Below, piece after piece: positions 1 to 64,000 of a stretch of 64,000 nucleotides of DNA (position 1 is the first letter of the stretch; each line of letters begins with the position of its first letter). The notes beneath the pieces were generated by a model. It searched no databases. It was not told where the DNA came from and was given only the letters and a program-made list of their open reading frames with translations. A program made the translations under genes and the position numbers. This stretch comes from Clostridia bacterium (GTDB lineage: Bacteria; Bacillota; Peptococcia; DRI-13; UBA5745): NCBI GenBank assembly GCA_018434325.1, contig JAHDPO010000007.1, positions 186,001-250,000 of the forward strand, in the 5' to 3' direction.

Positions 1-120
1 GGCGGCGGCGATGAGGATATCCGTCAGCCGGTAAAAAGGCAAAAGCAGGCTGTAGACCAGCCAGCAAAAACCCGCCAAATAATAAGGTATAGGTGATTTT
101 TTAATCACTTCTTTTTTCAT
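1..120 (-). CDS. Partial membrane protein, N-terminal 40 residues only
   Basis: An open frame starts with ATG at position 120 and runs off the left edge of the window. It follows a good ribosome site, AAGGAGA, seven bases upstream. The visible part has a short lysine-rich N-terminus and then a hydrophobic stretch typical of membrane segments, with the run LAGFCWLVYSLLLPFY. This resembles the start of 5-bromo-4-chloroindolyl phosphate hydrolysis (XpaC-like) family proteins, but that is recall from a short stretch and is not secure. A sigma-A-like promoter lies directly upstream. Confidence 0.6.
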   Translation of the reverse strand, partial: MKKEVIKKSPIPYYLAGFCWLVYSLLLPFYRLTDILIAAA

Positions 121-159
121 CGCAGGCAATCTCCTTATTCCAATCAACCTTCCTCTAAT

Positions 160-188
160 ACTATAAATCATTTAGGGCCTTTTCGCAA
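160..188 (-). promoter_or_regulatory. Sigma-A-like promoter for the partial membrane protein
   Basis: Reading the minus strand, TTGCGA (183-188) and TATAGT (160-165) are separated by 17 bases. The promoter lies between the symporter stop and the start codon at 120. Confidence 0.5.
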
Positions 189-222
189 TTAAGATTCGAT
201 TAAAATTCAACGTAAAGGGCAG

Positions 223-1623
223 TTAGCCTTTGCGGAGGAAACTGCGGCTCATCCGGATCACAACCCCGGAAAGAGCAATTAACGCCAGCATATTGGGCAG
301 AGCCATCAGGCCGTTTAGCGTATCGGCAATATCCCAGGCCAGTTCCAGCCGGATCACCGCAGAAACCATAATGCAGAGTACAAAGACCAGGCGGTAAAGT
401 CCCAAACCTCTGCCGCCGGTAAGAAACTCAAAACAGCGCTGGCCATAAAGCGACCAGCTGAGCACCGTGGAAAAGGCAAAAAGGCAGATGGATACCGTTA
501 CAAAAATAATACCGAAAGGACCAAAAGCCCTTTGATAAGCTGCAATGGTTAAAGGAGCGCCGTCCAGTGAGCCCGGTCCGGTAAAAGCGCCGGAAGACAG
601 GATCACCAGAGCCGTCATGGTGCAAATCACGATGGTATCCATGAACACCTCAAAAATACCCCATAGGCCCTGCTTTACGGGGCTATCCGTATCAGCGGCG
701 GCATGGGCTATCGGGGCGGAGCCCAGACCGGCTTCATTGGAAAAAACACCCCGGGCCACGCCGTAACGCATGGCCTTGGCCATGGTATAGCCCAAAGCGC
801 CGCCGGCGGCCGAGGGCAGCGTAAAGGCCTGACTGAAAATACTGGTCAAAGCCGGTCCCAGCTGCTGCCGGTGCACAATCAAAGCGACTATAGAACCGGC
901 GATATAAACTATGCTCATGAACGGCACCAGTTTTTCACTGATGCTGCCGATTCTTTTCATGCCGCCCAGAATTGCCATGCCTGCCAGTATGGCCAAAAGT
1001 ACGCCCACCCCGAATTTGAAAAAGGAGAACTCCCCCGGCAAAGCTATCCGGGATAAAAGACCCAATTCAGCCAGGGCCGTTTCTAGTGAGGAGGCGATAG
1101 CATTAACCTGGGTCATATTGCCGATACCAAAAGCAGCCAAAGCCCCAAATAAGGAAAAAAGCGCTGCCAGCCAGCCAAAACCCCGGCCCATGCCGCCGGT
1201 TATGTAATGCATGGGGCCTCCTACCCACTCCCCCCGGGCATTTCTTTTTCTATATTGTAAAGAAAGCAGGATTTCCGCATACTTCGTCATCATACCGAAG
1301 AAAGCCGATACCCACATCCAAAAAATTGCTCCGGGCCCGCCGGCCACGATAGCCGTAGCCACCCCCACCATATTGCCGGTGCCGACGGTGGCCGCCAAAG
1401 CCGTAGTCAAGGCCTGAAAAGGCGTTACCGCGCCGTAGCCGGCTTTACGGCGGGAGAAAAGCTGGCCAAAGGTCCCGCTCATCCATAAGCCGATTTTGGT
1501 AACCTGAAAAAATTTCAACCGAAAGGTATAATAAACGCCGATGCCCACCAAAAGGGCCAGCATGGCCGGTCCCCAAACAATACTATTCACTCTCTCGTTG
1601 AGCGCCGCAATCTGATCCGCCAC
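223..1623 (-). CDS. Sodium:alanine symporter, AGCS family
   Basis: A 466-residue integral membrane protein of the alanine or glycine:cation symporter family (AlsT/DagA type), expected to import alanine or glycine with Na+ at the plasma membrane. Family motifs are present: GTGNMVGVAT at about residues 81-90 and FSNEAGLGSAPIAHAA at about 294-309, with about ten hydrophobic segments across the full length. Length is normal for the family. The start is a GTG at 1623 preceded by AGGTGG at good spacing. It appears to be a single-gene unit: the gene to its left has its own promoter and the ABC gene to its right ends about 100 bases upstream. Substrate choice between alanine and glycine cannot be read from the sequence. 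Confidence 0.92.
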   Translation of the reverse strand: MADQIAALNERVNSIVWGPAMLALLVGIGVYYTFRLKFFQVTKIGLWMSGTFGQLFSRRKAGYGAVTPFQALTTALAATVGTGNMVGVATAIVAGGPGAIFWMWVSAFFGMMTKYAEILLSLQYRKRNARGEWVGGPMHYITGGMGRGFGWLAALFSLFGALAAFGIGNMTQVNAIASSLETALAELGLLSRIALPGEFSFFKFGVGVLLAILAGMAILGGMKRIGSISEKLVPFMSIVYIAGSIVALIVHRQQLGPALTSIFSQAFTLPSAAGGALGYTMAKAMRYGVARGVFSNEAGLGSAPIAHAAADTDSPVKQGLWGIFEVFMDTIVICTMTALVILSSGAFTGPGSLDGAPLTIAAYQRAFGPFGIIFVTVSICLFAFSTVLSWSLYGQRCFEFLTGGRGLGLYRLVFVLCIMVSAVIRLELAWDIADTLNGLMALPNMLALIALSGVVIRMSRSFLRKG

Positions 1624-1726
1624 TAAATCCCCACCTTTCCTTTTCCCTCAGAATTTCCCTCAAGGGCTCCTTAAATAAGCCATTGTTCTATTGTATTACC
1701 ATCTTCGGTAATTCATACTAAAAAGC

Positions 1727-3589
1727 TTATTCCACCAATCCTCTGCGGAATTGACTGTTGTACATATCGGCATAAACGCCCTGCCTTTCCAGCAGCCCCT
1801 GATGGCTGCCCTGCTCCACAATACGGCCGCCGTCAACCACCAAAATTTGATCGGCATTTTTAATCGTCGACAGACGGTGGGCAATGACAAAGCTGGTTCG
1901 CCCCGCCATCAGCTCCAGCAGGGCTTTTTGGATTTTGATTTCCGTGCCGGTATCTACGGAGGAAGTGGCTTCGTCCAGGATCAGGATCGCCGGATGCGTC
2001 AGCATCACTCTGGCAATGGCTAAAAGCTGCCGCTGCCCTTGGGAAAGATTGCCGCCGTTATCGGCAAGGATCGTATCGTACCCCGCCGGCAGCCTCTCGA
2101 TAAAACCGTGGGCTCCTGCCAGCTTAGCGGCCGCCGCCACTTCTTCATGGCTGGCTTGCGGCCGACCATAACGGATATTGTCCCGCAGCGTCTCCGAAAA
2201 CAGGAAGGTATCCTGCAGCACGATACCGATATTTTCTCGGACGCTGTCTTTCGTAAAGCCCAGTATATCTTTGCCGTCGATGGTGATGCGGCCCTGATCC
2301 GGGTCATAAAACCGGGCCAGCAAGCTGATCAGGGTGGTTTTCCCCGCTCCCGTGGGGCCCACCAAAGCCGTAACCGTACCTGCCGCCGCCGCCAGGCTGC
2401 AATCCTGAATCACCGGCCGGCCGGCTACATAAGAAAAGCCGGCTGCCTCCATGGTCACATTCCCTTGCACCGCTTCTAAAACTATGGCTCCCGGCTGATC
2501 CTGCTCTTCCCTTTCGTCCATGATCTCAAAAACCCGCTCCGCCCCGGCCAGGGCTCCCTGAATCGTCGTAAAGAGATTAGAAAGCTCATTGATGGGCCGG
2601 GCGAAGTTTCTCATGTAAATCAAAAAAGAAAAGACGATACCGGCAGTGATATCACCTTTGACAATGAGGCAGCCGCCGGCCGCCGCCACGATCAGATAGG
2701 TGCAGTTATTGATCAGATTCATGACCGGCCCCAAGGTGCCGGTACCGATAAAGGTAAGGACAGCGCTTTTGCTCAGGCGCTGATTGATTTCGTTGAATCG
2801 GGCCCGGGCCGCTTCCTGCCGCCCGAAAAGCAGCACCGCCTTTTGGCCCGACAGAATCTCCTCGGCATAGCCGTTTAACTCCCCCAGTTGGCTCTGCTGG
2901 CTCATATAAACCTTCCGGGTATAGCGGGACAGAAAAAAAGTAATCAGAAACATTATCGGAATCATCATCAGGGATATTACCGTCAATAAAGGGCTGAGCA
3001 GCAGCATAGCAATGAGCATGCCGGCCAGATTAATAATGCCGCCAAAAAACTGGGAAAGGTTCTGGGATAAAGCCGTATTAACCTGATCCACATCGTTGGT
3101 CAGGCGGCTCATCAGATCACCGCTGGCATGGCTGTCAAAATATTTTGCGGGCAGCTTCTGCTGTTTTTCGAAAAGATCCCGGCGGATTTTAACGGCGGTA
3201 TTTTGGGAAACGCCGATCATCATCCGGGCCTGGATGTAAGAGAAAAGTGAGCTGACCAGATACATAGCCGCCAACAGCAGGCAGATCAGCAAAAGACCCC
3301 GGCTGTCGCCTTGGGCAATGTAATTATCGACTGCAATGCCGTTGACCCTGGCGCCGACAATATTGACGGCAGTGGCGGCCAAGGACAAGCCGGCCACCAG
3401 GGCCAGCAGCCAGGTTTTATCGGCTAAATACAGACTCAGTCTTTTGATGGTACCCTTTGTATCCTTTAATTTTACCTTTTCCCGAATCATATGGGCGGCA
3501 GGACCGCCTTGCCCCGGGCCGCCCCGGGGCTTACCCGTTATTGACCGGCCCGGAATACCTAAGCTGCTCCGGTTTTGGCTAGCCGACAT
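1727..3589 (-). CDS. ABC exporter half-transporter, catalytically canonical partner
   Basis: A 620-residue fused membrane and ATPase half-transporter. Six membrane segments lie in about residues 55-345, then an ATP-binding domain with Walker A GPTGAGKTT (411-419), signature LSQGQ (515-519), Walker B ILILDE (535-540) and an H-loop histidine at 571, so all catalytic residues are present. I chose the ATG at 3589 because GGAGGAGGT lies 8 bases upstream; it overlaps the preceding gene by 11 bases. A longer frame adds 18 unlikely residues. With the preceding gene it forms a heterodimeric exporter of the LmrCD/BmrCD/YheIH type. Likely substrates are drugs, lipids or peptides; the sequence does not show which. 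Confidence 0.93.
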   Translation of the reverse strand: MSASQNRSSLGIPGRSITGKPRGGPGQGGPAAHMIREKVKLKDTKGTIKRLSLYLADKTWLLALVAGLSLAATAVNIVGARVNGIAVDNYIAQGDSRGLLLICLLLAAMYLVSSLFSYIQARMMIGVSQNTAVKIRRDLFEKQQKLPAKYFDSHASGDLMSRLTNDVDQVNTALSQNLSQFFGGIINLAGMLIAMLLLSPLLTVISLMMIPIMFLITFFLSRYTRKVYMSQQSQLGELNGYAEEILSGQKAVLLFGRQEAARARFNEINQRLSKSAVLTFIGTGTLGPVMNLINNCTYLIVAAAGGCLIVKGDITAGIVFSFLIYMRNFARPINELSNLFTTIQGALAGAERVFEIMDEREEQDQPGAIVLEAVQGNVTMEAAGFSYVAGRPVIQDCSLAAAAGTVTALVGPTGAGKTTLISLLARFYDPDQGRITIDGKDILGFTKDSVRENIGIVLQDTFLFSETLRDNIRYGRPQASHEEVAAAAKLAGAHGFIERLPAGYDTILADNGGNLSQGQRQLLAIARVMLTHPAILILDEATSSVDTGTEIKIQKALLELMAGRTSFVIAHRLSTIKNADQILVVDGGRIVEQGSHQGLLERQGVYADMYNSQFRRGLVE

Positions 3590-5333
3590 GGGGCAGCACC
3601 TCCTCCCCCAGCTGGGCGGCGGCCACATGGCGGTAGGTTTCACTGGCCATCAGCAATTCTTCATGGCTGCCCCGGGCTTCGATGACTCCGTCATTCAGCA
3701 CCAGAATCAAATCGGCGTCTTTAATCGCCGCAATTCGCTGGGCAATGATGATCAGCGTACAAGAGCCCAGGCGGCGGAGTATGGCTTGCCGGATTTTGGC
3801 TTCCGTCACCGTGTCTACGGCGCTGGCGGCATCGTCCAATATCAGAATCCGGGGCTGGCGCAGCAGCGTTCTGACGATGGACAGCCGCTGTTTTTGGCCG
3901 CCGGAAAAATTGCGGCCCCTCTGCTCTACCCTGGCCGCGAAATCCCCTTCCTTAGCCAGAATAAAATCCAGAGCCTGGGCATCCTTTGCCGCCGCCTCCA
4001 GCTCTTCCCCGGTTGCCTCCTCCTTGCCGTAACGGAGATTTTCTTCCAGACTGCCGGCAAACAGGATGCTTTCCTGAAGAACCATGCCGATTTTATTGCG
4101 CAAAACAGCAAGGGGGTATTGCCGGACGTCCCGCCCCCCTATGAAAACCTGCCCTCTGGCAGCATCGTAAAGCCGGGGAATCAAAGAAACCAAAGTGCTT
4201 TTGCCGGAGCCGGTGGCGCCGATGATGCCCACGGTCTGGCCTTCTTTAATCTCGATATCGATATTCTTTAATATCCACTGCCCTGCCTGCCCGTGGCGGA
4301 ACCAGACATCCCGGAAAACAATATCGTACCCCTCCGGGCCGTCTCCCGCCAAATCCTCCTCGGCCTTAAAACTGCCGTCCTTGATACCGGATTCCGTATC
4401 CAGCACCTCGTTTAATCGCTGGACCGCCGCCTGGGCCCGGGCAAGCCCCATACTGACCATGATCGCCATCATCATCGAGGACATGATCTGAATCAAATAA
4501 TTGATAAAGGCCATGATTTTGCCGGTCTCAAGGCTGCCGGCAATGGCCAGGGAGCCGCCAAACCACAGCGCCGCCACCACGCTCAAATTCATAACCAGAT
4601 TGACTAAGGGGAAAAGCGGCGCCATGTTTTCCATGGCTTTGACGCTCTGCTCCATCAGATCCCGGTTGGCCGTATCAAAGCGCTTTTTCTCATGCTCCTG
4701 ACTGACGAAGGCTTTGACAACCTTAGCCCCCAGGAGATTTTCCCGCATGACTTCGTTGATCCTGTCAATCTTGGTTTGCATCATCATAAATAAAGGCAAG
4801 GCTCTTTTAATCAAAACATAAGCGCCGGCCAAAAGCACAGGCAGAGCTGCCACCAGAATCAGGCTGAGGACAGGACTCAAACGATAAGCCATGATGATGC
4901 TGCCGATACAGGTCAAAGGCGAGCGGGCCAGCAGCCGCAGTCCCAGCATTACCGTTTGCTGAAGCTGGGCAACGTCATTGGTCAGCCGGGTGATCAACGA
5001 AGATGTCTGAAATTTATCTAATTCCTCAAAAGAAAAGGTTTGAATATGGCTAAAAACCTTGTGCCGCAAGCGGCTGGCAAAACCCACGGCAGCTATAGCG
5101 GCAGCGGCTGACCGGCCCAGACCGCCAATAACGCCGATCAAAGCATAAATCAGCATCCGGCCGCCGGTAGCAAAGATGAAGTCCACATCGCCTTGGGCCA
5201 CGCCTACGTCAATGATCTCCGCCATCAGCGCAGGCTGCATCAGATCCATCATCACTTCAAGCAACATAAATAAAGGAGCGGCTATGGCCCATAGCCAGCT
5301 GCTCCCCATAAATTTTTTAATTAATTTTAACAT
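3579..5333 (-). CDS. ABC exporter half-transporter, degenerate-site partner
   Basis: A 584-residue half-transporter with an N-terminal membrane domain (about 15-300) and a C-terminal ATPase. Walker A is GATGSGKST (372-380) and the signature is FSGGQ (476-480). The catalytic glutamate after Walker B is Asp501 (ILILDDAAS), and the H-loop histidine is Gln532 (IAQRIAAI). This is the known pattern for the non-hydrolysing site of heterodimeric exporters such as LmrC and BmrC, so the two genes should function as a pair. The ribosome site AAGGTG overlaps the stop of the QueT gene only 12 bases upstream, so all four genes from 6651 down to 1727 look like one operon. Confidence 0.93.
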   Translation of the reverse strand: MLKLIKKFMGSSWLWAIAAPLFMLLEVMMDLMQPALMAEIIDVGVAQGDVDFIFATGGRMLIYALIGVIGGLGRSAAAAIAAVGFASRLRHKVFSHIQTFSFEELDKFQTSSLITRLTNDVAQLQQTVMLGLRLLARSPLTCIGSIIMAYRLSPVLSLILVAALPVLLAGAYVLIKRALPLFMMMQTKIDRINEVMRENLLGAKVVKAFVSQEHEKKRFDTANRDLMEQSVKAMENMAPLFPLVNLVMNLSVVAALWFGGSLAIAGSLETGKIMAFINYLIQIMSSMMMAIMVSMGLARAQAAVQRLNEVLDTESGIKDGSFKAEEDLAGDGPEGYDIVFRDVWFRHGQAGQWILKNIDIEIKEGQTVGIIGATGSGKSTLVSLIPRLYDAARGQVFIGGRDVRQYPLAVLRNKIGMVLQESILFAGSLEENLRYGKEEATGEELEAAAKDAQALDFILAKEGDFAARVEQRGRNFSGGQKQRLSIVRTLLRQPRILILDDAASAVDTVTEAKIRQAILRRLGSCTLIIIAQRIAAIKDADLILVLNDGVIEARGSHEELLMASETYRHVAAAQLGEEVLPHVG

Positions 5334-5345
5334 GAATCCATCACC

Positions 5346-5891
5346 TTAGCGTTTCATCCGTTTCAAAAAGAACAGCAAAGGCAGACCCAGCACATAGCAG
5401 GATCCAATCTGACCCAGCCCTACTTCCGCCGCAGTAAGTAGAAAGGGCAGGCCCAGCACATAACTGAGCATGGCTCCGATTACCACAGCATTGATGAGTA
5501 CCGGCGGCAAAGGTACCAGCCAGGGTTTTTTGATGCGGCGGCTAAGCAAGGCTGCCGCCAAGGTGGCCAGGCTGCCGAACACTATGTCCAATAAGCCGTT
5601 GCCGCCAAAAAAATTAGCAACCAAACAGCCCACAAAAAGCCCCGGTACTGCTTCGGGATAAAGCCAGGGCAGCACCGTCATAGCCTCAGCTACCCGAAAC
5701 TGCAGCGGGCCGTAGCTGATGGGCGCTAAAGCAACCGTCAAAGCCGCATAAATAGCCGCCACCATAGCAGCCCTGGTCAGCCAATGCGACCTGGCCTCAG
5801 GCTTAGGCTGCTCGCCCATCGTCTGCTCTATTAGCTGCTCTACAGGCTGCTCTTGTTCCTGATCACCAATATTATTCAGATTGTTCATCAT
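5346..5891 (-). CDS. queT: QueT-family ECF transporter substrate-binding membrane subunit
   Basis: A 181-residue protein with an acidic N-terminal tail of about 35 residues and then five to six membrane segments. The stretch ALAPISYGPLQFRVAEAM is characteristic of the QueT family (DUF988), proposed S components of energy-coupling factor transporters for queuosine precursors. No ECF ATPase or T component is nearby, so it would use the shared ECF module encoded elsewhere. I chose the ATG at 5891, nine bases after GGGGTG; a GTG at 5903 lacks a ribosome site. The start lies inside the end of the preceding gene. The link to queuosine is family knowledge; no queuosine synthesis genes are visible here. 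Confidence 0.82.
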   Translation of the reverse strand: MMNNLNNIGDQEQEQPVEQLIEQTMGEQPKPEARSHWLTRAAMVAAIYAALTVALAPISYGPLQFRVAEAMTVLPWLYPEAVPGLFVGCLVANFFGGNGLLDIVFGSLATLAAALLSRRIKKPWLVPLPPVLINAVVIGAMLSYVLGLPFLLTAAEVGLGQIGSCYVLGLPLLFFLKRMKR

Positions 5892-6651
5892 CCAGTATAG
5901 CACCCCGTTTTTTCTGGCCCTGTTCTAAGCCGCTCGTCCAGTCTTCCCCGCTCTCATCGGCCGCCGGATCTTCCGGCTCCTGATACGCCTCGTCTAACTC
6001 GCCGGCTTCTTCATCTGCCGTCGCCTGCCCGGCGGTCTCTTCTTCCTGATAGCCAACCGCCGCAAGGCTGGCATTTTGTGCGGCCTCATCCGGCAACAAA
6101 GCTAAAAGGGCGGGCATTCGATTCAACATCATTACCATCCAGATACTGCAAACAACAAAAATTAAAAAACAAATGGCCATAAGTTCCTGACGGCCTCTTA
6201 AACTACCCAGGAGATTACCTATAACCGAGGTTATAAATAGGAGAGTATAAGTATTAAGGTTCTTTCGATATCTGGCGGCTTGCTTCAAACGGCCTCCCTG
6301 CTCCAATATCCGGGCGTACCATATGATCATCTGACGCACCAGATACAATTGGGCCAATTGGGTCACGATCCACAAAACACGGATGATTACCAGGCTAAAG
6401 TTGATGCGCAGATAAGGAGCTAAGAAAACGACCAAAGCCCAAAAGCTCAACGCATAAGCTAAGAATAAAATCTTTGCCTGCAGCTTTTCCTCCGTATCCA
6501 TGCAGGAAATTCTTTTCACCCCTATGCTCATCATAAAGAACCCAACCCATATGGGGAAATTCGGCCATAACAAAGCAATAAAACTAGCCACCAAAAAGCC
6601 TATGCTGATTAAATAATAATTAATCCCTTCTCGCAGGTTTCCTCTAACCAC
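5872..6651 (-). CDS. Membrane protein of unknown function with acidic C-terminal tail
   Basis: I do not recognise the family of this 259-residue protein. The first 190 residues contain about six hydrophobic segments, with a basic linker rich in Arg and Lys near residues 115-130 (LKQAARYRKN). The last 70 residues are soluble and very acidic (many Glu and Asp), probably cytoplasmic. The start is a GTG at 6651 after AGGAGG. It is the first gene of the operon that continues with queT and the ABC pair, and the promoter at 6726-6753 serves it. A role in membrane stress or export together with the ABC pair is possible but not shown. Confidence 0.75.
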   Translation of the reverse strand: MVRGNLREGINYYLISIGFLVASFIALLWPNFPIWVGFFMMSIGVKRISCMDTEEKLQAKILFLAYALSFWALVVFLAPYLRINFSLVIIRVLWIVTQLAQLYLVRQMIIWYARILEQGGRLKQAARYRKNLNTYTLLFITSVIGNLLGSLRGRQELMAICFLIFVVCSIWMVMMLNRMPALLALLPDEAAQNASLAAVGYQEEETAGQATADEEAGELDEAYQEPEDPAADESGEDWTSGLEQGQKKRGAILDDEQSE

Positions 6652-6725
6652 CCGGCCCCCTCCTTATCCTGGCAGATACACCGTTCAATGAGCCCGGTAT
6701 ACCAATTTGCCTATTTATCTTACCA

Positions 6726-6753
6726 ATATTATCATAGAAACGCAGAATCGCAA
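6726..6753 (-). promoter_or_regulatory. Promoter for the membrane protein-queT-ABC operon
   Basis: Minus strand TTGCGA (6748-6753), 16-base spacer, TAATAT (6726-6731). It is back to back with the plus-strand promoter at 6776-6802, so the 190-base gap is a divergent control region. Confidence 0.5.
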
Positions 6754-6775
6754 AGGATGATTTCTGCAGACACCC

Positions 6776-6802
6776 TTGCATTAACATATTATCTGTTATA
6801 AT
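6776..6802 (+). promoter_or_regulatory. Candidate promoter for the EAL-HDOD gene
   Basis: TATAAT (6797-6802) is a perfect -10 box. The best -35 is TTGCAT (6776-6781) with a short 15-base spacer, so the -35 assignment is weak. Confidence 0.4.
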
Positions 6803-6844
6803 ATTAACCCAAGTAAAATAACTTGTGTGAAGTGGCTTATTGAG

Positions 6845-8077
6845 ATGAGAGTATTTATTGTTGCTACCCCTCTTTTTGACGCGGCCATGGCTGTAAAGGC
6901 TTACCGTCTTTGTGACCGCAGCGGCGAAAACGCCATCGGTATTCATAATGACTTTCGCCGGATGAGCGAAGCCTTCATCTCCCCGGGTCTTGACCTTATT
7001 GAACAGTTAGGTCTGGAAACCTTCGCGGGAGATAAACCGCTTTTCGCCAATATCAACCATTGGCAGCTTTTAGTGGGCAGGCCGGTCAATGTTAATATTG
7101 AACCCAAAAAACTGGTCTGCATTCTGCCGGCAAGCATCCCGGCGGACGAAATGGTGCTGGACAAATGCCGTCGACTCAAGGATTTAGGCTACAGTCTGGC
7201 TCTGGAAGGCCTGCCAAAGGATATTGAAGAAAATCCTCTTATTCCGCTTTTGGATTATCTGATCCTGGATTATCTCGATCCCGGCTTCTCCGGCTGGTAT
7301 TTTACGGCCAGAACGGAGTTGACCCGCTTAAAGTTGGTTTTTGCCAATGTTCCCGATGGGGAATCCTATCAGCGTCTGATAGCCAGAAATCCTCAGAGCC
7401 TGTTTACCGGCGGCTTTTACAAAAATCCGATCACCGCAGGCAATACCAAGCTATCCCCCGTTAAAATCAATGCCCTCCAATTGCTTAACCGCATCAACAG
7501 CAATGATTTTGAATTGGATGACGTTGTTAAGATCATTGAACGCGATCCCTATTTGACTATATCCCTGCTGCGCTTTATTAATTCCGGCGCCGTCGGGTTA
7601 AAAAGAAAAGTCGATTCCATCAGAAACGCCGTGGCCATATTAGGCCAAAAAGAAATAAAGCGCTGGGCTACCATAGCCATTTCCATCAGTCTGGCCGAGG
7701 ACAGGCCCGGCGAAATCACAAAATTGACGCTGATGCGGGCCAAATTCGCCGAGAGTCTGGCCCCCGCTTTTGCCTTAGGGCTTTTTCAGTCCAGCTTATT
7801 TATGCTGGGACTGTTCTCCCTTTTGGATATCATCCTCCAAAAACCCATGGAAGACGCCCTGAAGGAAGTGGCCGTAGAAGACCGGGTGCGCCGGGCCCTT
7901 ACTCAAAAGGAAGGCAACCTTTATACGGTATTGGACTTTATTTATACTTATGAGCGGGCAGATTGGGATAAGTGCTCCATCATCATGATCCAAAACGGGG
8001 TGGAGTTTGAGGCGGTAAGCCGGGCCTTTCTTGAAGCAACGCTCTGGTATCACCAGCTTTTATCCTCTCTCAACTAG
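6845..8077 (+). CDS. Degenerate EAL plus HDOD domain signalling protein (YuxH-like)
   Basis: A 410-residue cytoplasmic protein with an N-terminal EAL-like domain (about 1-195) and a C-terminal HDOD domain (about 205-400; the run LLNRINSNDFELDDVVKIIE begins the HDOD). The EAL signature is absent: the protein begins MRVFIVATPLFD where active enzymes carry an EAL motif near a similar strand, so cyclic-di-GMP hydrolysis is unlikely. Proteins with this layout (Bacillus YuxH family) are thought to be signalling or scaffold proteins. I chose ATG 6845, since family members start close to this strand; an in-frame GTG at 6827 is possible. It is followed by a strong terminator, so it is a single gene. 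Confidence 0.85.
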   Translation: MRVFIVATPLFDAAMAVKAYRLCDRSGENAIGIHNDFRRMSEAFISPGLDLIEQLGLETFAGDKPLFANINHWQLLVGRPVNVNIEPKKLVCILPASIPADEMVLDKCRRLKDLGYSLALEGLPKDIEENPLIPLLDYLILDYLDPGFSGWYFTARTELTRLKLVFANVPDGESYQRLIARNPQSLFTGGFYKNPITAGNTKLSPVKINALQLLNRINSNDFELDDVVKIIERDPYLTISLLRFINSGAVGLKRKVDSIRNAVAILGQKEIKRWATIAISISLAEDRPGEITKLTLMRAKFAESLAPAFALGLFQSSLFMLGLFSLLDIILQKPMEDALKEVAVEDRVRRALTQKEGNLYTVLDFIYTYERADWDKCSIIMIQNGVEFEAVSRAFLEATLWYHQLLSSLN

Positions 8078-8098
8078 CCTGAAGAGAAATACGCAAAC

Positions 8099-8137
8099 AA
8101 AAAGTGGGTTCCCGGTCAGGGAAACCCACTTTTTTTG
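8099..8137. terminator. Bidirectional terminator between EAL-HDOD and hydA
   Basis: The arms AAAGTGGGTTCCC and GGGAAACCCACTTT surround a 5-base loop. A T-run follows on the plus strand and TTTTTGTTT follows on the minus strand. It ends both the EAL-HDOD transcript and, after a further gap, the hyd operon. Confidence 0.85.
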
Positions 8138-8140
8138 TAC

Positions 8141-8202
8141 TTCTGTGCAGCCTTTCTATGCACCTTTTTATTGCATCTATTCTGTGCCGCCTTTCTAGGC
8201 AC
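8141..8202. repeat. Two imperfect direct repeats, each a small hairpin
   Basis: Two 23-bp copies (8141-8163 and 8180-8202), period 39, differ at three positions. Each copy can fold (GTGC..GCAC and GTGCC..GGCAC), and the changes between copies keep the stems paired. They lie between the hydA stop and the terminator. Confidence 0.55.
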
Positions 8203-8221
8203 TTATGCATCCCGCCGTCGT

Positions 8222-9955
8222 TTACTGCAGTTCATGCTGGCAGCGGTTGGTGTAAGTCGTATGCAGCAGCTTATGGGATACGGGGCCTAAAGGCGCCTGC
8301 AGGTAATCGGCATAGAGCTTTTGAATAGCGGGATTTTCATGGGACTTACGGAACTCTGACTTTTGATCCACTTCATACAGCCCCTGAATCCGCTTTTCCC
8401 GCACCGCATTGGTGGTGCCGTAAGGCTGGCCGCCGCCGCCGATGCAGCCGCCGGGGCAGCACATCACCTCAATAAACGTATAGTCGGCTTCCCCTGCGGC
8501 AATAGCTTCCATGATCTGCTTGGCATGGGCCAGGCCGTGAGCGACCGCCACTTTAACCTCTGTGCCGCCCAGATCCACACTGGAGGCCTTAACCCCTTCC
8601 ATGCCCCGGACGCCTTCAAATTCCAGCTTCTCAAGGGTCTGGCCGGTAACGACTTCATAAACCGTCCGTAAAGCAGCTTCCATAACGCCGCCGGTGGCGC
8701 CGAAAATAGCGGCGGCGCCGGTGGAAATACCCAACGGCAAATCAAACTCGCCATCTTCCAGACTGTTGAAATCGATACCTTCATGCTTGAACATCCGGCC
8801 CAGCTCCCGGGTAGTCAGCACCGCATCCACATCCCGGTAGCCGCTGTCTCGCATTTCCGGCCTGGCTGCTTCATATTTCTTCGCCGTGCAGGGCATCACC
8901 GAAACCACATAGATGTCTTTCGGATCGATGCCGCTGATCTTGGCATAGTAGGATTTGGCCATAGCTCCAAACATCTGCTGGGGTGATTTACAGCTGGAGA
9001 CATGGGGCAGCAGCTCCGGATAAAAATGCTCAATATATTTGATCCAGCCGGGGCTGCAGGAAGTGATCATCGGCAATACGCCGCCGGTTTGCAGCCGCTG
9101 CAATAGTTCGTGGCCTTCTTCCATGATGGTGAGGTCGGCGGCAAAATCCGTATCAAATACCCGGTCAAAGCCCAGCAAACGCAGAGCCGACACCAGCTTG
9201 GAGGTGGCAATGGAACCGGAAGGCCGGCCAAACTCTTCGGCAATCGATACCCGCACTGAGGGAGCCACCTGAACCACCACATGCTTATCGGGATCGCCCA
9301 AGGCCTCCCATACCTTATCGGTTTCATCCTTTTCGTAAATTGCGCCTACGGGACAGGCCAATACGCATTGGCCGCATAAAACGCAGGCCACATCCTTTAA
9401 TTCTTTGCCGTATTCCGGCGTCACGCCGATATCCAATCCCCGGTTGTGGCTGTATAGAATGCCCACCTCCTGGACATGGTGGCAAACCTCGGCGCAGCGG
9501 CCGCATTTGATGCATTTATTGGGATCGCGCACCAGAGAGGGTGTGGAAAAATCCAAGGGCAAACGCTTGGTATTTTTGACTCCCTGTACCTCTTTCATCC
9601 CTAGCTTGAAGGCCAGTTGGCGCAGTTCGCATTCGCCGCTGCGGATACAGGTCAGGCATTCCTGGGGATGGTCGGCCAGAATCAATTCGACGATGGTCCG
9701 CACCGTTTCCCGCACCCGGGGAGAATTGGTGGTAATCTTCATTCCTTCGGCAATTTTTGTCGAACAGGAGGCAACCAGGTTTTTGACGCCCTCCACCTCA
9801 ACTGCGCAAACCCGGCAATTTGCTTTGACCTTTTGGTCGGGATGGTTGCAGAGACTGGGCAAGGAAATGCCATTAAGCTTGGCTGCTTCCATAATCGTAA
9901 TGTTTTCCGGCACGCTGATCGTTCTTTTATTGATCGTGATCTCAACCATTGCCAT
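8222..9955 (-). CDS. hydA: [FeFe] hydrogenase catalytic subunit of NADH-linked trimeric enzyme
   Basis: A 577-residue subunit that makes or consumes H2. Domains in order: 2Fe-2S ferredoxin (Cys36, 47, 50, 64); NuoG-type His-Cys cluster (His96, Cys100, 103, 109); two 4Fe-4S motifs (Cys148, 151, 154, 158 and Cys191, 194, 197, 201); then the H-cluster domain with L1 TSCSPGW (298-304), L2 MPCTAKKYE (354-362) and L3 EVMCCPGGC (496-504), and the small-subunit-like tail. L1 has Ser where many enzymes have a second Cys, and L3 has an extra Cys. The true start is the ATG at 9955, sharing a TGATG with the hydB stop; a longer open frame upstream is only hydB in another frame. Neighbours hydB and hydC make this the NADH-linked, possibly electron-bifurcating, complex. 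Confidence 0.95.
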   Translation of the reverse strand: MAMVEITINKRTISVPENITIMEAAKLNGISLPSLCNHPDQKVKANCRVCAVEVEGVKNLVASCSTKIAEGMKITTNSPRVRETVRTIVELILADHPQECLTCIRSGECELRQLAFKLGMKEVQGVKNTKRLPLDFSTPSLVRDPNKCIKCGRCAEVCHHVQEVGILYSHNRGLDIGVTPEYGKELKDVACVLCGQCVLACPVGAIYEKDETDKVWEALGDPDKHVVVQVAPSVRVSIAEEFGRPSGSIATSKLVSALRLLGFDRVFDTDFAADLTIMEEGHELLQRLQTGGVLPMITSCSPGWIKYIEHFYPELLPHVSSCKSPQQMFGAMAKSYYAKISGIDPKDIYVVSVMPCTAKKYEAARPEMRDSGYRDVDAVLTTRELGRMFKHEGIDFNSLEDGEFDLPLGISTGAAAIFGATGGVMEAALRTVYEVVTGQTLEKLEFEGVRGMEGVKASSVDLGGTEVKVAVAHGLAHAKQIMEAIAAGEADYTFIEVMCCPGGCIGGGGQPYGTTNAVREKRIQGLYEVDQKSEFRKSHENPAIQKLYADYLQAPLGPVSHKLLHTTYTNRCQHELQ

Positions 9956-11238
9956 CAGGCGCTCTCCTCTCCGTATAAATCTTCTTCTCCGTCCTTGCAG
10001 CGGCTGCAGTATTCCTCGCCGTAATAATGCAGAGATGAAATTACGCTGTTGCCCGCTGCCTGGCCCAAGCCGCAAAATGAAGCATTTTGCATGACCCTGG
10101 TGTAGCGTTCCAGATTTTGAACATCTTTCATCACCGCCTGGCCGGCGATGAGCTTCTCCATAATAATCTGGGCCTGGCGCAGCCCTTCCCGGCAGGGGGT
10201 ACACTTGCCGCAGCTTTCATGAAGGAAGAAGTTGATACGGTTGCTGACGTTATCTAAAATTGAACGGGTATCATCCAAAACGAAGACTGCTCCGGAACCG
10301 ATAGTGATTCCCGCCCGGGCGCAAGCCCCGTATTCCAAAGGCACATCCAGCATTTCCTCCGGTATCAAAACACCGGAGGCGCCTCCGATATTCACTGCCT
10401 TGACCTTACGGCCGGGCTTAGGGCCGCCGCCATATTCGTAAACAATATCCCGGAAGCTAGCGCCAAAAGGCACTTCCACCAAACCCCGGAACCTGATATC
10501 ACCGGATAAAGAGATCAATTTGGTGCCGGGGCTATCCTCCGTACCCAGACTGCGATACCAAAGAGCGCCCTTTTCCATGATTTTCGGAATATTGCTCAAG
10601 GTCTCCACGTTGTTGATCAAGGTCGGCTTGCCCCATAAGCCCTGCTGCGTGGGATAGGGAGGTTTCACCTGCGGCCTGCCTTTACGCCCTTCGATGGAAG
10701 ACAAGAGAGCCGTCTCCTCGCCGCAAAGATAGCTGCCGGCGCCGGAAAACAATTCAATATCCAGGCTGAAGCCGCTGCCCAGGATATTCTCTCCCAAAAG
10801 GCCTGCTCTTTTGGCTTGGGCAATGCTCTCTCTCATCACGCTGCGGGGCTCGTCGTATTCGTGGCGCACGTAGAGGATTCCCCGGGAAGCGCCGGCCAGA
10901 TAAGCGGCTATGGTGACGCCTTCCAGCAGCTGAAAGGGCAGGTGGGTCATAATATAACGATCCTTAAAGGTACCCGGCTCGCCTTCGTCGGCATTGATGA
11001 TAATATAACGCTCCTGCTCCTGATTGCTGCGAACCATTTCTATTTTTAGCCCTGTAGGAAAGGAAGCTCCGCCCCGGCCTTTCAAGCCGGCTTCTTTGAG
11101 CACATAGACGGACTCCCGGGGGTCTGCGGCCAAAACCTTCGCCAGAGCTCCGTAGCCGCCCCGGCTGCGGTATAAGTCCAAATCCACGTACTCCCGGTTT
11201 TCAACGTTAAAGACCAGCTGACAATCTATCATGCTCAT
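9955..11238 (-). CDS. hydB: NuoF-like NADH and FMN subunit of the hydrogenase
   Basis: A 427-residue flavoprotein homologous to NuoF that binds NADH and FMN and passes electrons to HydA. Motifs: GRGGASFPTG (54-63), the glycine-rich GAGSYLCGEETAL (166-178), and 4Fe-4S ligands Cys343, 346, 349 and 389 (SCGKCTPC and SFCG). It lacks both the N-terminal thioredoxin-like domain and the long C-terminal ferredoxin domain found in HydB of Thermotoga-type enzymes, so it is the short form, with only a 40-residue tail carrying two extra Cys (YCSRCKDG). That matters because those extra clusters have been linked to ferredoxin use in bifurcating enzymes. Start ATG 11238 overlaps the hydC stop by four bases. 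Confidence 0.94.
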   Translation of the reverse strand: MSMIDCQLVFNVENREYVDLDLYRSRGGYGALAKVLAADPRESVYVLKEAGLKGRGGASFPTGLKIEMVRSNQEQERYIIINADEGEPGTFKDRYIMTHLPFQLLEGVTIAAYLAGASRGILYVRHEYDEPRSVMRESIAQAKRAGLLGENILGSGFSLDIELFSGAGSYLCGEETALLSSIEGRKGRPQVKPPYPTQQGLWGKPTLINNVETLSNIPKIMEKGALWYRSLGTEDSPGTKLISLSGDIRFRGLVEVPFGASFRDIVYEYGGGPKPGRKVKAVNIGGASGVLIPEEMLDVPLEYGACARAGITIGSGAVFVLDDTRSILDNVSNRINFFLHESCGKCTPCREGLRQAQIIMEKLIAGQAVMKDVQNLERYTRVMQNASFCGLGQAAGNSVISSLHYYGEEYCSRCKDGEEDLYGEESA

Positions 11239-11705
11239 TGCTCTCCCCCCTCCCTTAAGCTGCGAATAACGGCTACGGCCTCTTCCGGCGTCAGATTGCC
11301 ATACACCTGATGATCAACCTTGATCGCCGGCGATTTATAGCAGGATCCCAGGCAGCTGACCTTTTCCAGGCTGATCAGCCCGTCTGCGGTGGTCTCTCCC
11401 GCCTCGATACCCAATTCCTGCTGAATAGCCTCCATAATGGCCGTTCTCCCGGCATTTTCACAAGGGGCATTGCCGCATATGCGAATAAGGTGCCGGCCTC
11501 TTGGCTTAAGAGATATTTCCGTATAGAAAGATGCCGTGGAATAAACGCGGCAGCGGGAGACCTTCATCGACCGGGCAATAGCCCTCACCGCTTCTTCACT
11601 GACGTAATTCCGGGGACTGGCATCCTGTACCGCTAAAAGCACCTGTAGAAGAGGCGCTTTTTCGTTGCCCATTTGCCCGACGATTTCCTGTACAACAGCT
11701 TGCAT
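11235..11705 (-). CDS. hydC: NuoE-like 2Fe-2S subunit of the hydrogenase
   Basis: A 156-residue thioredoxin-like ferredoxin homologous to NuoE. The 2Fe-2S ligands are Cys77 and Cys82 (CGNAPC) and Cys118 and Cys122 (CLGSC). The N-terminal helical part is typical of the family. It is the first gene of the hydC-hydB-hydA operon, which is driven by the promoter at 11809-11837. The ribosome site GGAGGAGAAAGACGG leads directly into the start at 11705. Confidence 0.94.
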   Translation of the reverse strand: MQAVVQEIVGQMGNEKAPLLQVLLAVQDASPRNYVSEEAVRAIARSMKVSRCRVYSTASFYTEISLKPRGRHLIRICGNAPCENAGRTAIMEAIQQELGIEAGETTADGLISLEKVSCLGSCYKSPAIKVDHQVYGNLTPEEAVAVIRSLREGGEQ

Positions 11706-11808
11706 CCGTCTTTCTCCTCCTGCCCTTCAAGCTTACCGAACCGACTTTTCAGCCGGCTCCGCCGTTTTCCCGGCCGGCACTGCGCCGGCGCGGCGGCCGT
11801 TTTTTTGT

Positions 11809-11837
11809 AGTGTACATGGCTCTTTTGCCTTATGCAA
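11809..11837 (-). promoter_or_regulatory. Promoter of the hydCBA operon
   Basis: Minus strand TTGCAT (11832-11837), 17-base spacer, TACACT (11809-11814). The roughly 100-base leader between this promoter and hydC is G+C rich with overlapping GCCGGC palindromes. I could not find a clear Rex operator here. Confidence 0.55.
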
Positions 11838-11931
11838 GCATAGTTTTTTATTTGACAGGCTGTGCCGAAAACTTGTTTATGTTCCTTTCCTTACCCGTTC
11901 ATCTTCGTCAAATATTTAACGATCTCCGCCA

Positions 11932-11988
11932 ATAAAAAAACAAGAGGCCTCCCAGCGCAGTGGATCATCCTGCGATGAGAGGCTTCTT
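11932..11988 (-). terminator. Terminator of rex
   Basis: On the minus strand the arm AAGAAGCCTCTC pairs with GGGAGGCCTCTT, an inner CGCAG/CTGCG pair extends the stem, and GTTTTTTTATT follows. It separates rex from the hyd operon promoter. Confidence 0.8.
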
Positions 11989-12041
11989 ATCCCGCCCCTT
12001 GCTTCGATTCAGCCGCCGAGGGCTGGGGCCGTTTTTTCTTA

Positions 12042-12704
12042 TTAGAGAGGCTTGGACCGCTTTTGAGTTTTTTCCTTTTTGCGCTTCATTTCATAGGCCA
12101 AAGTCATCAGGCTTTCGCTCAAGTGAATATTTTCGATGGATACATCCTCCGGCACATCCAATTCTACGGAGGCAAAATTCCAGATGCCCTTTATTCCCAA
12201 ATCCACTACCCGCTGCATCACATCCTGGGCATAGATTCGCGGCACGGTGATGACGGCAATATCCACGGAATGCCGCTTCACAAAATCTTCAAGCTGATCA
12301 TAATGCTGAATATCGATTCCTTTGATTTGCTTCCCTATCAAATGGGGGTTGGCGTCAAAAACACCAATGATCTGAAACCCTCTCTTTTCAAAGCTGCTGT
12401 GTTTGGCTATCGCCTGGCCCAAGTTGCCGGCGCCGATCAAAGCCATATTATAGGTGCGGTCAAGCCCCAATATACAGCCGATCTCCTGCAGCAGGCTGGC
12501 CACATCATAACCGTAGCCTTGCAGTCCAAAGCCGCCAAAATGGAAAAAATCCTGCCGCACTTGGGAAGAGGTAATCCCCAACCGCTGGCTCAAATCTTTT
12601 GAGGATACCCTGCTGATCCTCATTTGTTGAAGAGTGGAGAGATAGCGGTAATATTTAGGCAAACGCCGGATCAGGGCATTCGATACTTTTTTTTCGCAGT
12701 TCAC
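12042..12704 (-). CDS. rex: Redox-sensing transcriptional repressor Rex
   Basis: A 220-residue homodimeric repressor that senses the NADH/NAD ratio. The N-terminal winged helix (about 1-80; SSQVRQDFFHFGGFG is the recognition region typical of Rex) is followed by a Rossmann domain with GAGNLGQAIA and a C-terminal swapped helix. I chose a GTG start at 12704: GGAGG lies seven bases upstream, and the 21 residues before it in the longer frame do not look like Rex. Being next to hydCBA fits the usual control of fermentative hydrogenases by Rex, but the operator itself was not found by eye. Confidence 0.94.
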   Translation of the reverse strand: MNCEKKVSNALIRRLPKYYRYLSTLQQMRISRVSSKDLSQRLGITSSQVRQDFFHFGGFGLQGYGYDVASLLQEIGCILGLDRTYNMALIGAGNLGQAIAKHSSFEKRGFQIIGVFDANPHLIGKQIKGIDIQHYDQLEDFVKRHSVDIAVITVPRIYAQDVMQRVVDLGIKGIWNFASVELDVPEDVSIENIHLSESLMTLAYEMKRKKEKTQKRSKPL

Positions 12705-12781
12705 TGTTTTTCCTCCACCATTGCTTATTATCGGCAGCACGACCCCATCATATTCTGCAAGAAACAAGAAATTTGAATACT

Positions 12782-12810
12782 AGTATAGTCAAAATCAGGG
12801 TCTTTGTCGA
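12782..12810 (-). promoter_or_regulatory. Promoter of rex
   Basis: Minus strand TCGACA (12805-12810), 17-base spacer, TATACT (12782-12787), about 80 bases before the GTG start of rex. Confidence 0.6.
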
Positions 12811-13138
12811 TAACATAAACTAAAAAGTGCAGAACAAGAATCTGCGGGAACCGGCACAGACCCGGCCCCTTTAGCTAAATGTGCAAAATTTTCTTAGCTT
12901 ACAGCCTCGTCAGGCGATTTTGCGCAAAATTTGAAGTTTAAAGTGTCCAAAACCCACTTAATGAATCCAGTCACTCCTTTTTCACTGTATCTAGCGCATC
13001 AGCCGGATCGATCACCCTATTGTTGAGAGACCGCACACTTTAAACTTGCATTTTTGCTCATTTGGTTCCGCCTTAGTCCCGTGGGCTCTGCAAAGCTGAA
13101 AAATTGAGCAAAGTTGCCCCCCAATGGGGCCTGCGCCG
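12811..13138. other. Gene-free 330-bp stretch with palindromes and a 13-bp inverted repeat
   Basis: I see no credible gene here. It holds a perfect 14-bp palindrome, ATTTTGCGCAAAAT (12917-12930), and a perfect 13-bp inverted repeat, AAGTTTAAAGTGT at 12934-12946 against ACACTTTAAACTT at 13035-13047. The match continues more loosely through a GCAAAA word on the outer side of each arm, so the arms reach about 23 bp. The 88 bases between the arms contain no ribosome site or convincing open frame. It could be a remnant of a small transposable element or a regulatory region. Confidence 0.5.
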
Positions 13139-13174
13139 CGAAAAGAAGCTGCCGCAAATATTTGCAACAGCTCC
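13139..13174 (-). terminator. Terminator of the LysM gene
   Basis: The palindrome GCAAATATTTGC (13154-13165) forms the tip. The flanking arms pair fully only in the minus-strand RNA, where two G-U pairs replace plus-strand mismatches. TTCTTTTCG follows on the minus strand. Confidence 0.65.
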
Positions 13175-13219
13175 TGATCTTTATGATGCATTATTTTTCT
13201 TCTTCCCTAGGGCTTAATG

Positions 13220-14416
13220 TCAGTTAACTTCCACCTGTACCGTAAGCTCCAGGCCGGTGGCCAGATTCTGAGCGGTAATGCTATAGATGCCGCTATAGAC
13301 CTGATAACCGTCATCATCGGTAAGGTTCCATATTTCATTGATTCTTTGCGTAGCGTCAGGCATTATGGTGATTATCCGGCCAAAAGGACTAAAGCTTTGA
13401 TGCCGGGAATAGCGCCAAACCTCTTGATTATAAACGTTTCTGACCACGATCTCCACCAGCTGGCTGGAGTTGTAGCGGAGACTGACCGGCGCACTGGTGA
13501 TGTTGGTTTTTGACAGCATAATCTGCACCGATTGATTAGAACGGTAAACCCGCCGGTCTGTATAAAGGATCTGGCGTAAGCCATTGGAAACACCGGAGTT
13601 TACCGGCAGGCTGGGAGAGACTTGAGGCTGTTGCCCGCAATATACGCCCAGCAGGTTCCAGGTGCGGCCGTCGACTATGCCGGAAGGATAAATGCCGTTA
13701 TCCTGCTGGAAATTCCGTAAGGACTGCTGCAAACGGGCATTGAATATGCCGTCGTCAGGACCGGTATAGTAACCTTGGGCCCTCAGCAGCTGCTGTACCA
13801 GCACAACCGCCGGACCACGGCTGCCAGGCCGCAAAATGGGACAAAAGTATTCCTGGGGCGGGAAAACAGGCTGCGGCGGTCTGGGCTGCGGCCGGGGAGG
13901 TCTCGGTTGGGGTTGAGGCGGCCTCGGTTGGGGAGGTCTCGGTTGAGGCGGCCTCGGCTGGGGTTGAGGCGGTCTCGGTTGAGGTGGCCTTGGCTGGGGT
14001 TGAGGCGGTCTCGGCTGGGGTTGAGGTGGTCTCGGACCGCCACCATTGCCACCGCCTCCGGGGGGTCTGCCGCCACCATTGCCACCGCCTCCGGGGGGTC
14101 TGCCGCCGCCATTGCCATTGCCTCCGGGAGGTCTGCCATTACCATTGCCACCGCCTCCGGGAGGTCTGCCATTACCATTGCCATTGCCTCCGGGAGGTCT
14201 GCCATTACCATTGCCATTGCCTCCGGGAGGTCTGCCATTGCCGTTGCCATTGCCATTGCCGCCGGGCTCCATAACGGGAATCATAATTATCTGTCCCGCC
14301 ATCAATTCTGCATTTGGGCTAAGGTTATTGGCTGCCGCCAGCTGCTCTGCCGACAATCCCCACATGGCTGCTATAGAAAATAAGGTATCACCCTGTTGGA
14401 CAGTATATTGCCGCAT
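13220..14416 (-). CDS. LysM, Gly/Asn/Pro-repeat, peptidoglycan-binding and BsuPI protein
   Basis: A 398-residue envelope or spore-surface protein without a signal peptide. Domains in order: LysM (1-48, YTVQQGDTLFSIAAMWGLS); a linker of GGNGNGNGRPP-type repeats (about 52-130) and then PQPQPRPP-type repeats (about 130-185); a peptidoglycan-binding type 1 domain (about 190-265, GSRGPAVVLVQQLLRAQGYY); and a C-terminal BsuPI-like domain (about 280-398), related to the Bacillus intracellular proteinase inhibitor. LysM without a signal peptide is common in spore coat and cortex proteins of Clostridia. The start at ATG 14416 follows AGAGGAG, but the ATG lies inside a 16-bp hairpin (see 14402-14469). 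The repetitive linker creates long false open frames on the other strand. Confidence 0.88.
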   Translation of the reverse strand: MRQYTVQQGDTLFSIAAMWGLSAEQLAAANNLSPNAELMAGQIIMIPVMEPGGNGNGNGNGRPPGGNGNGNGRPPGGNGNGNGRPPGGGGNGNGRPPGGNGNGGGRPPGGGGNGGGRPPGGGGNGGGPRPPQPQPRPPQPQPRPPQPRPPQPQPRPPQPRPPQPRPPQPQPRPPRPQPRPPQPVFPPQEYFCPILRPGSRGPAVVLVQQLLRAQGYYTGPDDGIFNARLQQSLRNFQQDNGIYPSGIVDGRTWNLLGVYCGQQPQVSPSLPVNSGVSNGLRQILYTDRRVYRSNQSVQIMLSKTNITSAPVSLRYNSSQLVEIVVRNVYNQEVWRYSRHQSFSPFGRIITIMPDATQRINEIWNLTDDDGYQVYSGIYSITAQNLATGLELTVQVEVN

Positions 14417-14469
14417 ATCATCAACTCCTCTACCCTTACTTCGCGTTTTATCCTATGCGGCAATATACT
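14402..14469 (-). promoter_or_regulatory. 16-bp perfect hairpin trapping the LysM start codon
   Basis: Positions 14402-14417 and 14454-14469 are perfect inverted repeats of 16 bp with a 36-base loop. In the LysM mRNA the 3' arm contains the ATG start (14416-14414) and the loop contains the ribosome site. When folded, the start codon would be paired, so translation should be low. This looks like a translational switch or RNA thermometer-like element. Confidence 0.7.
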
Positions 14470-14519
14470 TTTATGAGCCAGTCTCAAAAAATCTTTATAG
14501 GAGTATATCTCCAAATTTT

Positions 14520-15899
14520 TTATTTTTCGGCTAAAGCCTCCACAGCCTGCATCCAAAATACCGGCTGTCTGGGGTCTGCAAACCTCAGTCTATATAGGGC
14601 TTTTAAGCCGGGCAGCTCCACATGGCTGCCCAATGTGCCGGTGATGGTGGGCAAAAGCCCCGCCGGAAAAAATATTTGATTGCCAGGGCAGGGCCCATCA
14701 GGCAGCGGCCTTTCCTGATCATCACCGGTCAGTATGAGGCCTGCAGGCTTCAGCGTCAAAACCCCTGTTCCCCATGGCCGGGCCTGGAAATCCTCTTTCA
14801 GCAAAACCTCTATCTCCACTGCCGCTTGGGCTATAGCCGGCATTGCTGCCTGGGCTGCGGCCGGCGTTGCCGCTGACGTTGCCGCCTCTTCTGCCGCTGC
14901 TCCGCTCTGCTCTGCCTTCTTCACTGCGGTTTGTGCTTCCTCTCCCTGCTGCCCCAACCTTCTTTTGAGACAAGCTCCCTGCCAGTCATACCAAAGAGGT
15001 ATACTTGCCAGAGCCTCACCAGGCCAGGCAAAGCCTGCTGCCGGCTGCAACCGATTATGGCCGGTCATCTGCACCGTAAAACCGCAATGCCCGCAAATCA
15101 AGCTCTCCCCTTGGGAAAGCATCACAAAATCCTGGCCGCAAGCGGGACAGCGGTGCAAAAGCTTTTCCAGCCCCTCCGCCGGCCGACTGCTTTTATAGGC
15201 AGCACCTTTTTCCAGCTGCCATTGATGGTCATTATAGTCAAGAGCCTGGATAATCTTTTGATAAACTTCTTCCGCCGTCTGCCCGGCGATTTCTTCCCGG
15301 GTAAGCAACAGCCGGCATTGCACTTCTATGGGCCCCCGGCGTTTTTCCTTTGTCCATAGAGGCCGCCCCAGGCTAACGCCCTCCTCCTTGACGATAACAA
15401 CCGGTATGCCGAAAGATTTCACCAATTTGCCTACGGAAGGAGCAACATAACCCAACCGGCCCGTCAAAGCCATCCGCCCCTCGGGATATAAGCCTATGGA
15501 AGCGCCTGCCGCCACCGCCCGTTTCATGGCGATAACGCTTTTGGCTTCCACAAAGAACTGGCTCTTTGGTATCTGTTGCAATATCTTAATAATTAAAGCC
15601 CCCCACCAGGTAGCCATGAAGGAATTAGACATTACATAATGAATCCTCTTGGGAAAAAACGCAATAGTCATGATGGGAGCGTCAAAATAAGAAGCATGAT
15701 TGCCTAAAACAACCCAAGGCTGATCCTTGATCTCTTGCAGGCGGGAATCCACGGTGATCCGCATTTGATGAAACAGCTTCAAATAAAGCCAAACCAGCGC
15801 CATCACCGGCGCCAAAATGCATAATATCCACAAAGGGTAACGGACATCGTAACGTTCTTTTTCCCGCCGGCTCTCTGTTTTGCCTCCCTCTTTATTCAT
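14520..15899 (-). CDS. 1-acylglycerol-3-phosphate acyltransferase-like protein with zinc ribbon
   Basis: A 459-residue protein with a PlsC-type acyltransferase domain: one or two N-terminal membrane segments (about 22-45), the catalytic box NHASYFD (His68, Asp73) and the second box YPEGR (138-142). After about residue 245 comes a zinc ribbon (CPACG then CGHCG), then an Ala-rich linker and a C-terminal beta-rich domain of unknown role. Plain PlsC proteins are about 200-250 residues, so the second half is an addition, perhaps regulating or locating the enzyme. It likely acylates lysophosphatidate at the membrane. ATG 15899 overlaps the end of the nucleotidyltransferase gene by eight bases; an ATG seven codons earlier lacks a ribosome site. 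Confidence 0.82.
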   Translation of the reverse strand: MNKEGGKTESRREKERYDVRYPLWILCILAPVMALVWLYLKLFHQMRITVDSRLQEIKDQPWVVLGNHASYFDAPIMTIAFFPKRIHYVMSNSFMATWWGALIIKILQQIPKSQFFVEAKSVIAMKRAVAAGASIGLYPEGRMALTGRLGYVAPSVGKLVKSFGIPVVIVKEEGVSLGRPLWTKEKRRGPIEVQCRLLLTREEIAGQTAEEVYQKIIQALDYNDHQWQLEKGAAYKSSRPAEGLEKLLHRCPACGQDFVMLSQGESLICGHCGFTVQMTGHNRLQPAAGFAWPGEALASIPLWYDWQGACLKRRLGQQGEEAQTAVKKAEQSGAAAEEAATSAATPAAAQAAMPAIAQAAVEIEVLLKEDFQARPWGTGVLTLKPAGLILTGDDQERPLPDGPCPGNQIFFPAGLLPTITGTLGSHVELPGLKALYRLRFADPRQPVFWMQAVEALAEK

Positions 15900-17280
15900 T
15901 GGCCTCTTTGCCCCCCGCATAGCGCTCTACGATCTTCAGCAGGATATCCCGCTGATTATAGCCGGGTTCCCGCAGCACTTCGGCCAGCAAAGCTTTCAGC
16001 GCCTTGCCCCGCTTAGCAGGCGCTACGCCTAAGCCCGCCAGCTCCTCTCCCCGTACCGCCAGATCCCCCAAATCCAAGGGGCAGCCGCTGGCCAGCACCT
16101 GGCGGCAGCGCCGGGCAAAACCTTCAAACTCAATTAAAGATTTCTCCGTATAGCGGGAGGCCAGTAAATCCGCCTTCTGCAAAAGCAAAATTTGCTCCAA
16201 ATTTTCTTTGCGGGGCTTGGGCAGGCCGCTGATCATCCGCCGGATGGTCACATCCTTCAGCACCTTTAGGTGCAGCATATGATGCAGGATCAGCAGGATC
16301 ACCTGATCCCGTATGGCGTGGCTGAAACGGAGGCGGTCAAGAATTTTGCCGGCCATTTCCGCTCCCACCACCTCATGATTATAAAAATGGCCTTTGCCTT
16401 TTTCGTCGAGGGTAAATACCACCGGCTTGGCAATATCATGGAGAAGGGCAGCCAGCCTGAGGCTCAGATCCGGCGGCGTGTTTTCCACAGTCTGGAGCAA
16501 GTGATCATAAACATCAAGGTAATGGTGGCTGCTGTGCTGCTCAAAACCGATAGAGTCCACCAGCTCAGGAATCACATAAGGCCAGATACCCATTTTGGCC
16601 AGCAATCGCAAAGCCCGATGCGGAGAGGGCAGCAATAATATAGCTTTCAGTTCCGCCGCCAGCCGCTCCGGGCTGATCCATTGCAGCAAACCAGCCTTTT
16701 CTTTCATGGTCTGAAACAGGCTTTCCTCGATAAAAAAGTCCAGACTGCCGGCAAAGCGAATTCCCCGCAAAATCCGTAAGGCGTCCTCCTCCAACCGGTC
16801 TTGCGGCAAACCTACCGCCCGGATCACATTATCCTGCATATCCCTTAAGCCGCCGAAAGGATCGGCCAGACCATCCCGGGGACTATAGGCCATGGCATTG
16901 ACGGTAAAATCCCGGCGTGCTAAATCATCTTGCAAGGAGGTGGTAAAAGCCACCCACTCCGGCCGGCGGTGATCCAGGTAAGGGCCGTCTACCCGAAAAG
17001 TGGTGATTTCATAAGAAATGCCCTGGTAGCGGAACGTCACCGTACCATGCTTCAGCCCCGTATCCCAGACCGTCAGGCCTGCCGCCACCAGCTTTTTTCG
17101 CACCAGCTCCGGCGGGCAGGGCGTAGCAAAATCCCAATCGGAAGGAGTCCGCTCCAGAAAAATATCCCGCAGGCAGCCGCCAACCAGCCAGGCCGGCAGC
17201 TCCGCTTCATCAAACATCATAAAAACGTCTAATATATGCTTCGGCAAAGCAAGAGGCGCCGATTTCCTTATTTCCATCAT
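15892..17280 (-). CDS. cca: CCA-adding or poly(A) polymerase-type tRNA nucleotidyltransferase with HD domain
   Basis: A 462-residue class II nucleotidyltransferase that adds or repairs the CCA end of tRNA. The head domain has LVGGCLRD (32-39) and the metal-binding DWDF (48-51). RRDFTVNAMAY and the neck-domain run DRLEEDALRILRGIRFA follow, then a C-terminal HD domain with LLHDIAKP, which in related enzymes removes 2',3'-cyclic phosphate or pyrophosphate. By sequence alone CCA-adding and poly(A) polymerases are hard to separate; CCA addition is the better guess in this lineage. I prefer the third in-frame Met (17280), six bases after AGGTGG; the first Met would abut it. It is translationally coupled to the acyltransferase. 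Confidence 0.88.
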   Translation of the reverse strand: MMEIRKSAPLALPKHILDVFMMFDEAELPAWLVGGCLRDIFLERTPSDWDFATPCPPELVRKKLVAAGLTVWDTGLKHGTVTFRYQGISYEITTFRVDGPYLDHRRPEWVAFTTSLQDDLARRDFTVNAMAYSPRDGLADPFGGLRDMQDNVIRAVGLPQDRLEEDALRILRGIRFAGSLDFFIEESLFQTMKEKAGLLQWISPERLAAELKAILLLPSPHRALRLLAKMGIWPYVIPELVDSIGFEQHSSHHYLDVYDHLLQTVENTPPDLSLRLAALLHDIAKPVVFTLDEKGKGHFYNHEVVGAEMAGKILDRLRFSHAIRDQVILLILHHMLHLKVLKDVTIRRMISGLPKPRKENLEQILLLQKADLLASRYTEKSLIEFEGFARRCRQVLASGCPLDLGDLAVRGEELAGLGVAPAKRGKALKALLAEVLREPGYNQRDILLKIVERYAGGKEANE

Positions 17281-17334
17281 ATGCATCCACCTGTTTCGTT
17301 TATATTTATACAGAGAAGTATTGGCTCGTCTTTC

Positions 17335-17363
17335 TTGACCCGATATAGATTGCCCGTTATACT
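17335..17363 (+). promoter_or_regulatory. Promoter of the tautomerase gene
   Basis: TTGACC (17335-17340), 17-base spacer, TATACT (17358-17363), 32 bases before the start codon. Confidence 0.7.
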
Positions 17364-17395
17364 AAAAGAAAAACCAGCATACGGAGGGATCAGCC

Positions 17396-17581
17396 ATGCC
17401 TACAGTTATCGTCAAAATGTTTGAAGGCCGCAGCCTGGATCAAAAAAGAGCCCTGGTCAAAAAAGTCACTCAGGCCGTTTCGGAAACCGTCAATGCCAAA
17501 GAAGAATCCATCATCGTGATGATTGAGGAAATGAAAAAGGAAAACTACTCCAGCGGCGGTATTTTATCCGCAGACAAATAG
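17396..17581 (+). CDS. 4-oxalocrotonate tautomerase family protein
   Basis: A 61-residue protein with the family hallmark Pro directly after Met (MPTVIVKMFEGRS), which becomes the catalytic N-terminal proline. Arg12 and an Arg/Lys-rich helix follow. Family enzymes are small hexamers that catalyse keto-enol tautomerisation of 2-oxo acids. No catechol pathway genes are near, so the substrate is unknown. It has GGAGG upstream, its own promoter and its own terminator, and is the only plus-strand gene for about 26 kb to its right. Confidence 0.9.
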   Translation: MPTVIVKMFEGRSLDQKRALVKKVTQAVSETVNAKEESIIVMIEEMKKENYSSGGILSADK

Positions 17582-17613
17582 TACCATATTTAAAGCCCTA
17601 TTGACAATGATTG

Positions 17614-17659
17614 AAAAAAAGTTGGATCCGTCCGGATAAGGGACAGATCCAACTTTTTA
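17614..17659. terminator. Bidirectional terminator after the tautomerase gene
   Basis: GTTGGATC (17621-17628) pairs with GATCCAAC (17646-17653), with an A-run before and a T-run after. An inner TCC/GGA pair extends it. Confidence 0.85.
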
Positions 17660-17688
17660 TTGTGATTAAATAGAGCAAGCTGCCGGTT

Positions 17689-17858
17689 ATACTATTCTGC
17701 GATTAAAATATTCCCTATTTTAATCTGGCAATTCTTGATTGCCTCTGCGCCAAAGGCGCAGGCAGAATAGCATATATGCCAATCTGCGTGGGCAAAGCCC
17801 ACTGCCGCACTCTGTGCGGCAAATTAAAAACTAAAGGTTTTTCATTGCAGATTAGTAT
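17689..17858. repeat. 170-bp element of six or seven consecutive hairpins closed by an outer stem
   Basis: The outer arms 17689-17703 and 17844-17858 pair over 15 positions with one mismatch and one G-U. Inside, hairpins follow one another almost without gaps: 17701-17725 (10-bp stem), 17727-17743 (6 bp), 17745-17761 (7 bp, AAA loop), a weaker one at 17763-17786, 17788-17802 (6 bp, AAA loop), 17803-17821 (8 bp, TCT loop) and 17826-17842 (6 bp). It starts 25 bases after the permease stop. The right end recurs at 26397-26421, which suggests a dispersed repeat. Confidence 0.75.
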
Positions 17859-17882
17859 TATGGCTCCGCTCCCGTCCTGCCG

Positions 17883-19265
17883 CTACTCGTTGCGGATAGC
17901 CAGAATAGGGCTGAGCTTGGAAGCCCGGCGGGCAGGATAGAAGCCGGCAATGATGCCGATGCAGAAAGCAAAGATCAGAGAAAAAATCATCAGATAGGGA
18001 GGAATCACGGAAATATTCAGCTGCAAGCCGTCCATGCTGGTGCCGAAGTAATCGCCGGACAGGTAGTTGATCAGCCTGGAAGCTCCCAGGCTGCAAACAA
18101 GTCCCAAGACACCGCCGCAGACGCCGATGAGGCCGGCCTCCATTAAGAACATTTTCATGACGTCAGCGCCGGTGGCGCCGATGACCTTCATTACCCCGAT
18201 TTCTCTCGTTCTCTCATAAATGGCCATGATCATGGTATTGGCAATGCCGATGGAGGCCACCAAAAGGGTGATGCCGCCGATGCCCCCCAGGACAGCCTGG
18301 ATAATCAGGGCCTGGTTCTCCACGTTTTCCATATAGTCAGCTACCGTCCAGAGATTGTAGCCGATATCCCGCAGAGTGACAGCCACAGCTCTGGCCTGCT
18401 TGACGTCTTTGCAGCGGATGAGAATCTGGTCATAATCCTGGGGGTTTCGGGTCATACCCATCTCGCCCCGTTCCTTCATTTCCTTTTCCCACTGCTCCTG
18501 CTGCTGACGCTGTTCTTCAGTCATATAAGACTTGTCATTAACAAAATCCCGCCATTTTTTTAAGGTGCTGATGGGGGCATAGGCGCTATAGGCATGCTCC
18601 TTAAATTCCCCTTCCAAAACACCGACCACGGTGAGGGGCTGCTTCTTAGTCATTTCATAATTATACTGATTATTGAGAGTAACATACACTACCTGATTCA
18701 GCATCTCTGTGGAATTAGATTGCTCCGCACCCCCGGGACCTATCATCATTCGCCGGCCTCCGCCGGTATCTTCAGGATCCCAAAACTGATTGATCACCTG
18801 CCAGCCCACGAGCACGCTGTTGACGTCCGCCTCTCTTAATGTCCGGCCTTCGGCAATTTCGTAAGTCATCTCATTGAACAATTCCGGATCGACGCCGTAG
18901 AGATTGAGCCAGCCTTCTTTTTTGCCGTACTTGGCTTGACCGTTGACCTGAATGGAGGGCATGACGGAAAGAACTCCCGGCTGGCTTTTAAACAGCGCCA
19001 CCGCATCATCATTCAGGCGCTGCTCGTCGCCTTTATATTCCCCTGTCTCCGGATCCCAACTGCGGCCCTGGTTAACGGTGATCATATTGAGATCGCCCCA
19101 GCTTTCCATCTGCTTGGTGGTGGCCTCCTTCAGGCCGATACCCAAAGACATCATGACCACGATGGCCATGGTACCGATAAATACACCAACGATGGTCAGA
19201 ACAGCCCGCATCTTCCGCCGGAAAAGGTTGCCATAGGCCATGCGGAGGACGTCTGCACTATTCAT
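17883..19265 (-). CDS. MacB/FtsX-type ABC transporter permease
   Basis: A 460-residue permease with the MacB layout: one membrane helix near the N-terminus (about 20-45), a large extracytoplasmic domain (about 46-325), and three membrane helices in the last 130 residues, ending FYPARRASKLSPILAIRNE, a family-typical tail. ERTREIGVMKVIGAT is the FtsX signature coupling region. The extracytoplasmic part contains a Gln/Glu-rich stretch (TEEQRQQQEQWEKEMKE), possibly coiled coil. It is the last gene of a three-gene operon with the CARDB-like protein (8-base overlap) and the ATPase. Such transporters act as mechanical devices on cell-surface or periplasmic cargo rather than ordinary pumps; the cargo is unknown. 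Confidence 0.9.
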   Translation of the reverse strand: MNSADVLRMAYGNLFRRKMRAVLTIVGVFIGTMAIVVMMSLGIGLKEATTKQMESWGDLNMITVNQGRSWDPETGEYKGDEQRLNDDAVALFKSQPGVLSVMPSIQVNGQAKYGKKEGWLNLYGVDPELFNEMTYEIAEGRTLREADVNSVLVGWQVINQFWDPEDTGGGRRMMIGPGGAEQSNSTEMLNQVVYVTLNNQYNYEMTKKQPLTVVGVLEGEFKEHAYSAYAPISTLKKWRDFVNDKSYMTEEQRQQQEQWEKEMKERGEMGMTRNPQDYDQILIRCKDVKQARAVAVTLRDIGYNLWTVADYMENVENQALIIQAVLGGIGGITLLVASIGIANTMIMAIYERTREIGVMKVIGATGADVMKMFLMEAGLIGVCGGVLGLVCSLGASRLINYLSGDYFGTSMDGLQLNISVIPPYLMIFSLIFAFCIGIIAGFYPARRASKLSPILAIRNE

Positions 19266-20988
19266 CGAAAAATTCCTCTTTCGCCTTCTTCTTGATGCGG
19301 ACGATGTAAACCAGCTGGCCGATGACAGCCAGAGCTAAAGCTATGCTGAGCCAATTATCTTTCAGCAGCCGGACTGCGGCATTGCCTTCACCTTCCGGCA
19401 TACCCTCGCCATCGGGAGGAAAACCGCCGGGATCCATAGGACCCATATCTTCCATAGCAGTGACCGAAACGGTAAAGGGATATTCCTCAACCACTTCCTG
19501 GTTGTTGTTGTCCAGATAGGATACGATCAGCTTGCCTTCCTTCTCGCCTTCTTCCGATGCGATCAGCATACCGGTGTAAGAATTCGTCGAACCGATAGAG
19601 AGCTTCGCCAAATAAACGGTGGCGTCCATAGTCTCAAAATCGCCTTCCAGCTTAACGGTAAAGTCCACCAGATCCACCTTGCCGGAGTTGACAAACTCAG
19701 CCATTACCGGCGTAGGCATGCCTACATTGGCATTGGTGGGGAGATTCATGGAAGTGACGCTCATTTTGGCCTGCTGGGTCACGGGAATATTGACGTTGTC
19801 CTTAATGGACAGGTTATCGTAGAGACCTTTGTCGTCTTCATAGGTAATGGTCACCGGTACGATATACGTCTTAGCGGATGCGCCGGGGTCAACGGCGAAA
19901 GTGATGGTATTGGTAATGGTGGATTTGCCCTTGATTTCATCCACATGGAAAGTATTACTGGAGCCTACGGGAGCAAAAACCGTGCTGCTGCTGGAGCCGC
20001 CGCCTTCGGAGGTGGTGCTTTCCACGCCGAAGTTGATCAAAACGTTTTTCACGGGGCGGCTGTTGGTGTTTTCAATAGCCAGAGTCAGATCGATCTTGTC
20101 GCCGGCCAGCACCTGGTCTTTAGATAAAGTATAGCGCTTGATGATAACCTGGGGCTTTTTGCCGTTGGCAGACACATCTTCTTTAATCGGGATAAACAGT
20201 TCCTCTTTCTTATCTTCTACGGAGCCGTTTGTATAATTATAAGAAGTGGTCATAGTTACCGTATTGGTCTTGCGGCCTTCTTTGGAACGGATTTTGAAGT
20301 CGATGGTACTGGTCTGATTAGCGGATATCTTGCTGATTTCTTTCTTATTGGTGATATCCATGATCTCGAAGTTTTCACCGCCGGCCAGCTGAACGAGGAC
20401 ATTGCGCAGATCGTAAATCACGCTGCCGTTTTTCAGGGTAAGGCGCACAGTGAAGCCCGACAGGGTATCCGGGTTTTCTTCCAGAATCTTCAAATCCGCT
20501 ACCGTCAGGTTGGGCTTAACGGTGGTAAAGCTGACGGGGATATCGCTCATGGCTGAATAATTCATGGTGGTGGCCATGCTAGCGTCTTTGCAATTGACCT
20601 GGCCGTTGATCCGGTAGGTTTTCTCCCTAGCGTCTTTATCCACGGCAAACTTCACCGACATGGTGGCGCTGGCGCCGGGTTCCAGCTGAGCGATGGGTTC
20701 GGGCTTGGTCAGCGTAAAAGGATAAAGATCGTCTGAGCCCACAATATTAAAGGTATAGTCAATATTAAATGCCGGTTTGTCACTAATATTCTTAACCATA
20801 TACACGATAGTGAATTCTTCGCCGATCACCGCCGGATCCTGCCGGGAAATCTCCAGAGCCAGTACAGGCAAGATTGAGTTTTCAATGGTGATTAATCCGC
20901 TGCCGTAAACAGGTAAGGCGCCGATCAGCAAAAGCATGGCCACCAGAATACTGACTGCTCCCTTAAACTTTGACTTTCCGATTCTCAT
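19258..20988 (-). CDS. Secreted, membrane-anchored beta-sandwich repeat protein of an ABC operon
   Basis: A 576-residue protein with a signal peptide (about 1-30), four or so immunoglobulin-like repeats of the CARDB/NEW3 type (COG1361-like: phrases such as EFTIVYMVKNISDKPAFN and KIDLTLAIENTNSRPVKN recur), a short Pro/Gly/Glu-rich linker and one membrane helix near the C-terminus (about 543-565) followed by a Lys-rich tail. It sits between the ATPase and permease genes, overlapping both (1 and 8 bases), so it is probably an obligate partner of the transporter, perhaps binding its cargo outside the membrane. Function is not known. Confidence 0.82.
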   Translation of the reverse strand: MRIGKSKFKGAVSILVAMLLLIGALPVYGSGLITIENSILPVLALEISRQDPAVIGEEFTIVYMVKNISDKPAFNIDYTFNIVGSDDLYPFTLTKPEPIAQLEPGASATMSVKFAVDKDAREKTYRINGQVNCKDASMATTMNYSAMSDIPVSFTTVKPNLTVADLKILEENPDTLSGFTVRLTLKNGSVIYDLRNVLVQLAGGENFEIMDITNKKEISKISANQTSTIDFKIRSKEGRKTNTVTMTTSYNYTNGSVEDKKEELFIPIKEDVSANGKKPQVIIKRYTLSKDQVLAGDKIDLTLAIENTNSRPVKNVLINFGVESTTSEGGGSSSSTVFAPVGSSNTFHVDEIKGKSTITNTITFAVDPGASAKTYIVPVTITYEDDKGLYDNLSIKDNVNIPVTQQAKMSVTSMNLPTNANVGMPTPVMAEFVNSGKVDLVDFTVKLEGDFETMDATVYLAKLSIGSTNSYTGMLIASEEGEKEGKLIVSYLDNNNQEVVEEYPFTVSVTAMEDMGPMDPGGFPPDGEGMPEGEGNAAVRLLKDNWLSIALALAVIGQLVYIVRIKKKAKEEFFDE

Positions 20989-21797
20989 TAAACTGCTCCT
21001 TCTGCCGCTGTGCGACCTTCATTTATAGCTTCTACAGCAATTTTCTCCGGGCTTTCCGCTGCCGGAGGAGCTTCAACTTCTTCCTGGATAAATTCCTCTA
21101 CCGTATTGGTTCGCTGATCGACGATTTTTTGGATACGGCCGTCCAGCATATAAATAACCTTGTCGGCAGCATCCGTCAATTCTTTATTATGGGTGACCAT
21201 CACTAAGGTTACGCCTTTTTCCCTGACCCGGCTCACCAGAATATCCATGATTTCCTTGGTGGTCTTGCTGTCCAGATTACCGGTGGGTTCGTCGGCATAA
21301 AGAACTTTCGGATCATTGATCAAGGCCCTGGCAATACTGACCCGCTGCTGCTGGCCGCCGCTCATCTCCGAAGGCTTATTGCGCAGGCGCTTGCCCAGGC
21401 CGATCTGGGTCAGCAGCTCTTTGGCCATTTTGTCTCGTTTAAACTTGACCATGCCGTCAAACATCAAAGGCATACTGACATTCTCGATGGCCGTCAGCGT
21501 AGGCACCAGATTATACGCCTGAAAGATAAAAGCCATAAACCGCCGCCGGAATAAGGCCATGTCTTTTTCTTTAATTTTGTTAATGCACAGACCTTTTACA
21601 AAAATATCGCCCTTGGTGGGCCGGTCCAGACCGGCTACCAAATGGAGAAATGTGGTCTTGCCGCAGCCGGAAGGGCCCAAAATACAGACGAATTCACCGG
21701 CTTCTATATTGATGCTGACATCGTTTACCGCCGTGATTACTTCCCGGCCGATGCGGTATTTCTTTGTCAGGCCTTTTATTTCAATCAAAGGCGCCAT
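20988..21797 (-). CDS. LolD/MacB-type ABC transporter ATPase
   Basis: A 269-residue ATPase with Walker A GPSGCGKTT, Q-loop FIFQAYNLVPTLTAIENV, signature MSGGQQQR, Walker B VLYADEPTG and H-loop VTHNKEL. These match the MacB/LolD family closely. A 45-residue acidic, Ala-rich tail after about residue 225 is an extension beyond the usual length. Its stop codon shares an adenine with the start of the CARDB-like gene. It starts 26 bases after the thrC stop, so it may be co-transcribed with thrC. Confidence 0.93.
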   Translation of the reverse strand: MAPLIEIKGLTKKYRIGREVITAVNDVSINIEAGEFVCILGPSGCGKTTFLHLVAGLDRPTKGDIFVKGLCINKIKEKDMALFRRRFMAFIFQAYNLVPTLTAIENVSMPLMFDGMVKFKRDKMAKELLTQIGLGKRLRNKPSEMSGGQQQRVSIARALINDPKVLYADEPTGNLDSKTTKEIMDILVSRVREKGVTLVMVTHNKELTDAADKVIYMLDGRIQKIVDQRTNTVEEFIQEEVEAPPAAESPEKIAVEAINEGRTAAEGAV

Positions 21798-21823
21798 TTC
21801 CTGCCTCCTTCCTGCTTCCTTCT

Positions 21824-23344
21824 TTAGTTAGACGATAAGGAGGGGGAAAAAGTTCCCTGCACAATGGCCTCCACCACACTTTTCATCTCTGTTTGGCTTA
21901 CACACGCCGAATGCAGCACCGGCCGCTTATCCAATCCTGCCAATGCCGGGTGAACGGGGTCGCCGGTGTAGGCGGCCAAGGCGTCCAAAATCAGCAGTTC
22001 TTCCAATTCTTCGGGAGCTTCCTCATTGCCTAAAGCCTCCATAACGCTTTTGGAAAATTTAAAGGGGCTGGCGGTAGCATCCATTACGGCCAGCGTCTCA
22101 TCTCCCGTTTCTTCGGTATAGCGGCCGTAAACCGCTGAGCCGACGGCTGTGTGAGTATCCATCAGGTAATGATATTTCTCATAAACCCGGCGGATTTCGG
22201 CCGCGGCTTCTTTTTCGTCGGCGCTGCCGGCCCAGACCAGATCCTGGATTTTTTGCAGCAAATCCGCATCCACGGTAAAGCTTCCTTTTTCCTGGAGGTC
22301 CTTCATATATCCGTTAATGGCTTGCGAATCATGGCCGTTCATCTCAAAGAGGAAACGTTCCAGATTGCTGGAAATCAGGATATCCATGGAGGGGCTGGTG
22401 GTTTTATAGAATGCTCTCCTCCGGTCATAGTGGCCTGTGGCAAAGAAGTCGGTGAGCACCTTGTTCTCATTGGAGGCACAAATCAGCTTACCGATAGGCA
22501 GGCCCATTTCTTTGGCGTACCAAGCCGACAGGATATTGCCGAAATTGCCCGTAGGCACCACGAAATGAATAGGCTGGCCCATTTCCAGGCAGCCGGCCTG
22601 AGTCAGGGACAAATAAGCATAAAAGTAGTAGACGATCTGGGGGCAAAGACGGCCCCAGTTGATGGAATTAGCGGAAGACAGCTGCCAGCCTTTTTTAGCC
22701 AGCTCCTCATTAAAAGCGGCGTCGCCGAAAATATCCTTAACACCGTTTTGACAATCGTCAAAATTACCTTCCACGGCAATAACGTAAGTATTCTTTCCGT
22801 CGGTGGTGCGCATCTGCAACTCCTGCACCTTGCTGACTCCCTGATCAGGGAAAAAGCAGGCGATCTGAATGCCGGGCACATCCTTGAAGCCCTCCAAAGC
22901 CGCCTTGCCCGTATCGCCGGAGGTAGCCACCAGGATCAGCAATTCCTGGTCGTTATCACTCTTTTTGATAGCCTGAGACAAAAGGCGGGGCGTAAGCTGC
23001 AGCGCCATGTCTTTAAAAGCTGCCGTGGGACCGTGCCAAAGCTCTAAAATGCCGCCCAGGTCCTCCAATAAGGTTAAAGGAGCAATATCCTCATGGAAAA
23101 AGTTTTGGCCGTAAGCAGCTTGCGTCGATTCCTTAATCTCCTCAGGCGTATAGTCATCCAGATAATACCCCAGTATTTTTTCGGCTAAAGCCGGATAAGG
23201 CAAGTCCTCCATGGCTTTGATTTCGTCCAGGCTAAGCTTGGGAACCTTTTCCGGTACAAATAAGCCGCCGGGGGGTACCATCCCCAGGTAGATTGCTTTT
23301 GACGCCGTCACCGGCGAATAATTCCCTCTGGTGCTGATATACAT
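21824..23344 (-). CDS. thrC: Threonine synthase
   Basis: A 506-residue PLP enzyme converting O-phosphohomoserine to threonine. It begins YISTRGNYSPVTASKAIYLG, typical of the yeast/E. coli type, and has LWHGPTAAFKDMALQ with the PLP lysine, SGDTGKAALEG and VPTGNFGNILS, which bind PLP phosphate. Length fits this longer class. The ribosome site GAGGAGG precedes ATG 23344. No T-box or riboswitch is visible in the 100 bases upstream. Confidence 0.95.
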   Translation of the reverse strand: MYISTRGNYSPVTASKAIYLGMVPPGGLFVPEKVPKLSLDEIKAMEDLPYPALAEKILGYYLDDYTPEEIKESTQAAYGQNFFHEDIAPLTLLEDLGGILELWHGPTAAFKDMALQLTPRLLSQAIKKSDNDQELLILVATSGDTGKAALEGFKDVPGIQIACFFPDQGVSKVQELQMRTTDGKNTYVIAVEGNFDDCQNGVKDIFGDAAFNEELAKKGWQLSSANSINWGRLCPQIVYYFYAYLSLTQAGCLEMGQPIHFVVPTGNFGNILSAWYAKEMGLPIGKLICASNENKVLTDFFATGHYDRRRAFYKTTSPSMDILISSNLERFLFEMNGHDSQAINGYMKDLQEKGSFTVDADLLQKIQDLVWAGSADEKEAAAEIRRVYEKYHYLMDTHTAVGSAVYGRYTEETGDETLAVMDATASPFKFSKSVMEALGNEEAPEELEELLILDALAAYTGDPVHPALAGLDKRPVLHSACVSQTEMKSVVEAIVQGTFSPSLSSN

Positions 23345-23446
23345 CCTGCTGCCTCCTCTATTTTTTGTAAAATCTAAAGCTTCCTGAGTTTAAGGGTTCG
23401 ACATCCGCAGTCATTCATTCCACTGTCACTTTATCACTTTATCCTT

Positions 23447-25363
23447 TTATGCCATCAAAGTTGTATATAAAGCCCCCAATATGCTGAGCAATTGACCATA
23501 ATTGGCAATAGCCGCTGGATCGGGAAAATGCTCCAGCATTTCGGGCGTTATTACACCTTGAGCAATCAAGTAGTTTTTGGCTGCCTCCTCATCAGTGAAG
23601 ACATGAGCCGTTGGTTCTTCCTGATGGGTTTTTCCCTCGCGAATTTTCTCTCCCAAAGAAGCAGCCTGAGCCGCCGCCAGATAAATTTGGCCTACGGTAA
23701 TTTCATCACCGGGCAGGCTGATCTCCCAGACGGGAATTTGCTTCTCGCCCCTGTCGGCCGTCCGCTCATGAACGAGAGTCATCAGTTTGTTTAGCTTGTT
23801 CTGCAGAGGCCAGCGGTTGGGCAAAGGATTTTCCAAACGGTAATCATTGCTATAGCCACCTTCCGTCAAGCCCAGCTCCCGCATTACCACTACCCCGGGA
23901 TAAGCCCAATGATCCATCACTGCCATCCGGGGTGGCGTATACTCCGTCAAATAGGCGCCTTGCTTTTTCAGCTGATCCTGCAGCCATTTGATCGCCGCAG
24001 TATCCTTGGACATTTGGCGGAAGGTCGCTTCATGCTCTATTGCATAAGCCGCCGCCGTGCCGCAAGCTTCACCTGCCACCATACCCACAGGGATCACCCG
24101 GGCGCTGCCGTGAGGCAGGGAGTCATAAGAAGCGCTGCGGCCCGCCACTAAAAGCTGCTCCACTTCAAGGGGTACAAGACAGCGAAAAGGTATGCTGTAA
24201 ATATCGGCAACGCCGATAATATTGCCATAGTTTGACGGGCTGGTAGGCTGCACATCCACAGGATAGCTGCCGTGACCGATCCTGTCCCAATGATCCCGGT
24301 TTTCCAGCATATCGGTGATCGTAAGACGGTATTCCCCTTGAACATGACGGGTTTCCCTCACATAAAGCCGGGAGGCCGTGTCCACAAAAGCGGCATTCTC
24401 AAAACCGGGGAAGTTTTCTCTCATAAATTCGATGATGTGAGGTATCTCCGCCCGGCCTCTGGCGATACCAGCAGCCAAAGAAGCGGGATCCAGGGCATCC
24501 ACCCCGAAAATCAGCAAAGCGTTTAACAGTACGTTGCCGTCCTTTTGCCGGGCAATATTGGGCCCCCTAAAGCGCATATTCTCATCGACGGGCTGATATT
24601 TCATGGCCTCCGGGCCGTAGCCCCAGGCCGATACCGCATCAGAACCTGAGCCCTCGTAGCCGTCGTTTTTCAGATGCCTGGCCACCCCGGCCCAGTCCAC
24701 ACCGGATACTTCAAAAACCAGGGTCACCCCCTGCAAAGTACCGTGAGCGCCGTAGTCCTCACCGCCTACTGTATAAGGCACACCGGCGGCGGCAGCCACA
24801 TCGGCATCGACGGTGGCATCGATTACCGCCAGACTGCGCAGGGTTTCTTCCCGGCCTTCCCTTTTGATCTTCAGCCCGGCTATGGTCTTGCCTTCCATTA
24901 CCGGCTCGAGAATCTCTGTGTTGAGCAGCACGGTAAGATTAGGCTCCGCCTCACATTTCTGGCGGAACCATTCTTTGGCTTCTTCCACATCAAAAGCATT
25001 ACCCAAGGCCTTATAAAACTCTTCAAAAATCCCCCGGGTCAAAAGTTCATTTTTGGGCCCGTGATTCATATCCAGGAAATTCAGCATACCCAAGGTCATC
25101 AAGCCGCCTAAAGCATCGCCTTCTTCCACCAGCAAGGTTTTCATTCCGTTTCTGGCTGCTGCCAAAGCTGCCGCCACGCCTTCCGGCTCGCCGCCGGCCA
25201 CGATGACATGATAGGCTTCGGCTCCATCAATAACCGGGCCGGCCACCGGCTCTTTCACCGGCGGCTGAGCGGCGGCGCTGCAGCCGGCCAGCAAAACTCC
25301 GCCGAACAGCGTGGCCGACATCAGTACAGCCTGAATTAATGCAATAATTTTTTTAGCCTTCAT
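23447..25363 (-). CDS. Lipoprotein FAD-dependent oxidoreductase (FAD_oxidored family)
   Basis: A 638-residue flavoprotein of the FAD-dependent oxidoreductase family often found with secreted or sugar-acting enzymes. A lipoprotein signal with lipobox LLAGC lies at about residues 24-28, so it is anchored outside the membrane. The dinucleotide fold follows (VIVAGGEPEGVAAALAAAR); the middle Gly of GxGxxG is Glu, a change I associate with this family. DATVDADVAAAAGVPYTVGG and SLPHGSARVIPVGMVAGEACG are further family regions. I prefer the second Met (25363), seven bases after GGAG. The neighbouring GntR gene may control it. Substrate is unknown. Confidence 0.85.
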   Translation of the reverse strand: MKAKKIIALIQAVLMSATLFGGVLLAGCSAAAQPPVKEPVAGPVIDGAEAYHVIVAGGEPEGVAAALAAARNGMKTLLVEEGDALGGLMTLGMLNFLDMNHGPKNELLTRGIFEEFYKALGNAFDVEEAKEWFRQKCEAEPNLTVLLNTEILEPVMEGKTIAGLKIKREGREETLRSLAVIDATVDADVAAAAGVPYTVGGEDYGAHGTLQGVTLVFEVSGVDWAGVARHLKNDGYEGSGSDAVSAWGYGPEAMKYQPVDENMRFRGPNIARQKDGNVLLNALLIFGVDALDPASLAAGIARGRAEIPHIIEFMRENFPGFENAAFVDTASRLYVRETRHVQGEYRLTITDMLENRDHWDRIGHGSYPVDVQPTSPSNYGNIIGVADIYSIPFRCLVPLEVEQLLVAGRSASYDSLPHGSARVIPVGMVAGEACGTAAAYAIEHEATFRQMSKDTAAIKWLQDQLKKQGAYLTEYTPPRMAVMDHWAYPGVVVMRELGLTEGGYSNDYRLENPLPNRWPLQNKLNKLMTLVHERTADRGEKQIPVWEISLPGDEITVGQIYLAAAQAASLGEKIREGKTHQEEPTAHVFTDEEAAKNYLIAQGVITPEMLEHFPDPAAIANYGQLLSILGALYTTLMA

Positions 25364-25497
25364 CATACCTCTCCCAGTATATTTCTAAAAAATCACATCT
25401 ATATAATCATAACAGGCTTATTTCTATTTTTCTATGAATTAAATCTTAATATTTTCTAACAAAATAAAAAACAACGCAGAAAAAGAGATGGCCTGTA

Positions 25498-25548
25498 ATA
25501 TTGATGCCTGATCAATATCCATCTGAATCGATAGGATTTTGATCAGGC
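25498..25548. promoter_or_regulatory. Overlapping palindrome and hairpin between gntR and the flavoprotein gene
   Basis: A 21-bp palindrome at 25498-25518 has perfect 8-bp arms, ATATTGAT and ATCAATAT. It overlaps a 15-bp hairpin, GCCTGATCAATATCC (25506-25520) against GGATTTTGATCAGGC (25534-25548), with one mismatch. No T-run follows on either strand, so an operator, perhaps for the GntR protein, is more likely than a terminator. The rest of the 230-bp gap is A+T rich with no gene. Confidence 0.5.
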
Positions 25549-25595
25549 ACTAGGATAAACCATAAACTCAGCGATCCCGCCGGCGAAGAAAATTT

Positions 25596-26285
25596 TTATG
25601 CCTGGTAGCGCAGCAGGCCCAGCATAACCTCGCGGGAACGCTCAATGTGGGCTAAGGCCGCCTCCTGAGCCCCCTGGGGGTCCCTGGCCTCAATAGCGGC
25701 CAGAATTTTTCTGTGCTCGTCCAAGGCAAATTTTAAGCGGCCCGGAGTGGACAAGGTGCTGGAACGCAAACGCTGGGTCTGCTCCCGCAAGTCGTTGATC
25801 AAGCTTTCGATTTTTTTATTTTTGGAGGCCCGGTAAAGCAGGGAGTGAAACTGAATGTCCGACTCCACGGTTTTTTCTAAATCGTCGCTTTCCCACAAAA
25901 CGGCTTCCGCATCAATACATTCCTTAATGGCGGCAATCTCTTCTTCCGAGGCCCTGATAGCTGCCTGAGAAGCTGCCATGCCTTCCAGAGCCGCCCGAAT
26001 TTCATAGACGTCGTTAATATCCTGAATGGATAGAGACGCAACATACGTCCCTTTACGGGGAATCATGACAACGTAGCCCTCTGCCTCCAGCTTACGGACG
26101 GCTTCCCGCACCGGTGTACGGCTTACTTCCATTTCATCGGCAAGCTCAGTTTCCATCAGCCTCTCACCGGGTTTAAACTGGTTTTTAATAATCGCCTCTC
26201 TTAAGGCTTCATAAACGACCTCGCCCAAAGGCTTGGAACTATTGAAGTCAACAACCAGTTTGGGCCTTTCCAAATGCTCCGCCAC
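25596..26285 (-). CDS. GntR-family regulator, FadR/FCD subgroup
   Basis: A 229-residue regulator with an N-terminal winged helix (about 15-80; GERLMETELADEMEVSRTPVREAVRKLE) and a C-terminal helical FCD ligand-binding domain (about 85-220) that usually binds an organic acid and a metal. It starts with GTG 26285 after AGGAGG. It lies just upstream of the lipoprotein flavoenzyme in the same direction, so control of that gene or of itself is likely, perhaps through the palindrome at 25498-25518. Confidence 0.92.
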   Translation of the reverse strand: MAEHLERPKLVVDFNSSKPLGEVVYEALREAIIKNQFKPGERLMETELADEMEVSRTPVREAVRKLEAEGYVVMIPRKGTYVASLSIQDINDVYEIRAALEGMAASQAAIRASEEEIAAIKECIDAEAVLWESDDLEKTVESDIQFHSLLYRASKNKKIESLINDLREQTQRLRSSTLSTPGRLKFALDEHRKILAAIEARDPQGAQEAALAHIERSREVMLGLLRYQA

Positions 26286-26320
26286 GTTGTACCCTCCTCT
26301 GCCGATGATAACTTTTTTCT

Positions 26321-26349
26321 ATTTTAACAGATTATCTATTGTTTGTCTG
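26321..26349 (-). promoter_or_regulatory. Promoter of the GntR gene
   Basis: Minus strand CAGACA (26344-26349), 17-base spacer, TAAAAT (26321-26326) with a TG extension. The remainder of the gap 26286-26444 holds only the repeat end at 26397-26421. Confidence 0.5.
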
Positions 26350-26396
26350 CATCCCTTTTCAACAGTTTTCTGGAATGTTCTACAGTTAAAATCGAA

Positions 26397-26421
26397 GTTT
26401 TTAATTGCAGATCAGTATTCT
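26397..26421 (+). repeat. Second copy of the right end of the 17.7-kb hairpin element
   Basis: This 25-bp stretch matches 17837-17861 at 22 of 25 positions (shared core ATTGCAGAT then AGTATT). The rest of the element is not present here, so this is a solo end or a truncated copy. Confidence 0.5.
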
Positions 26422-26444
26422 CCTGTTTTTTCTTTACCTGATGT

Positions 26445-27254
26445 TCAGCCGGCTGCCGGCAGCTGCCCCGACCGATAAGGCGGCCGGCAGACCTGGCAAG
26501 GACCATAAGCGGCCGCCAGCCGGTTCAAATAAGCGGGGATTTTGCTTTTCGCCAGATAGCGGCAATTTTCTGTATGGTATCTTATCCCCCAGCGAGTTAT
26601 ATATACGAGAGGTCCCGCTTCTTTTCGCCCTGCAGCCTGTTCCAGTCCCCGCTCCGGCGGAAGGCTGCGGCCGGTCAGCCAGGCTCTTTGCCGCTTGCTG
26701 AAAATAATCTGCCAGGAATCCGGCAATATAGCGGTGATGCCGTTAAGCCTGGCCGGCGTAAAACACAGGATCAATACCACGTCATCACTGTCATAACGGT
26801 CTTTTTCTTCCTCGGCCTCAGCTGCGAGCACCTCCTCCACTGCTTCAGCATCAAAAGCCGGAACTTTGATGCGGCGCCATTCAATGGCTGCCCGAAACTC
26901 CGGATAGGCACTTAAATACTTGTTCAAACAGCCGGCGGCCCAAATACTGCCTAAGCCTGCTGCCGCCGCCTCCTTCAGGAGCTTGTCATCGGAAAACTCT
27001 TGGAGCTGCATCCCCAAACCCACAGCCTGCTGTAAAAGGTAGCTGCTTTCGGCCAGCTCCCGGCAGGCGGCAGCCAAAGCATGATCAAGAATCAGCGTTC
27101 CCCGGATAGTGTAGATCAAAGCAATGCACAAAAGCAAAACGAGAAGCAAAACGGGCAGGGTCAGCATCCCTTCCACAGCCAGGCTGCCTTGTTGACTCCT
27201 CAGCAGCTTTGATTTGCCGCCTTTTTTATGAAACCAAAGTAAAGGGACGGTCAT
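26445..27254 (-). CDS. TadE-like pilin with C-terminal cysteine-histidine domain
   Basis: A 269-residue protein and the last gene of the pilus locus. Residues 22-50 (QQGSLAVEGMLTLPVLLLVL) form a TadE-type prepilin-like N-terminus with Gly-Ser, a Glu a few residues later and a long hydrophobic helix. The middle is helical and acidic. The C-terminal 45 residues contain YHTENCRYLAKSKIP then YGPCQVCRPP, which matches a small Cys/His domain seen at the end of nuclease-like and surface proteins of Bacillota (YHxxxCxYL...CxxC) and may bind a metal. Combining a pseudopilin N-terminus with this domain is unusual. The start overlaps the upstream gene by 29 bases. Confidence 0.72.
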   Translation of the reverse strand: MTVPLLWFHKKGGKSKLLRSQQGSLAVEGMLTLPVLLLVLLLCIALIYTIRGTLILDHALAAACRELAESSYLLQQAVGLGMQLQEFSDDKLLKEAAAAGLGSIWAAGCLNKYLSAYPEFRAAIEWRRIKVPAFDAEAVEEVLAAEAEEEKDRYDSDDVVLILCFTPARLNGITAILPDSWQIIFSKRQRAWLTGRSLPPERGLEQAAGRKEAGPLVYITRWGIRYHTENCRYLAKSKIPAYLNRLAAAYGPCQVCRPPYRSGQLPAAG

Positions 27255-28764
27255 AGCCCATCACGCCTTTCCATCTGATTAATGTAACCCCAAAAGGCCA
27301 TAGAGACAGCTTCGTCTCGACAATCACTTTCACTTCCGTAGCATAACGGCTGAGGCTGAAATCTGCCGCGCTCACTGGGCCTGCCATTTCCAGCCCGCCG
27401 CGAAAGGGATTCTTTATCTGCCAGTACCAGAGATTAGTTTGAATCAATCGCTGCACAGCCTGTTTTTGGAGGCTTCCCCTTTGGCAAAGCAAAAAAAGCC
27501 TTAAATGATCTTTATAAGACATAGTCAGCCGGGTTTGACCGGGAAAAGCGGCAATCCTCTGGCCGTTAAAGAGCTTCTCCACTTCGCTCCCTCCTTTAAG
27601 CATCGCTTCCAAAGCCGCTTTAGCTAAAGTGATCTCGTCCACTACTTCCATGTCTATTACGGACTTGAGCAGATGAAGGCCTGAGCGCAGCAAAAAAAGC
27701 TGTAGGGCGGTATAGCGCAGATTATCCCAACTGTTGTCGTATCCCCACAAAACGTATTCCGCCTCACAGCGTGAGAAATAGCGCTCCATTGCCGGCTTAT
27801 TGGTGGCATAATCCAATTCCTGCAATAAATACTCAGTAAATAGCAGCTTATCTCTACCCTTAGCTAAAACTTCCGCTAGGTTTTTTTGAAAATCCGCCAG
27901 AAAAACCTTTATTTCTTCCAAAGCACCAGGCGGGAGGATAGCCCCCGAAGCTGCCACATCATTTGCCTTACTATTGGAAGGGGCGAATAATCTTTCGGCG
28001 AAAGCAGTCAGCTTGTCCAATTGTTTTTTGCTCTCCCCAGCGGCGGCAGCCCGGGCTCCTCCGGCGCCCTCAGGCAGGTTAACATCGGCAAAGCCGTCGC
28101 TGATGGGCCAAGGCAGAAAAAAGTGCCAGAGCCTTACGCCGCCGAAATCCTCTTTCTGCTGGACCTCCTCTGCTTCCAAACCTGCCTCTGCTCCCAAACC
28201 TGCCTCCTCACCCCAGTCAGCCGGGATATCAGCGGCAGACTGCCCTGAAAGCTCTTCCTCCGGCCAAAGTTTAAGAAGGCTTTGCCAATCCGACAGGCCC
28301 AAAAAGTCCAACAGTTCTTGTCCTGCCTGAAACCAGCCTTCGATTCTTTGGCTGTCCACCGCCTGAATAGTCAATATCTCCTCCTGCTGCAGGCGGCCTT
28401 CTTCAGGAAAGCTTAAAGCATAGATCAGGCATTTTTGGCTGTTGATTGCCCCCGGCTCACCCAGGTTAGCTGCAAAGTAGGCTTTGCCTAATGCTTGCAG
28501 ATCTTCATCCCAGGTATCCAGGGCAAACAAGCCCATTTCCCGAACCAAATCAGCCTGATAATGAGACAATATAGAGGCGGTCGAAGCCTCCAAGGCCGTC
28601 ACTGCCTGCTGCTTGGCCGTCAGGTAGCGGCCAAAATTAAACAACGCCAGAAGCAATAGGATCAAAGCGGAACCCGCCAGCAAAAAATATACGGTTATTA
28701 TCCCTTCATCTTTACCAATGAAGGAAGGCCATTTCTTTATCTCTTTTTTTCTTAATGAAACCAT
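27226..28764 (-). CDS. TadG-like pilus-locus membrane-anchored protein
   Basis: A 512-residue protein with a single N-terminal membrane helix after a prepilin-like charged region (about 18-45, DEGIITVYFLLAGSALILLLL) and a long extracytoplasmic part. The layout resembles TadG-like minor pilus proteins and DUF5702-like proteins of Clostridia, with the stretch KQQAVTALEASTASILSHYQADL after the helix. A Glu/Gln/Ala-rich low-complexity segment lies near residues 165-210. Function is assumed from the locus: a minor pilin or anchor. It overlaps its neighbours by 13 and 29 bases. Confidence 0.68.
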   Translation of the reverse strand: MVSLRKKEIKKWPSFIGKDEGIITVYFLLAGSALILLLLALFNFGRYLTAKQQAVTALEASTASILSHYQADLVREMGLFALDTWDEDLQALGKAYFAANLGEPGAINSQKCLIYALSFPEEGRLQQEEILTIQAVDSQRIEGWFQAGQELLDFLGLSDWQSLLKLWPEEELSGQSAADIPADWGEEAGLGAEAGLEAEEVQQKEDFGGVRLWHFFLPWPISDGFADVNLPEGAGGARAAAAGESKKQLDKLTAFAERLFAPSNSKANDVAASGAILPPGALEEIKVFLADFQKNLAEVLAKGRDKLLFTEYLLQELDYATNKPAMERYFSRCEAEYVLWGYDNSWDNLRYTALQLFLLRSGLHLLKSVIDMEVVDEITLAKAALEAMLKGGSEVEKLFNGQRIAAFPGQTRLTMSYKDHLRLFLLCQRGSLQKQAVQRLIQTNLWYWQIKNPFRGGLEMAGPVSAADFSLSRYATEVKVIVETKLSLWPFGVTLIRWKGVMGYDRPFTLVS

Positions 28765-29030
28765 GAAGGCAAGCGCTCCTTTAGGCTATACCCTAAATCA
28801 ATCAATAAATCAGCATCCCTGATCCTTCTGGCCGGCGGCCCGCCTTTTAAGAAAGCTGGCTTACCGGCAAGGTCTCCCGTCTGCTGCTCCGCTTCAAATC
28901 TTTCAGCCTCCACCACCAGATCATTTTGCAAAAGAAAACCCCAGCGGACAAACAAAACCAGCAGCAATAAAATCAACGGCAGAATCAATAACGCTTCTAC
29001 GCTAAGACTGCCCGTATGCCCTCTATTCAT
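28752..29030 (-). CDS. Small TadE-like pseudopilin
   Basis: A 92-residue protein beginning MNRGHTGSLSVEALLILPLIL: Gly-Ser, then Glu at +5 from the expected cleavage site, and a hydrophobic helix, as in TadE/TadF pseudopilins. The prepilin peptidase is the next gene upstream, three bases away. The rest is polar with no recognised domain. Confidence 0.75.
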   Translation of the reverse strand: MNRGHTGSLSVEALLILPLILLLLVLFVRWGFLLQNDLVVEAERFEAEQQTGDLAGKPAFLKGGPPARRIRDADLLIDLGYSLKERLPSWFH

Positions 29031-29033
29031 ATT

Positions 29034-29486
29034 TTATCCCCCCGCTACAACCGGCAGCTGTAAAAGCAGCCAAAGGCTGAAGGCGGAGCTAATAAAAGGC
29101 ACAAAGGGAATTTGCCGTTCTTTGGGGATTTTTTGAATGACAGCCCAAAAAATAGCGCCCAAACAGCCCACACCCAAGGGCAATAGAAAAAGAGAAAACT
29201 GCTCGATTCTAAGATAGAGGGCCAAAGCTGCCAAAAGCTTAATGTCGCCGCCGCCCAGGGACCACTTCGTTAAAGCCGATAGCAGCCTTAAAAGCACGTA
29301 GACCCCCAGGGCAAAAGCCACATCGGCAAAAGCAACGCCGGGCAAGGACAGAAGACAAATAGCTAAAACAGCGGCAGGCGGAACATAGCGGCTGCGCAGG
29401 TCTATCCAGCTCAAGGCCAGCAAAAGAACTAAAACCAACAAGTTGACGGCGGGTTTAGCCGATAATTTGACTATAGCTATGGTCAT
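29034..29486 (-). CDS. Prepilin peptidase, A24 family (TadV/CpaA-like)
   Basis: A 150-residue membrane protease that would cleave the leader of Flp and pseudopilins. The two catalytic aspartates are in SWIDLRSR (Asp28) and GGGDIK (Asp about 80), the GxGD family signature. It is the short form without the N-terminal methyltransferase domain, as usual for tad loci. ATG 29486 follows AAAGGAAA and lies inside the end of the giant surface-protein gene (32-base overlap), so the two are probably coupled. Confidence 0.88.
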   Translation of the reverse strand: MTIAIVKLSAKPAVNLLVLVLLLALSWIDLRSRYVPPAAVLAICLLSLPGVAFADVAFALGVYVLLRLLSALTKWSLGGGDIKLLAALALYLRIEQFSLFLLPLGVGCLGAIFWAVIQKIPKERQIPFVPFISSAFSLWLLLQLPVVAGG

Positions 29487-32400
29487 AGATATTTCCTTTC
29501 ACTTTTATGGTGATTAGGACTGTTTCTGTTTTATAGCCGCCGCCGGCCTTGGGCTTATAGGCGGTCAGCTTGACGGTATAAGTTCCTGCCGGCATATCAA
29601 GGGGAACGATCACCACCTTGTCCCTGCCTTCACCCTTCATGCGGCCGCTGTGCCAATTCATTTCCTTTGGCGGCGCTGCACTATTTAACGGATGCTCAGG
29701 AAAGAGGTCTGTTTTGTTGGTATTCGTCAAATGATTCCGGAGATACCACATCTCCGCTTCTACCTTGACGGCGCCGCCGGTGGTATAGGCGTTAATCAGG
29801 ATAGCCTGACCGGCGGCATAAACCTCTTTTTCACTTTCTCCTGCGATGGCAAGAGGCGACTCCGCCTGGACAGTCCGGCTATACCAACCGCTCCATTTTC
29901 CCAGGAGGGCAGGATTACGATTCCTTGGATCATCCTTGATCCGCACCCGAAACTGGTAAACTCCCTCTGCTTCCAGCCCCATAGCCTCAAACGTGGATTT
30001 CCATCCGCCGCCCAGAGGCTGCCAGGCGCTTTCTCCCGGCCGGTAAACCTGCCACTCCTCCTCAACGATAGGATCACCCTCCGGGTCCCAGCGATTGACG
30101 GTTAGCTGGTAAGGTTCGTCGATGACCACGGGGCTGGGCGATATCGTAAAACTCACGGCAGGGGCTAAATTTTCCGTTATCACCAAGACCTTCCTTTGAG
30201 CCGGCAAGGACCATTCCGGGAGTACGCCGTACATGCTGCTCCCCTGATCCTTTACTTTCAACTCAACGGTATAAAGCCCCGGTCCATACTTAGACAGATC
30301 CTCCGGCTTGACTGCCCCGTAATTGATCCAGCTTCCGTCCGGTTTCTGCAATCGCCAAACCCTTTCGATGATAGCATAGGCAGAGTAGCTCTGATCCTCA
30401 ATAACAAAAGGCTGACCTGCAATCTGACTAAAGGGGGCAACGGTGAACCGGGCTGTCGGAGGCATCCTAAGCGACGAGGTACTAACTACTGTGGAATAAG
30501 GCATACTCCAGCTGCCCTCTTCATCTTGCACCCGTAAGTAGACATAATAATTCTTATATCTGTCCAGCGGGCCCGGCAGCTTCCCTTCTGTCCACTCCGG
30601 ATCATCTATCTCCTTCCACTTCCATTCCTCTTTTATAATGCCTTTATTGGCTTTGCCGCTATGGTCCGGATCTTGGCTTTGATTATCTATGGTCAGTAAA
30701 TATTTCCTGAGAGAGCTGCTGTACTCTGTACTTGCCGTAAAATAAGCCGTCGGCCGCCGGTGAACGAAGATATCCAGTGTCTCTGTGGGCATATAAGACC
30801 ACTTACGGTAGTTGGCGAAACGCGAATCTGCTTTCGGCTCATCCTGAACTCGAAAATCAACGCTGAATTTGCCTACCCGGTCAAATACAGTTATCTGCTT
30901 GCCCAGCTCTGTTTTATGGTACTCAGCCCGGCCCAAGCTATTTTCAAAATAATGGCTGTTATGATCATACAGCCATTTTCGGGCAATCTCCGGGTCCTGC
31001 TCCGGATCATTGTAATAGGTTTCGTATTTGATCTCCTCATTAAGCAAAACGTATTCTTCCAGCCCTGCCGGCTCATTAGCCAATGCCGTTTTAATGTATT
31101 GGGCGGCTTCGTTGGCAATCCCGGCCGTATCGGCCGGCTGGGCTTTAATGGCGCTGCCCTTGCCCATAAGATTCTGTAGCAATGTTTGTATTTCCGATTG
31201 CTTCTCAAGTCCAAGATAATGAACATTGTTATTAATTAAGCTTGTCGTGACCGCCACGCTGTCTGACCTGTAAGTTATGGGCTGCTCCGTCAGATTGAGC
31301 AGGAATCGGTCGGGTGTATCTTTCCAGGTAATCTCGTCGATTAAATCCCGGAAATCCTTGTTGACTGTTTCTTTAAGGGTGAAGTTATTAAACCGTATCG
31401 TATTTCTGCCGCCATCTTCCGGCAAATGGCGGTGGAAGCGATTGACTGCCGCAATACCATATTGGGAAGGGAAACCATAATAAATGGTTCCCTGAGTGCT
31501 GCCCTGGCCTGTGATCAACAGGTTATTTCCTTCATATATGCTGAAATTGCCTTTTGTATGGACAACCTTAATGCTTTTTTGCAGAGAGTACGGCAGGGGT
31601 ACGCTTTGCCTTAGCTTCACCTCTCGGTTAAAGTATACTGCCGACCCGCCGTCTGCCAGCCTCTCCCGCCACCAAAAATCATTGGTGCCGTTGCCTTTGA
31701 TAAAATCCCCCGCCTGATGGGACATCAAGCCTCTGAGATCATCATTAAGATAAAGTGCATAAAGCTGCATTTGCGTAGGGGTGATTAAAACCATGTGACC
31801 TATTCCATAAGACATATAAAACCCTTCCGGGCCGGTATTGAAAAGGAAGGCGGGAATCGTCTCCGCCCGAACATTGTAGCCGGTCAAATCCACATCAAAG
31901 GTAAACTCCTGGGTATTTGTTGAAGAATCCCGCACCAGCAAGTGATCTGCCGGAGCGTTTCTTAACTGCTCACCATTATCGATAACTATTTTTGATTGCC
32001 AGCCTTCCACCGCTTCTCTGCCGAAACCTTTGTAGGTATAACTGTTGCCCGTCTGCTGAAACTGGCCGTCTTCACTGCCAAAGCCGTTTTGCCGGTAGGT
32101 TCTGACCTCCCATGGAAAAGAGGTTTTTACCGCAGTACTGTACCGCTCATAAAAGCTTATATTCGCTTTGACTTCACTGCCAAGCCGGCTGTTGATGACC
32201 GCTTGCATCTCCCTTGCTTTATTGCCATCCAGCTTGTCCATAATAATAGCAATATCCGGCTTTTTAATTTTAATGGGACGAAAACTCACCGAGGGCTGAT
32301 TATTAATAACTTCCGCTGTTTTTTCCGCTGCCGGCTTCCAGCGGGTATTGCTGCGGAGAATGTCTTCCGGTTCGATGAATTCCTCCAGAGTAGCCTGGCC

Positions 32401-34929
32401 GAATTCCTCAACCACCTCCAGCTCAAAGCGATAGCGACCCACATCGGCGCCTTTGATCAGGGGCATCGTCTCGTTGCCGGGAGCAAAGGTAATCCAGGCT
32501 TCGTCTTCAAAGCTGCCGTCGTTATTGCTGTCATACCGGTACTTCCAAATCCGCTCCTTAATCCGGTCTCCATCGATCACCTGGGAGGTATCCTGGGGTT
32601 GAATAGCAGCCTTACGGTTATTCGCAGCCTCCCGCATCAGCAGCGCAGGCAGCATAAAGTCGGCTGTGGGCGCTGCGTCCGGATAAATTTTGATGGTTTG
32701 CTCAAACCATAGCGAATAATACCCGGCGGCATTTTTAACCTTCAGCCGGATTTGCCAATTCCCCGGTTCTTTAAAAAGTAAAGCTCTGGTCTGCATGTCG
32801 GCGGCAATTCTCACCCGGCAGCTGTTCTTTGCCTGGCCGGATAAGGGAATATATTCCCATACCGTATCTTCCCATAGTATAGGGGAATGAGGAGTCGTTG
32901 CACTGCCGGCGGCGTTGAGATCCAGACGCCGATTTACTTTATAAGTACCGTCTATAGAAAAATATGCCCGGGGTATAGCAGGCTCCGCTTCAATTTGCTT
33001 AGTGACCGCGTCCGTCAAGCCATCGTCGTCCGTCACCGTCAAACGGATGGCATAGACGCCGGCTTTATCGAAATGGACGGTGCTCTTTTCTCCGGCTAAA
33101 ACTCCCTTCATGGCATCGCCGGGCGTAACTGCCCACTCATAGCTGACGATATTGCCGTCAGGATCGTAAGATGTGGAACGTATTTCGATATCTTGACCCT
33201 GCAGCACCTTGCCCGGGGCATCGATCCGGGCTGCCGGCGGCTGATTTTCTAAGATCAAAATACTCCGGGAAGCTGAGGAAGAAGCGCCCTGATTATCGGT
33301 TACGGTTAATTTCAGCTCGTACCGGCCGGCTTTGCTGAAATGGATGCTGCCACCGCTGCCGTCGTTCTCGCTTAAACTTGGCACGGCGCCGGTTGCCGGC
33401 GTCAGCTGCCAATCCCAGCTCACGATATGACCGTCGTCATCGCAGCTGTTATCCGTAACCAAAACCGCGGCTCCCTCTTTACTATGTTCAGGCATATTGA
33501 AGCTTGCGCCGGGCGGCTTATTGCCTTGGATAACCTCAATGGCTTTGGTTAAGCTATCCGTTCTGCCATTGCTGTCCCAAATATTCAGCTTCACCGAATA
33601 AATACCGGACTGCATGAAGGTAAGGGAGCTGACGCTGCCGTCGGTCTTCATGTCGGAGATAACGCCAGCTCCGGGAGTAATCAGCCACTCCCTTTTGATA
33701 ATGGAGCCGCTGGAGGTAGACAGATCCTCCACCGCAACGTTAAATCCGGTAAGCATATAGCCGGGCAGAGAAAAGTTAGCTTGTATATCCGGCGGCAGCG
33801 GCGGGCCGGTAACCAGCACATACTGTACTATTTCATCACTCAAGCCGTCATTGTCGATGACCTTTAAATGAATCTGCCTCAGGCCGGCATAATTGAAAGT
33901 GACTGTACCGCCGCCGCTGCTGCTTAGGTTGGCCTCTGCCCCTTCTTCTGGCGTCAATGTCCAGATTCGGCTGGTGATCGCGCCATCGGGATCATAGCTA
34001 AGATCCGTTACTTTTATGGATTCTCCCGGCCTGGCCATTAAAGGGACCTGGAAACTGGCCACCGGCGGCTGTTTAGTCGGGGAAGGCTGCGGCTCCCGGG
34101 GCGGCTGGGGAAGATCTCCTACGGCAAAAGGGAGAATTTTCGTCGTCGTACGGCCCACTTTGTCCGTTACCGACAGCTCCGCTTTATATGTTCCTTCTGC
34201 CGGCACTGTCCAGGACGCCTTAGCATTGTCTATGCGGACAACATTTGTGTAACTGGCCACGGTATTGCCGTTCACCGCAAAGGTGACCCTGCTGAGACCA
34301 TTACCCCCCACGCCCGAATTGCCGGCAGCGGCAGCAAAACCGGCTGCGGATAGAGTGAAATCAGCCTGGCCTCCTGCCTTAGCAGAATAGTCGTAGCCTA
34401 TGACTGCCGTCGGGCAGGGCGTAGTCTGCACCTCAGCGATCCAGGAGGAGCATACGGTAGGCCTCGCACCGCAAAGCTCCGCCAGGGCTCTGATCCAGAT
34501 GCGGCTGCTGCTTTTGCCGTTGATAGACAGGGTATTGCCGCCGAAGGCAGGATCATTGAGCTTGCTTTGCACAAAAGCCAGATTGCCATTAAGCAAAGCA
34601 ACCCATTGGCTCAGCTGGCTAATGGGAACGAAATTGAATTCCAGATATTTCTGATCCACAATACAGGGGGTAAGGCCGGAACCTTGCAGCACCCCTTTTT
34701 CGTTGACCACCCGAATGGTCCAGTCCCGGCTGTATTTAAAAGGAGCCTGGCCAATCCCTCCATTTACTCTGGTGTTCACACCGCTGATAACAGCGGCAGC
34801 CCCCGAGGTGATCTCACCAAATTCCCGAATGTAATCGATGATGGTATTGGCTCGCAATTGGCCAAACGCCGGCCACAGCAGCAAGCAGATCAGGAAAACG
34901 GCAATAAATCTTTGTGCTTTTGCTTTCAC
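29455..34929 (-). CDS. Giant PKD-repeat surface protein of the pilus locus
   Basis: A 1824-residue secreted protein with a signal peptide (about 1-27, FIAVFLICLLLWPAFGQLRA). At least four PKD-type repeats lie at roughly residues 280-660 (recurring SYDPDG, SCDDDG and the E/DW tryptophan: SYDPDGNIVSYEWAV). More divergent PKD or Ig-like repeats follow, a central region (about 920-1330) of other fold that includes KPDIAIIMDKLDG and a long YTYKGFGREAVEGWQSK region, and further PKD-like repeats to the end. No C-terminal membrane anchor or sortase signal is seen. It sits between cpaB and the prepilin peptidase, so it may be a pilus-tip or pilus-associated adhesin. A structured leader ends just upstream (34951-35070). 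Confidence 0.85.
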   Translation of the reverse strand: MKAKAQRFIAVFLICLLLWPAFGQLRANTIIDYIREFGEITSGAAAVISGVNTRVNGGIGQAPFKYSRDWTIRVVNEKGVLQGSGLTPCIVDQKYLEFNFVPISQLSQWVALLNGNLAFVQSKLNDPAFGGNTLSINGKSSSRIWIRALAELCGARPTVCSSWIAEVQTTPCPTAVIGYDYSAKAGGQADFTLSAAGFAAAAGNSGVGGNGLSRVTFAVNGNTVASYTNVVRIDNAKASWTVPAEGTYKAELSVTDKVGRTTTKILPFAVGDLPQPPREPQPSPTKQPPVASFQVPLMARPGESIKVTDLSYDPDGAITSRIWTLTPEEGAEANLSSSGGGTVTFNYAGLRQIHLKVIDNDGLSDEIVQYVLVTGPPLPPDIQANFSLPGYMLTGFNVAVEDLSTSSGSIIKREWLITPGAGVISDMKTDGSVSSLTFMQSGIYSVKLNIWDSNGRTDSLTKAIEVIQGNKPPGASFNMPEHSKEGAAVLVTDNSCDDDGHIVSWDWQLTPATGAVPSLSENDGSGGSIHFSKAGRYELKLTVTDNQGASSSASRSILILENQPPAARIDAPGKVLQGQDIEIRSTSYDPDGNIVSYEWAVTPGDAMKGVLAGEKSTVHFDKAGVYAIRLTVTDDDGLTDAVTKQIEAEPAIPRAYFSIDGTYKVNRRLDLNAAGSATTPHSPILWEDTVWEYIPLSGQAKNSCRVRIAADMQTRALLFKEPGNWQIRLKVKNAAGYYSLWFEQTIKIYPDAAPTADFMLPALLMREAANNRKAAIQPQDTSQVIDGDRIKERIWKYRYDSNNDGSFEDEAWITFAPGNETMPLIKGADVGRYRFELEVVEEFGQATLEEFIEPEDILRSNTRWKPAAEKTAEVINNQPSVSFRPIKIKKPDIAIIMDKLDGNKAREMQAVINSRLGSEVKANISFYERYSTAVKTSFPWEVRTYRQNGFGSEDGQFQQTGNSYTYKGFGREAVEGWQSKIVIDNGEQLRNAPADHLLVRDSSTNTQEFTFDVDLTGYNVRAETIPAFLFNTGPEGFYMSYGIGHMVLITPTQMQLYALYLNDDLRGLMSHQAGDFIKGNGTNDFWWRERLADGGSAVYFNREVKLRQSVPLPYSLQKSIKVVHTKGNFSIYEGNNLLITGQGSTQGTIYYGFPSQYGIAAVNRFHRHLPEDGGRNTIRFNNFTLKETVNKDFRDLIDEITWKDTPDRFLLNLTEQPITYRSDSVAVTTSLINNNVHYLGLEKQSEIQTLLQNLMGKGSAIKAQPADTAGIANEAAQYIKTALANEPAGLEEYVLLNEEIKYETYYNDPEQDPEIARKWLYDHNSHYFENSLGRAEYHKTELGKQITVFDRVGKFSVDFRVQDEPKADSRFANYRKWSYMPTETLDIFVHRRPTAYFTASTEYSSSLRKYLLTIDNQSQDPDHSGKANKGIIKEEWKWKEIDDPEWTEGKLPGPLDRYKNYYVYLRVQDEEGSWSMPYSTVVSTSSLRMPPTARFTVAPFSQIAGQPFVIEDQSYSAYAIIERVWRLQKPDGSWINYGAVKPEDLSKYGPGLYTVELKVKDQGSSMYGVLPEWSLPAQRKVLVITENLAPAVSFTISPSPVVIDEPYQLTVNRWDPEGDPIVEEEWQVYRPGESAWQPLGGGWKSTFEAMGLEAEGVYQFRVRIKDDPRNRNPALLGKWSGWYSRTVQAESPLAIAGESEKEVYAAGQAILINAYTTGGAVKVEAEMWYLRNHLTNTNKTDLFPEHPLNSAAPPKEMNWHSGRMKGEGRDKVVIVPLDMPAGTYTVKLTAYKPKAGGGYKTETVLITIKVKGNIYDHSYSQIIG

Positions 34930-34950
34930 TCCCCTCCCCCTTCCTTTCTT

Positions 34951-35070
34951 GACAAAACAAAAAACGCACCAAAGACCACAAGCAGCTTGCTTGTTGTAAC
35001 CGGAATGCCGGTTGGCCTCTGCTGCGTATGCAACAGGTAATTCTCCGCTTCAGGGAGAGATTTTCACCTT
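34951..35070 (-). promoter_or_regulatory. Structured leader with terminator before the PKD gene
   Basis: On the minus strand a first stem (AGGT...ACCT enclosing TCTCC/GGAGA) is followed by a hairpin GTTGC-ATAC-GCAGC. Then a branched structure closes with ACGCA (35023-35027) and TGCGT (34964-34968), plus AGGCCA/TGGTCT, and holds two inner hairpins (AACCGG/CCGGTT and ACAAGCA/TGCTTGT). TTTTTTGTTTTG (34952-34963) follows, 22 bases before the PKD start. The GTTGC hairpin and the outer closing stem share bases, so they are mutually exclusive. This looks like an attenuator; the class is not recognised. Confidence 0.55.
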
Positions 35071-35097
35071 GATGTATAAACCGGAATATGATATCAT
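35069..35097 (+). promoter_or_regulatory. Promoter of the antisense RNA, with overlapping minus-strand -10
   Basis: TTGATG (35069-35074), 17-base spacer, TATCAT (35092-35097). The -10 lies in a perfect 12-bp palindrome, TATGATATCATA (35087-35098). On the minus strand the same palindrome gives TATGAT (35093-35098) with GCGACA (35116-35121) at 17 bases, a possible promoter for the PKD leader. Confidence 0.5.
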
Positions 35098-35103
35098 ATA
35101 CTT

Positions 35104-35193
35104 ACAAAAAGGAGTTGTCGCTTGTAGTGGAGCGGCAGGTTCCGAAAGTTTCTTTTAAACGGAAAACCGCCGGCAACGGCGGTTTTTCCGTTT
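35104..35193 (+). ncRNA. Candidate type I antitoxin RNA
   Basis: A roughly 90-nt RNA is predicted from the promoter at 35069-35097 to the terminator at 35157-35193. It is transcribed towards the toxin gene and overlaps the 3' end of the toxin message over the terminator and stop codon. It contains no ribosome site followed by an open frame. Its 5' end carries GAGTTGTCGCTT (35112-35123) and AGCGGCAGGTTC (35131-35142), the same boxes as the toxin message 5' end. Confidence 0.6.
35157..35193. terminator. Bidirectional terminator shared by toxin and antitoxin RNAs
   Basis: CCGCCG (35167-35172), GCAA loop, CGGCGG (35177-35182), followed by T5 on the plus strand and T4 on the minus strand. Outer A/T and C/G pairs extend it. 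The toxin stop codon overlaps its edge by two bases. Confidence 0.8.
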
Positions 35194-35269
35194 ACTTAAA
35201 CTTCTTTAAGTAATTGGCAAATGCCACAAGAAAAGTCAATAGAGCAAAAAGCTCTAACCAACTTACCAT
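35192..35269 (-). CDS. Candidate type I toxin, 25-residue membrane peptide
   Basis: The peptide is one hydrophobic helix (core WLELFALLTFLVAFANYL) with a basic end, KKFK, the layout of holin-like type I toxins of Bacillota (BsrE, BsrG, TxpA types). I chose the ATG at 35269: GGAGG lies eight bases upstream, while an ATG two codons earlier is only two bases from it. In the message, CACUUCCC (35290-35297) pairs with GGGAGGUG (35276-35283) over eight pairs and buries the ribosome site. Such pairing is typical of type I toxin mRNAs, where it keeps the full-length message silent. The gene lies in the pilus locus after the RRXRR-like gene. Family membership is by layout only. Confidence 0.72.
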   Translation of the reverse strand: MVSWLELFALLTFLVAFANYLKKFK

Positions 35270-35327
35270 AGGCATCACCTCCCCCTTTTGGGAAGTGAAC
35301 CAGCCGCTGAAGCGACAACTCATAACC

Positions 35328-35356
35328 ATTTTAACACAGAACCTGTCAATCGCCAA
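35328..35356 (-). promoter_or_regulatory. Promoter of the toxin gene
   Basis: Minus strand TTGGCG (35351-35356), 17-base spacer, extended -10 TGTTAAAAT with TAAAAT at 35328-35333. A TTGACA (35344-35349) also lies here at a poorer distance. Transcription would start close to the GAGTTGTCGCTT box at 35310-35321. Confidence 0.55.
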
Positions 35357-35376
35357 GAATATTTTACCATAACCGA

Positions 35377-35541
35377 CTAATTTTTTACCATGGCTGTTTT
35401 GCCTGAACCGACCAAAATCAGGACAAAAGGATAATAAGAATAAACCTTTGCCTGCTTCCGCCGCAGCAGCTTGCGGCAGAGGGCCGCCGGGTATCTGCCT
35501 CTCGGCTTTCCGCCGGCATCCAAGACCAGCACCTTGCCCAT
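35377..35541 (-). CDS. 54-residue RRXRR-domain-like protein coupled to cpaB
   Basis: The ATG at 35541 shares TGATG with the cpaB stop, and AGGTGAGC precedes it, so translation is coupled. The product contains VLVLDAGGKP, then CRKLLRRKQAKV and YYPFVLIL. This order (V-D-x-GKP, a basic R-x-LL helix, AKV, then YPF and a beta strand) is that of the RRXRR domain, found at the N-terminus of IscB-type proteins and as small stand-alone proteins. The PLMP motif of IscB is absent, and no RuvC or HNH domain follows. Its role in a pilus locus is unknown; it could be a nucleic-acid-binding or assembly factor. It lies upstream of the toxin promoter. Confidence 0.72.
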   Translation of the reverse strand: MGKVLVLDAGGKPRGRYPAALCRKLLRRKQAKVYSYYPFVLILVGSGKTAMVKN

Positions 35542-36089
35542 CAGCTCACCTCGCCGGCGCCGGCCATCATCAAAAACAGGCTGCCGCCTTTTTCATATTC
35601 TTTGAGCACAATGGCCTGTTCGTGGCTTTCACAAACCAAAGTTACGGCCGCCGGCAGCATGACCTCGTCGGCAGCGTAAGCGTTGCCGCTATTGCCGGCA
35701 TGGATATCCTTACCCTTGTCATTGGTCACATCGGCGATCAACAGGTCTCCGGCCACCATTCCGGGAAGCTGGATTTTGCTGTTATCGCCGGCGGCCGGCG
35801 GTACAAAACCGACGCTGACCCGGTCACCTGGCAAAACCTTGCCGGCCAAAGCCGAATAAAGGTCCACCCGAATAGTCACCTTCACCTGCCCTTCTTTTAA
35901 TGGAGGCAGGGAGTGCTCCCAGGTATTCTCTGCCTGCAGCTGCCCGGCAGCCTCCATAGCTTGCTTCGCCGCCCATAAATCGGCAGTTTCTTTCGCAAAC
36001 TTTTCGGATAGATAAATATGCTGCCCGAAACCGACGGCAGCGGATATGCCTAAACAAATCAAAGCAATAATTATCTTTTTTTTGAGCAT
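35541..36089 (-). CDS. cpaB: CpaB/RcpC-like pilus assembly protein
   Basis: A 182-residue protein with an N-terminal membrane anchor (about 5-23, IIIALICLGISAAVGFGQ) and a RcpC/CpaB-type domain: VTIRVDLYSALAGKVLPGDRV and, near the end, LPAAVTLVCESHEQAIVLKEYEKGG. The SAF domain common in longer CpaB proteins is short or missing, so it is smaller than usual (CpaB is often 250-300 residues). It probably acts outside the membrane in pilus assembly. Its stop overlaps the RRXRR-like gene. Confidence 0.8.
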   Translation of the reverse strand: MLKKKIIIALICLGISAAVGFGQHIYLSEKFAKETADLWAAKQAMEAAGQLQAENTWEHSLPPLKEGQVKVTIRVDLYSALAGKVLPGDRVSVGFVPPAAGDNSKIQLPGMVAGDLLIADVTNDKGKDIHAGNSGNAYAADEVMLPAAVTLVCESHEQAIVLKEYEKGGSLFLMMAGAGEVS

Positions 36090-36098
36090 AACCCACTC

Positions 36099-36659
36099 CT
36101 ATGCAATGTTGATTAAATAGTGATTATCCACATCTTTATGGATGCGCAGCCGGCTTTCTGTCCCCAGCAGCCCATGGAGTCCCGGTATGCGAACCCGGTA
36201 GCTGACGATCACATGGATTGAGGTTTTGCGGATGGCGGTGCCGCAGCTGCAAGTCAAACCGGCAGTTATATCTTCGGGGTTATATACGCTTATCTCCTCT
36301 ATCGTGACCGGCGTGGTAATGCAGTGATCTCCCAGGGGCCGCAAACTGCTGTCCAGCTTCAGGTTTTCTTGAAGAGCCGATTTAAAAACGGCAACTGCGG
36401 CAGGCTTTGACAGCTGATATTCGCCGTAAGCAAGGTTTTCTGCAGCTTCTGAGCGGAGTGCGGCCAGAGCGGCAGCGACTACAGCCACATCGCCCGCCCG
36501 CCTTACGCTATATAAATAGCGTAAAGAGATAAAGGCAATACAGATAACGGTTATCACCGCCGCCATCATGGCGCCGCTGATCAATGTAGCCGAACCTCTA
36601 TTGGTATCTCTTCGACAGGGATACCACCGGCCCGTAAACCATGATCTTATCCTCCACAT
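36099..36659 (-). CDS. TadE/TadG-like pilus protein
   Basis: A 186-residue protein with a prepilin-like segment at about 21-48 (NRGSATLISGAMMAAVITV) followed by a soluble domain with a Cys pair (LTCSCGT). The N-terminal 20 residues are basic and lie within the preceding gene (62-base overlap), where AGGAGG stands 11 bases before ATG 36659. No start codon fits better. Function is inferred from the locus; it is probably a minor pilin. Confidence 0.65.
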   Translation of the reverse strand: MWRIRSWFTGRWYPCRRDTNRGSATLISGAMMAAVITVICIAFISLRYLYSVRRAGDVAVVAAALAALRSEAAENLAYGEYQLSKPAAVAVFKSALQENLKLDSSLRPLGDHCITTPVTIEEISVYNPEDITAGLTCSCGTAIRKTSIHVIVSYRVRIPGLHGLLGTESRLRIHKDVDNHYLINIA

Positions 36660-37029
36660 TCTTTGTCAGTCCTCCTAATCCCAAGCTATAGGCGACAGCC
36701 TGGTAATTACAGCTGATCTTAATTTTTACCGGCTGGCCATAAGCCGCGGGGTAAGGCGTATAATCGAGATGGACGCCTTCAGCAGCAATATTTTTTTCTG
36801 CTAAAGCCTCGTAAATCCGGACTTTCCCGGCGGCAGTCAGGCCCCCTTCGATTTCCATGCTGAGAATAGCCTGATTAGCACACTGTCGCAAAATATCGTA
36901 TTGATTAAGGTTAAACCATTGGGCGGCCATACTGAATAAGGGCAGCAAAAGCAGGGGCAAAATCAATATTACAGCTACTATTTCGGCACTGCCCCGGTTT
37001 GCCTCTGCCAGTGATCTTTTTTGTCCCAT
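36598..37029 (-). CDS. Pseudopilin, DUF4320-like
   Basis: A 143-residue protein with the prepilin-like start NRGSAEIVAVILILPLLLLP (residues about 11-30), a Glu near +4 of the expected cleavage, and a soluble beta-rich part (KIKISCNYQAVAYSLGLGG). The stretch NQYDILRQCANQAILSMEIEG resembles DUF4320 proteins of clostridial tad loci; this is recall. Probable minor pilin. Confidence 0.68.
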   Translation of the reverse strand: MGQKRSLAEANRGSAEIVAVILILPLLLLPLFSMAAQWFNLNQYDILRQCANQAILSMEIEGGLTAAGKVRIYEALAEKNIAAEGVHLDYTPYPAAYGQPVKIKISCNYQAVAYSLGLGGLTKNVEDKIMVYGPVVSLSKRYQ

Positions 37030-37054
37030 TTGATGTTACTCCCCTTTTACGCTC

Positions 37055-37273
37055 TCAGGAATCGCTTAAAGTGGTGGATAGGCTGGTGTTTAAATTCCCT
37101 ACGGCGGTTTTTACCGTCTCCCCCAGGTTTTTGATTTGAGGTGCGGCCAAGAGCAGAATAAAGACGATTAATAGCACAAAGGCAATAATTTCATTGCTGC
37201 CCCTGTTTTTTACCTTGCTCATTTCCTCTTTGTTTATTTCTCGATGATTCATTTTGCCAACGATTTTTTTCAT
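37055..37273 (-). CDS. Small pilin-like protein with long basic leader
   Basis: A 72-residue protein: a basic leader, then NRGSNEIIAFVLLIVFILLL with the G-S..E pattern of prepilins, then a 25-residue polar tail (ETVKTAVGNLNTSLSTTL). Size and layout fit a Flp-like or minor pilin. An internal Met near residue 18 could be the true start. It lies between TadC and the pseudopilin genes. Confidence 0.65.
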   Translation of the reverse strand: MKKIVGKMNHREINKEEMSKVKNRGSNEIIAFVLLIVFILLLAAPQIKNLGETVKTAVGNLNTSLSTTLSDS

Positions 37274-37288
37274 GCTCGTATCCTTTCT

Positions 37289-38095
37289 TTATCCGAAAAT
37301 TCCCTGCAACCCAATATTTAAATCCATAAAATAGGCCTGGAACAGAAGATTCATGATCCCTGCTAACAAAATAAAAAGCGCGGCCATGATCTTATATTCG
37401 CAAGCTTTCTCCTGAACATTAGTAATAGAAAGCAGCCTGTTAAACATACTGTTGGTGAGGTTCTCCAAAACCCCTTGCAGCTTGCCGGTCTTTTCTCCCT
37501 GACAGATAGCCGTCTCCAGAATTTTTGCCTCCGGTATAGCAATCCTCTCGGAAAAGGCCCGGAGAGCTTTAGAACGATCCTTGGTGGCATAAAGCCTGGC
37601 TGCCAACAGCGTCAGTTCTTCTTTCATAGCTTTAGACCGGGCGCTTTCTGCCGCCAATAAAAAGGCTTGTTCTTCCGGCAGATCCGCCGTCACCGCCAGC
37701 TCAACCGTCTCTAAAAACATGGGGAAATCCATTTTGAAAGCTTTCTTGCGCTGCCGGCGGCAAGAGAAAATCCAAATATCAACGATAAAAAAACTTAATA
37801 ACATGGCAGCAGCCAAATTGATTGCCGGTACAGCCCGCCTCAAAAAATACCAAAGAAATAAAGGCTGAGCCAGATGCGCCAAATAATAATGCAGCGGTCT
37901 CATCCCAAAAGGCCGGCCGGCCAGTTCCAGCCGCCGCAACAACTTAGCCTGGCCCGGCAGCCCCTCCAGTTTGGCTTCCAAAGGTGCTAAAGGGCGGCGG
38001 TTATAAAAACGGCAGCGTAAAACATAGGCATACCAAGCGGTAAACCCATAGTAACAGCCAAAACCGCAAAAGGTCCCGGACAGAAAAGCAAGCAT
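37289..38095 (-). CDS. TadC-like type II/IV secretion F-domain membrane protein
   Basis: A 268-residue inner-membrane platform protein with the T2SSF domain: hydrophobic segments at both ends and the core FPMFLETVELAVTADLPEEQ and LETAICQGEKTGKLQGVLENL. It should work with the TadB-like protein encoded just upstream to form the platform on which the second CpaF ATPase acts. Confidence 0.85.
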   Translation of the reverse strand: MLAFLSGTFCGFGCYYGFTAWYAYVLRCRFYNRRPLAPLEAKLEGLPGQAKLLRRLELAGRPFGMRPLHYYLAHLAQPLFLWYFLRRAVPAINLAAAMLLSFFIVDIWIFSCRRQRKKAFKMDFPMFLETVELAVTADLPEEQAFLLAAESARSKAMKEELTLLAARLYATKDRSKALRAFSERIAIPEAKILETAICQGEKTGKLQGVLENLTNSMFNRLLSITNVQEKACEYKIMAALFILLAGIMNLLFQAYFMDLNIGLQGIFG

Positions 38096-38123
38096 AACTC
38101 CTCCTTAGCTTGCGGCGTTAAGT

Positions 38124-38933
38124 TTATTGGTTAATATTAAGTACGAAGCCGATACTGGCTAAAGCGGCAAGCGCATTGAAAAAAAGATGAAACCGTCCCT
38201 TTGCCGAATGGAAAAATTCCGTTAATTCGGCCTGATTGAGCAAGCCAAGCAATAGAATTAGATTCATCATCACCATGAAGAGGATTAGACCGGTACCAAA
38301 GGCAGCCGTGGAAGCTTTCCGGGCAAGGCTTTCTTCTTTGTATTCCCCTTGACGGATCATCTTTGTCAGCAAAGCTTGGTAATTGCCGCCATAGCGGTAA
38401 CTTAGCCGGGTCATATTGACAAACCTCCGAAAATCCGGCTGATCACCGGCATCGCCAAGAATGCCGGTCAACACCTCATCGTAGGAAAGCTCTTTTCGAA
38501 CCCTGTAGAAAGCTGTCCAACGTTTGACGATATACCTGAGAGGATCTTCGGCATAGTCCGCGGCCTTTTCCAGCGCCTGCATTTCGTCACCTTCGGCAGC
38601 ATAAAAGTTGCTGTAAATCACCAGGAAATTGAAAAAGCTTTTCCGGACCTTGGCCCTGTTGATCAAAACCAGAAGCAGCAGCAGAGCCGTCAGGGCAATT
38701 ATGGTGATACAGCTATAGGTCAAAGCAATCAAAGGGCCGGCTGCAGAGAATTTGACATAGGCCGGGACAGCAGCTGCCAAGAGGCAGAGCAGCAATATCT
38801 TTTCATTAAACCAAGGCAGCAATCTCTTGATTCCCGATTGGTAAACCAACCGCTGCAGCCAAGCAGATCCTTCTTTGATTTTTCTTTTATCGGTCACATC
38901 AGTCATATCGATCTTACCGTTCATATTGCTCAC
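38124..38933 (-). CDS. TadB-like type II/IV secretion F-domain membrane protein
   Basis: A 269-residue platform protein with T2SSF-type features: membrane segments near residues 50-100 and at the C-terminus, and the core LVIYSNFYAAEGDEMQALEKA. Two starts are possible: GTG 38933, close after GGAGGAGGGGGAG, or ATG 38924 inside the cpaF stop region. I give the GTG. It overlaps the CpaF gene, so the two are coupled. Confidence 0.78.
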   Translation of the reverse strand: MSNMNGKIDMTDVTDKRKIKEGSAWLQRLVYQSGIKRLLPWFNEKILLLCLLAAAVPAYVKFSAAGPLIALTYSCITIIALTALLLLLVLINRAKVRKSFFNFLVIYSNFYAAEGDEMQALEKAADYAEDPLRYIVKRWTAFYRVRKELSYDEVLTGILGDAGDQPDFRRFVNMTRLSYRYGGNYQALLTKMIRQGEYKEESLARKASTAAFGTGLILFMVMMNLILLLGLLNQAELTEFFHSAKGRFHLFFNALAALASIGFVLNINQ

Positions 38934-40086
38934 ATCGCTCCCCCTCCTCCGCTGCCCCCACCGCCACAATGTCCAAAACCTTAAAGCCTTCCATGAAGAC
39001 GATAATATCCAGGGATTTCTCCAGCATACTGCGCAGCTCCGTATGGGGAATGCCCAGGGCCGCTCTGGCCATCAATTGCAGAAGCCTGTTGATCACCGCC
39101 TCCGGATTTAAATCTTTAACAGGGCTGTGCAGGGTGGTCATGCTGCCGGTATGGCCGGTATAAATGGCGTTAAAGAAATCGAAAGCCTCTTTGTCTTTCA
39201 GCTCTGCAATGAAGATACGGTCTACGCTTTCCAGGAGAGCCAGCTTCGTCAACTCAAAAAGCGTATAGTCCTTAACTAAAGCATTATCAGAAAGCCGGAT
39301 CATCTTATTGGTTATATTGGGATGCTTAGGAATAACCTCACAGGTTTCCTGCAGTAAAACCGCCCGTTGGTCGGAGGGCATATGATCGATAAGGGAAGCC
39401 ATCAGCGTGGTCTTACCGGAGCCGCCCCTGCCAGCAATGACTATGGTCTGCCGGTTTTCCACGGCAGCCTTTAAAATACAGGCTTGCTCAGGCATCAGCA
39501 TCTCCTCCCGAATCAACTCGCCAAAAGTATAAGCGGCGGCATGTTTCCTGATAGCAATGACGGGAGACGTTATGCCCAAAGGCCCCAGAGTAACGACTAT
39601 CCTCATCAGCCTCTGCCGATCGGTAAATACGGCGGCGGCATTTTGATTCTCGTCGATCTTGCCGCCGGCGGTGGCAGCAACTCTGTATAAAAATTTCAGA
39701 TAGCTTTGCTCGGATTCAAAAGCCAGGGGTATGCGAATTTGATAGCCTCGTTTTTTGACAAACCATATATCTTTGCTATTGCCTAAGATATCGGTAACCA
39801 GCGGATCCGTCAGATATGGCTCTAAAGGCCCGTATCCCAGAAGCAGGGCAAGGGCATCCTCATAAAACCGTGTATCTCCGGCGAAACCCGAAAAACGATG
39901 CTGAATCATCTTGGCAAGTTCAGCCCGAATCATTACCTGCCGCGCCTTGCCGGCCTGGCAGGCATTGATCAGTTCCGCCTTTTCTTCAGCCATCAATTCG
40001 ACGACCCTTTCCAGCTGCTTTTGATGATAATCCTTTATCGCCGGCTGAATCATCGGCGTGAAAACATTTGCCGGATCAATAAGCAT
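38914..40086 (-). CDS. CpaF-like secretion ATPase, second copy in locus
   Basis: A 390-residue hexameric ATPase powering pilus assembly. Walker A is GRGGSGKTT (219-227), with AELKDKEAFDFFNAIYTGH in place of the usual GEVRGGEA...NTGHDG box, so it is a divergent T2SSE. It begins with AGGAGGTAAAA before the ATG. It shares little with the first CpaF (42591-43772) outside the ATPase core, so this is an old pair rather than a recent duplication. Confidence 0.88.
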   Translation of the reverse strand: MLIDPANVFTPMIQPAIKDYHQKQLERVVELMAEEKAELINACQAGKARQVMIRAELAKMIQHRFSGFAGDTRFYEDALALLLGYGPLEPYLTDPLVTDILGNSKDIWFVKKRGYQIRIPLAFESEQSYLKFLYRVAATAGGKIDENQNAAAVFTDRQRLMRIVVTLGPLGITSPVIAIRKHAAAYTFGELIREEMLMPEQACILKAAVENRQTIVIAGRGGSGKTTLMASLIDHMPSDQRAVLLQETCEVIPKHPNITNKMIRLSDNALVKDYTLFELTKLALLESVDRIFIAELKDKEAFDFFNAIYTGHTGSMTTLHSPVKDLNPEAVINRLLQLMARAALGIPHTELRSMLEKSLDIIVFMEGFKVLDIVAVGAAEEGERCEQYER

Positions 40087-40088
40087 TT

Positions 40089-41138
40089 TTACCTCCTGCT
40101 GCCGGCGGCGGCAGTGTAATTTTTTCGGGCAATGGCTGTTTGCTGTGCAATGTGCTTGGCCCGGGGATAAATTATCTCCAGCTCACTCCGGCCGATATCC
40201 TCCTGGTCACGCTGATAGGGATGATTAACGATAAAAGAGATGGGCGCCTTCAGCTGCCAATGTTTTTGTATAAACTCTATTTGCTGCTGTTGACAGGCCA
40301 GCAGGCGCCGGTCCGGCACGGCCACAGCCCGGATCGCCGCAGCCTGCGCCATCGCTCCATAGGTGCTGCTGTACACCAGACCAGGCGCACAATCGATGAC
40401 GATATTTTCATAGCGGCTTTGATACAGATTAAGCAGCCGCCGGCAATGGACAAGGGTAAAGTATGGATAGCTGTCAAAAGTAAAGCCTGGAAAAATCAGC
40501 AAGCCGCAGTCATAGATTAAATAACTTTCAGCCTCTTCAATAGTAAGATTGCCCTCGTCCAGCCGGTTAAGCAGATTCAATGGAACATAGCTTTTAGGAA
40601 CCTTAACGGATAAATACCGGCAGATAGCCGGGGATGGCTCATGGAAGTCCAGCAGCAGCACCTCTTTGCCTGCCCCGGCTAAAGCCAAAGCCTCTATAAT
40701 GGCCAAGCTGGTAACACCGGCACGTCCCGCACCGGACCAAAATACCTGAACTTGTCCCACCTTTGCAGTGACGGCTATCTCCTCCGGCCTCTCTTCATAG
40801 CGGTGTTCTTTGCAGGATAAACTCTCATCCAGGGCCGGGAGGCCGGCAGGATGCTTCAGCCGATAGGCGATATTATCTTTTGTGACATTAGCGCCCCTCA
40901 ATATATTCAAGAAGCCGTAAGAGAGAAATAACCGTATCCAAGACTCGTCATTCATACCGGCAGTCAGCAGCAAAACTCTTTCTTTTTCCTTCGGCCAAGC
41001 GGCAATCAGCTCTTCTGCCGCAAATAAAGATAAGGCATCCTGCTCGATAAGCAACTGGTCGGCAGCCTGGCTATCCGGTACTATCTCAATAAACTCGGGT
41101 ATCTTTTCGGAAGCCGTAATCAAAACCAAAGCCCTCAC
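40089..41138 (-). CDS. CpaE-like ParA/MinD-type protein with altered P-loop
   Basis: A 349-residue protein with a receiver-like N-terminus (1-115) and a MinD/ParA-type domain (about 125-330). The P-loop reads SGAGRAGVTS (135-144) instead of KGGVGKTT, so the invariant lysine is replaced. LLLDFHEPSP and IVIDCAPG are the next motifs. CpaE proteins locate pili to a cell pole or site; ATP use by this one is doubtful. It is two bases from the CpaF gene. Confidence 0.8.
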   Translation of the reverse strand: MRALVLITASEKIPEFIEIVPDSQAADQLLIEQDALSLFAAEELIAAWPKEKERVLLLTAGMNDESWIRLFLSYGFLNILRGANVTKDNIAYRLKHPAGLPALDESLSCKEHRYEERPEEIAVTAKVGQVQVFWSGAGRAGVTSLAIIEALALAGAGKEVLLLDFHEPSPAICRYLSVKVPKSYVPLNLLNRLDEGNLTIEEAESYLIYDCGLLIFPGFTFDSYPYFTLVHCRRLLNLYQSRYENIVIDCAPGLVYSSTYGAMAQAAAIRAVAVPDRRLLACQQQQIEFIQKHWQLKAPISFIVNHPYQRDQEDIGRSELEIIYPRAKHIAQQTAIARKNYTAAAGSRR

Positions 41139-41181
41139 GATTTATTCCTCCTGGTTTACTCCCCTGTTTTTTTCCATATCT

Positions 41182-41364
41182 TTATTGGCTTAAAGGATTG
41201 CTGCGAATATCCATGGTCGTTCCGCCCATAATATTTTCCATGATATCTTTGACAAAGCCAAAAATATATTGGCGAAAAATCAGGGCTATACCCACCAATA
41301 CAGCCAGAATCAGCACCACCTCCACCGTGCCCAGGCCTTCTTCTCCCCATAGAAATTTGTTCAA
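41182..41364 (-). CDS. Flp-family type IVb pilin
   Basis: A 60-residue prepilin: a short leader ending EEGLGTVEVV, with cleavage expected after Gly and Glu at +5, then a hydrophobic helix (ILAVLVGIALIF) and a short polar tail. It is the most typical major-pilin candidate of the locus. The start is TTG at 41364, seven bases after GAGAGG; no ATG or GTG fits. Confidence 0.85.
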   Translation of the reverse strand: MNKFLWGEEGLGTVEVVLILAVLVGIALIFRQYIFGFVKDIMENIMGGTTMDIRSNPLSQ

Positions 41365-41413
41365 TCCAATCCCTCTCTTTCATCTTTCATTTATTAGACC
41401 CTTCACTGATTAG

Positions 41414-42652
41414 TTAAAGGCTCAGCAGCGCCGGAGCCGCTGTCAGCAGTAAAGACGACACCAGCAGCAGTATCATGGGGAACAGCAGCCAGGTCTCTCT
41501 GCGGCTGTCCCGGGATTTTTGGTCCAACAAACACCTTTGCCTGCCTTCTCTGGCCTCAAGCCTTAGCAATGCGGCCAGAGAATTGCTGCCCAGATGATAA
41601 TTTTGCAGCAACAGTTCCGTTGCACGGTGCAACGCCTCACCTTGCCGGGGCTGAATCCTGTCCAAGGCCGCGGCAAAAGGCACCCCTACCGCCAGTTGTC
41701 CGGCTACTGAGAGTAAGCAGTTGTCCAAATCAGCAGCCTGCTTTGCATTCCCTGTCGGACCGGCCGTCTCCAGACGGCTTACGGCCGCTTGCTGCCAGGC
41801 ATCCGGCAGATTGAGGCCAGCCGATAAATGCAGCGCCATCTCCTCCTGGAAATCAGCCAATATCAGCTCTGCCGCCGGCTCCTCCTCTTGCAGCAGCAAC
41901 CGAAAAAACAGGAGGCTGCCGACCATCTGCAGGCCAAAAACCATTGCTGCGATCACCGGGCCCTTGCCGCTATAAAGTGACTCCATATATGCCGGTGTCG
42001 CCAGCCGCAAAAAAGCTGTATACACTGCCGGCGCAGCCGCCAGAAGACAGCCCTCCAGCCGGCGGACAGCCAGCCGGGCCTCCAGAAACTCCCTTGCTTG
42101 CAATCGCTCCCGTATGCCGCCTGTGCAATGGATAAACACCTGATTAAGGCTGGCTCCCGTCCTGACTGCCGAGGCCAGCACTGCAGCCAGGGCCCTTAAC
42201 TCCGGCAGACCCAGCTGCACAGCTAATTCTTTATAGACCAAGTCCACCGGATAATTCAGCTCCAGCAAGCCCAGACATTGGCGCCAGGCTGCTTTTGCCC
42301 GCTCATGCTCCGCCCTGCCGGCTGCCGTCACTTTAAACCGGGAAGCCAGGAGGCGGCGGGCCAAATCCCGGGTAGCCGTAGCCGGCGCTTTCCCAGCTTT
42401 TAGTCCCAAAGTTAATTCCTCCAGCCAAAGAACGGCTGCCTTTCTCATCCGCTGCTGGCGGCGGCTCTTTCTCTGGTTCAGCAAAAGTGACAGCATCAAT
42501 CGGTAGATCACTACCGCTGCCGCCAGCAGCAAGAACTTGATCCGAAAATACAAGGCCGCTGTGGCCAGAGATGCCAGGGCAAGGCCCGCCTTAATTAAAA
42601 GCAGCAGCGACTTTTCCCCCGCCACTAAGTCTCCCCTTGCCGTCCCTCTCAT
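41414..42652 (-). CDS. TadB/TadC fused-type platform protein
   Basis: A 412-residue membrane protein that appears to hold two T2SSF-like halves: one near residues 60-230 (LWLEELTLGLKAGKAPATATRDL) and one near 265-400 (FQEEMALHLSAGLNLPDAWQQA). Membrane helices lie at 15-60, 205-250 and the C-terminus. A fused TadB-TadC would pair with the first CpaF. The start is ambiguous: ATG 42652 or GTG 42625, the latter five bases after AGGGGAG. Confidence 0.8.
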   Translation of the reverse strand: MRGTARGDLVAGEKSLLLLIKAGLALASLATAALYFRIKFLLLAAAVVIYRLMLSLLLNQRKSRRQQRMRKAAVLWLEELTLGLKAGKAPATATRDLARRLLASRFKVTAAGRAEHERAKAAWRQCLGLLELNYPVDLVYKELAVQLGLPELRALAAVLASAVRTGASLNQVFIHCTGGIRERLQAREFLEARLAVRRLEGCLLAAAPAVYTAFLRLATPAYMESLYSGKGPVIAAMVFGLQMVGSLLFFRLLLQEEEPAAELILADFQEEMALHLSAGLNLPDAWQQAAVSRLETAGPTGNAKQAADLDNCLLSVAGQLAVGVPFAAALDRIQPRQGEALHRATELLLQNYHLGSNSLAALLRLEAREGRQRCLLDQKSRDSRRETWLLFPMILLLVSSLLLTAAPALLSL

Positions 42653-43772
42653 ATAGCCTTTTAATCTCCGGTCTTAAGCCTGACCAATCCACAACCCGGA
42701 TAACTTCCGCCACCTGCCTTCTGCCATCTGGCAGCCTCTCCAAATGCACCACTAAATCCAAAGCCGCACCAATCTGCCGCCGGATGGCAGCCGCCGGCAA
42801 TCCCAAGCCTGCCATCATGGCCATGGTCTCCAGCCTTTCCAGCATATCAGCGGCTGAATTGGCATGGCCGCTGGACATGGCTCCCCGATGCCCTGTATTC
42901 ATAGCCTGCAGCATATCCAAGGCCTCCCCTCCCCTGACTTCCCCTACGATGATCCTGTCCGGCCGCAGCCGCAAAGCCATCCGCACCAGCTGACGCAAGG
43001 TCACCTCACCCTGACCCTCCGTATTGGGCGGCCGGGCCTCCAGGCGGACTACATTAGCCTGACCGGCAATCTTCAGCTCAGCGGCGTCTTCCACCGTCAC
43101 GATTCGTTCTCCTGCCGGCACTAAATTAGCCAAGGTATTCAGCAAAGTGGTCTTGCCGCTGCCGGTGCCGCCGCTGATGAAAATAGACCGCCGCTCCCTT
43201 ACCGCCCGGGCCAGCTTCTCGGCCACAGCCTCCGGCAAAGAGCCCTGGGCAGCCAGTTCCTCCAGGCTGAAGCTTTTGGCAGCAAACTTCCGGATAGCCA
43301 GCACCGGCCCGTCTAAAGCTACCGGCGGCAGCACAGCCCCGATGCGGGAGCCGTCAGGCAGCCTGGCATCCACCATGGGGTTAGCCTGATTGACCTGGCG
43401 ATTAACCTGGTCGCAAACCCGCTGAATCAATTCCAAAACCTGCCGCTCATCCTCAAAAGCTATCCCGGCAGGCATCAGGCAGCCGTTTTTCTCCACATAC
43501 ACCTGCTGACAGCCATTAATCAGCACATCGGTGATCTCCTGATCCTCCATCAACGGCTGCAAGCGATCCAGGCGGCGAAAACGGTTGAACAGCTGCTCCA
43601 GCATAGCTTCCTTCTCCTCCAGGTCCAAGCCGAAGGCTCTGCTCCGGTTAAGAACCAAAGCCTCCAAGGTCTGCCGCACCACCCCATCGGACCACTGGCC
43701 CTCCCGGGCTGCCCTGGCCGAGAGATCGCCTTCAATCTCTTGCAAACATTCGGCATATTCTGGCCTCACCAT
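42591..43772 (-). CDS. cpaF: CpaF/TadA-type secretion ATPase, first gene of the pilus operon
   Basis: A 393-residue ATPase with the canonical CpaF layout: N-terminal domain with DVLINGCQQVYVEKNG, Walker A GGTGSGKTT (201-209), and the Walker B and histidine boxes RIIVGEVRGGEALDML and MNTGHRGAMSSGH. It should power extension, and in TadA systems also retraction, of the Flp pilus. It is the first gene after the promoter at 43797-43825. Confidence 0.93.
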   Translation of the reverse strand: MVRPEYAECLQEIEGDLSARAAREGQWSDGVVRQTLEALVLNRSRAFGLDLEEKEAMLEQLFNRFRRLDRLQPLMEDQEITDVLINGCQQVYVEKNGCLMPAGIAFEDERQVLELIQRVCDQVNRQVNQANPMVDARLPDGSRIGAVLPPVALDGPVLAIRKFAAKSFSLEELAAQGSLPEAVAEKLARAVRERRSIFISGGTGSGKTTLLNTLANLVPAGERIVTVEDAAELKIAGQANVVRLEARPPNTEGQGEVTLRQLVRMALRLRPDRIIVGEVRGGEALDMLQAMNTGHRGAMSSGHANSAADMLERLETMAMMAGLGLPAAAIRRQIGAALDLVVHLERLPDGRRQVAEVIRVVDWSGLRPEIKRLYERDGKGRLSGGGKVAAAFN

Positions 43773-43796
43773 GGAATTATTCTCCTTTTATTTCAT

Positions 43797-43825
43797 AATA
43801 TACCATATTATTCCATTTTTGTAAA
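43797..43825 (-). promoter_or_regulatory. Promoter of the pilus operon
   Basis: Minus strand TTTACA (43820-43825), 17-base spacer, TATATT (43797-43802). It leads into AAAGGAG and the cpaF start at 43772, and is divergent from the winged-helix gene promoter. Confidence 0.65.
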
Positions 43826-43850
43826 GGGTGGATCATTTATTTCTTTTTCC

Positions 43851-43879
43851 TTGTATTTTTCGGCAAAACCGCATAGAAT
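43851..43879 (+). promoter_or_regulatory. Promoter of the small winged-helix gene
   Basis: TTGTAT (43851-43856), 17-base spacer, TAGAAT (43874-43879). Confidence 0.6.
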
Positions 43880-43911
43880 AGCTTTAATCATACAAGCAGG
43901 AGGTATTCGCC

Positions 43912-44088
43912 ATGGATGTTAACGCTAAAGTTTTAGAGGTTCTGCAAGCCAGCGGCCAGCCGATGAAATCTGCTGAGATCGCCGAAAAAGCAGGCGAAGA
44001 CAAAAAAGCAGTGGATAAGGCCATTAAAGCTTTGAAAGCCGAAGGAAAAGTAGAATCCCCAAAGAATTGTTACTACGCCGCTAAATAA
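43912..44088 (+). CDS. 58-residue winged-helix-like protein beside the pilus promoter
   Basis: A short gene with AGGAGG eight bases before ATG 43912 and its own promoter and terminator. The product reads as a helix-turn-helix unit: VLEVLQASGQPMKSAEIAE, then DKKAVDKAIKALKAEGKV, then a short wing with NCYYAAK. This is the pattern of small winged-helix DNA-binding proteins. It is divergent from the pilus operon with only 140 bases between the genes, so it is a candidate pilus regulator; it could equally act elsewhere. Confidence 0.8.
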   Translation: MDVNAKVLEVLQASGQPMKSAEIAEKAGEDKKAVDKAIKALKAEGKVESPKNCYYAAK

Positions 44089-44135
44089 GTCCAGGAAGCA
44101 CAGCCGGGAGCGGAGCAAACAAATCATGACCAAAC

Positions 44136-44186
44136 AAAAGCCCGGAGTCAGCTTTGTATCGTTGCAAAACTGCTTCCGGGCTTTTT
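44136..44186 (+). terminator. Terminator after the winged-helix gene
   Basis: AAGCCCGGA (44138-44146) pairs with TCCGGGCTT (44175-44183), followed by a T-run. Confidence 0.8.
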
Positions 44187-44242
44187 AAGCTTGCTGCTAA
44201 TGGGCTGGACAAATAATAAATCAATTTATTTAAAAATATTAT

Positions 44243-44271
44243 TTGACACTATGGCCTTTTACTGTTATCCT
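44243..44271 (+). promoter_or_regulatory. Promoter for the dapA leader
   Basis: TTGACA (44243-44248), 17-base spacer, TATCCT (44266-44271). It lies 226 bases before dapA. Confidence 0.6.
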
Positions 44272-44460
44272 TACTCTATTAATTTAAGGAATCATCCAAT
44301 AATTATTTTCTATTTTATATTCTAATTCGTATATTACTGAATATTTAATTAATTTATTAATAGTGTTTTTTTGAAAGATCATCAAGATTCTGGAGGCCTG
44401 TCAGCAATAAGATTTGTTTGGTGTTTAAAGCTGCCGACAATTCCTGTCGGCAGTTTTATT
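44272..44460 (+). ncRNA. A+T-rich dapA leader ending in a terminator
   Basis: From the promoter at 44243 a leader of about 180 nt runs to a clean intrinsic terminator: CTGCCGACA (44431-44439), loop ATTCC, TGTCGGCAG (44445-44453), TTTTATT. dapA starts 37 bases later with its own ribosome site. I see no lysine riboswitch or T-box motif. It may be an attenuator or an independent small RNA. Confidence 0.5.
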
Positions 44461-44496
44461 TGGATATATAGATTATAGAAAAAGGAGTGATTTTTC

Positions 44497-45375
44497 ATGA
44501 AACAGCCCCCTTTCCTGGGCTCCTGCGTAGCCTTGGTGACCCCCTTCACCAAAGATGGTGTGAATTATGAGAAGCTGGAAGAACTCATTGAATGGCATAT
44601 AAAAGAAGGCAGCAATGCTATTTTAATCGGCGGAACTACCGGCGAAGCCTCTGCTATGACAAAAGAAGAGCATAAGTCCGTTATCCGTTTTACCGTTGAA
44701 AAGGCCGCCAAACGCATTCATGTTATGGCCGGAACCGGCAGCAACAATACTTCGTCTACTATCGAACTGAGCCAATATGCCCAGTCCGTTGGCGCCGATT
44801 CTCTTCTCCTGGTTACTCCTTATTACAACAAAACTACCCAGGAAGGCTTATACCGGCATTTCAAGGCTGCGGCAGAAGCCGTCACTATACCCATTGTTCT
44901 GTACAATGTGCCTGCCAGAACCAGCTTAAATATCAATCCCGATACCTTAAAGCGCCTGTCTGCCATTAAAAATATCGTAGCCCTTAAAGAGTGTAATTTA
45001 AACCAGGTTGCTCAAACCAGACTCCTTTGCGGCGATGATCTCTTCATTTATTCCGGTGAAGACGGAAATGTTCTGCCGCTTTTGGCTTTGGGAGGCCTGG
45101 GGGTGATTTCGGTCATGGCAAATATTGTGCCCGCCGATACCCGCAGAATGGTTGCCGCCTTTTTCAACGGCGACCTGACTACCAGCCGCGCCCTGCAAAT
45201 CCGGGCTATCCAGTTGATCGACGCTTTGTTTTGTGAGGTAAACCCTATTCCCGTAAAAGCGGCGATGAACCAAATGGGATTCCATGTGGGAGAGTGCCGG
45301 CTGCCTCTTGTAGAAATCAGCAGCAAAAGCCGGAATACCCTTTGCACCGCTTTAAAAGAATACGGATTAATTTAA
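44497..45375 (+). CDS. dapA: 4-hydroxy-tetrahydrodipicolinate synthase
   Basis: A 292-residue TIM-barrel lyase condensing pyruvate and aspartate semialdehyde, the first step of lysine, diaminopimelate and spore dipicolinate synthesis. The active-site Thr-Thr (GGTTGEA, 45-51), Tyr136 (VLYNVPAR) and Schiff-base Lys164 (ALKEC) are present. ATG 44497 follows AAAGGAGTG. It stands alone on the plus strand among minus-strand genes. Confidence 0.95.
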   Translation: MKQPPFLGSCVALVTPFTKDGVNYEKLEELIEWHIKEGSNAILIGGTTGEASAMTKEEHKSVIRFTVEKAAKRIHVMAGTGSNNTSSTIELSQYAQSVGADSLLLVTPYYNKTTQEGLYRHFKAAAEAVTIPIVLYNVPARTSLNINPDTLKRLSAIKNIVALKECNLNQVAQTRLLCGDDLFIYSGEDGNVLPLLALGGLGVISVMANIVPADTRRMVAAFFNGDLTTSRALQIRAIQLIDALFCEVNPIPVKAAMNQMGFHVGECRLPLVEISSKSRNTLCTALKEYGLI

Positions 45376-45411
45376 TGGACGATTACCGTAAACAGAGAAA
45401 CTGATAAAAAG

Positions 45412-45457
45412 AACGGGAGAGTCTCTTCAATATCGTTTCGAGACTCCCCCGTTTTTA
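45412..45457. terminator. Terminator between dapA and clpX
   Basis: AACGGGAGAGTCTC pairs with GAGACTC..CCCGTT, with T5 following on the plus strand. Convergent genes on both sides. Confidence 0.8.
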
Positions 45458-45532
45458 ATTATTTCCGCTTCTACTTGCTATAAACCTTTGCTATTACGCA
45501 TTAGATGCGCTGTTTGGTATCATGTCCGGCCT

Positions 45533-46912
45533 TCAGGCGCTGGCTTCCTCTTTGCTGCCTTTGCCTTCTTTGCCCTTATCCTTGGCGGCAGAACCGGCGG
45601 CAGCGGCGGTGCCGGTACCGGCCAGCGTGGTCAGCAAGGTCAATTCAGCCCCCTCCGTCACCGCCTCCTTAGTCACCAGGCATTTGCGGATATCTTTGCG
45701 GGAGGGCAGTTCAAACATGGTATTGCGCATCAAATCTTCCATAATGGCCCTGAGGCCCCGGGCTCCGGTATTACGCTTGATGGCTTCATCGGCAATGGCC
45801 TCCAAAGCTTCCTCGGTGAATTCCAGCACGCAGCCGTCCATCTCCAGCAAAGACTGATACTGGCGCACCAGAGCGTTTTTCGGTTCCGTCAAAATCCGCA
45901 CTAAAGCATTACGATCCAGCGGAGCCAGAGATACGGTCACCGGCACCCGGCCTACAAATTCCGGTATCATACCGTATTTGATCAGGTCCTGCGGCATCAG
46001 CTGCTTCAGGTGCTCCGCCAAATTCGTCTCTTTGCGGCTTTCCACCTTGGCGCCAAAGCCCATGGTTTTTTTGCCTACCCGGTTGCCGATGATCTTGTCG
46101 ATGCCCTCAAAGGCGCCGCCGCAAATAAACAGCACATTGGATGTATCCAGCTGCAGAAACTCCTGATGGGGATGCTTGCGTCCGCCTTGAGGCGGCACAC
46201 TGGCCACTGTACCCTCCAGGATTTTCAGCAAAGCCTGCTGAACACCCTCGCCGGAAACATCCCGGGTTATGGAGGGGTTTTCCGACTTCCGGGTGATCTT
46301 GTCGATCTCGTCGATATAAATAATGCCGCGCTCGGCTTTCTCAATATCGTAATCGGCGGCCTGGATCAGCTTCAAAAGGATGTTTTCCACATCCTCGCCC
46401 ACATAACCGGCTTCCGTCAGCGATGTGGCATCAGCAATGGCGAAAGGCACCTTCAAAATCTTCGCCAGCGTCTGGGCCAACAAGGTTTTGCCGCTGCCCG
46501 TAGGTCCAATAAGCAGGATATTGCTTTTTTGGAGCTCTACCTGCTCTCCCTTATCATTTTTAACAGTGCGGCTGCTCTTTTCCTTGCCCTTTTTCCCTTT
46601 AGCCCCGGGATTGCCGATACGCTTATAGTGGTTATAAACGGCTACGGCTAAAGCAATCTTTGCCACGTCCTGATCTATTACATATTGGTCGAGAATTTCT
46701 TTAATTTCTTTAGGCGGCAGAGCCCGGCCCCAGGAATTATCCTCCTGGGAATCATCCTCATCAACGATGGTGCCGATGATCTCATTGCACAGCTCAATAC
46801 ATTCGTCACAAATGTAAACGCTGGGGCCGGCCACCAGCTTTGCCACCATATCCTGGCTTTTGCCGCAAAAAGAACATTTTACATCGTGTTCGCCGTCGTC
46901 ATATTTAACCAT
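45533..46912 (-). CDS. clpX: ATP-dependent Clp protease ATP-binding subunit ClpX
   Basis: A 459-residue AAA+ unfoldase that feeds proteins to ClpP. The N-terminal zinc-binding domain has Cys13, 16, 35 and 38; Walker A is GPTGSGKT (136-143); Walker B is IIYIDEIDK; the ClpP-docking loop reads TMGFG. It is about 35-40 residues longer than usual because of a C-terminal tail rich in Ala, Gly and Lys (about 425-459), which is not part of the known fold. It is preceded by clpP and tig in the usual order. Confidence 0.95.
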
Positions 46913-46967
46913 ATATCACCTCACACCGGCAGCCTCGGCCAACCGGTATCTTTTATTTTTTTCCCAG

Positions 46968-47042
46968 GGCGTCCCAAGGGACGCATCAAGGTTGCTTAAT
47001 GGCGTCCCAAGGGACGCATCAAGGTTGCTTAATGGCGTCCCT
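46968..47042. repeat. 33-bp tandem repeat copying the end of clpP
   Basis: The unit is present about 2.3 times with period 33 (46968, 47001, 47034). Each unit contains GCGTCCC-AA-GGGACGC, a 7-bp hairpin. The clpP stop (47019) lies in the middle copy, so the last codons (DAIKQP, stop) have been duplicated into the non-coding gap before clpX. Confidence 0.8.
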
Positions 47043-47651
47043 AGGAATCTGCTTCAAAACATCGTCGATCAAGCCGTATTCCTTAGCGTCTTGAGCTTCA
47101 AAAAAGAAGTCCCGCTCCACATCCTGCTTGATTTTGTCCAGGGGCTGGCCGGTATTTTCCGCCAGAATCTGATTCAACCGTTCTTTTACCTGCAAAAGGC
47201 GGCGGGCATGAATCTCGATATCCGTCACCTGGCCCCGGGCGCCGGCAGAAGGCTGATGAATCATAATTTCCGCATTAGGCAAAGCAAAGCGCTTGCCTTT
47301 GGCGCCGGCAGCCAGGAGAAAAGCCCCCATGGAAGCCGCCAGGCCAATACAGATGGTGGAAACGTCGGCTCTGATGTACTGCATGGTATCGTAAATAGCC
47401 ATGCCCGCCGTCACCGAACCGCCGGGACTATTAATATATAGGGAAATATCCTTATCGGGATCCTCAGCATACAGGAATAACAGCTGAGCCACCACCAGAT
47501 TGGCTACGGTATCATCGATTTCCGTACCCAAAAAAACGATACGGTCTTTCAGCAAACGGGAATAAATATCATAGGAGCGTTCACCCCGGCTTGACTGCTC
47601 CACAACAATAGGCACATAGGCATTCATGGAAGGACGATAAATCTCGGTCAT
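47019..47651 (-). CDS. clpP: ATP-dependent Clp protease proteolytic subunit
   Basis: A 210-residue serine peptidase forming the 14-mer chamber. The catalytic triad is Ser107 (GLAASMGA), His132 (IMIHQPSA) and Asp181 (ERDFFF). The last residues, IPRDAIKQP, come from the repeat unit that is duplicated downstream. The unusual tail is slightly longer than in many ClpP proteins. Partner ClpX is the next gene. Confidence 0.96.
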
Positions 47652-47730
47652 TTTTTACACCTCATCTCTTTGTTCAACTAATATCAACGAATATCAACGA
47701 ATACTTTCAATAATGCTCATATATACTATA

Positions 47731-47779
47731 GAGGGCAGCGTCCTGCACCTATATCTGAATGGTACATCCGGCTGCCCTC
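47731..47779. other. Stem-loop between tig and clpP
   Basis: GAGGGCAGC (47731-47739) and GCTGCCCTC (47771-47779) form a perfect 9-bp stem without a T-run. It may weaken read-through from tig or be part of a clpP leader. The 160-bp gap also contains the direct word ATATCAACGA repeated in tandem near 47683-47702. Confidence 0.45.
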
Positions 47780-47815
47780 CAGGCATGATTCGATCCGTAG
47801 AGCTATAGCGCCTCG

Positions 47816-49111
47816 TTATTTGATCTTGGCGTTGTCTGTCAGAACTTTGATGGCTTTATTCATCATCAGATTGAATTTCAGGGAATCCACCATAGTCTTG
47901 TTGCCGCCGTAAATCTTCTTGATCTCTTCAACCGGCCTGCCGGTCTGATCTGCCAGGCGCTTGTATTCCTCCTCCAGATCCTCGTCGCCGATGACCACGC
48001 CTTCGGCCTGGGCCACAGCTTCCAGAACCAGCTCCGTCTGCAGCTCCTTTTGGGCTCTTTCTTTGAAGTTTTCCCGGATGTCTTCCAGCTTCATGCCGGT
48101 AAGCTCCATGTATTGTTCAAGCTCGATGCCCTGGCGGCGAATCTGGCGGGCAAAATTCTCCAAAAGCTGATCCTGTCTCATGGCCAGCATGCTCTCCGGC
48201 AGCTCCGGATTGGCCTCTTCAACAGCTTTTTCTACGGCCTTGTTTTCCAGATCGGCCTGAGCTTTTTCTTTGGCTTCTTTGCTTAATTTTTCTTCCAGAT
48301 CCTTCTTCAGCTCTTCCAAAGTCTCAAACTCGGAAACGTCTTTGGCAAACTCGTCGTCCATCTCGGACAAAATCTTATGCTGGATCTCTTTAACGGTGAC
48401 GTCAAAGACGGCAGCTTTGCCGGCCAGCTCCGTAGCCCGGTAGTCCTCGGGGAATGTAACGCTGACCGCTACCTCGTCGCCAACCTTGGCGCCTACCAGC
48501 TGCTCTTCAAAACCGGGAATAAAACTGCCGCTGCCCAGCTCCAGGGGATGATCCTGACCGGCGCCGCCTTCAAAAGGAATATCATCTACCTTGCCCAAAA
48601 AGTCGATAGTGCATACGTCGCCCAGGACGGCAGGACCTTCCGTCTTCTCGAGACGGGCAAATCTTTCCTGCATAGCTTTGAGTTGTTTTTCTACGGCGCC
48701 TTCTTCAGCCGCCTCAGACAGCTTCTCCAGCTCCATACCCTTGTATTCGCCCAGCTTGATTTCCGGCTTCAAATCGTAAACAGCCGTGAAAACCAAACCC
48801 TGGCCTTTCTCAGAGGAAACGATCTCGTATTTAGGATAAACAATGCATTCATAGGCAGAACCGATCTCATCGAGAGCCTGACTGAAGGCTTCGGGAACGG
48901 CGTCATTAATCGCATCTTCCAAAAGAATCTCTCTGCCGTACATCCGCTCCACCACATGACGGGGAGCTTTTCCTTTGCGAAAACCGGGAATGCTGATCTT
49001 TCTCACCACTTGGCGAAAAGCTTTATCCATAGATTTTTCAAAGGTTTCCGTAGGCACCTCAATGGTGAGTTTGGCTTTATTGCCTTCCAGTTTTTCCGCA
49101 TTGACTTTCAT
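47816..49111 (-). CDS. tig: Trigger factor
   Basis: A 431-residue ribosome-bound chaperone and prolyl isomerase. The ribosome-binding signature GFRKGKAPRHVVE lies at about residues 43-55, the FKBP-type domain at about 155-245 (VDDIPFEGGAGQDHPLELGSGSFIPGFEEQL) and the long helical C-terminal domain follows. The ribosome site AGGAGGAA precedes ATG 49111. Standard order tig-clpP-clpX. Confidence 0.96.
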   Translation of the reverse strand: MKVNAEKLEGNKAKLTIEVPTETFEKSMDKAFRQVVRKISIPGFRKGKAPRHVVERMYGREILLEDAINDAVPEAFSQALDEIGSAYECIVYPKYEIVSSEKGQGLVFTAVYDLKPEIKLGEYKGMELEKLSEAAEEGAVEKQLKAMQERFARLEKTEGPAVLGDVCTIDFLGKVDDIPFEGGAGQDHPLELGSGSFIPGFEEQLVGAKVGDEVAVSVTFPEDYRATELAGKAAVFDVTVKEIQHKILSEMDDEFAKDVSEFETLEELKKDLEEKLSKEAKEKAQADLENKAVEKAVEEANPELPESMLAMRQDQLLENFARQIRRQGIELEQYMELTGMKLEDIRENFKERAQKELQTELVLEAVAQAEGVVIGDEDLEEEYKRLADQTGRPVEEIKKIYGGNKTMVDSLKFNLMMNKAIKVLTDNAKIK

Positions 49112-49206
49112 TCACACATTCCTCCTGTATTAACTTGCCAAAGGCGCATCTTATAATAACGCCTCGTATATTTTCTCATATAAAGAAAAGCAACTTATTC
49201 TTGTAG

Positions 49207-49235
49207 ATATTATCATAAATTTTATAAGCGCACAA
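49207..49235 (-). promoter_or_regulatory. Promoter of tig
   Basis: Minus strand TTGTGC (49230-49235), 17-base spacer, TAATAT (49207-49212), about 95 bases before the start. Confidence 0.55.
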
Positions 49236-49240
49236 GGGCT

Positions 49241-49286
49241 TAAAATTGTTTGACTATTTAACTCCATTAAAATTGTTTGACTATTT
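49241..49286. repeat. Two 19-bp direct repeats upstream of the tig promoter
   Basis: TAAAATTGTTTGACTATTT occurs at 49241-49259 and again at 49268-49286, period 27. Each contains TTTGACT. They lie just upstream of the tig -35, where a regulator could bind. Confidence 0.6.
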
Positions 49287-49322
49287 GACCGCACTTCCTC
49301 TATCCTGTGCTTAACTCCGCCC

Positions 49323-50426
49323 TCACTCTTCCAGAAATAAACTGAAAGCCGCCGGCAGAGGATGAGCCAGCCGCCGCTGATGAAGCGAAGTCCACACAAG
49401 TTCCTTGGCCTGATCCCGGGCTTGCCCCTCAACTGCTCCTTGTTCAGCACCGGCAGCACAGCTTATAAAATAGCCAATCATCCGCCACTCCACATGGCTG
49501 AAAACGTGGACTCGCTCCAAAGCCTTCTCCAGCACCGCAGGATTTACCTTCCAGGCAGCGGCCTGGGCCATGGCCTCATCAGGACTTAAACGGCCGGTTA
49601 CATTAGGAAGCTCCCACAAGCCCGCCAATAGACCCTGGTCGCAGCGCCGGCAAAGAGCGATTTCCTCGCCCCGCTGCAAAACAAAGATAGTTCTCTCCTC
49701 TATCCGGCGAGGTTTTTTCACCTGCCGTACCGGCAAAAGCTCCGCCCTGCCGGAAGCATGGCCGCGGCAGAACCTTTGGGCCGGGCATTGGCTGCATTTC
49801 GGCAGTCCTTTAGGCAGGCAGACCATCGCCCCGATTTCCATCAGGCTTTGGTTAAAATCTCCAGGCAAGACAGCTTTTAGCTCGCCGCTCATCACAGCCT
49901 CCAGCCCCTGACTGACCTTTTTCTTAAAAGCTGGCTGGTCGATAGCCTCATCACTGTCCAGAAGCCGGGCCATCACCCGCAGGACATTGCCGTCTACCGC
50001 CGGCTTGGCTATGCCAAAGCAGATGGAGCCCACGGCCCCTGCCGTATATTCTCCAACCCCCGGCAACGCCAGGATCCCCTCATAATCCGAGGGGAAAATA
50101 CCTTGATGGTCCGACGCCACAACCTGAGCAGCCCGATGAAGATTGCGGGCCCGCCGGTAATAACCCAAGCCCTCCCACAGTTTAAACACCTGCTCCTCCG
50201 AAGCGGCAGCTAAAGCTTCGATATCCGGCAGGGCTTCCAGGAACCGCTGATAATAGCCTTTTACGGCCTCTACTCTGGTTTGCTGCAGCATAATTTCCGA
50301 CAGCCAGACGGGATAGGGCTGCCGGTTTTGCCGCCAGGGCAAATCTCTGGCTTCTTTTCTGTACCAATCTAAAAAAGGGCCGGGTAATCCGGCCAGTAAT
50401 GCCATATCCGCTTCATTTAATATCAT
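49323..50426 (-). CDS. mutY: A/G-specific adenine glycosylase
   Basis: A 367-residue repair enzyme removing adenine mispaired with 8-oxoguanine. Catalytic Glu44 (WLSEIMLQQT), the helix-hairpin-helix LPGVGEYTAG (121-130) with Asp145, and the 4Fe-4S cysteines 203, 211, 214 and 220 are present. A C-terminal Nudix-like domain recognises 8-oxoG. The start is ATG 50426, overlapping the azlD stop by four bases; a longer frame adds 42 Gly-rich residues that are not credible. Confidence 0.95.
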   Translation of the reverse strand: MILNEADMALLAGLPGPFLDWYRKEARDLPWRQNRQPYPVWLSEIMLQQTRVEAVKGYYQRFLEALPDIEALAAASEEQVFKLWEGLGYYRRARNLHRAAQVVASDHQGIFPSDYEGILALPGVGEYTAGAVGSICFGIAKPAVDGNVLRVMARLLDSDEAIDQPAFKKKVSQGLEAVMSGELKAVLPGDFNQSLMEIGAMVCLPKGLPKCSQCPAQRFCRGHASGRAELLPVRQVKKPRRIEERTIFVLQRGEEIALCRRCDQGLLAGLWELPNVTGRLSPDEAMAQAAAWKVNPAVLEKALERVHVFSHVEWRMIGYFISCAAGAEQGAVEGQARDQAKELVWTSLHQRRLAHPLPAAFSLFLEE

Positions 50427-50743
50427 AGTTTTATACCCAATAAAAGCTCTGCCACAAACACGGTGAGGCAGGCAAAAATCGCCACCACGATCAGCTTTTG
50501 ACCCCGCAAAGCCAGGCCCGCCCCCACTGCCAAGGCCGCCGCCGCCGACCAAAAAGAGCGGGTGGCGTATAAAATATCCGGCAGAATCATGGCTGCCAGC
50601 ACCGCATAAGGCACATAATACAAAAAAGAGCGAATCAAGGGGCTTTCGATCTTTTTACGGATTAAAGCCAGCGGCAGCATGCGAATCAAATAAGTAACCA
50701 AAGCCATAACTCCAGTATAAAGCAGAAGTTTATCGGTCTCCAT
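50423..50743 (-). CDS. azlD: AzlD-family branched-chain amino acid export subunit
   Basis: A 106-residue membrane protein with four hydrophobic segments, starting METDKLLLYTGVMALVTYLIR, typical of AzlD. It pairs with AzlC. ATG 50743 follows GGAGGAGGTGGAAC. It overlaps azlC by 14 bases. Confidence 0.9.
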   Translation of the reverse strand: METDKLLLYTGVMALVTYLIRMLPLALIRKKIESPLIRSFLYYVPYAVLAAMILPDILYATRSFWSAAAALAVGAGLALRGQKLIVVAIFACLTVFVAELLLGIKL

Positions 50744-51461
50744 GTTCCACCTCCTCCACGGGATAGCGCATAGCAGCCACAAAAGCTGCCGCCACGGCGC
50801 AAAGAATCATGGCAAAACCGGAAGAAAGCCGGGAAACCACCGGCGCATAGCGCATAAAGCAGCTGCCGGCGCCGGCCAGCAAGACTACCAGCATTACCGG
50901 CCTGCTATGGCGGGCCGGCGGCAGGATAATGGCAATGAACATGGCATACAAGGCCACATTCAGCGCCGACCGCAAAGCCTCGGGCATCAGCCCCCCGGCC
51001 GCCGCCCCCAAAAAAGTGCCTAAAGTCCAGGAGGCTACCGGAATCAAGCCAACTCCATACATATAATAACGGCTTACCTGGCCTTCCCTTTGGCTGGCCA
51101 AGGCAAATATCTCATCGGTAATCATGAAAGCCACCAAAAACCGGTGTAAAGACGTCAGCGTCTTGTCGGCTTTTTGGGAAAGGGACATGGACATCAACGA
51201 ATATCTTATATTGATCACCAATTGCGTCAGCACCATTTCCACCAAGGGGGCCCCTGCCGCCATCAAGCCAATGCCGGCAAACTGGCCGGCCGATGTCACA
51301 TTGCTCAAGGAAATCAATACGGCCGACCATACCGGCAGCCCCATATTGACAGCCATGACGCCAAAGGAAAAGGAAACTGATAAATAGCCCAGGCCCACAG
51401 GGATACCGTCTTGCAGGCCTTGAAAAAAGTCCTTCTTATGATTTGTTGTCCTATGATTCAT
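50730..51461 (-). CDS. azlC: AzlC-family branched-chain amino acid permease
   Basis: A 243-residue membrane protein with the AzlC signature regions GLGYLSVSFSFGVMA and SNVTSAGQFAGIG, and MITDEIFALA in the centre. With AzlD it forms a two-component exporter of branched-chain amino acids. It precedes mutY in one transcript, but no functional link to DNA repair is known. Confidence 0.93.
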   Translation of the reverse strand: MNHRTTNHKKDFFQGLQDGIPVGLGYLSVSFSFGVMAVNMGLPVWSAVLISLSNVTSAGQFAGIGLMAAGAPLVEMVLTQLVINIRYSLMSMSLSQKADKTLTSLHRFLVAFMITDEIFALASQREGQVSRYYMYGVGLIPVASWTLGTFLGAAAGGLMPEALRSALNVALYAMFIAIILPPARHSRPVMLVVLLAGAGSCFMRYAPVVSRLSSGFAMILCAVAAAFVAAMRYPVEEVEHGDR

Positions 51462-51491
51462 TATTCGTAACCACCATATTTTAAGTTTACA

Positions 51492-52640
51492 TCAATACCA
51501 GTGCAGGCGGCAGATTTTGCCCCGCTCAATCAACAGATCATGGAGCTTCTGCAAAACCGTGGAACGCAAGCCCATGCTGTAAGGCAAACCGGGAATCAGA
51601 TGAGCGGCGTTGATCCGCAGTCCCACCAGCAAGTCGATTTCATCACAGGAAAGCAGCCATTGCAGCAGCAGGCTGGCTCCATCCTTCTTGTTTTTGATGC
51701 GGATTTGACCTGATTCCAAAATTTCCAGCACTCTGGTCAAGGTCAGCACCCCTTCCGTCACCAGGTCGATACCGGGCATTTTGGCAACGGGCGGGATCTT
51801 GGGATCAATATAGCTCAAATCGGCGTCTATCGGCAAATTCCGCAGCCGGGAAACGATATTGGCAGAAGTGCCGCCGCAGATGGCCCTCGTCTTTTCTCCT
51901 TCAAAAAAAGCATCCACCATGGCCTGATCCTCCGCCTTATCCAAAGGAGGTCCCGACAGCAGCACGCCTTTAATCAGAGGCCGTACCTTCACCACTACAG
52001 CCGTGGTATCGTCCCCCATGGTGCCGGCGCTGTAGCACTCGCAGCATTCCACGATCTCCTCGGCCAGAATCTGAGCAGAGTTTTTTAAGCCCACTTCCTG
52101 ACGCAGCATCCGCTCCAGTCCTTCTTCCCCCAGCCCAAGGGGCAGCAAGGCCTCCACGCCTGCATGAGTGACGCCGTCGCTGCATAAAACCAAGGTATCG
52201 CCATCGTCCAGCTCCAACAGCGTTTCGCTGATGACCCGGCTGCCGTATTGCCGCTCCCGCCCCTTCAGGGGAATAGGCGGTTGATGCCTCCGCAAAAGCA
52301 TGGCCCGGGGATTATCATATTGGATAAGATAACCGGTGCCGTTTTTGAAAATCTGTAAAATAGAAAAAGTGGAATACGCCAAATTGCGCACCTGACAAAC
52401 CGGCAGAGTACTGGAAATCGTCTCCACCACTTCCGATAAAGGCACGCCCCGGATCAAAAGCCGGGAAGCAATACGGGCGGTAAGGGTAGCTAAAATATTA
52501 GCTTTAACACCGCTGCCCAAGCCATCGGATAAGACGATGACCGTGGACTCCTCATCCCGCTGCACCTCCACCACGTCGCCGCAAAGGACTTCATCGACTT
52601 TATTTTGGGAGGCGATACCTACCTCAAAGGATATTGCCAT
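51492..52640 (-). CDS. SpoIIE-type PP2C protein phosphatase beside a hydrogenase sensor
   Basis: A 382-residue protein with an N-terminal PP2C/SpoIIE phosphatase domain (about 1-235): the metal-binding aspartates are in VIVLSDGLGSG (Asp39), LVLCSDGVTHAG and GTMGDDTTAVVV. The C-terminal part (about 240-382) is of unknown fold. Such phosphatases are encoded next to group C, PAS-containing hydrogenases (the Hfs-type operon of Thermoanaerobacterium), where they are thought to relay a signal. It overlaps the sensor gene by 17 bases. Confidence 0.88.
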   Translation of the reverse strand: MAISFEVGIASQNKVDEVLCGDVVEVQRDEESTVIVLSDGLGSGVKANILATLTARIASRLLIRGVPLSEVVETISSTLPVCQVRNLAYSTFSILQIFKNGTGYLIQYDNPRAMLLRRHQPPIPLKGRERQYGSRVISETLLELDDGDTLVLCSDGVTHAGVEALLPLGLGEEGLERMLRQEVGLKNSAQILAEEIVECCECYSAGTMGDDTTAVVVKVRPLIKGVLLSGPPLDKAEDQAMVDAFFEGEKTRAICGGTSANIVSRLRNLPIDADLSYIDPKIPPVAKMPGIDLVTEGVLTLTRVLEILESGQIRIKNKKDGASLLLQWLLSCDEIDLLVGLRINAAHLIPGLPYSMGLRSTVLQKLHDLLIERGKICRLHWY

Positions 52641-54336
52641 TGCCCCTATCCTCCAGATGCTTCAATAATTCATACAAAGTAGCCTTCGTTTCCGCTGTGG
52701 TTTCTCCCAGCAGGCCGGCGATCTCCTGGGCCACCCGCATTTGCTGCTCGATGACGGTTTTGGCTTTGTCCATGACGTTTTCTTTCATGGCGTCCAGCTC
52801 AAGGCGCTCTCTTTCTATATCGGTAATATCCTCCAGAATCAGCATGATCAAGCCTTCCGCCAAAATCGGCACAATAGTCTGACGGGTGCTCTTACTCCAC
52901 TGGGGATATTCCACAAGCATCCGATAGCTGCTTTCTTTGCCCTGTAAAGCCTGGCGATAGGGCTTAACATCCACATAATCGCCCAGATAAAGGCCGGCAG
53001 CCAGGGGCACCTGGGATAATATCTGAGCCGCCGCCGGATTGAAATCCCGCAAAACGAATTGATGATCCAGCACCAATACGGCGTTGGGCGTATGGGTCAT
53101 CACCATATGGGCCAGGGATTCCGCCTTTGACCGCATAAAAGGTATGCACATATCCAAAGTAGCCAGACCGGCCAGGACGGCCACCGCTTTATCCCGGCAA
53201 CTGGGGTAGCCGCAGCCCTCACAGTTGCGGAGGTCCTTTTCGCCCTCTTTGCCCATTTTGCGCAGCACTTCCATGATCTGTGCTTCCGTAAAGGGCCCCT
53301 CCTTGACCGGCCTTTCGGTGAAGGATTTGGCCATGGAACCGGATAATGCGGGAATATCGGCCAGATGCTTGCTCTCGCTGGTCTTGATCATGTCCTGCAC
53401 CCTTTGCTTGCGCCAATACAAATTATGGCGGGAGTCGATGGCCGGTCCGCCTACGCAGCCTCCCTGGCAAGCCATCATCTCAATGAAGCGGGGAGCAATA
53501 TCGCCATTTTCCATAGCTTTTAAAATTTCCTGGCACTGATCGATGCCCTCAATAGACCAATAATCCTGATTGCTGCCCCAAGCCCCCTTCACACTGAAAA
53601 GCACACCGTTGTGTATGGGGTAGCTGCGGGTAGGCAGCCAGTTTTCCTCATATTTGTAATGGCCCGGCGCTTGTTTTTCCGGCAGGGCCTCCATCTCCAG
53701 CAGAAGCATCTTCAGCTGGCCGAAGGTTAAAGCCCCATCCAGGCCGAACCTTCGGGCTTCTTCAAGCTTAGCAATGCAAGGCCCGGCAAAAACGACTTTG
53801 CAGTTTTCACCCCGCTGGCTTTTAATAAGGCGGGCATGGCTGACCATCGGCGAAAGAGCCGGCAGCAGGTTGGCCATCAGGCTGGGATGGTACCTCTCCA
53901 CCAGATTAACAATCACCGGGCAGCAAGTAGAAAGGCCGGTTTTGTCCTGCCACTGGTCTGAGGCTAATAAACGCCGGTATTCCCGGGTGGTCAAGGCAGC
54001 GCCGATGGCCGTCTCCTCCACATCGGCAAAGCCGGCTTGACAGATCCGGTTGAACAGCTGGCCGGGGCTTTCTTCAAAACTGCCCAGGAAGCTGGGGGCA
54101 ATGCTTAATATCACCGGATCTTCACCTTGCAAAAGCCGGCGGATTTCATCGGTTTCATTAAGATATACCTTGGCTTTTTGGGGACATTCCACCACGCATT
54201 TGCCACACAAAATACAGCGTTCTTCCTGGATCTTGGCTTGCTTCGTAACAAAGCCGATGGATTTCACGGGACAACCCCGCAGACAGCGATAGCAATCCTT
54301 ACATTCCGCCTGCTGAGTCGTGATTATTTCAGTCAT
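52624..54336 (-). CDS. PAS-containing [FeFe] hydrogenase-like sensor (group C type, HydS/HfsB-like)
   Basis: A 570-residue protein. Two 4Fe-4S motifs come first (Cys12, 15, 18, 22 and Cys41, 44, 47, 51), then a hydrogenase domain with L1 STCCP (136-140), L2 GPCIAKLEE (185-193) and L3 EMMACQGGC (286-294). An extra four-Cys cluster domain follows (NCEGCGYPSC and MC; Cys372, 375, 380, 397), then a PAS domain (about 405-510) and a helical tail. L1 lacks the GW of catalytic enzymes and L2 has Gly-Pro-Cys, so it is a sensor rather than a main hydrogenase. Context with a PP2C phosphatase and a thin ferredoxin supports a signalling role. Confidence 0.9.
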   Translation of the reverse strand: MTEIITTQQAECKDCYRCLRGCPVKSIGFVTKQAKIQEERCILCGKCVVECPQKAKVYLNETDEIRRLLQGEDPVILSIAPSFLGSFEESPGQLFNRICQAGFADVEETAIGAALTTREYRRLLASDQWQDKTGLSTCCPVIVNLVERYHPSLMANLLPALSPMVSHARLIKSQRGENCKVVFAGPCIAKLEEARRFGLDGALTFGQLKMLLLEMEALPEKQAPGHYKYEENWLPTRSYPIHNGVLFSVKGAWGSNQDYWSIEGIDQCQEILKAMENGDIAPRFIEMMACQGGCVGGPAIDSRHNLYWRKQRVQDMIKTSESKHLADIPALSGSMAKSFTERPVKEGPFTEAQIMEVLRKMGKEGEKDLRNCEGCGYPSCRDKAVAVLAGLATLDMCIPFMRSKAESLAHMVMTHTPNAVLVLDHQFVLRDFNPAAAQILSQVPLAAGLYLGDYVDVKPYRQALQGKESSYRMLVEYPQWSKSTRQTIVPILAEGLIMLILEDITDIERERLELDAMKENVMDKAKTVIEQQMRVAQEIAGLLGETTAETKATLYELLKHLEDRGNGNIL

Positions 54337-54571
54337 GCCTTCTCAACTCCATTATCTGGGGCACCTGTTCCGGGGTGACTTGATGATAGATGACGCCGTC
54401 GATGGAAACATTGACCCCTTTTTGACATTCTCCCATACAAAAACTGCCGCCTAACTGGATCTCATTTTGTTGATCGGGGGGTTCTGCGGCCAGCGCCTGG
54501 CGAAAAGCCTCGATGACCTGAGCGGAACCCTTGATATGACAGGAGCTGCCTACACAAATTTTAATCATCAT
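54329..54571 (-). CDS. Small thioredoxin-like 2Fe-2S ferredoxin
   Basis: An 80-residue NuoE/HndA-like ferredoxin with ligands Cys6, Cys11, Cys45 and Cys49 (CVGSSCH and CMGEC). It overlaps alr by four bases upstream and the PAS hydrogenase gene by eight bases downstream, so it is part of the sensor operon and is a probable electron partner of the sensor. Confidence 0.88.
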   Translation of the reverse strand: MMIKICVGSSCHIKGSAQVIEAFRQALAAEPPDQQNEIQLGGSFCMGECQKGVNVSIDGVIYHQVTPEQVPQIMELRRHD

Positions 54572-55707
54572 GTATATCGCCTCGGTATTCTGCCGCCTAT
54601 CATACAGACGACTTCATAATTGATGGTATTGAGCCAATCGGCCAGATTATCGACGCTGATTTCCTCTTCGCCCTGTCTGCCGATAAGCACTATCTCATCT
54701 CCCGGTTGAGCCTCAGGTATAGCCGTTAAATCCACCATGAACTGATCCATACAAATCCTGCCGATTACAGGAGCTCTTTTGCCGCCCGCCAGAACCTGAC
54801 CTTTATTGCTCAGGGAACGGGGATAGCCGTCGGCATAACCCAGCGGCACCGTACCTACGAGAGTTTTCTTCTCCGCCCTCCAGATATGCCCATAGCTGAC
54901 GGCCTCACCCGGCTGCAGCCATTTGACATGGCTGAGGCAGCTTTTCCACGAGAGGGCCGGCTCAAGGGCCAGCACATCCCAGGCCTTGGCGGCCGCCGAA
55001 GGATAAAGGCCGTAAAGGCCGATGCCCAGCCGGCACATATTCATGCCGGCGGCTCCTCCTCTCATGCCAGCCGCTGTGTTGGCGCAATGCACCAAAGAGA
55101 AGCTTATGCCTTTTGCCGCCAAGGCAGCCAGAAACTCCTCAAAAATTTGCCGCTGCCCCAGCCAGCTTTTTTCATCGTCTTCATCGGCCCGGGCAAAATG
55201 AGTGAAGCAGCCCTCCAGCTCCAGCTCTTTCAGGGCGGCCAAATCCTCTATGTCTTCTATGGCGGCTCTGCCGGGCCAAAAGCCGATACGGCCCATCCCC
55301 GTGTCAATCTTGATATGGACGAGGGCCTTGCGGCCGGCGGCAGCTGCCGCTCGGGCCAAAGCCTGCCCCTGCTCCAGGGAAAAAACCGTAATTCGGATGT
55401 TTTCTCTAATCAGAGCTTCATAAGCTGCCGGATCGGCGTAACCCAAAATCAGAATTGGCGCCGTAATCCCTCCCTGCCGCAGCTCAAAGGCTTCCTGGGG
55501 CAAAGCTACGCCCAGCCAGCCGGCTCCGGCAGCCAGGGCTTCCTTTGCTACTGGCAGAGCCCCATGGCCATAGGCGTTGGCTTTAACTACCGCCATCAGC
55601 CGGCAGCCCGGCTCTCCTGCCAGCAGTTCTTGATATTTCTTTGCATTTCTGCCGATGGCAGCCAAGTCTACCTGAACAAAGGAGGGACGCTGCCCTTCAT
55701 TCATCAT
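54568..55707 (-). CDS. alr: Alanine racemase
   Basis: A 379-residue PLP enzyme making D-alanine for cell wall. The PLP lysine is Lys42 (VVKANAYGHG), the catalytic tyrosine Tyr272 (VSYGHIW), and the substrate region IGRICMDQFMVDLT is intact. The ATG at 55707 follows GGGAG and lies within the end of pfkA (11-base overlap). It leads an operon whose later genes are the hydrogenase sensor set, an odd pairing. Confidence 0.95.
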   Translation of the reverse strand: MMNEGQRPSFVQVDLAAIGRNAKKYQELLAGEPGCRLMAVVKANAYGHGALPVAKEALAAGAGWLGVALPQEAFELRQGGITAPILILGYADPAAYEALIRENIRITVFSLEQGQALARAAAAAGRKALVHIKIDTGMGRIGFWPGRAAIEDIEDLAALKELELEGCFTHFARADEDDEKSWLGQRQIFEEFLAALAAKGISFSLVHCANTAAGMRGGAAGMNMCRLGIGLYGLYPSAAAKAWDVLALEPALSWKSCLSHVKWLQPGEAVSYGHIWRAEKKTLVGTVPLGYADGYPRSLSNKGQVLAGGKRAPVIGRICMDQFMVDLTAIPEAQPGDEIVLIGRQGEEEISVDNLADWLNTINYEVVCMIGGRIPRRYT

Positions 55708-56800
55708 AGCCGTCTCCCATACAAATACCTACCGCCCTGGCCGCCTTGACAATTTCGCTGTCCGGCTTCACTCTCTTTAAACTGTCGATGGCCTTATCAA
55801 TAGGCACCACCACGATCTCGCTGCCCTGCAAAGATACCATATGGCTCCAGGGGCCATTGACGGCCACTTCCATAGCCTTGACACCCAGTCTGGTCGTCAG
55901 TATTCTATCCATTGCCGTAGGACTGCCGCCCCGCTGCAAGTGGCCCAGGACGGTAACCCGGCTTTCCAGCCCCATAGCTTTATTTAGCTTATCCGCCACC
56001 ACCTGACCCACGCCGCCCAAACGGACTGGATCGGTGCTTTCCTCAATATGGGCGGCCACCACCATCTCGCCTTCCTTCTCTACAGCCCCTTCCGCCACCG
56101 TCACCAGGCTGAAATGCTTGCCCATCTGGGAACGCTGCCGGATTTTTTTGGCGATCTCATTAATATCATAAGGAATCTCCGGAATTAAAATAACGTCGGC
56201 GCCGCCGGCAATGCCGCTGTGCAAAGCTATCCAGCCGGCATAACGGCCCATGACTTCCACCACCATGATCCGGTGGTGGGATTCCGCCGTGGTATGGAGC
56301 CGGTCCAAGGCCTCCATTACCGTATTAACGGCCGTATCAAAACCAAAGGTCTGGTCCGTAGCATCCAGATCATTATCGATAGTCTTGGGCACACCCACCA
56401 CCTTGACGCCCTTTTCTGCAAGCTGCTTGGCGATATGGAGGCTGCCGTCGCCGCCAATGACGATCAGGGCCTGAATGCCCAGACGATTGAGATTGTTGAC
56501 GGCCTGGTCGGAGACGTCGCCGAAAATGATCTTGCCTTCTTCGTCCCGGCCCATGGGGTAGCGAAAAGGGTTGTCCCGGTTGCTGGTACCCAGAATGGTT
56601 CCGCCCCGGTGCAGGATACCGGAGGTATTGGCCCGGTCAAGAACCATGTATTTATTTTCAATTAAGCCTTTAAATCCGTCCATAAAACCGAAAACCTGGG
56701 CATGATAAATATTCTCCGCTGCCCGGGCCACACCTCGGATTACGCCGTTCAGCCCTGGTGCATCGCCGCCGCCGGTAAGGATAGCTACACGATTGATCAT
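55697..56800 (-). CDS. pfkA: 6-phosphofructokinase with mixed donor determinants
   Basis: A 367-residue phosphofructokinase. The donor region is GGDGS (116-120) with Gly119 at the position that is Gly in ATP enzymes and Asp in PPi enzymes. The next motif is PKTIDND (138-144), with Lys139 where ATP enzymes have Gly and PPi enzymes have Lys. The mix matches the group III type, for which both ATP and PPi use have been reported. Catalytic Asp142 is present. It is about 45 residues longer than E. coli PfkA. Confidence 0.92.
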   Translation of the reverse strand: MINRVAILTGGGDAPGLNGVIRGVARAAENIYHAQVFGFMDGFKGLIENKYMVLDRANTSGILHRGGTILGTSNRDNPFRYPMGRDEEGKIIFGDVSDQAVNNLNRLGIQALIVIGGDGSLHIAKQLAEKGVKVVGVPKTIDNDLDATDQTFGFDTAVNTVMEALDRLHTTAESHHRIMVVEVMGRYAGWIALHSGIAGGADVILIPEIPYDINEIAKKIRQRSQMGKHFSLVTVAEGAVEKEGEMVVAAHIEESTDPVRLGGVGQVVADKLNKAMGLESRVTVLGHLQRGGSPTAMDRILTTRLGVKAMEVAVNGPWSHMVSLQGSEIVVVPIDKAIDSLKRVKPDSEIVKAARAVGICMGDGYDE

Positions 56801-56844
56801 TCTGCCACGCTCCTATTGTCTAATTTTATGACGCCTTAAATTGC

Positions 56845-57534
56845 TTAATTTTGTATTTTGGACTGCCGCACCGTTTTCTTGGCTGCCGGCTTCATCATGA
56901 TCCGGGGACAGAGCTGGCCCACGGGGCATTCCTCGCAAACGGGATTCTGCGCTTTGCAGCAGCGGCGGCCGTGCCAAATCAACCAGTGATGGGCGTCGGC
57001 CCAGTCTTTTTCGGGGAGCAGCCGGCAGATTTCCTTCTCCACCTCATCCGGCGTCTTGCCCGAGGCCAGCCCCATGCGGTTGGCTACCCGAAAAACATGG
57101 GTATCCACTGCAAAAGCCGGAATCTGAAAAGCATTAGCCAGTACTACATTGGCCGTCTTACGGCCCACACCCGGCAGCTTCATCAGCTCTTCCCTGGTCT
57201 TGGGCACCTGGCCGTCAAACTCCAGCAGCAACATTTCCGCTAAAGCCGCAATATTTTTTGCTTTATTACGATAAAGGCCCAGGCTCTGGATATAGGGGAT
57301 TAAAATTTCCGGCGTAATACCGGCCATGCTCTGGGGATCGGGGTATTTGGCGTATAAAACCCGGGTAACCTTATTGACCTGGACATCGGTGGTTTGAGCC
57401 GCCAAGGCCGTAGACACCAGCAGCTGAAAAGGGCTGCTAAACTCCAGCGCCGTGCCGATATTGTGATACTTTTGCGATAATATATCCAGCATAGCCATTT
57501 TTTGCTTTTTGGTAATTGTTTTGCTTGCCGCCAT
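56845..57534 (-). CDS. nth: Endonuclease III
   Basis: A 229-residue DNA glycosylase/AP lyase for oxidised pyrimidines. Helix-hairpin-helix LPGVGRKTANV with catalytic Lys126, catalytic Asp144 (AVDTHVFRV), and 4Fe-4S ligands Cys193, 200, 203 and 209. It follows pfkA's upstream gap of 44 bases with no operon overlap. Confidence 0.95.
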   Translation of the reverse strand: MAASKTITKKQKMAMLDILSQKYHNIGTALEFSSPFQLLVSTALAAQTTDVQVNKVTRVLYAKYPDPQSMAGITPEILIPYIQSLGLYRNKAKNIAALAEMLLLEFDGQVPKTREELMKLPGVGRKTANVVLANAFQIPAFAVDTHVFRVANRMGLASGKTPDEVEKEICRLLPEKDWADAHHWLIWHGRRCCKAQNPVCEECPVGQLCPRIMMKPAAKKTVRQSKIQN

Positions 57535-57606
57535 TTATCTTCTGCCCTTCATTATTGATATTCTGAATCAAACCTCATGTAATAATTTTCACAAACGCAT
57601 AAGGAC

Positions 57607-57626
57607 GGGCGCATCGTAATGCGCCC
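57607..57626. other. Perfect stem-loop between mecA and nth
   Basis: GGGCGCAT (57607-57614), loop CGTA, ATGCGCCC (57619-57626). No T-run follows on either strand, so a terminator is doubtful. Confidence 0.5.
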
Positions 57627-57654
57627 AAACCCCATCCATCCCGGTCCCCCGCCG

Positions 57655-58272
57655 TCAACCTTCCGGTCGTACCAGGGAAGCCAGGTTAACTACTGCGTTT
57701 TCCTTAATCAGCACCTGGCCATGCTCCTCATAATAAGGCCGGGGCACGAAGCTCCAGTGACCGTATTCGCCTAAAACGGCAGACACGTCCAATTGGCCTT
57801 CTTTCGTGGTGGAGACAGCCAAAAAGTATTGATTTTCCAATTTGTACAAAGCACTGTCTTCAATCTGAGCAGGCTCCAGCCGGTTGCAGGCCCGGATGCA
57901 ATCTTCAAGCTCGGCAAAACACCACACCTGGTGGCAGTCCCGCTCCAGCTCTTCTAACTCTTCCTCGCTATCCCGGTCAAACTGGCCCAAATGAATAGCG
58001 CCGCCGCTGGCTTCCTGAGAACCGGCGGGAATCCGCGTCAAAATAATAGCAAAGGTCTCCGCATTCAGAGGATAGGCCTCCACCACCAGCTGAGAATCAT
58101 CGCTGATCTCGAAACCGCATTCCTTATAAGCCCGCTCCAGCAGGTCATGAAAAAATTCCTGGAGCTTGGGACTCATCGGCATCATTTCCCAGCGGCGAAA
58201 GTCCCGCTCTTCCAGATCCTGAGTCGTCAGGATGATCTGTATTTTATCTTCATTAATTTTACGAAATTTCAT
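57655..58272 (-). CDS. mecA: Adaptor protein MecA
   Basis: A 205-residue adaptor that in Bacillus brings substrates such as ComK to ClpC. N-terminal domain MKFRKINEDKIQIILTTQDLEER with the family's characteristic DLEER, then an acidic linker (SEEELEELERD) and the C-terminal domain that binds Clp ATPase. ATG 58272 follows GGGAGG. No ClpC gene is in the window, so the partner is elsewhere. Confidence 0.92.
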   Translation of the reverse strand: MKFRKINEDKIQIILTTQDLEERDFRRWEMMPMSPKLQEFFHDLLERAYKECGFEISDDSQLVVEAYPLNAETFAIILTRIPAGSQEASGGAIHLGQFDRDSEEELEELERDCHQVWCFAELEDCIRACNRLEPAQIEDSALYKLENQYFLAVSTTKEGQLDVSAVLGEYGHWSFVPRPYYEEHGQVLIKENAVVNLASLVRPEG

Positions 58273-58443
58273 TTGCTTCACCTCCCGGCAGCAGTGCATT
58301 TCTCTATACTATTCCGGCAGTTTGACCTGAGTTCATTCTGCTATAATTACACTACCCCTTAATACATTATACTCTTAATAGGCTGTCCACTGCAAGCAGG
58401 AATAATAGTTAGAATGTCAAATATTTACCATAGAGGTGAACAC

Positions 58444-59121
58444 ATGACAGAGAGTTATAAGACAATCCTGGAGGCGGGGCGGGACGAATTCACGATTTCC
58501 CATTCCAGGTTTATCGGCTGGTCAAAACCGGTGCCCACAGAAGAAGAGGCTCTCCGGTTTATTGAGGAGATCCGCAAAAACCATTGGGATGCCGCTCATA
58601 ATGTCTGGGCTTATGTGCTGGGCAGCTCCCGGGAACGCTTCAGCGATGACGGGGAACCTCAGGGCACTGCCGGCATTCCGGTGCTGGAGGTCATCCGCAA
58701 AGAAGGAATTCGCGATGTAGTTCTGGTAGTCACTCGTTATTTTGGCGGCGTCAAGCTGGGCGCCGGCGGTCTGGTGCGGGCTTACACCCAGGGAGCTAAA
58801 ATAGCTCTGGAGGCCGGCAAAATCATTCAGCGGCTCCCTTATCTTTCCCGCTATGTAAGTACAGAATACTCCCTGACGGGAAAATTTCAACGGGAGTTTG
58901 CCCAGCGAGGGTATATTTTAAAAGATACCACATATCTGGAACAAGTGACTTTTACGGTTCTCATCCCGCCGGCAGAAGAAGAAAATCTCCAAAAGCTGGT
59001 GGCGGAGCTTACCGCCGGTCAAGGCCGGCTGCAGCCGGGGGCCGTAGAATATCTGGATTTTTGGCAAGGCGAGCTCGTCATGAAGTCCGGCAATTGTCAA
59101 AGGAGTGAACAGCATGAGTAA
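58444..59121 (+). CDS. yigZ: YigZ/IMPACT (UPF0029) family protein
   Basis: A 225-residue protein with the IMPACT N-terminal domain (SHSRFIGWSKPV, AHNVWAYVLG, FSDDGEPQGTAGIPVL and VTRYFGGVKLGAGGLVRAY) and a C-terminal ferredoxin-like domain. Family members bind ribosomes or nucleic acid, but the role in bacteria is not settled. ATG 58444 follows AGAGGTG; the codons before it are not needed. It overlaps the next gene by eight bases. Confidence 0.93.
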   Translation: MTESYKTILEAGRDEFTISHSRFIGWSKPVPTEEEALRFIEEIRKNHWDAAHNVWAYVLGSSRERFSDDGEPQGTAGIPVLEVIRKEGIRDVVLVVTRYFGGVKLGAGGLVRAYTQGAKIALEAGKIIQRLPYLSRYVSTEYSLTGKFQREFAQRGYILKDTTYLEQVTFTVLIPPAEEENLQKLVAELTAGQGRLQPGAVEYLDFWQGELVMKSGNCQRSEQHE

Positions 59122-59734
59122 ACAAACGGTAATTACCATCAGCCGTCAATACGGCAGCGGCGGCCGCCTCATCGGTCAGAGGCTGGCAGAAATATTATCC
59201 ATCCCCTTTTATGACAATCATCTGATTTCTTTAGCCGCTCAAAAAGCAGGCTACAACGAAGAAATTTTGAAATCTGCCGACGAGCGGCCGGCCAGCAGCT
59301 TTCTCTATTCTTCCCTCATGGGCAATTACGCTTTAGGCGCCCAATATCCGGGAGGCGTCAGCATGCCGCTGAACGATCATTTATTCCTTCTGCAATCCGG
59401 CTTGATCAAGGAAGCGGCCCGGGAAGGCGCCTGCGTCATCATCGGCCGCTGCGCCAATTACGTGCTGAAGGATTTGCCTCATCTGCTCAGCGTTTTCGTC
59501 CATGCGCCCATACAGGACCGTATAAACAGAGCTATCGAGACGTATCAGCTGCCTCAGGAAAAAATCCGGGAAACCATCGAAAAAATCGATAAGAGAAGGG
59601 CCGCGTATTACAACTATTATACCGACAGCCGTTGGGGCAAGCAGGAAAGCTACCATTTATCCATCAACAGCAGCCTGCTGGGCGTCGAAAAAACAGCGGA
59701 AGTACTGGCCCACATCGTCAGCCTGACCCGATAA
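59114..59734 (+). CDS. Cytidylate kinase-like family protein
   Basis: A 206-residue P-loop protein of the cytidylate kinase 2 family: ITISRQYGSGGRLIGQRLAE (P-loop SGGRLIG), PFYDNHLI, and the lid-like FVHAPIQDRINRAIE. It differs from true Cmk proteins and its substrate is not known. ATG 59114 follows AAAGGAG; the GTG at 59105 is less likely. Terminated by the strong hairpin at 59803-59848. Confidence 0.85.
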   Translation: MSKQTVITISRQYGSGGRLIGQRLAEILSIPFYDNHLISLAAQKAGYNEEILKSADERPASSFLYSSLMGNYALGAQYPGGVSMPLNDHLFLLQSGLIKEAAREGACVIIGRCANYVLKDLPHLLSVFVHAPIQDRINRAIETYQLPQEKIRETIEKIDKRRAAYYNYYTDSRWGKQESYHLSINSSLLGVEKTAEVLAHIVSLTR

Positions 59735-59802
59735 AAAGAGCGGTCTGTTTTAATATGATTGGCAATTGCGACAGACAAAGTATTTTCCTTTAAAAATATT
59801 AG

Positions 59803-59848
59803 AAAACTGCTCCTTGCCGGCAACCTGAACCGGCAGGAGCAGTTTTTA
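59803..59848. terminator. Strong bidirectional terminator
   Basis: AAAACTGCTCCT-TGCCGG pairs with CCGGCA-GGAGCAGTTTTT. T-rich sequence follows on both strands, ending the kinase-like gene on the plus strand and the UBA/DUF4342 gene on the minus strand. Confidence 0.9.
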
Positions 59849-59882
59849 TCTTACAGGAATCTTACAGGTATCCTCGCTGATG

Positions 59883-60461
59883 CTACTCTTCTTCAGGGGT
59901 TTTCTCTTCCGGGCTGCCGGCCTCAGCCCCGGTCTCGCCGGCGCAGCCGTCTTCTTCCGCCCCATCGCAATCCTTATCCTTATTACCGAAGCGAGGCAGC
60001 TTTAGATTGCGCCTTTCAACGGTGCCGTCGGCTTTTTCTATCTCGAAAACCATTTCCTTCATCACGGCGGCGGCGGCTCCCACTGCCGTCATGGCCAGCA
60101 GCAGCGGACTAAACAGCATGACGCCCAAGCCTACTACGCCAAAGGTGGCAGGGATCTCGATCAAGGTTCTTTCACCGCTGACCAGCCGCACCTTCGTCAC
60201 ATTACCCTCCTGGATAACAGACTTAATTTGCTCAATCAGGCCCCGGACGAAATGCTCCCTGTTTTCCTTATCCCATTTTGGCTCTTTGACGTCTTCGCCT
60301 AAAAATTCGTTTTGCCCCCTGGCGGCGCCGGCTCCCTGTTCTTCCAGATAAACCAAGGCCTGAGCCAGATCTCCGTCGGATTCGTCCAAGGCTTCTTTAG
60401 CCTGAGCATACGTTACGTTCAACCGTTCTTTTAACGCATCCATTTTTTCTAATTCGTTCAT
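59883..60461 (-). CDS. UBA-like and DUF4342 protein
   Basis: A 192-residue protein with an N-terminal UBA/TS-N-type three-helix domain (about 6-45, LKERLNVTYAQAKEALDESDGDLAQAL), a DUF4342-like domain (about 60-150; RTLIEIPATFGVVGLGVMLFSPLLL includes a hydrophobic stretch) and an acidic tail rich in Glu and Gly. TS-N-type domains bind elongation factors or nucleic acids. ATG 60461 after GGGAGGG. Function is not known. Confidence 0.8.
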   Translation of the reverse strand: MNELEKMDALKERLNVTYAQAKEALDESDGDLAQALVYLEEQGAGAARGQNEFLGEDVKEPKWDKENREHFVRGLIEQIKSVIQEGNVTKVRLVSGERTLIEIPATFGVVGLGVMLFSPLLLAMTAVGAAAAVMKEMVFEIEKADGTVERRNLKLPRFGNKDKDCDGAEEDGCAGETGAEAGSPEEKTPEEE

Positions 60462-60518
60462 GTTCAACCCTCCCATTTCTTAATTGCTTTACTGACACCT
60501 TGTTCATTGACTGATGAA

Positions 60519-61262
60519 TTATCCCTTGTTGATCATCGACCAGGTTTTCATGGGCCTGCCCGTATGACGAAGGATCCATTGCCGCAGTACTTTGGATAAA
60601 TCAGCCAATTGCTCATCGGTTACCGTTAAGCGGTTCAATTTATCCAGGCCCAGATTCTCCAGCAGCTGCCAGAGGCTGAGGGCGGCGGGACTGATGCGGG
60701 TAAGCTCAGGCAGCTCCCTGGAGCAAGAGCCGCAGAGAAAGCCGCCTTCGCTGCCGGAAAAAAAGCAGACCTTTTCTTTGACCACCGGCCGGCCGCAGCG
60801 GCTGCAAAGCCGAAAATCAGGGCTCAGCCCCTGCTGCTGAATCAACCGCACCTCCAAAGCCCGGCTCATCAGCTTGCCGGCATTGACCGCCAGGCCGAGG
60901 AAACCGGCTTTTGCCAAATAGTACAGCTCATCCTCCGCCATTTCTTCCTGGCCGAAGTTTTCCAAAAGCTCCGCCCAATAAGCGCCCAAGGTAAGAGCAT
61001 CGTAGCTTTGCCGCAAAGGCAGCAGCATTTCCAGGCATTGGCTTTGCAGTAAAGAATGGAGTGTGGAGCGGCCGCTGTCCAGCATCATTTCATTGATGCT
61101 ATAGGGCTGCACCCCTCCCCGCAGGCTGCTGGCGGGCTTATAAATCCCTTTGGCGACGGCGGTGATTTTCCCTCTTTCTTTTGTCAGCAGAGTCACCAGA
61201 GCGTCGGCCTCCCGATATTTGCGGAGCCGTAAAACAATGGCTTCTGTTTTGTATTGTACCAT
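60519..61262 (-). CDS. recO: DNA repair protein RecO
   Basis: A 247-residue recombination mediator. N-terminal OB fold (YKTEAIVLRLRKYREADALVTLLT) and helical C-terminal domain with a zinc motif (CSRCGRP, then LCGSCS). It helps RecR load RecA. It is downstream of era, as in many Bacillota. Confidence 0.94.
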   Translation of the reverse strand: MVQYKTEAIVLRLRKYREADALVTLLTKERGKITAVAKGIYKPASSLRGGVQPYSINEMMLDSGRSTLHSLLQSQCLEMLLPLRQSYDALTLGAYWAELLENFGQEEMAEDELYYLAKAGFLGLAVNAGKLMSRALEVRLIQQQGLSPDFRLCSRCGRPVVKEKVCFFSGSEGGFLCGSCSRELPELTRISPAALSLWQLLENLGLDKLNRLTVTDEQLADLSKVLRQWILRHTGRPMKTWSMINKG

Positions 61263-61330
61263 ATTCTTCCCCGGTCACAATGAATTGGCGATTAAACGAT
61301 TATTAAAAATTGATGAAGACGCTCTCATTG

Positions 61331-62233
61331 TTAATTCTCTTCCAGACCCAGTTCCTTCAACTGATGGGGCTTATTGCGCCAATCTTCCTTGACCCGCACC
61401 CAGAGCTGCAAATTGATCTGAATACCCAGAAGTCCTTCGATATCTTTACGGGCTTCCGTGCCGATCCATTTGAGGGTGCCGCCTCCCTTGCCGATCAGGA
61501 TACCTTTTTGGCTGTCCCGCTCCACCACGATGACGGCATGTATATCCATCAAATTCTCATGGCGGTCCGTCATTTTTTCCACCAGCACAGCTACGGAATA
61601 GGGCACCTCCTGGCGGGTGGTCAGCATCACTTTTTCCCGAATCATTTCCGCGATCATTACCCGCTCCGGCTGGTCCGTCATTTCGTCCTCGTCATAACAG
61701 GGAGGCCCGGCCTGGAAATACGCAACGGTGGCCGACAAAAGATCCGGGATATTGTCGCCTTTTAATGCCGAAAGCGGGAAAATATGATCGAATTGCCTTC
61801 TTTCATGAAAAGCGGCGATGATCGGCAAAAGCTCCTCCTTGGCCAGCAGGTCAACTTTATTGAGCAGAAGAAAAACCGGCTTCTTTACTTTCTCCAGCAT
61901 TTGCAGGATATATGCTTCACCGGCCCCAAATTCGGCGGTGGCATCCACCAAATAATAAACTACGTCGGCTACGTCGAGAACTCCGACGGCGGTGTCCACC
62001 ATGTTTTTGCCCAGCCTGTCTTTGGGTTTGTGGACGCCGGGGGTGTCGAAAAGCACCATCTGCCATTGCGGCTTCGTCACGATGCCCATGATTCTCGTTC
62101 GGGTGGTCTGGGGCTTATCGGTAACGATAGCTACTTTTTCTCCTACCAGGTAATTAAGCAAAGTGGATTTGCCGGCGTTGGGCCGGCCGATCAAGGCCAC
62201 CGAGCCAAAGCGGTGTTCCGTTGTTTTTGTCAT
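61331..62233 (-). CDS. era: GTPase Era
   Basis: A 300-residue GTPase needed for 16S rRNA maturation. G1 GRPNAGKS (about 16-23), G3 DTPGVHKPK, G4 NKVD, and a C-terminal KH domain with VERDSQKGILIGKGGGTLKWIG that binds the 3' end of 16S rRNA. Located with ybeY, as usual. Confidence 0.96.
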   Translation of the reverse strand: MTKTTEHRFGSVALIGRPNAGKSTLLNYLVGEKVAIVTDKPQTTRTRIMGIVTKPQWQMVLFDTPGVHKPKDRLGKNMVDTAVGVLDVADVVYYLVDATAEFGAGEAYILQMLEKVKKPVFLLLNKVDLLAKEELLPIIAAFHERRQFDHIFPLSALKGDNIPDLLSATVAYFQAGPPCYDEDEMTDQPERVMIAEMIREKVMLTTRQEVPYSVAVLVEKMTDRHENLMDIHAVIVVERDSQKGILIGKGGGTLKWIGTEARKDIEGLLGIQINLQLWVRVKEDWRNKPHQLKELGLEEN

Positions 62234-62287
62234 ATCAGACTCCTGTTCAACATTTTTTATTTTTATCAGTGGCGCATCTGCGTTACA

Positions 62288-62746
62288 TCAGCGAGGCAGG
62301 CCCATGGCTCTCAAAATCTGCCGCTGCAGCTCCTCCATGCGGGCCGCCTCACTTTCCGTCTGATGATCCAGCCCTAAAAGATGCAGCATACCGTGAACCG
62401 TCAAAAAAGCCATTTCTCTTTCGTAGCTGTGGCCGTAAGCCACAGCTTGCTCCGCCGCCCGGTCCGTGGAAATAATGATGTCCCCTAAAAGCTGCCGGCC
62501 GCTGCCGCTGCAAGCCAAAGCCTGTCCCTCATTGATAGGAAAGGAAAGCACATCCGTAGGCCGGTCGATATTGCGATAGGCCTTATTCAGCTCCTGAATA
62601 CCGGGATTATCCGTCAAGGTCAGGCTGACTTCTGCTTTTTGATCAGCTTTCATGCGCAGCAGGCTCAGCTTCACTGCCTGGCGCAGCAAGGCTGCCATCT
62701 CCGCTGTGGGCTTGCTCTTGCCCTGCCGGCTGAATACCAGCTTCAT
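62288..62746 (-). CDS. ybeY: Endoribonuclease YbeY
   Basis: A 152-residue metal-dependent ribonuclease for rRNA maturation, with the zinc motif HGMLHLLGLDH (about 116-126) and NIDRPTDVLSFP. Start ATG 62746 follows GGAG. The gene overlaps the upstream pgpH frame by 104 bases, which is unusually long for this pair. Confidence 0.94.
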   Translation of the reverse strand: MKLVFSRQGKSKPTAEMAALLRQAVKLSLLRMKADQKAEVSLTLTDNPGIQELNKAYRNIDRPTDVLSFPINEGQALACSGSGRQLLGDIIISTDRAAEQAVAYGHSYEREMAFLTVHGMLHLLGLDHQTESEAARMEELQRQILRAMGLPR

Positions 62747-64000
62747 CTTTCTCCAACCCCTTCTCCGCCGTCTCTTCCTTTTGCCCTTCCGGCTGCTCCC
62801 CCGGTTTATCCTCGGTTTTATCCATCCCTTTTTTCATTACCGCCAACACGTTATCGGGATACTCGATACGGCTGTGGTAAATACCGTTCAGCACCTGCGT
62901 AAAGCTTTGACCGATGGTTTTCAGGTCGCTGAGGGACAAATGAGAATCCTCCAGCTGCCCGTCAGCCACCTTATCGTTGATCAGCTTCTTAACCGCCGCT
63001 TCCATCTTATCGCCGGAAATATTCATGGAACGGATAGCCGCCTCCACGGAATCAGCCAGCATCACCAAGGCCGTCTCCTTTGATTGAGGTCTGGGCCCGG
63101 GATAGCGGAAATCGCTTTCTTTGATTTTTTCGGGATCATCCGCTTCTTCCAAAGCCTTATGGTAGAAAAAGGCCATGATGCTGTCGCCGTGATGCTGCGC
63201 AATGAAATCCAGCACCTTTTCTGGCAGCTTGTTTTTTCTGCCGATCTCCAAGCCGTCCTTCACGTGGGAAATCAGGATCAAAGCGCTGAGGGCCGGCGTC
63301 AGCTTGTCGTGGGGATTAGCGCCGGCCAGCTGATTTTCGACGAAGAAATAAGGCCGCCGCGTCTTGCCGATATCATGGTAATAAGCCCCCACTCTAACCA
63401 ATATCGGATCCGCTCCCACCGCGTCAGCGGCGGCTTCCGCCAGATTGCCCACTAAAATGCTGTGGTGATAAGTACCCGGCGCTTTCAGCAGCAGCTCTTT
63501 CAATAAAGGCTGCCGGGGATTGGACAGTTCCATCAGGCTGACGCTGGTGGTAACGTGGAAAGCCGCTTCCAGAAAAGGCAAGCTGCCGTAAGCCAGGATA
63601 GGGGAAAAGAAGCCGTTGACTATGCCCAGAATCACACCGTAAAAAATCGTCATTCTGGCGTGGTTATTCATAATTCCCATACCGATAATCATCCAGGCAT
63701 TAACCAGAGCAATCATCAAGCCGGCTTTGGCCCATTCCGAGCGCTGGGCATAACGCCCGATGCCATATATGCCGATCATGCTGCCGGCAAAGGCTACAAT
63801 GGTGTAGGAAAGGCCGCCCCCTGCCAAAATTCCGATATAGAGACTGACGACGGTGCCGAAAAATACACCCAGCCAGCTATCCATGAGTATAGCGATCAGT
63901 ATGCTGCCGGCAGAGGCGGGAATCAAATACGCCACCTGTTCCGCCATTACCGGCTCAGGGCTGATATTGATGGCCACAATAAGCCGGGCCACCGCCAAAA
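62643..64000 (-). CDS. pgpH: 7TM-HD phosphohydrolase, C-terminal part (PgpH/YqfF-like)
   Basis: The gene continues past the right edge; about 452 residues are seen. Membrane helices (at least six) fill the first 150 residues, followed by an HD domain: YHHSILVGNLAEAAADAVGA, GAYYHDIGKTRRP, and HHGDSIMAFFYHKA. In Listeria PgpH and Bacillus this class breaks down cyclic-di-AMP. A 60-residue low-complexity, Glu/Gln/Gly-rich tail lies at the end, within the overlap with ybeY. Confidence 0.92.
   Translation of the reverse strand, partial: LAVARLIVAINISPEPVMAEQVAYLIPASAGSILIAILMDSWLGVFFGTVVSLYIGILAGGGLSYTIVAFAGSMIGIYGIGRYAQRSEWAKAGLMIALVNAWMIIGMGIMNNHARMTIFYGVILGIVNGFFSPILAYGSLPFLEAAFHVTTSVSLMELSNPRQPLLKELLLKAPGTYHHSILVGNLAEAAADAVGADPILVRVGAYYHDIGKTRRPYFFVENQLAGANPHDKLTPALSALILISHVKDGLEIGRKNKLPEKVLDFIAQHHGDSIMAFFYHKALEEADDPEKIKESDFRYPGPRPQSKETALVMLADSVEAAIRSMNISGDKMEAAVKKLINDKVADGQLEDSHLSLSDLKTIGQSFTQVLNGIYHSRIEYPDNVLAVMKKGMDKTEDKPGEQPEGQKEETAEKGLEKDEAGIQPAGQEQAHSGDGSLAAPGSEAEPAAHES

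Follow-up and report, generated by a model that had tools for sequence, protein, structure and literature searches.

Why does the start codon of a LysM-BsuPI gene lie within a long, perfect inverted repeat, and which of the RNAs that might carry the gene would be affected by the resulting hairpin? We examined the locus within a 64-kb window (the whole stretch of DNA analyzed here) and among orthologs from the same order and class. The reading that we favor, at a probability of about 0.72, is that the repeat serves to block translation of read-through mRNA, while RNA begun at the gene's own promoter is free of the upstream arm and is translated. The features on which the argument turns are as follows.

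13220-14416, minus strand: gene for a LysM - PG_binding_1 - BsuPI protein of 398 aa, with its ATG at 14416
14402-14417, minus strand: downstream arm, TATGCGGCAATATACT, comprising the start codon and codons 2-5 (MRQYT)
14418-14453, minus strand: loop of 36 nt, containing the ribosome site and the predicted transcription start
14425-14431, minus strand: Shine-Dalgarno sequence AGAGGAG, in the loop
about 14442, minus strand: predicted transcription start in the hairpin loop, at the 7th base after the -10 element
14449-14457, minus strand: predicted -10 element CATAGGATA, sigma-K-type (CATANNNTA), 41 nt before the ATG
14454-14469, minus strand: upstream arm, AGTATATTGCCGCATA, encoded in the promoter spacer and the beginning of the -10 element, identical in L002/L040
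14520-15920, minus strand: acyltransferase gene in the same orientation, from which read-through is presumed to come, ending 103 nt before the ATG

The repeat is as the sequence-only reading described it, with perfect 16-bp arms at 14402-14417 and 14454-14469 standing 36 bases apart, and on the minus strand we confirmed that one arm holds the ATG of the LysM protein and the loop its ribosome site. The claim that such a repeat is most unlikely by chance also holds, since no other perfect repeat in the window reaches 14 bp with a loop of 100 nt or less, and none of that length arose in 30 dinucleotide shuffles of the window (mean of 0.17 at 13 bp). The arms reach 23 nt at 87% once mismatches are allowed, and the repeat is present in the minimum-free-energy fold of the coding strand. 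At 13 bp, the window has perfect inverted repeats with loops shorter than 100 nt at just two other places, 12934-13047 and 17616-17658. We rejected a role on the opposite strand, where the repeat also folds but no fitting gene is present, and an intrinsic terminator, as the repeat is absent from the terminator listing and no T run follows the downstream arm.

The upstream arm lies within a putative promoter. The sigma-K consensus consists of AC, about 17 nt, and then CATANNNTA. A B. subtilis compilation gives a two-block layout compatible with AC-N17-CATANNNTA (PMC517825). Outside the window's genus, each of the 15 order-level ortholog sequences, which come from seven other families, has this pattern at -58 to -65 (L003-L016, plus L031 as the second G014 copy), and AC-N16/17-CATANNNTA occurs at -57 to -70 in most class-level orthologs. 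The -10 elements of the orthologs lie at -39 to -46, and the CATAGGATA of the window's genus, at -41, occupies the same place. At the -35 position this genus has TC (14476-14475, by eye) instead of the expected AC, and its sigma-K-type promoter is predicted from position and the -10 element only. No sigma-A promoter was found near the start in the genus block by pattern scan, and none was convincing by eye.

From these positions we infer use of sigma-K and a transcription start inside the hairpin, so that mRNA from this promoter would lack the upstream arm. The sequence-only reading had listed a start inside the repeat, dropping one arm, among its possible modes of control, and the relatives bear this out in that their upstream arm is the spacer and -10 element of a sigma-K-type promoter. 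It had also taken a start between 14417 and 14453 as evidence against control by the hairpin; the predicted start does fall there, and the objection applies to the promoter's own mRNA only. In read-through RNA the hairpin still appears to form, and blocking translation there appears to be its role. We hypothesize that RNA entering from the upstream co-directional gene would carry both arms, fold, and hide the ribosome site and start codon, while a mother-cell (sigma-K-type) promoter in the upstream arm would begin RNA within the hairpin; the latter RNA would be translated, and synthesis of the LysM-BsuPI protein would be confined to times when its own promoter is active.

Folding energies computed for the two predicted transcripts differ in the direction that this proposal calls for. 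When the upstream region is included, the predicted cost of opening the ribosome site and start is 12 to 19 kcal/mol in all order-level sequences except L016 (8.0), versus 4 to 10 kcal/mol from the predicted promoter start; in the window the values are approximately 17 kcal/mol in read-through RNA and 5 in promoter-start RNA. The opening energy of the start region in the window lies above all 200 shuffles of the upstream region, and that of most orthologs lies above their upstream shuffles. When 1,257 genes (1.6 Mb sampled from G009, plus the window) are ranked by arm-dependent sequestration of the start, the window gene comes 9th and the G009 ortholog 26th.

The closest comparison available is with G004, the one other genome of the window's genus from which the gene was recovered (L002/L040); no usable ortholog came from the same-genus genomes G001 to G003 or from the other family members G005 to G008. 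The window and G004 are identical from 68 nt before the ATG to approximately 29 nt inside the gene, arms and loop included, and this unbroken run of approximately 98 nt in L040 covers promoter, loop, and start, with flanking genes at 81 to 85% identity. The block shows strong constraint. The window's own pairing can be compared with this one relative only, in which it is identical, and because both arms are identical the comparison cannot test the pairing itself. Farther upstream, the DNA differs in both length and sequence. The acyltransferase stop lies 530 nt from the LysM ATG in G004 (L040:1988-2517) and 103 nt in the window; the last ∼70 nt of the G004 gap are identical to the window, and the insertion or deletion ends at the promoter block. 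The linker of the LysM protein, which in the window (13869-14272) carries 33-nt tandem repeats of the PGGNGNGNGRP type and proline-rich RPPQPQ repeats, is also of a different length and sequence in L040.

The pairing can be assessed across the order, where, as the sequence-only reading had proposed to check, it is conserved in relatives and kept by matched changes in both arms. The start region, taken as the start codon, codons 2-9, and the bases separating the start codon from the ribosome site, is matched in the order-level orthologs by complementary sequence in the promoter spacer, in the -10 element, and immediately past it. The pairing in relatives thus exceeds the 16-bp arms of the window, running from the promoter spacer through to codons 4-9. 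Examples of matched changes include CACCCGG/CCGGGTG (L008), ACCCGCT/AGCGGGT (L013), CACCCACC with GGTGGGTG (L015), and AAGGC/GCCTT versus AGGGC/GCCCT. In L007 the arm differs: ACACATCTTC, upstream of the -35, pairs with GGAGATGTGT, out of register.

We quantified this covariation in two ways. In alignment A2, 85% of cells are paired and 9 of 21 pairs have changed in both partners, a result that 500 shuffles never matched, although relatedness is still present in the shuffles; the slid controls, which keep the relatedness of the sequences and move the partners by one to three columns, gave pairing of 29 to 55%. RNAalifold alone recovered only the central 11 pairs; we supplied the outer stem manually from folds of individual sequences before testing the result as a named structure. 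Arms from the same species bind at a mean of -24.3 kcal/mol versus -19.5 kcal/mol when swapped between families or genera, and none of 20,000 permutations was as good; the outer segment alone gave P = 0.007 and the inner segment alone P = 0.015 in this test. Sequestration of the start codon, part of the sequence-only proposal of translational control by unfolding, is thus supported by covariation in relatives.

The pattern might nevertheless be a by-product. Partial complementarity comes free, because the CATA of the -10 element inherently complements TATG, and the center of the pairing (CATAT/ATATG, ATA/TAT) is nearly invariant, as would be expected if the promoter and the coding start were each conserved separately. 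Template switching at quasi-palindromes can generate perfect repeats, and the perfect arms of the window could have arisen by such mutation. We consider this account unlikely, as the outer and inner stems, which lie outside the promoter consensus, covary, and most orthologs still exceed the null when the promoter is held fixed and the rest of the upstream region is shuffled. Under this fixed-promoter null, order-level z values range from 1.4 to 7.1, except for L016 (0.7); the weaker results for L008, L009, L011, and L013 (z of 1.4 to 2.0) reflect the contribution of the -10 element itself.

A further argument against a by-product comes from family f11 of the class, in which L017, L019, and L021 attain the same layout with unrelated pairings. 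In L019, CCTTTGTTTC in the promoter spacer pairs with GAAACAAAGG over the ribosome site; a ACATCTCCTC stretch pairs with the ribosome site in L021; and in L017 the pairing is around CTTTGCTTCATAT. That unrelated sequences give the same result points to selection acting on the pairing itself.

An alternative that takes the fold at face value is a sensor, such as a thermometer or a protein- or metabolite-controlled switch, in a normal mRNA that starts upstream of both arms. It would account for the sequestration of the start region and for its conservation and covariation, and the sequence-only reading had named temperature and a protein among possible triggers, neither of which gained support here. 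We regard a sensor as quite improbable. Across the order-level orthologs, without exception, the upstream arm falls on a sigma-K-type promoter of consensus sequence and fixed spacing, and for that reason should be missing from the normal mRNA; in addition, no Rfam family matched at gathering score anywhere in the window. Wholesale replacement of the pairing sequences between families is ill suited to a ligand site, and a perfect 16-bp stem costing ∼17 kcal/mol to open would be very stable for a thermometer. A DNA-level element, either an operator dyad or an invertible segment, is very unlikely despite the overlap of the repeat with the promoter, as the arms, unlike those of an operator, change jointly between species with pairing kept, the space between them is short for an invertible promoter, and the segment has the same orientation in L002.

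A translational block on read-through mRNA presupposes RNA arriving from upstream, and here we infer both that such RNA exists and that the hairpin lowers its translation. A simple scan found no terminator-like site between the acyltransferase stop codon and the promoter in the window, and no strong terminator between the upstream gene and the start in the order-level orthologs except L016. The upstream gene is on the same strand in nearly all orthologs, and in some its stop codon lies 67 nt from the ATG, too close for a terminator to fit ahead of the promoter. L016 has two strong terminators (-21 and -26 kcal/mol) and is the sole order-level ortholog without the hairpin, a single contrast that does not test a link between the two. 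Against the read-through reading, L019 and L021 have both a terminator and the hairpin, L023 and L027 have neither, and the upstream gene is divergent in L031 and L022.

Does the arrangement extend beyond this gene? A hairpin at every sigma-K gene can be rejected, as only 3 of 11 genes with sigma-K-like promoters in the G009 sample fall in the top 34 of the 1,257 and the remaining 8 rank lower. A second predicted sigma-K gene family in this genome, encoding cysteine-rich proteins of 237 to 243 aa that we presume to be spore coat proteins (one member tested had no Pfam match), also has promoter-region arms over the ribosome site. Within the order, roughly half of the members examined show the layout, with different pairings, and approximately 8 of 13 sequences tested exceed the fixed-promoter null at 8/200 or fewer; start codons in this family were assigned automatically, a shared CCCCTCC stretch could belong to the promoter, and the nearest upstream ORFs of one member are divergent. 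We treat the family as a lead to wider occurrence. Its upstream regions (G009:C1:316692 and 3013929; L152, L157, L158, L161, and L168-L172) are often complementary to the ribosome site through differing pairings, such as CCCTCCTT/AAGGAGGG and AGTAGGT/ACCTACT. Two genes of the background sample, G009:C1:3200546 and 3280181, show very strong start sequestration that depends on the upstream arm, and an example from the G009 background genes is AAACACCTC...GAGGTGTTT over the ribosome site. We offer only tentatively, and as a somewhat doubtful generalization, that late mother-cell promoters of this class commonly double as anti-ribosome-site arms, with spacers under selection for complementarity to the start region, such that RNA would be translatable only if begun at the right sigma factor's start.

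Were the block to operate as proposed, the position of the transcription start would determine whether the RNA can be translated, and the timing of expression would be enforced twice. It is also suggested that the spacers of developmental promoters, usually thought to be unconstrained, can carry RNA-level information. The principle is already established for phage T4 and has been proposed for one B. subtilis gene. In T4 gene e (lysozyme) and I-TevI, the early transcripts are longer and fold into a leader hairpin that covers the ribosome site, and their translation is poor; the late promoters are situated in the DNA of the 5' strand, and the RNA that they give has no hairpin and is translated (reviewed in PMC3014915). 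The B. subtilis parallel is sigG (spoIIIG), for which PMC5942855, citing Masuda 1988 and Sun 1991, describes a proposed hairpin block on translation of the spoIIG read-through transcript; the hairpin, of 20 or more bp, cannot form in RNA from the sigG promoter. A hairpin of this kind takes in the ribosome site and/or the start codon, as does the hairpin described here, and we suggest that the LysM-BsuPI hairpin would work in the same way. A promoter within the upstream-arm DNA, as in gene e, is predicted here from the ortholog consensus, with the window matching at the -10 but not the -35; unlike in T4, where a phage late sigma factor is used, a sporulation sigma factor is predicted here, and both sequence and gene are unrelated. 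The function of the gene e hairpin was shown by experiment, whereas ours is deduced from predicted transcripts. The likeness to sigG is that of a sporulation gene behind a co-directional operon (here a co-directional upstream gene), but sigG is a forespore sigma-F/sigma-G gene and the gene described here is of predicted sigma-K type, belongs to another lineage, and has covariation across an order. What the present locus adds to these systems is that covariation support, together with the recurrence of the layout, through different pairing sequences, in a further family of the class.

Follow-up and report, generated by a model that had tools for sequence, protein, structure and literature searches.

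A gene-less element of two inverted hairpin modules, very probably a MITE mobilised in trans, in the genome of a Clostridia bacterium

Background

Prokaryotic MITEs (non-autonomous, gene-less mobile DNA elements) of a size similar to that of the element described here and with stable folds have been reviewed (PMC10969869, PMC2229807). Families such as Correia/NEMIS, RUP, Chunjie and QMITE are 100-200 bp long, carry no genes, end in terminal inverted repeats, are flanked by a target duplication, are dispersed in intergenic positions and have a very stable fold, and the element described here is like them in all these respects. Unlike them, it has an interior composed of two inverted multi-hairpin modules, each able to close on itself by a stem.

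IS5 elements of the IS1031 subgroup prefer TNA targets and produce a 3-bp repeat (PMC12016507), and the present element has the same 3-bp TNA target duplication. Unlike that subgroup, it resides in a genome in which no IS5-type transposase (PF01609, PF13586) was found, and its terminal repeat, compared by eye, looks different from that of ISLrh, the one subgroup member quoted in that source. REP/BIME sequences and their RAYT proteins (PMC2817692) offer another comparison: pairs of inverted palindromic modules, mosaic half copies and an intergenic location are shared, whereas the present element has defined terminal repeats and duplicates 3 bp of its target, and no associated RAYT was seen. Polymerase template switching between inverted repeats can invert a loop while the arms are preserved, as described for short inverted repeats of yeast (PMC8604942). 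Loop (spacer) inversion with unchanged arms is also seen in the present element, its flips being deduced from the comparison of copies, in contrast to parent-offspring comparison or a strain phylogeny.

In this study, a stretch of 64,000 nucleotides from a Clostridia bacterium (the window) was analysed, in which an array of hairpins occupies positions 17689-17858. The genome to which the window belongs (G000) comprises 3.83 Mb in 70 contigs, and a congener (G004) served for comparison. The array is very probably one copy of a MITE that would have inserted at TNA by means of a DDE transposase supplied in trans and would later have been reshaped.

Structure of the element

The ends of the element were set by the TNA duplication together with an empty site in G004 (L073). 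The parts of the window copy, and a remnant elsewhere in the window, are as follows, with the evidence in brackets.

17690-17857, plus strand: mobile element proper, TACTATTCTGC...GCAGATTAGTA, 168 bp, module A then module B (full-length Blast copies in its own genome)
17687-17689, no strand: target duplication, left copy, TTA (sequence; statistics on 39 copies)
17858-17860, no strand: target duplication, right copy, TTA (sequence; statistics on 39 copies)
17689-17700, plus strand: module A outer arm, a terminal inverted repeat, ATACTATTCTGC (inverted repeats I1 and I3; genome-wide 13-mer excess)
17701-17725, plus strand: module A hairpin 1, AT-rich stem of 10 bp, loop of 5 bases, both loop orientations among copies (fold; inverted repeat I4; copy alignment)
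17727-17743, plus strand: module A hairpin 2 (fold; copy comparison)
17745-17761, plus strand: module A hairpin 3, GC-rich stem of 7 bp, loop AAA (fold; inverted repeat I12; copy comparison)
17762-17773, plus strand: module A inner arm, GCAGAATAGCAT, pairing with the outer arm of A (I3, 92% complementary)
17776-17787, plus strand: module B inner arm, ATGCCAATCTGC, pairing with the outer arm of B (inverted repeat I5)
17788-17802, plus strand: module B hairpin 3, loop AAA or TTT across copies (copy comparison)
17803-17821, plus strand: module B hairpin 2 (inverted repeat I9; copy comparison)
17822-17846, plus strand: module B hairpin 1, AT-rich (inverted repeat I8; copy comparison)
17847-17858, plus strand: module B outer arm, a terminal inverted repeat, GCAGATTAGTAT (inverted repeats; 13-mer excess; TNA duplication)
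26339-26418, plus strand: worn remnant of a module B half (match of the R2 covariance model, G000:C1:212339-212418, 21.4 bits, E 0.0245)

Inverted-repeat analysis indicated that module A runs from ATACTATTCTGC through three hairpins to GCAGAATAGCAT, and module B from ATGCCAATCTGC through three hairpins to GCAGATTAGTAT, with a spacer of two bases between the modules. Closure is possible within either module (I3, I5) as well as between the two outermost arms of the element (I1). A comparison of module A with module B in reverse gave 64% identity, whereas 200 letter shuffles averaged 48.9 and reached at most 56.2; the full element is therefore made of two diverged versions of a single module in inverted orientation. 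No coding sequence was found inside the 170-bp element, in which the longest stop-free run is 50 codons. Across copies, the terminal inverted repeat reads TACTAWTCTGC...GCAGAWTAGTA.

Folded as RNA, positions 17689-17858 adopt a minimum-energy structure of seven hairpins within an outer stem at -78.6 kcal/mol, which none of 200 shuffles equalled (mean -39.8, z -9.5). The opposite strand is equally stable (-81.3 kcal/mol, z -9.3). The dense hairpin array of the original prediction was therefore recovered, but not its outer stem of 15 bp: the outer stem occupies 12 columns, with 11 pairs and one mismatch, and the three bases inward of it are better paired within the first hairpin. This fold is best regarded as a feature of the DNA itself, any effect at the RNA level being secondary.

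In the window, the element lies between convergent genes, since a short plus-strand ORF, which we take to be tautomerase-like, ends at 17582 on one side, and the stop codon of a permease gene (ORF 17883-19265, minus strand) lies 25 bp from the element on the other. Just left of the element, at 17623-17660, a long inverted repeat (AAAGTTGGATCCGTCC...GGGACAGATCCAACTTTTT) was read by eye; situated between the two convergent genes, it is a likely bidirectional terminator. Elsewhere in the window, the minus-strand ORF at 13220-14416 encodes a presumably LysM-like protein with a long low-complexity stretch (GNGNGRPPG / PPQPRPPQP).

Copies in the genome and in relatives

A Blast search of its own genome with the element returned many full-length and half-length matches, with identities of up to 98%. 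Sites matching the 13-base end TATACTATTCTGC with at most two mismatches numbered 96+105 genome-wide, compared with 30+37 for a reversed control. Covariance models of the two half-elements were searched over ten genomes and the hits were merged into places, which gave 53 places in G000, 6 in G004 and no matches in the others of the ten. Because 11 of the 53 places touch contig ends, some copies may be split between contigs and counted twice, and the true number may be somewhat lower; three of the places (C10, C9:73136 and C1:212339) are weak, with E above 0.001. A search with the module A model over 25 genomes of the order found the family in two of them and in none of the other 23.

The original prediction had suggested a dispersed repeat family, for which a single genomic copy would have been contrary evidence; the 53 places in its own genome support that suggestion. 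The recurrence it had noted at 26397-26421 is also real, being the tail of the worn right-half copy at 26339-26418.

Nine full copies from G000 have a mean mutual identity of 95.4%, compared with 85.9% to the G004 copies, and this higher identity within G000 points to a recent burst. Contig JAHDMJ010000018.1 ('Clostridia bacterium isolate R1-B15.2') was identical to G004 over 3178 bases. No match to the element was found in plasmid and phage records. One viral contig shares a 19-base piece of the element end, the sequence around it not being that of the element, and a second viral pattern search gave 0 matches. A single pattern scan of genome contigs also gave 0, but with a pattern that would miss the G004 copies too. 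Weak Blast matches of 19-27 bases in two further genomes (G020 and G034) were taken as chance.

Insertion sites

The target duplication was examined on 39 complete copies (33 from G000 and six from G004), fragments at contig ends having been dropped. The base at -1 equals the base at +1 in 32 of the 39 copies, compared with a mean of 16.6 in 1000 permutations (p 0.001), and the flanks carry T at -2 in 32/39 and A at +2 in 33/39. No comparable signal was found at other flank offsets, the next best being -1 versus +3 (p 0.03). This is the pattern that would be expected for a 3-bp TNA direct repeat around an element spanning TACTA to TAGTA; the T and A of the flanks hardly vary, so the duplication is deduced from the single base that does.

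Empty sites were sought by joining the flanks of 24 sites, minus the element and one TNA, and searching for the joined sequences in four congeners. A usable G004 locus was available for 19 of the 24, there being none to align for L008, L010, L026, L028 and L043. At none of the 19 loci does G004 carry the element, and in 14 of them a single TNA stands at the joint, although the left flanks are poorly conserved at several of these 14 (L006, L030). The five remaining loci show CTA (L001), TGT (L004) or TTG (L041) or are unalignable at the joint (L002 and L014). L001 is the window copy, whose flanks align across the G004 joint apart from the CTA. The inverted-repeat ends, the 3-bp target duplication and the empty sites in the congener support the mobile element that was one of the original suggestions.

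At the site of L044, G004 has about 157 bp of unrelated inserted sequence instead. G004 also carries a second, unrelated short inverted-repeat insertion with ends GTACTCTGCGTCCACTAAAAG, at about 1344-1502 of L075 (G004:C4, minus strand), where it is flanked by a CTA repeat, and also at L196 and L197; matches to this end number 3+5 in G004 versus 1 in G000.

Rearrangement of copies

The 34 G000 copies that were classified comprise 16 with both modules (A-B), 11 with A only and seven with B only. Of the six G004 sites, three also hold a copy in G000, but with an internal deletion or different content. In one of these (L034/L172) the element is whole in G004 and has lost module B in G000, and in another (L031/L051) only a tail is left in G000. 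At the third, one and the same TAA, presumably located between rpsB and tsf (L042, 1001-1085; L036, 1501-1580), G000 has module A and G004 has module B in the opposite orientation. The remaining three G004 sites were absent among the G000 loci examined.

The loop of module A hairpin 1 occurs in both orientations among the 34 A halves: TTCCC in seven and GGGAA in three, TTCCA in eight and TGGAA in six, and CTCCA and TGGAG in one each, on a stem in which seven of ten pairs are invariant. As some loop types differ from others by one substitution, a single flip would suffice at minimum, but two or three give the simpler account. The common half copies and the loops of both orientations point to template switching during replication of the DNA, of the kind outlined above for inverted repeats, and not to selection on an RNA; we infer template switching as the probable cause of the loop flips.

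It is conceivable, although we consider it unlikely, that what moves is the single hairpin module, closed by its terminal-repeat-like stem. At a given chromosomal site such a module could be deleted, swapped or turned round by a hairpin-recognising transposase or recombinase that would leave a 3-bp TNA duplication, and the rpsB-tsf TAA, with A in one species and a reversed B in the other, would suggest such events.

Some 70 bp from a B half, at about 985-1030 of L055 (G000:C44), the loop region of a terminator-like hairpin (AAATCCGGGATTTGC...GCAAATCCTGGATTT) consists of a lone end sequence, TTAATACTATTCTGC.

Gene context and transcripts

Gene context was counted for 34 copies, fragments at contig ends excluded, and against ORFs of at least 90 aa, a cut-off that misses short genes, among them the gene on the left side of the window copy. 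Relative to flanking co-directional genes, ten copies have the same orientation and 11 the opposite one. The nearest gene boundary is a 3' end for 27 of the 34 copies (raw count), eight lie between convergent genes and none lies inside an ORF of that length. In seven of the 34 (raw count), the TNA duplication is the stop codon of the neighbouring gene, which retains its stop because the triplet is duplicated.

Paired changes were also compared between copies. Two-sided changes were found at 2 of 36 pairs in module B and 3 of 35 in module A, and the test yielded little because the copies are too alike. The covariation score of module B was higher than in any of the 500 shuffles, and that of module A higher than in 487 of 500, but the paired changes looked for in the original prediction are few.

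The very stable fold and the proximity of 27 of 34 copies to a gene 3' end would suit a structured RNA family, either a 3' UTR element or a small RNA, with its stems under selection, as the original prediction had also suggested. We consider this very unlikely, since the reverse strand folds equally well, the orientation relative to co-directional genes is balanced (10 versus 11), two-sided changes are few even though the covariation in B beats all shuffles, the loops flip, the positions of copies are mostly unshared with the congener, and there is no Rfam match. Rfam gave 0 gathering-level matches in the window, the chance-level hits all falling outside the element. As the main reading of the array, a structured RNA was rejected on account of the strand symmetry, the lack of orientation bias and the lack of an Rfam match.

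The same counts bear on whether a formerly mobile element is now kept as a transcription terminator, a stabiliser of mRNA 3' ends or a protein-binding site. The 27 copies nearest a 3' end, the eight between convergent genes and the seven whose duplication supplies a neighbour's stop codon are consistent with such a role. However, with none of the 34 copies inside ORFs of at least 90 aa, the 3'-end bias may reflect only the insertion sites that are tolerated, and no T-run terminator was called. Retention for such a function is therefore improbable as the main account of a mobile element, although a secondary role in transcript ends is possible.

Candidate transposases

Partner transposases were sought with PF01609 in G000 and eight relatives, with PF13586 in 31 genomes and with Y1_Tnp in G000. 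PF01609 had 0 matches in G000, and PF13586 had 0 matches in G000 and G004. The PF01609 locus of G004 and other loci of these families fetched from relatives had no matching ends. The end-sequence sites that were examined (at most one mismatch) proved to be element copies or isolated arms, and none was seen beside a transposase. At L019, where two copies lie 800 bp from each other, the ORF that separates them was considered as a transposase and rejected, as it reads as another protein, presumably a signal peptidase.

The Y1_Tnp search of G000 returned one Y1 transposase of IS200 type (L059, G000:C49), an intact ORF of 167 aa with hairpin ends of its own. At its borders, no element ends were found within two mismatches, and three weak hits in the locus were scattered. 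To our knowledge, IS200/IS605 enzymes leave no target duplication, whereas the element leaves one of 3 bp. The presence of this gene, and the resemblance of the inverted palindromic module pairs to BIMEs (PMC2817692), would fit a REP/BIME-like element moved by a hairpin-recognising tyrosine transposase (Y1, RAYT or IS200-type); given the duplication and the gene borders that lack element ends, there is very little probability that this is the case.

The TNA duplication fits IS1031, but PF01609 and PF13586 are absent from G000, and the element was therefore not classified as an IS1031 derivative. The partner transposase has therefore been lost, is unassembled or belongs to a family outside those searched, such as IS3, IS30, IS982 or ISAzo13. 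MITEs often occur without a resident partner, so that its absence weakens the claim about the partner and not the classification as a MITE. The element is short and without a transposase gene, has terminal inverted repeats and a target duplication, and occurs in dispersed copies with empty orthologous sites, as MITEs do; an autonomous counterpart sharing its ends was not found. We infer both the class of the transposase and mobilisation in trans.

Conclusions

In the proposed mechanism, a trans-acting DDE transposase, most likely of IS5/IS1031-like specificity, would have recognised the TACTAWTCTGC terminal inverted repeat and inserted the element at T-N-A, with duplication of the three target bases. 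The noncoding interior consists of two diverged, inverted modules, in each of which a stem resembling the terminal repeat encloses three hairpins. Once inserted, copies would be altered by replication errors, with the deletion of one module giving rise to half elements and with inverted loops arising when the template is switched from one hairpin arm to the other.

With no match in Rfam or in plasmid or phage records, this is an undescribed MITE family, and its inverted-dimer architecture is unusual. No paper on it was found in the literature, although one may exist.

Arrays of several hairpins that are recognised by folding alone should be interpreted with caution, as they can turn out to be palindromic DNA derived from mobile elements. 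What seemed an exotic RNA fold is, very probably, a mobile element whose history is legible copy by copy. The family appears to have been amplified recently without a resident transposase, and its many natural loop flips in otherwise fixed stems may make template switching on palindromes measurable in a genome.
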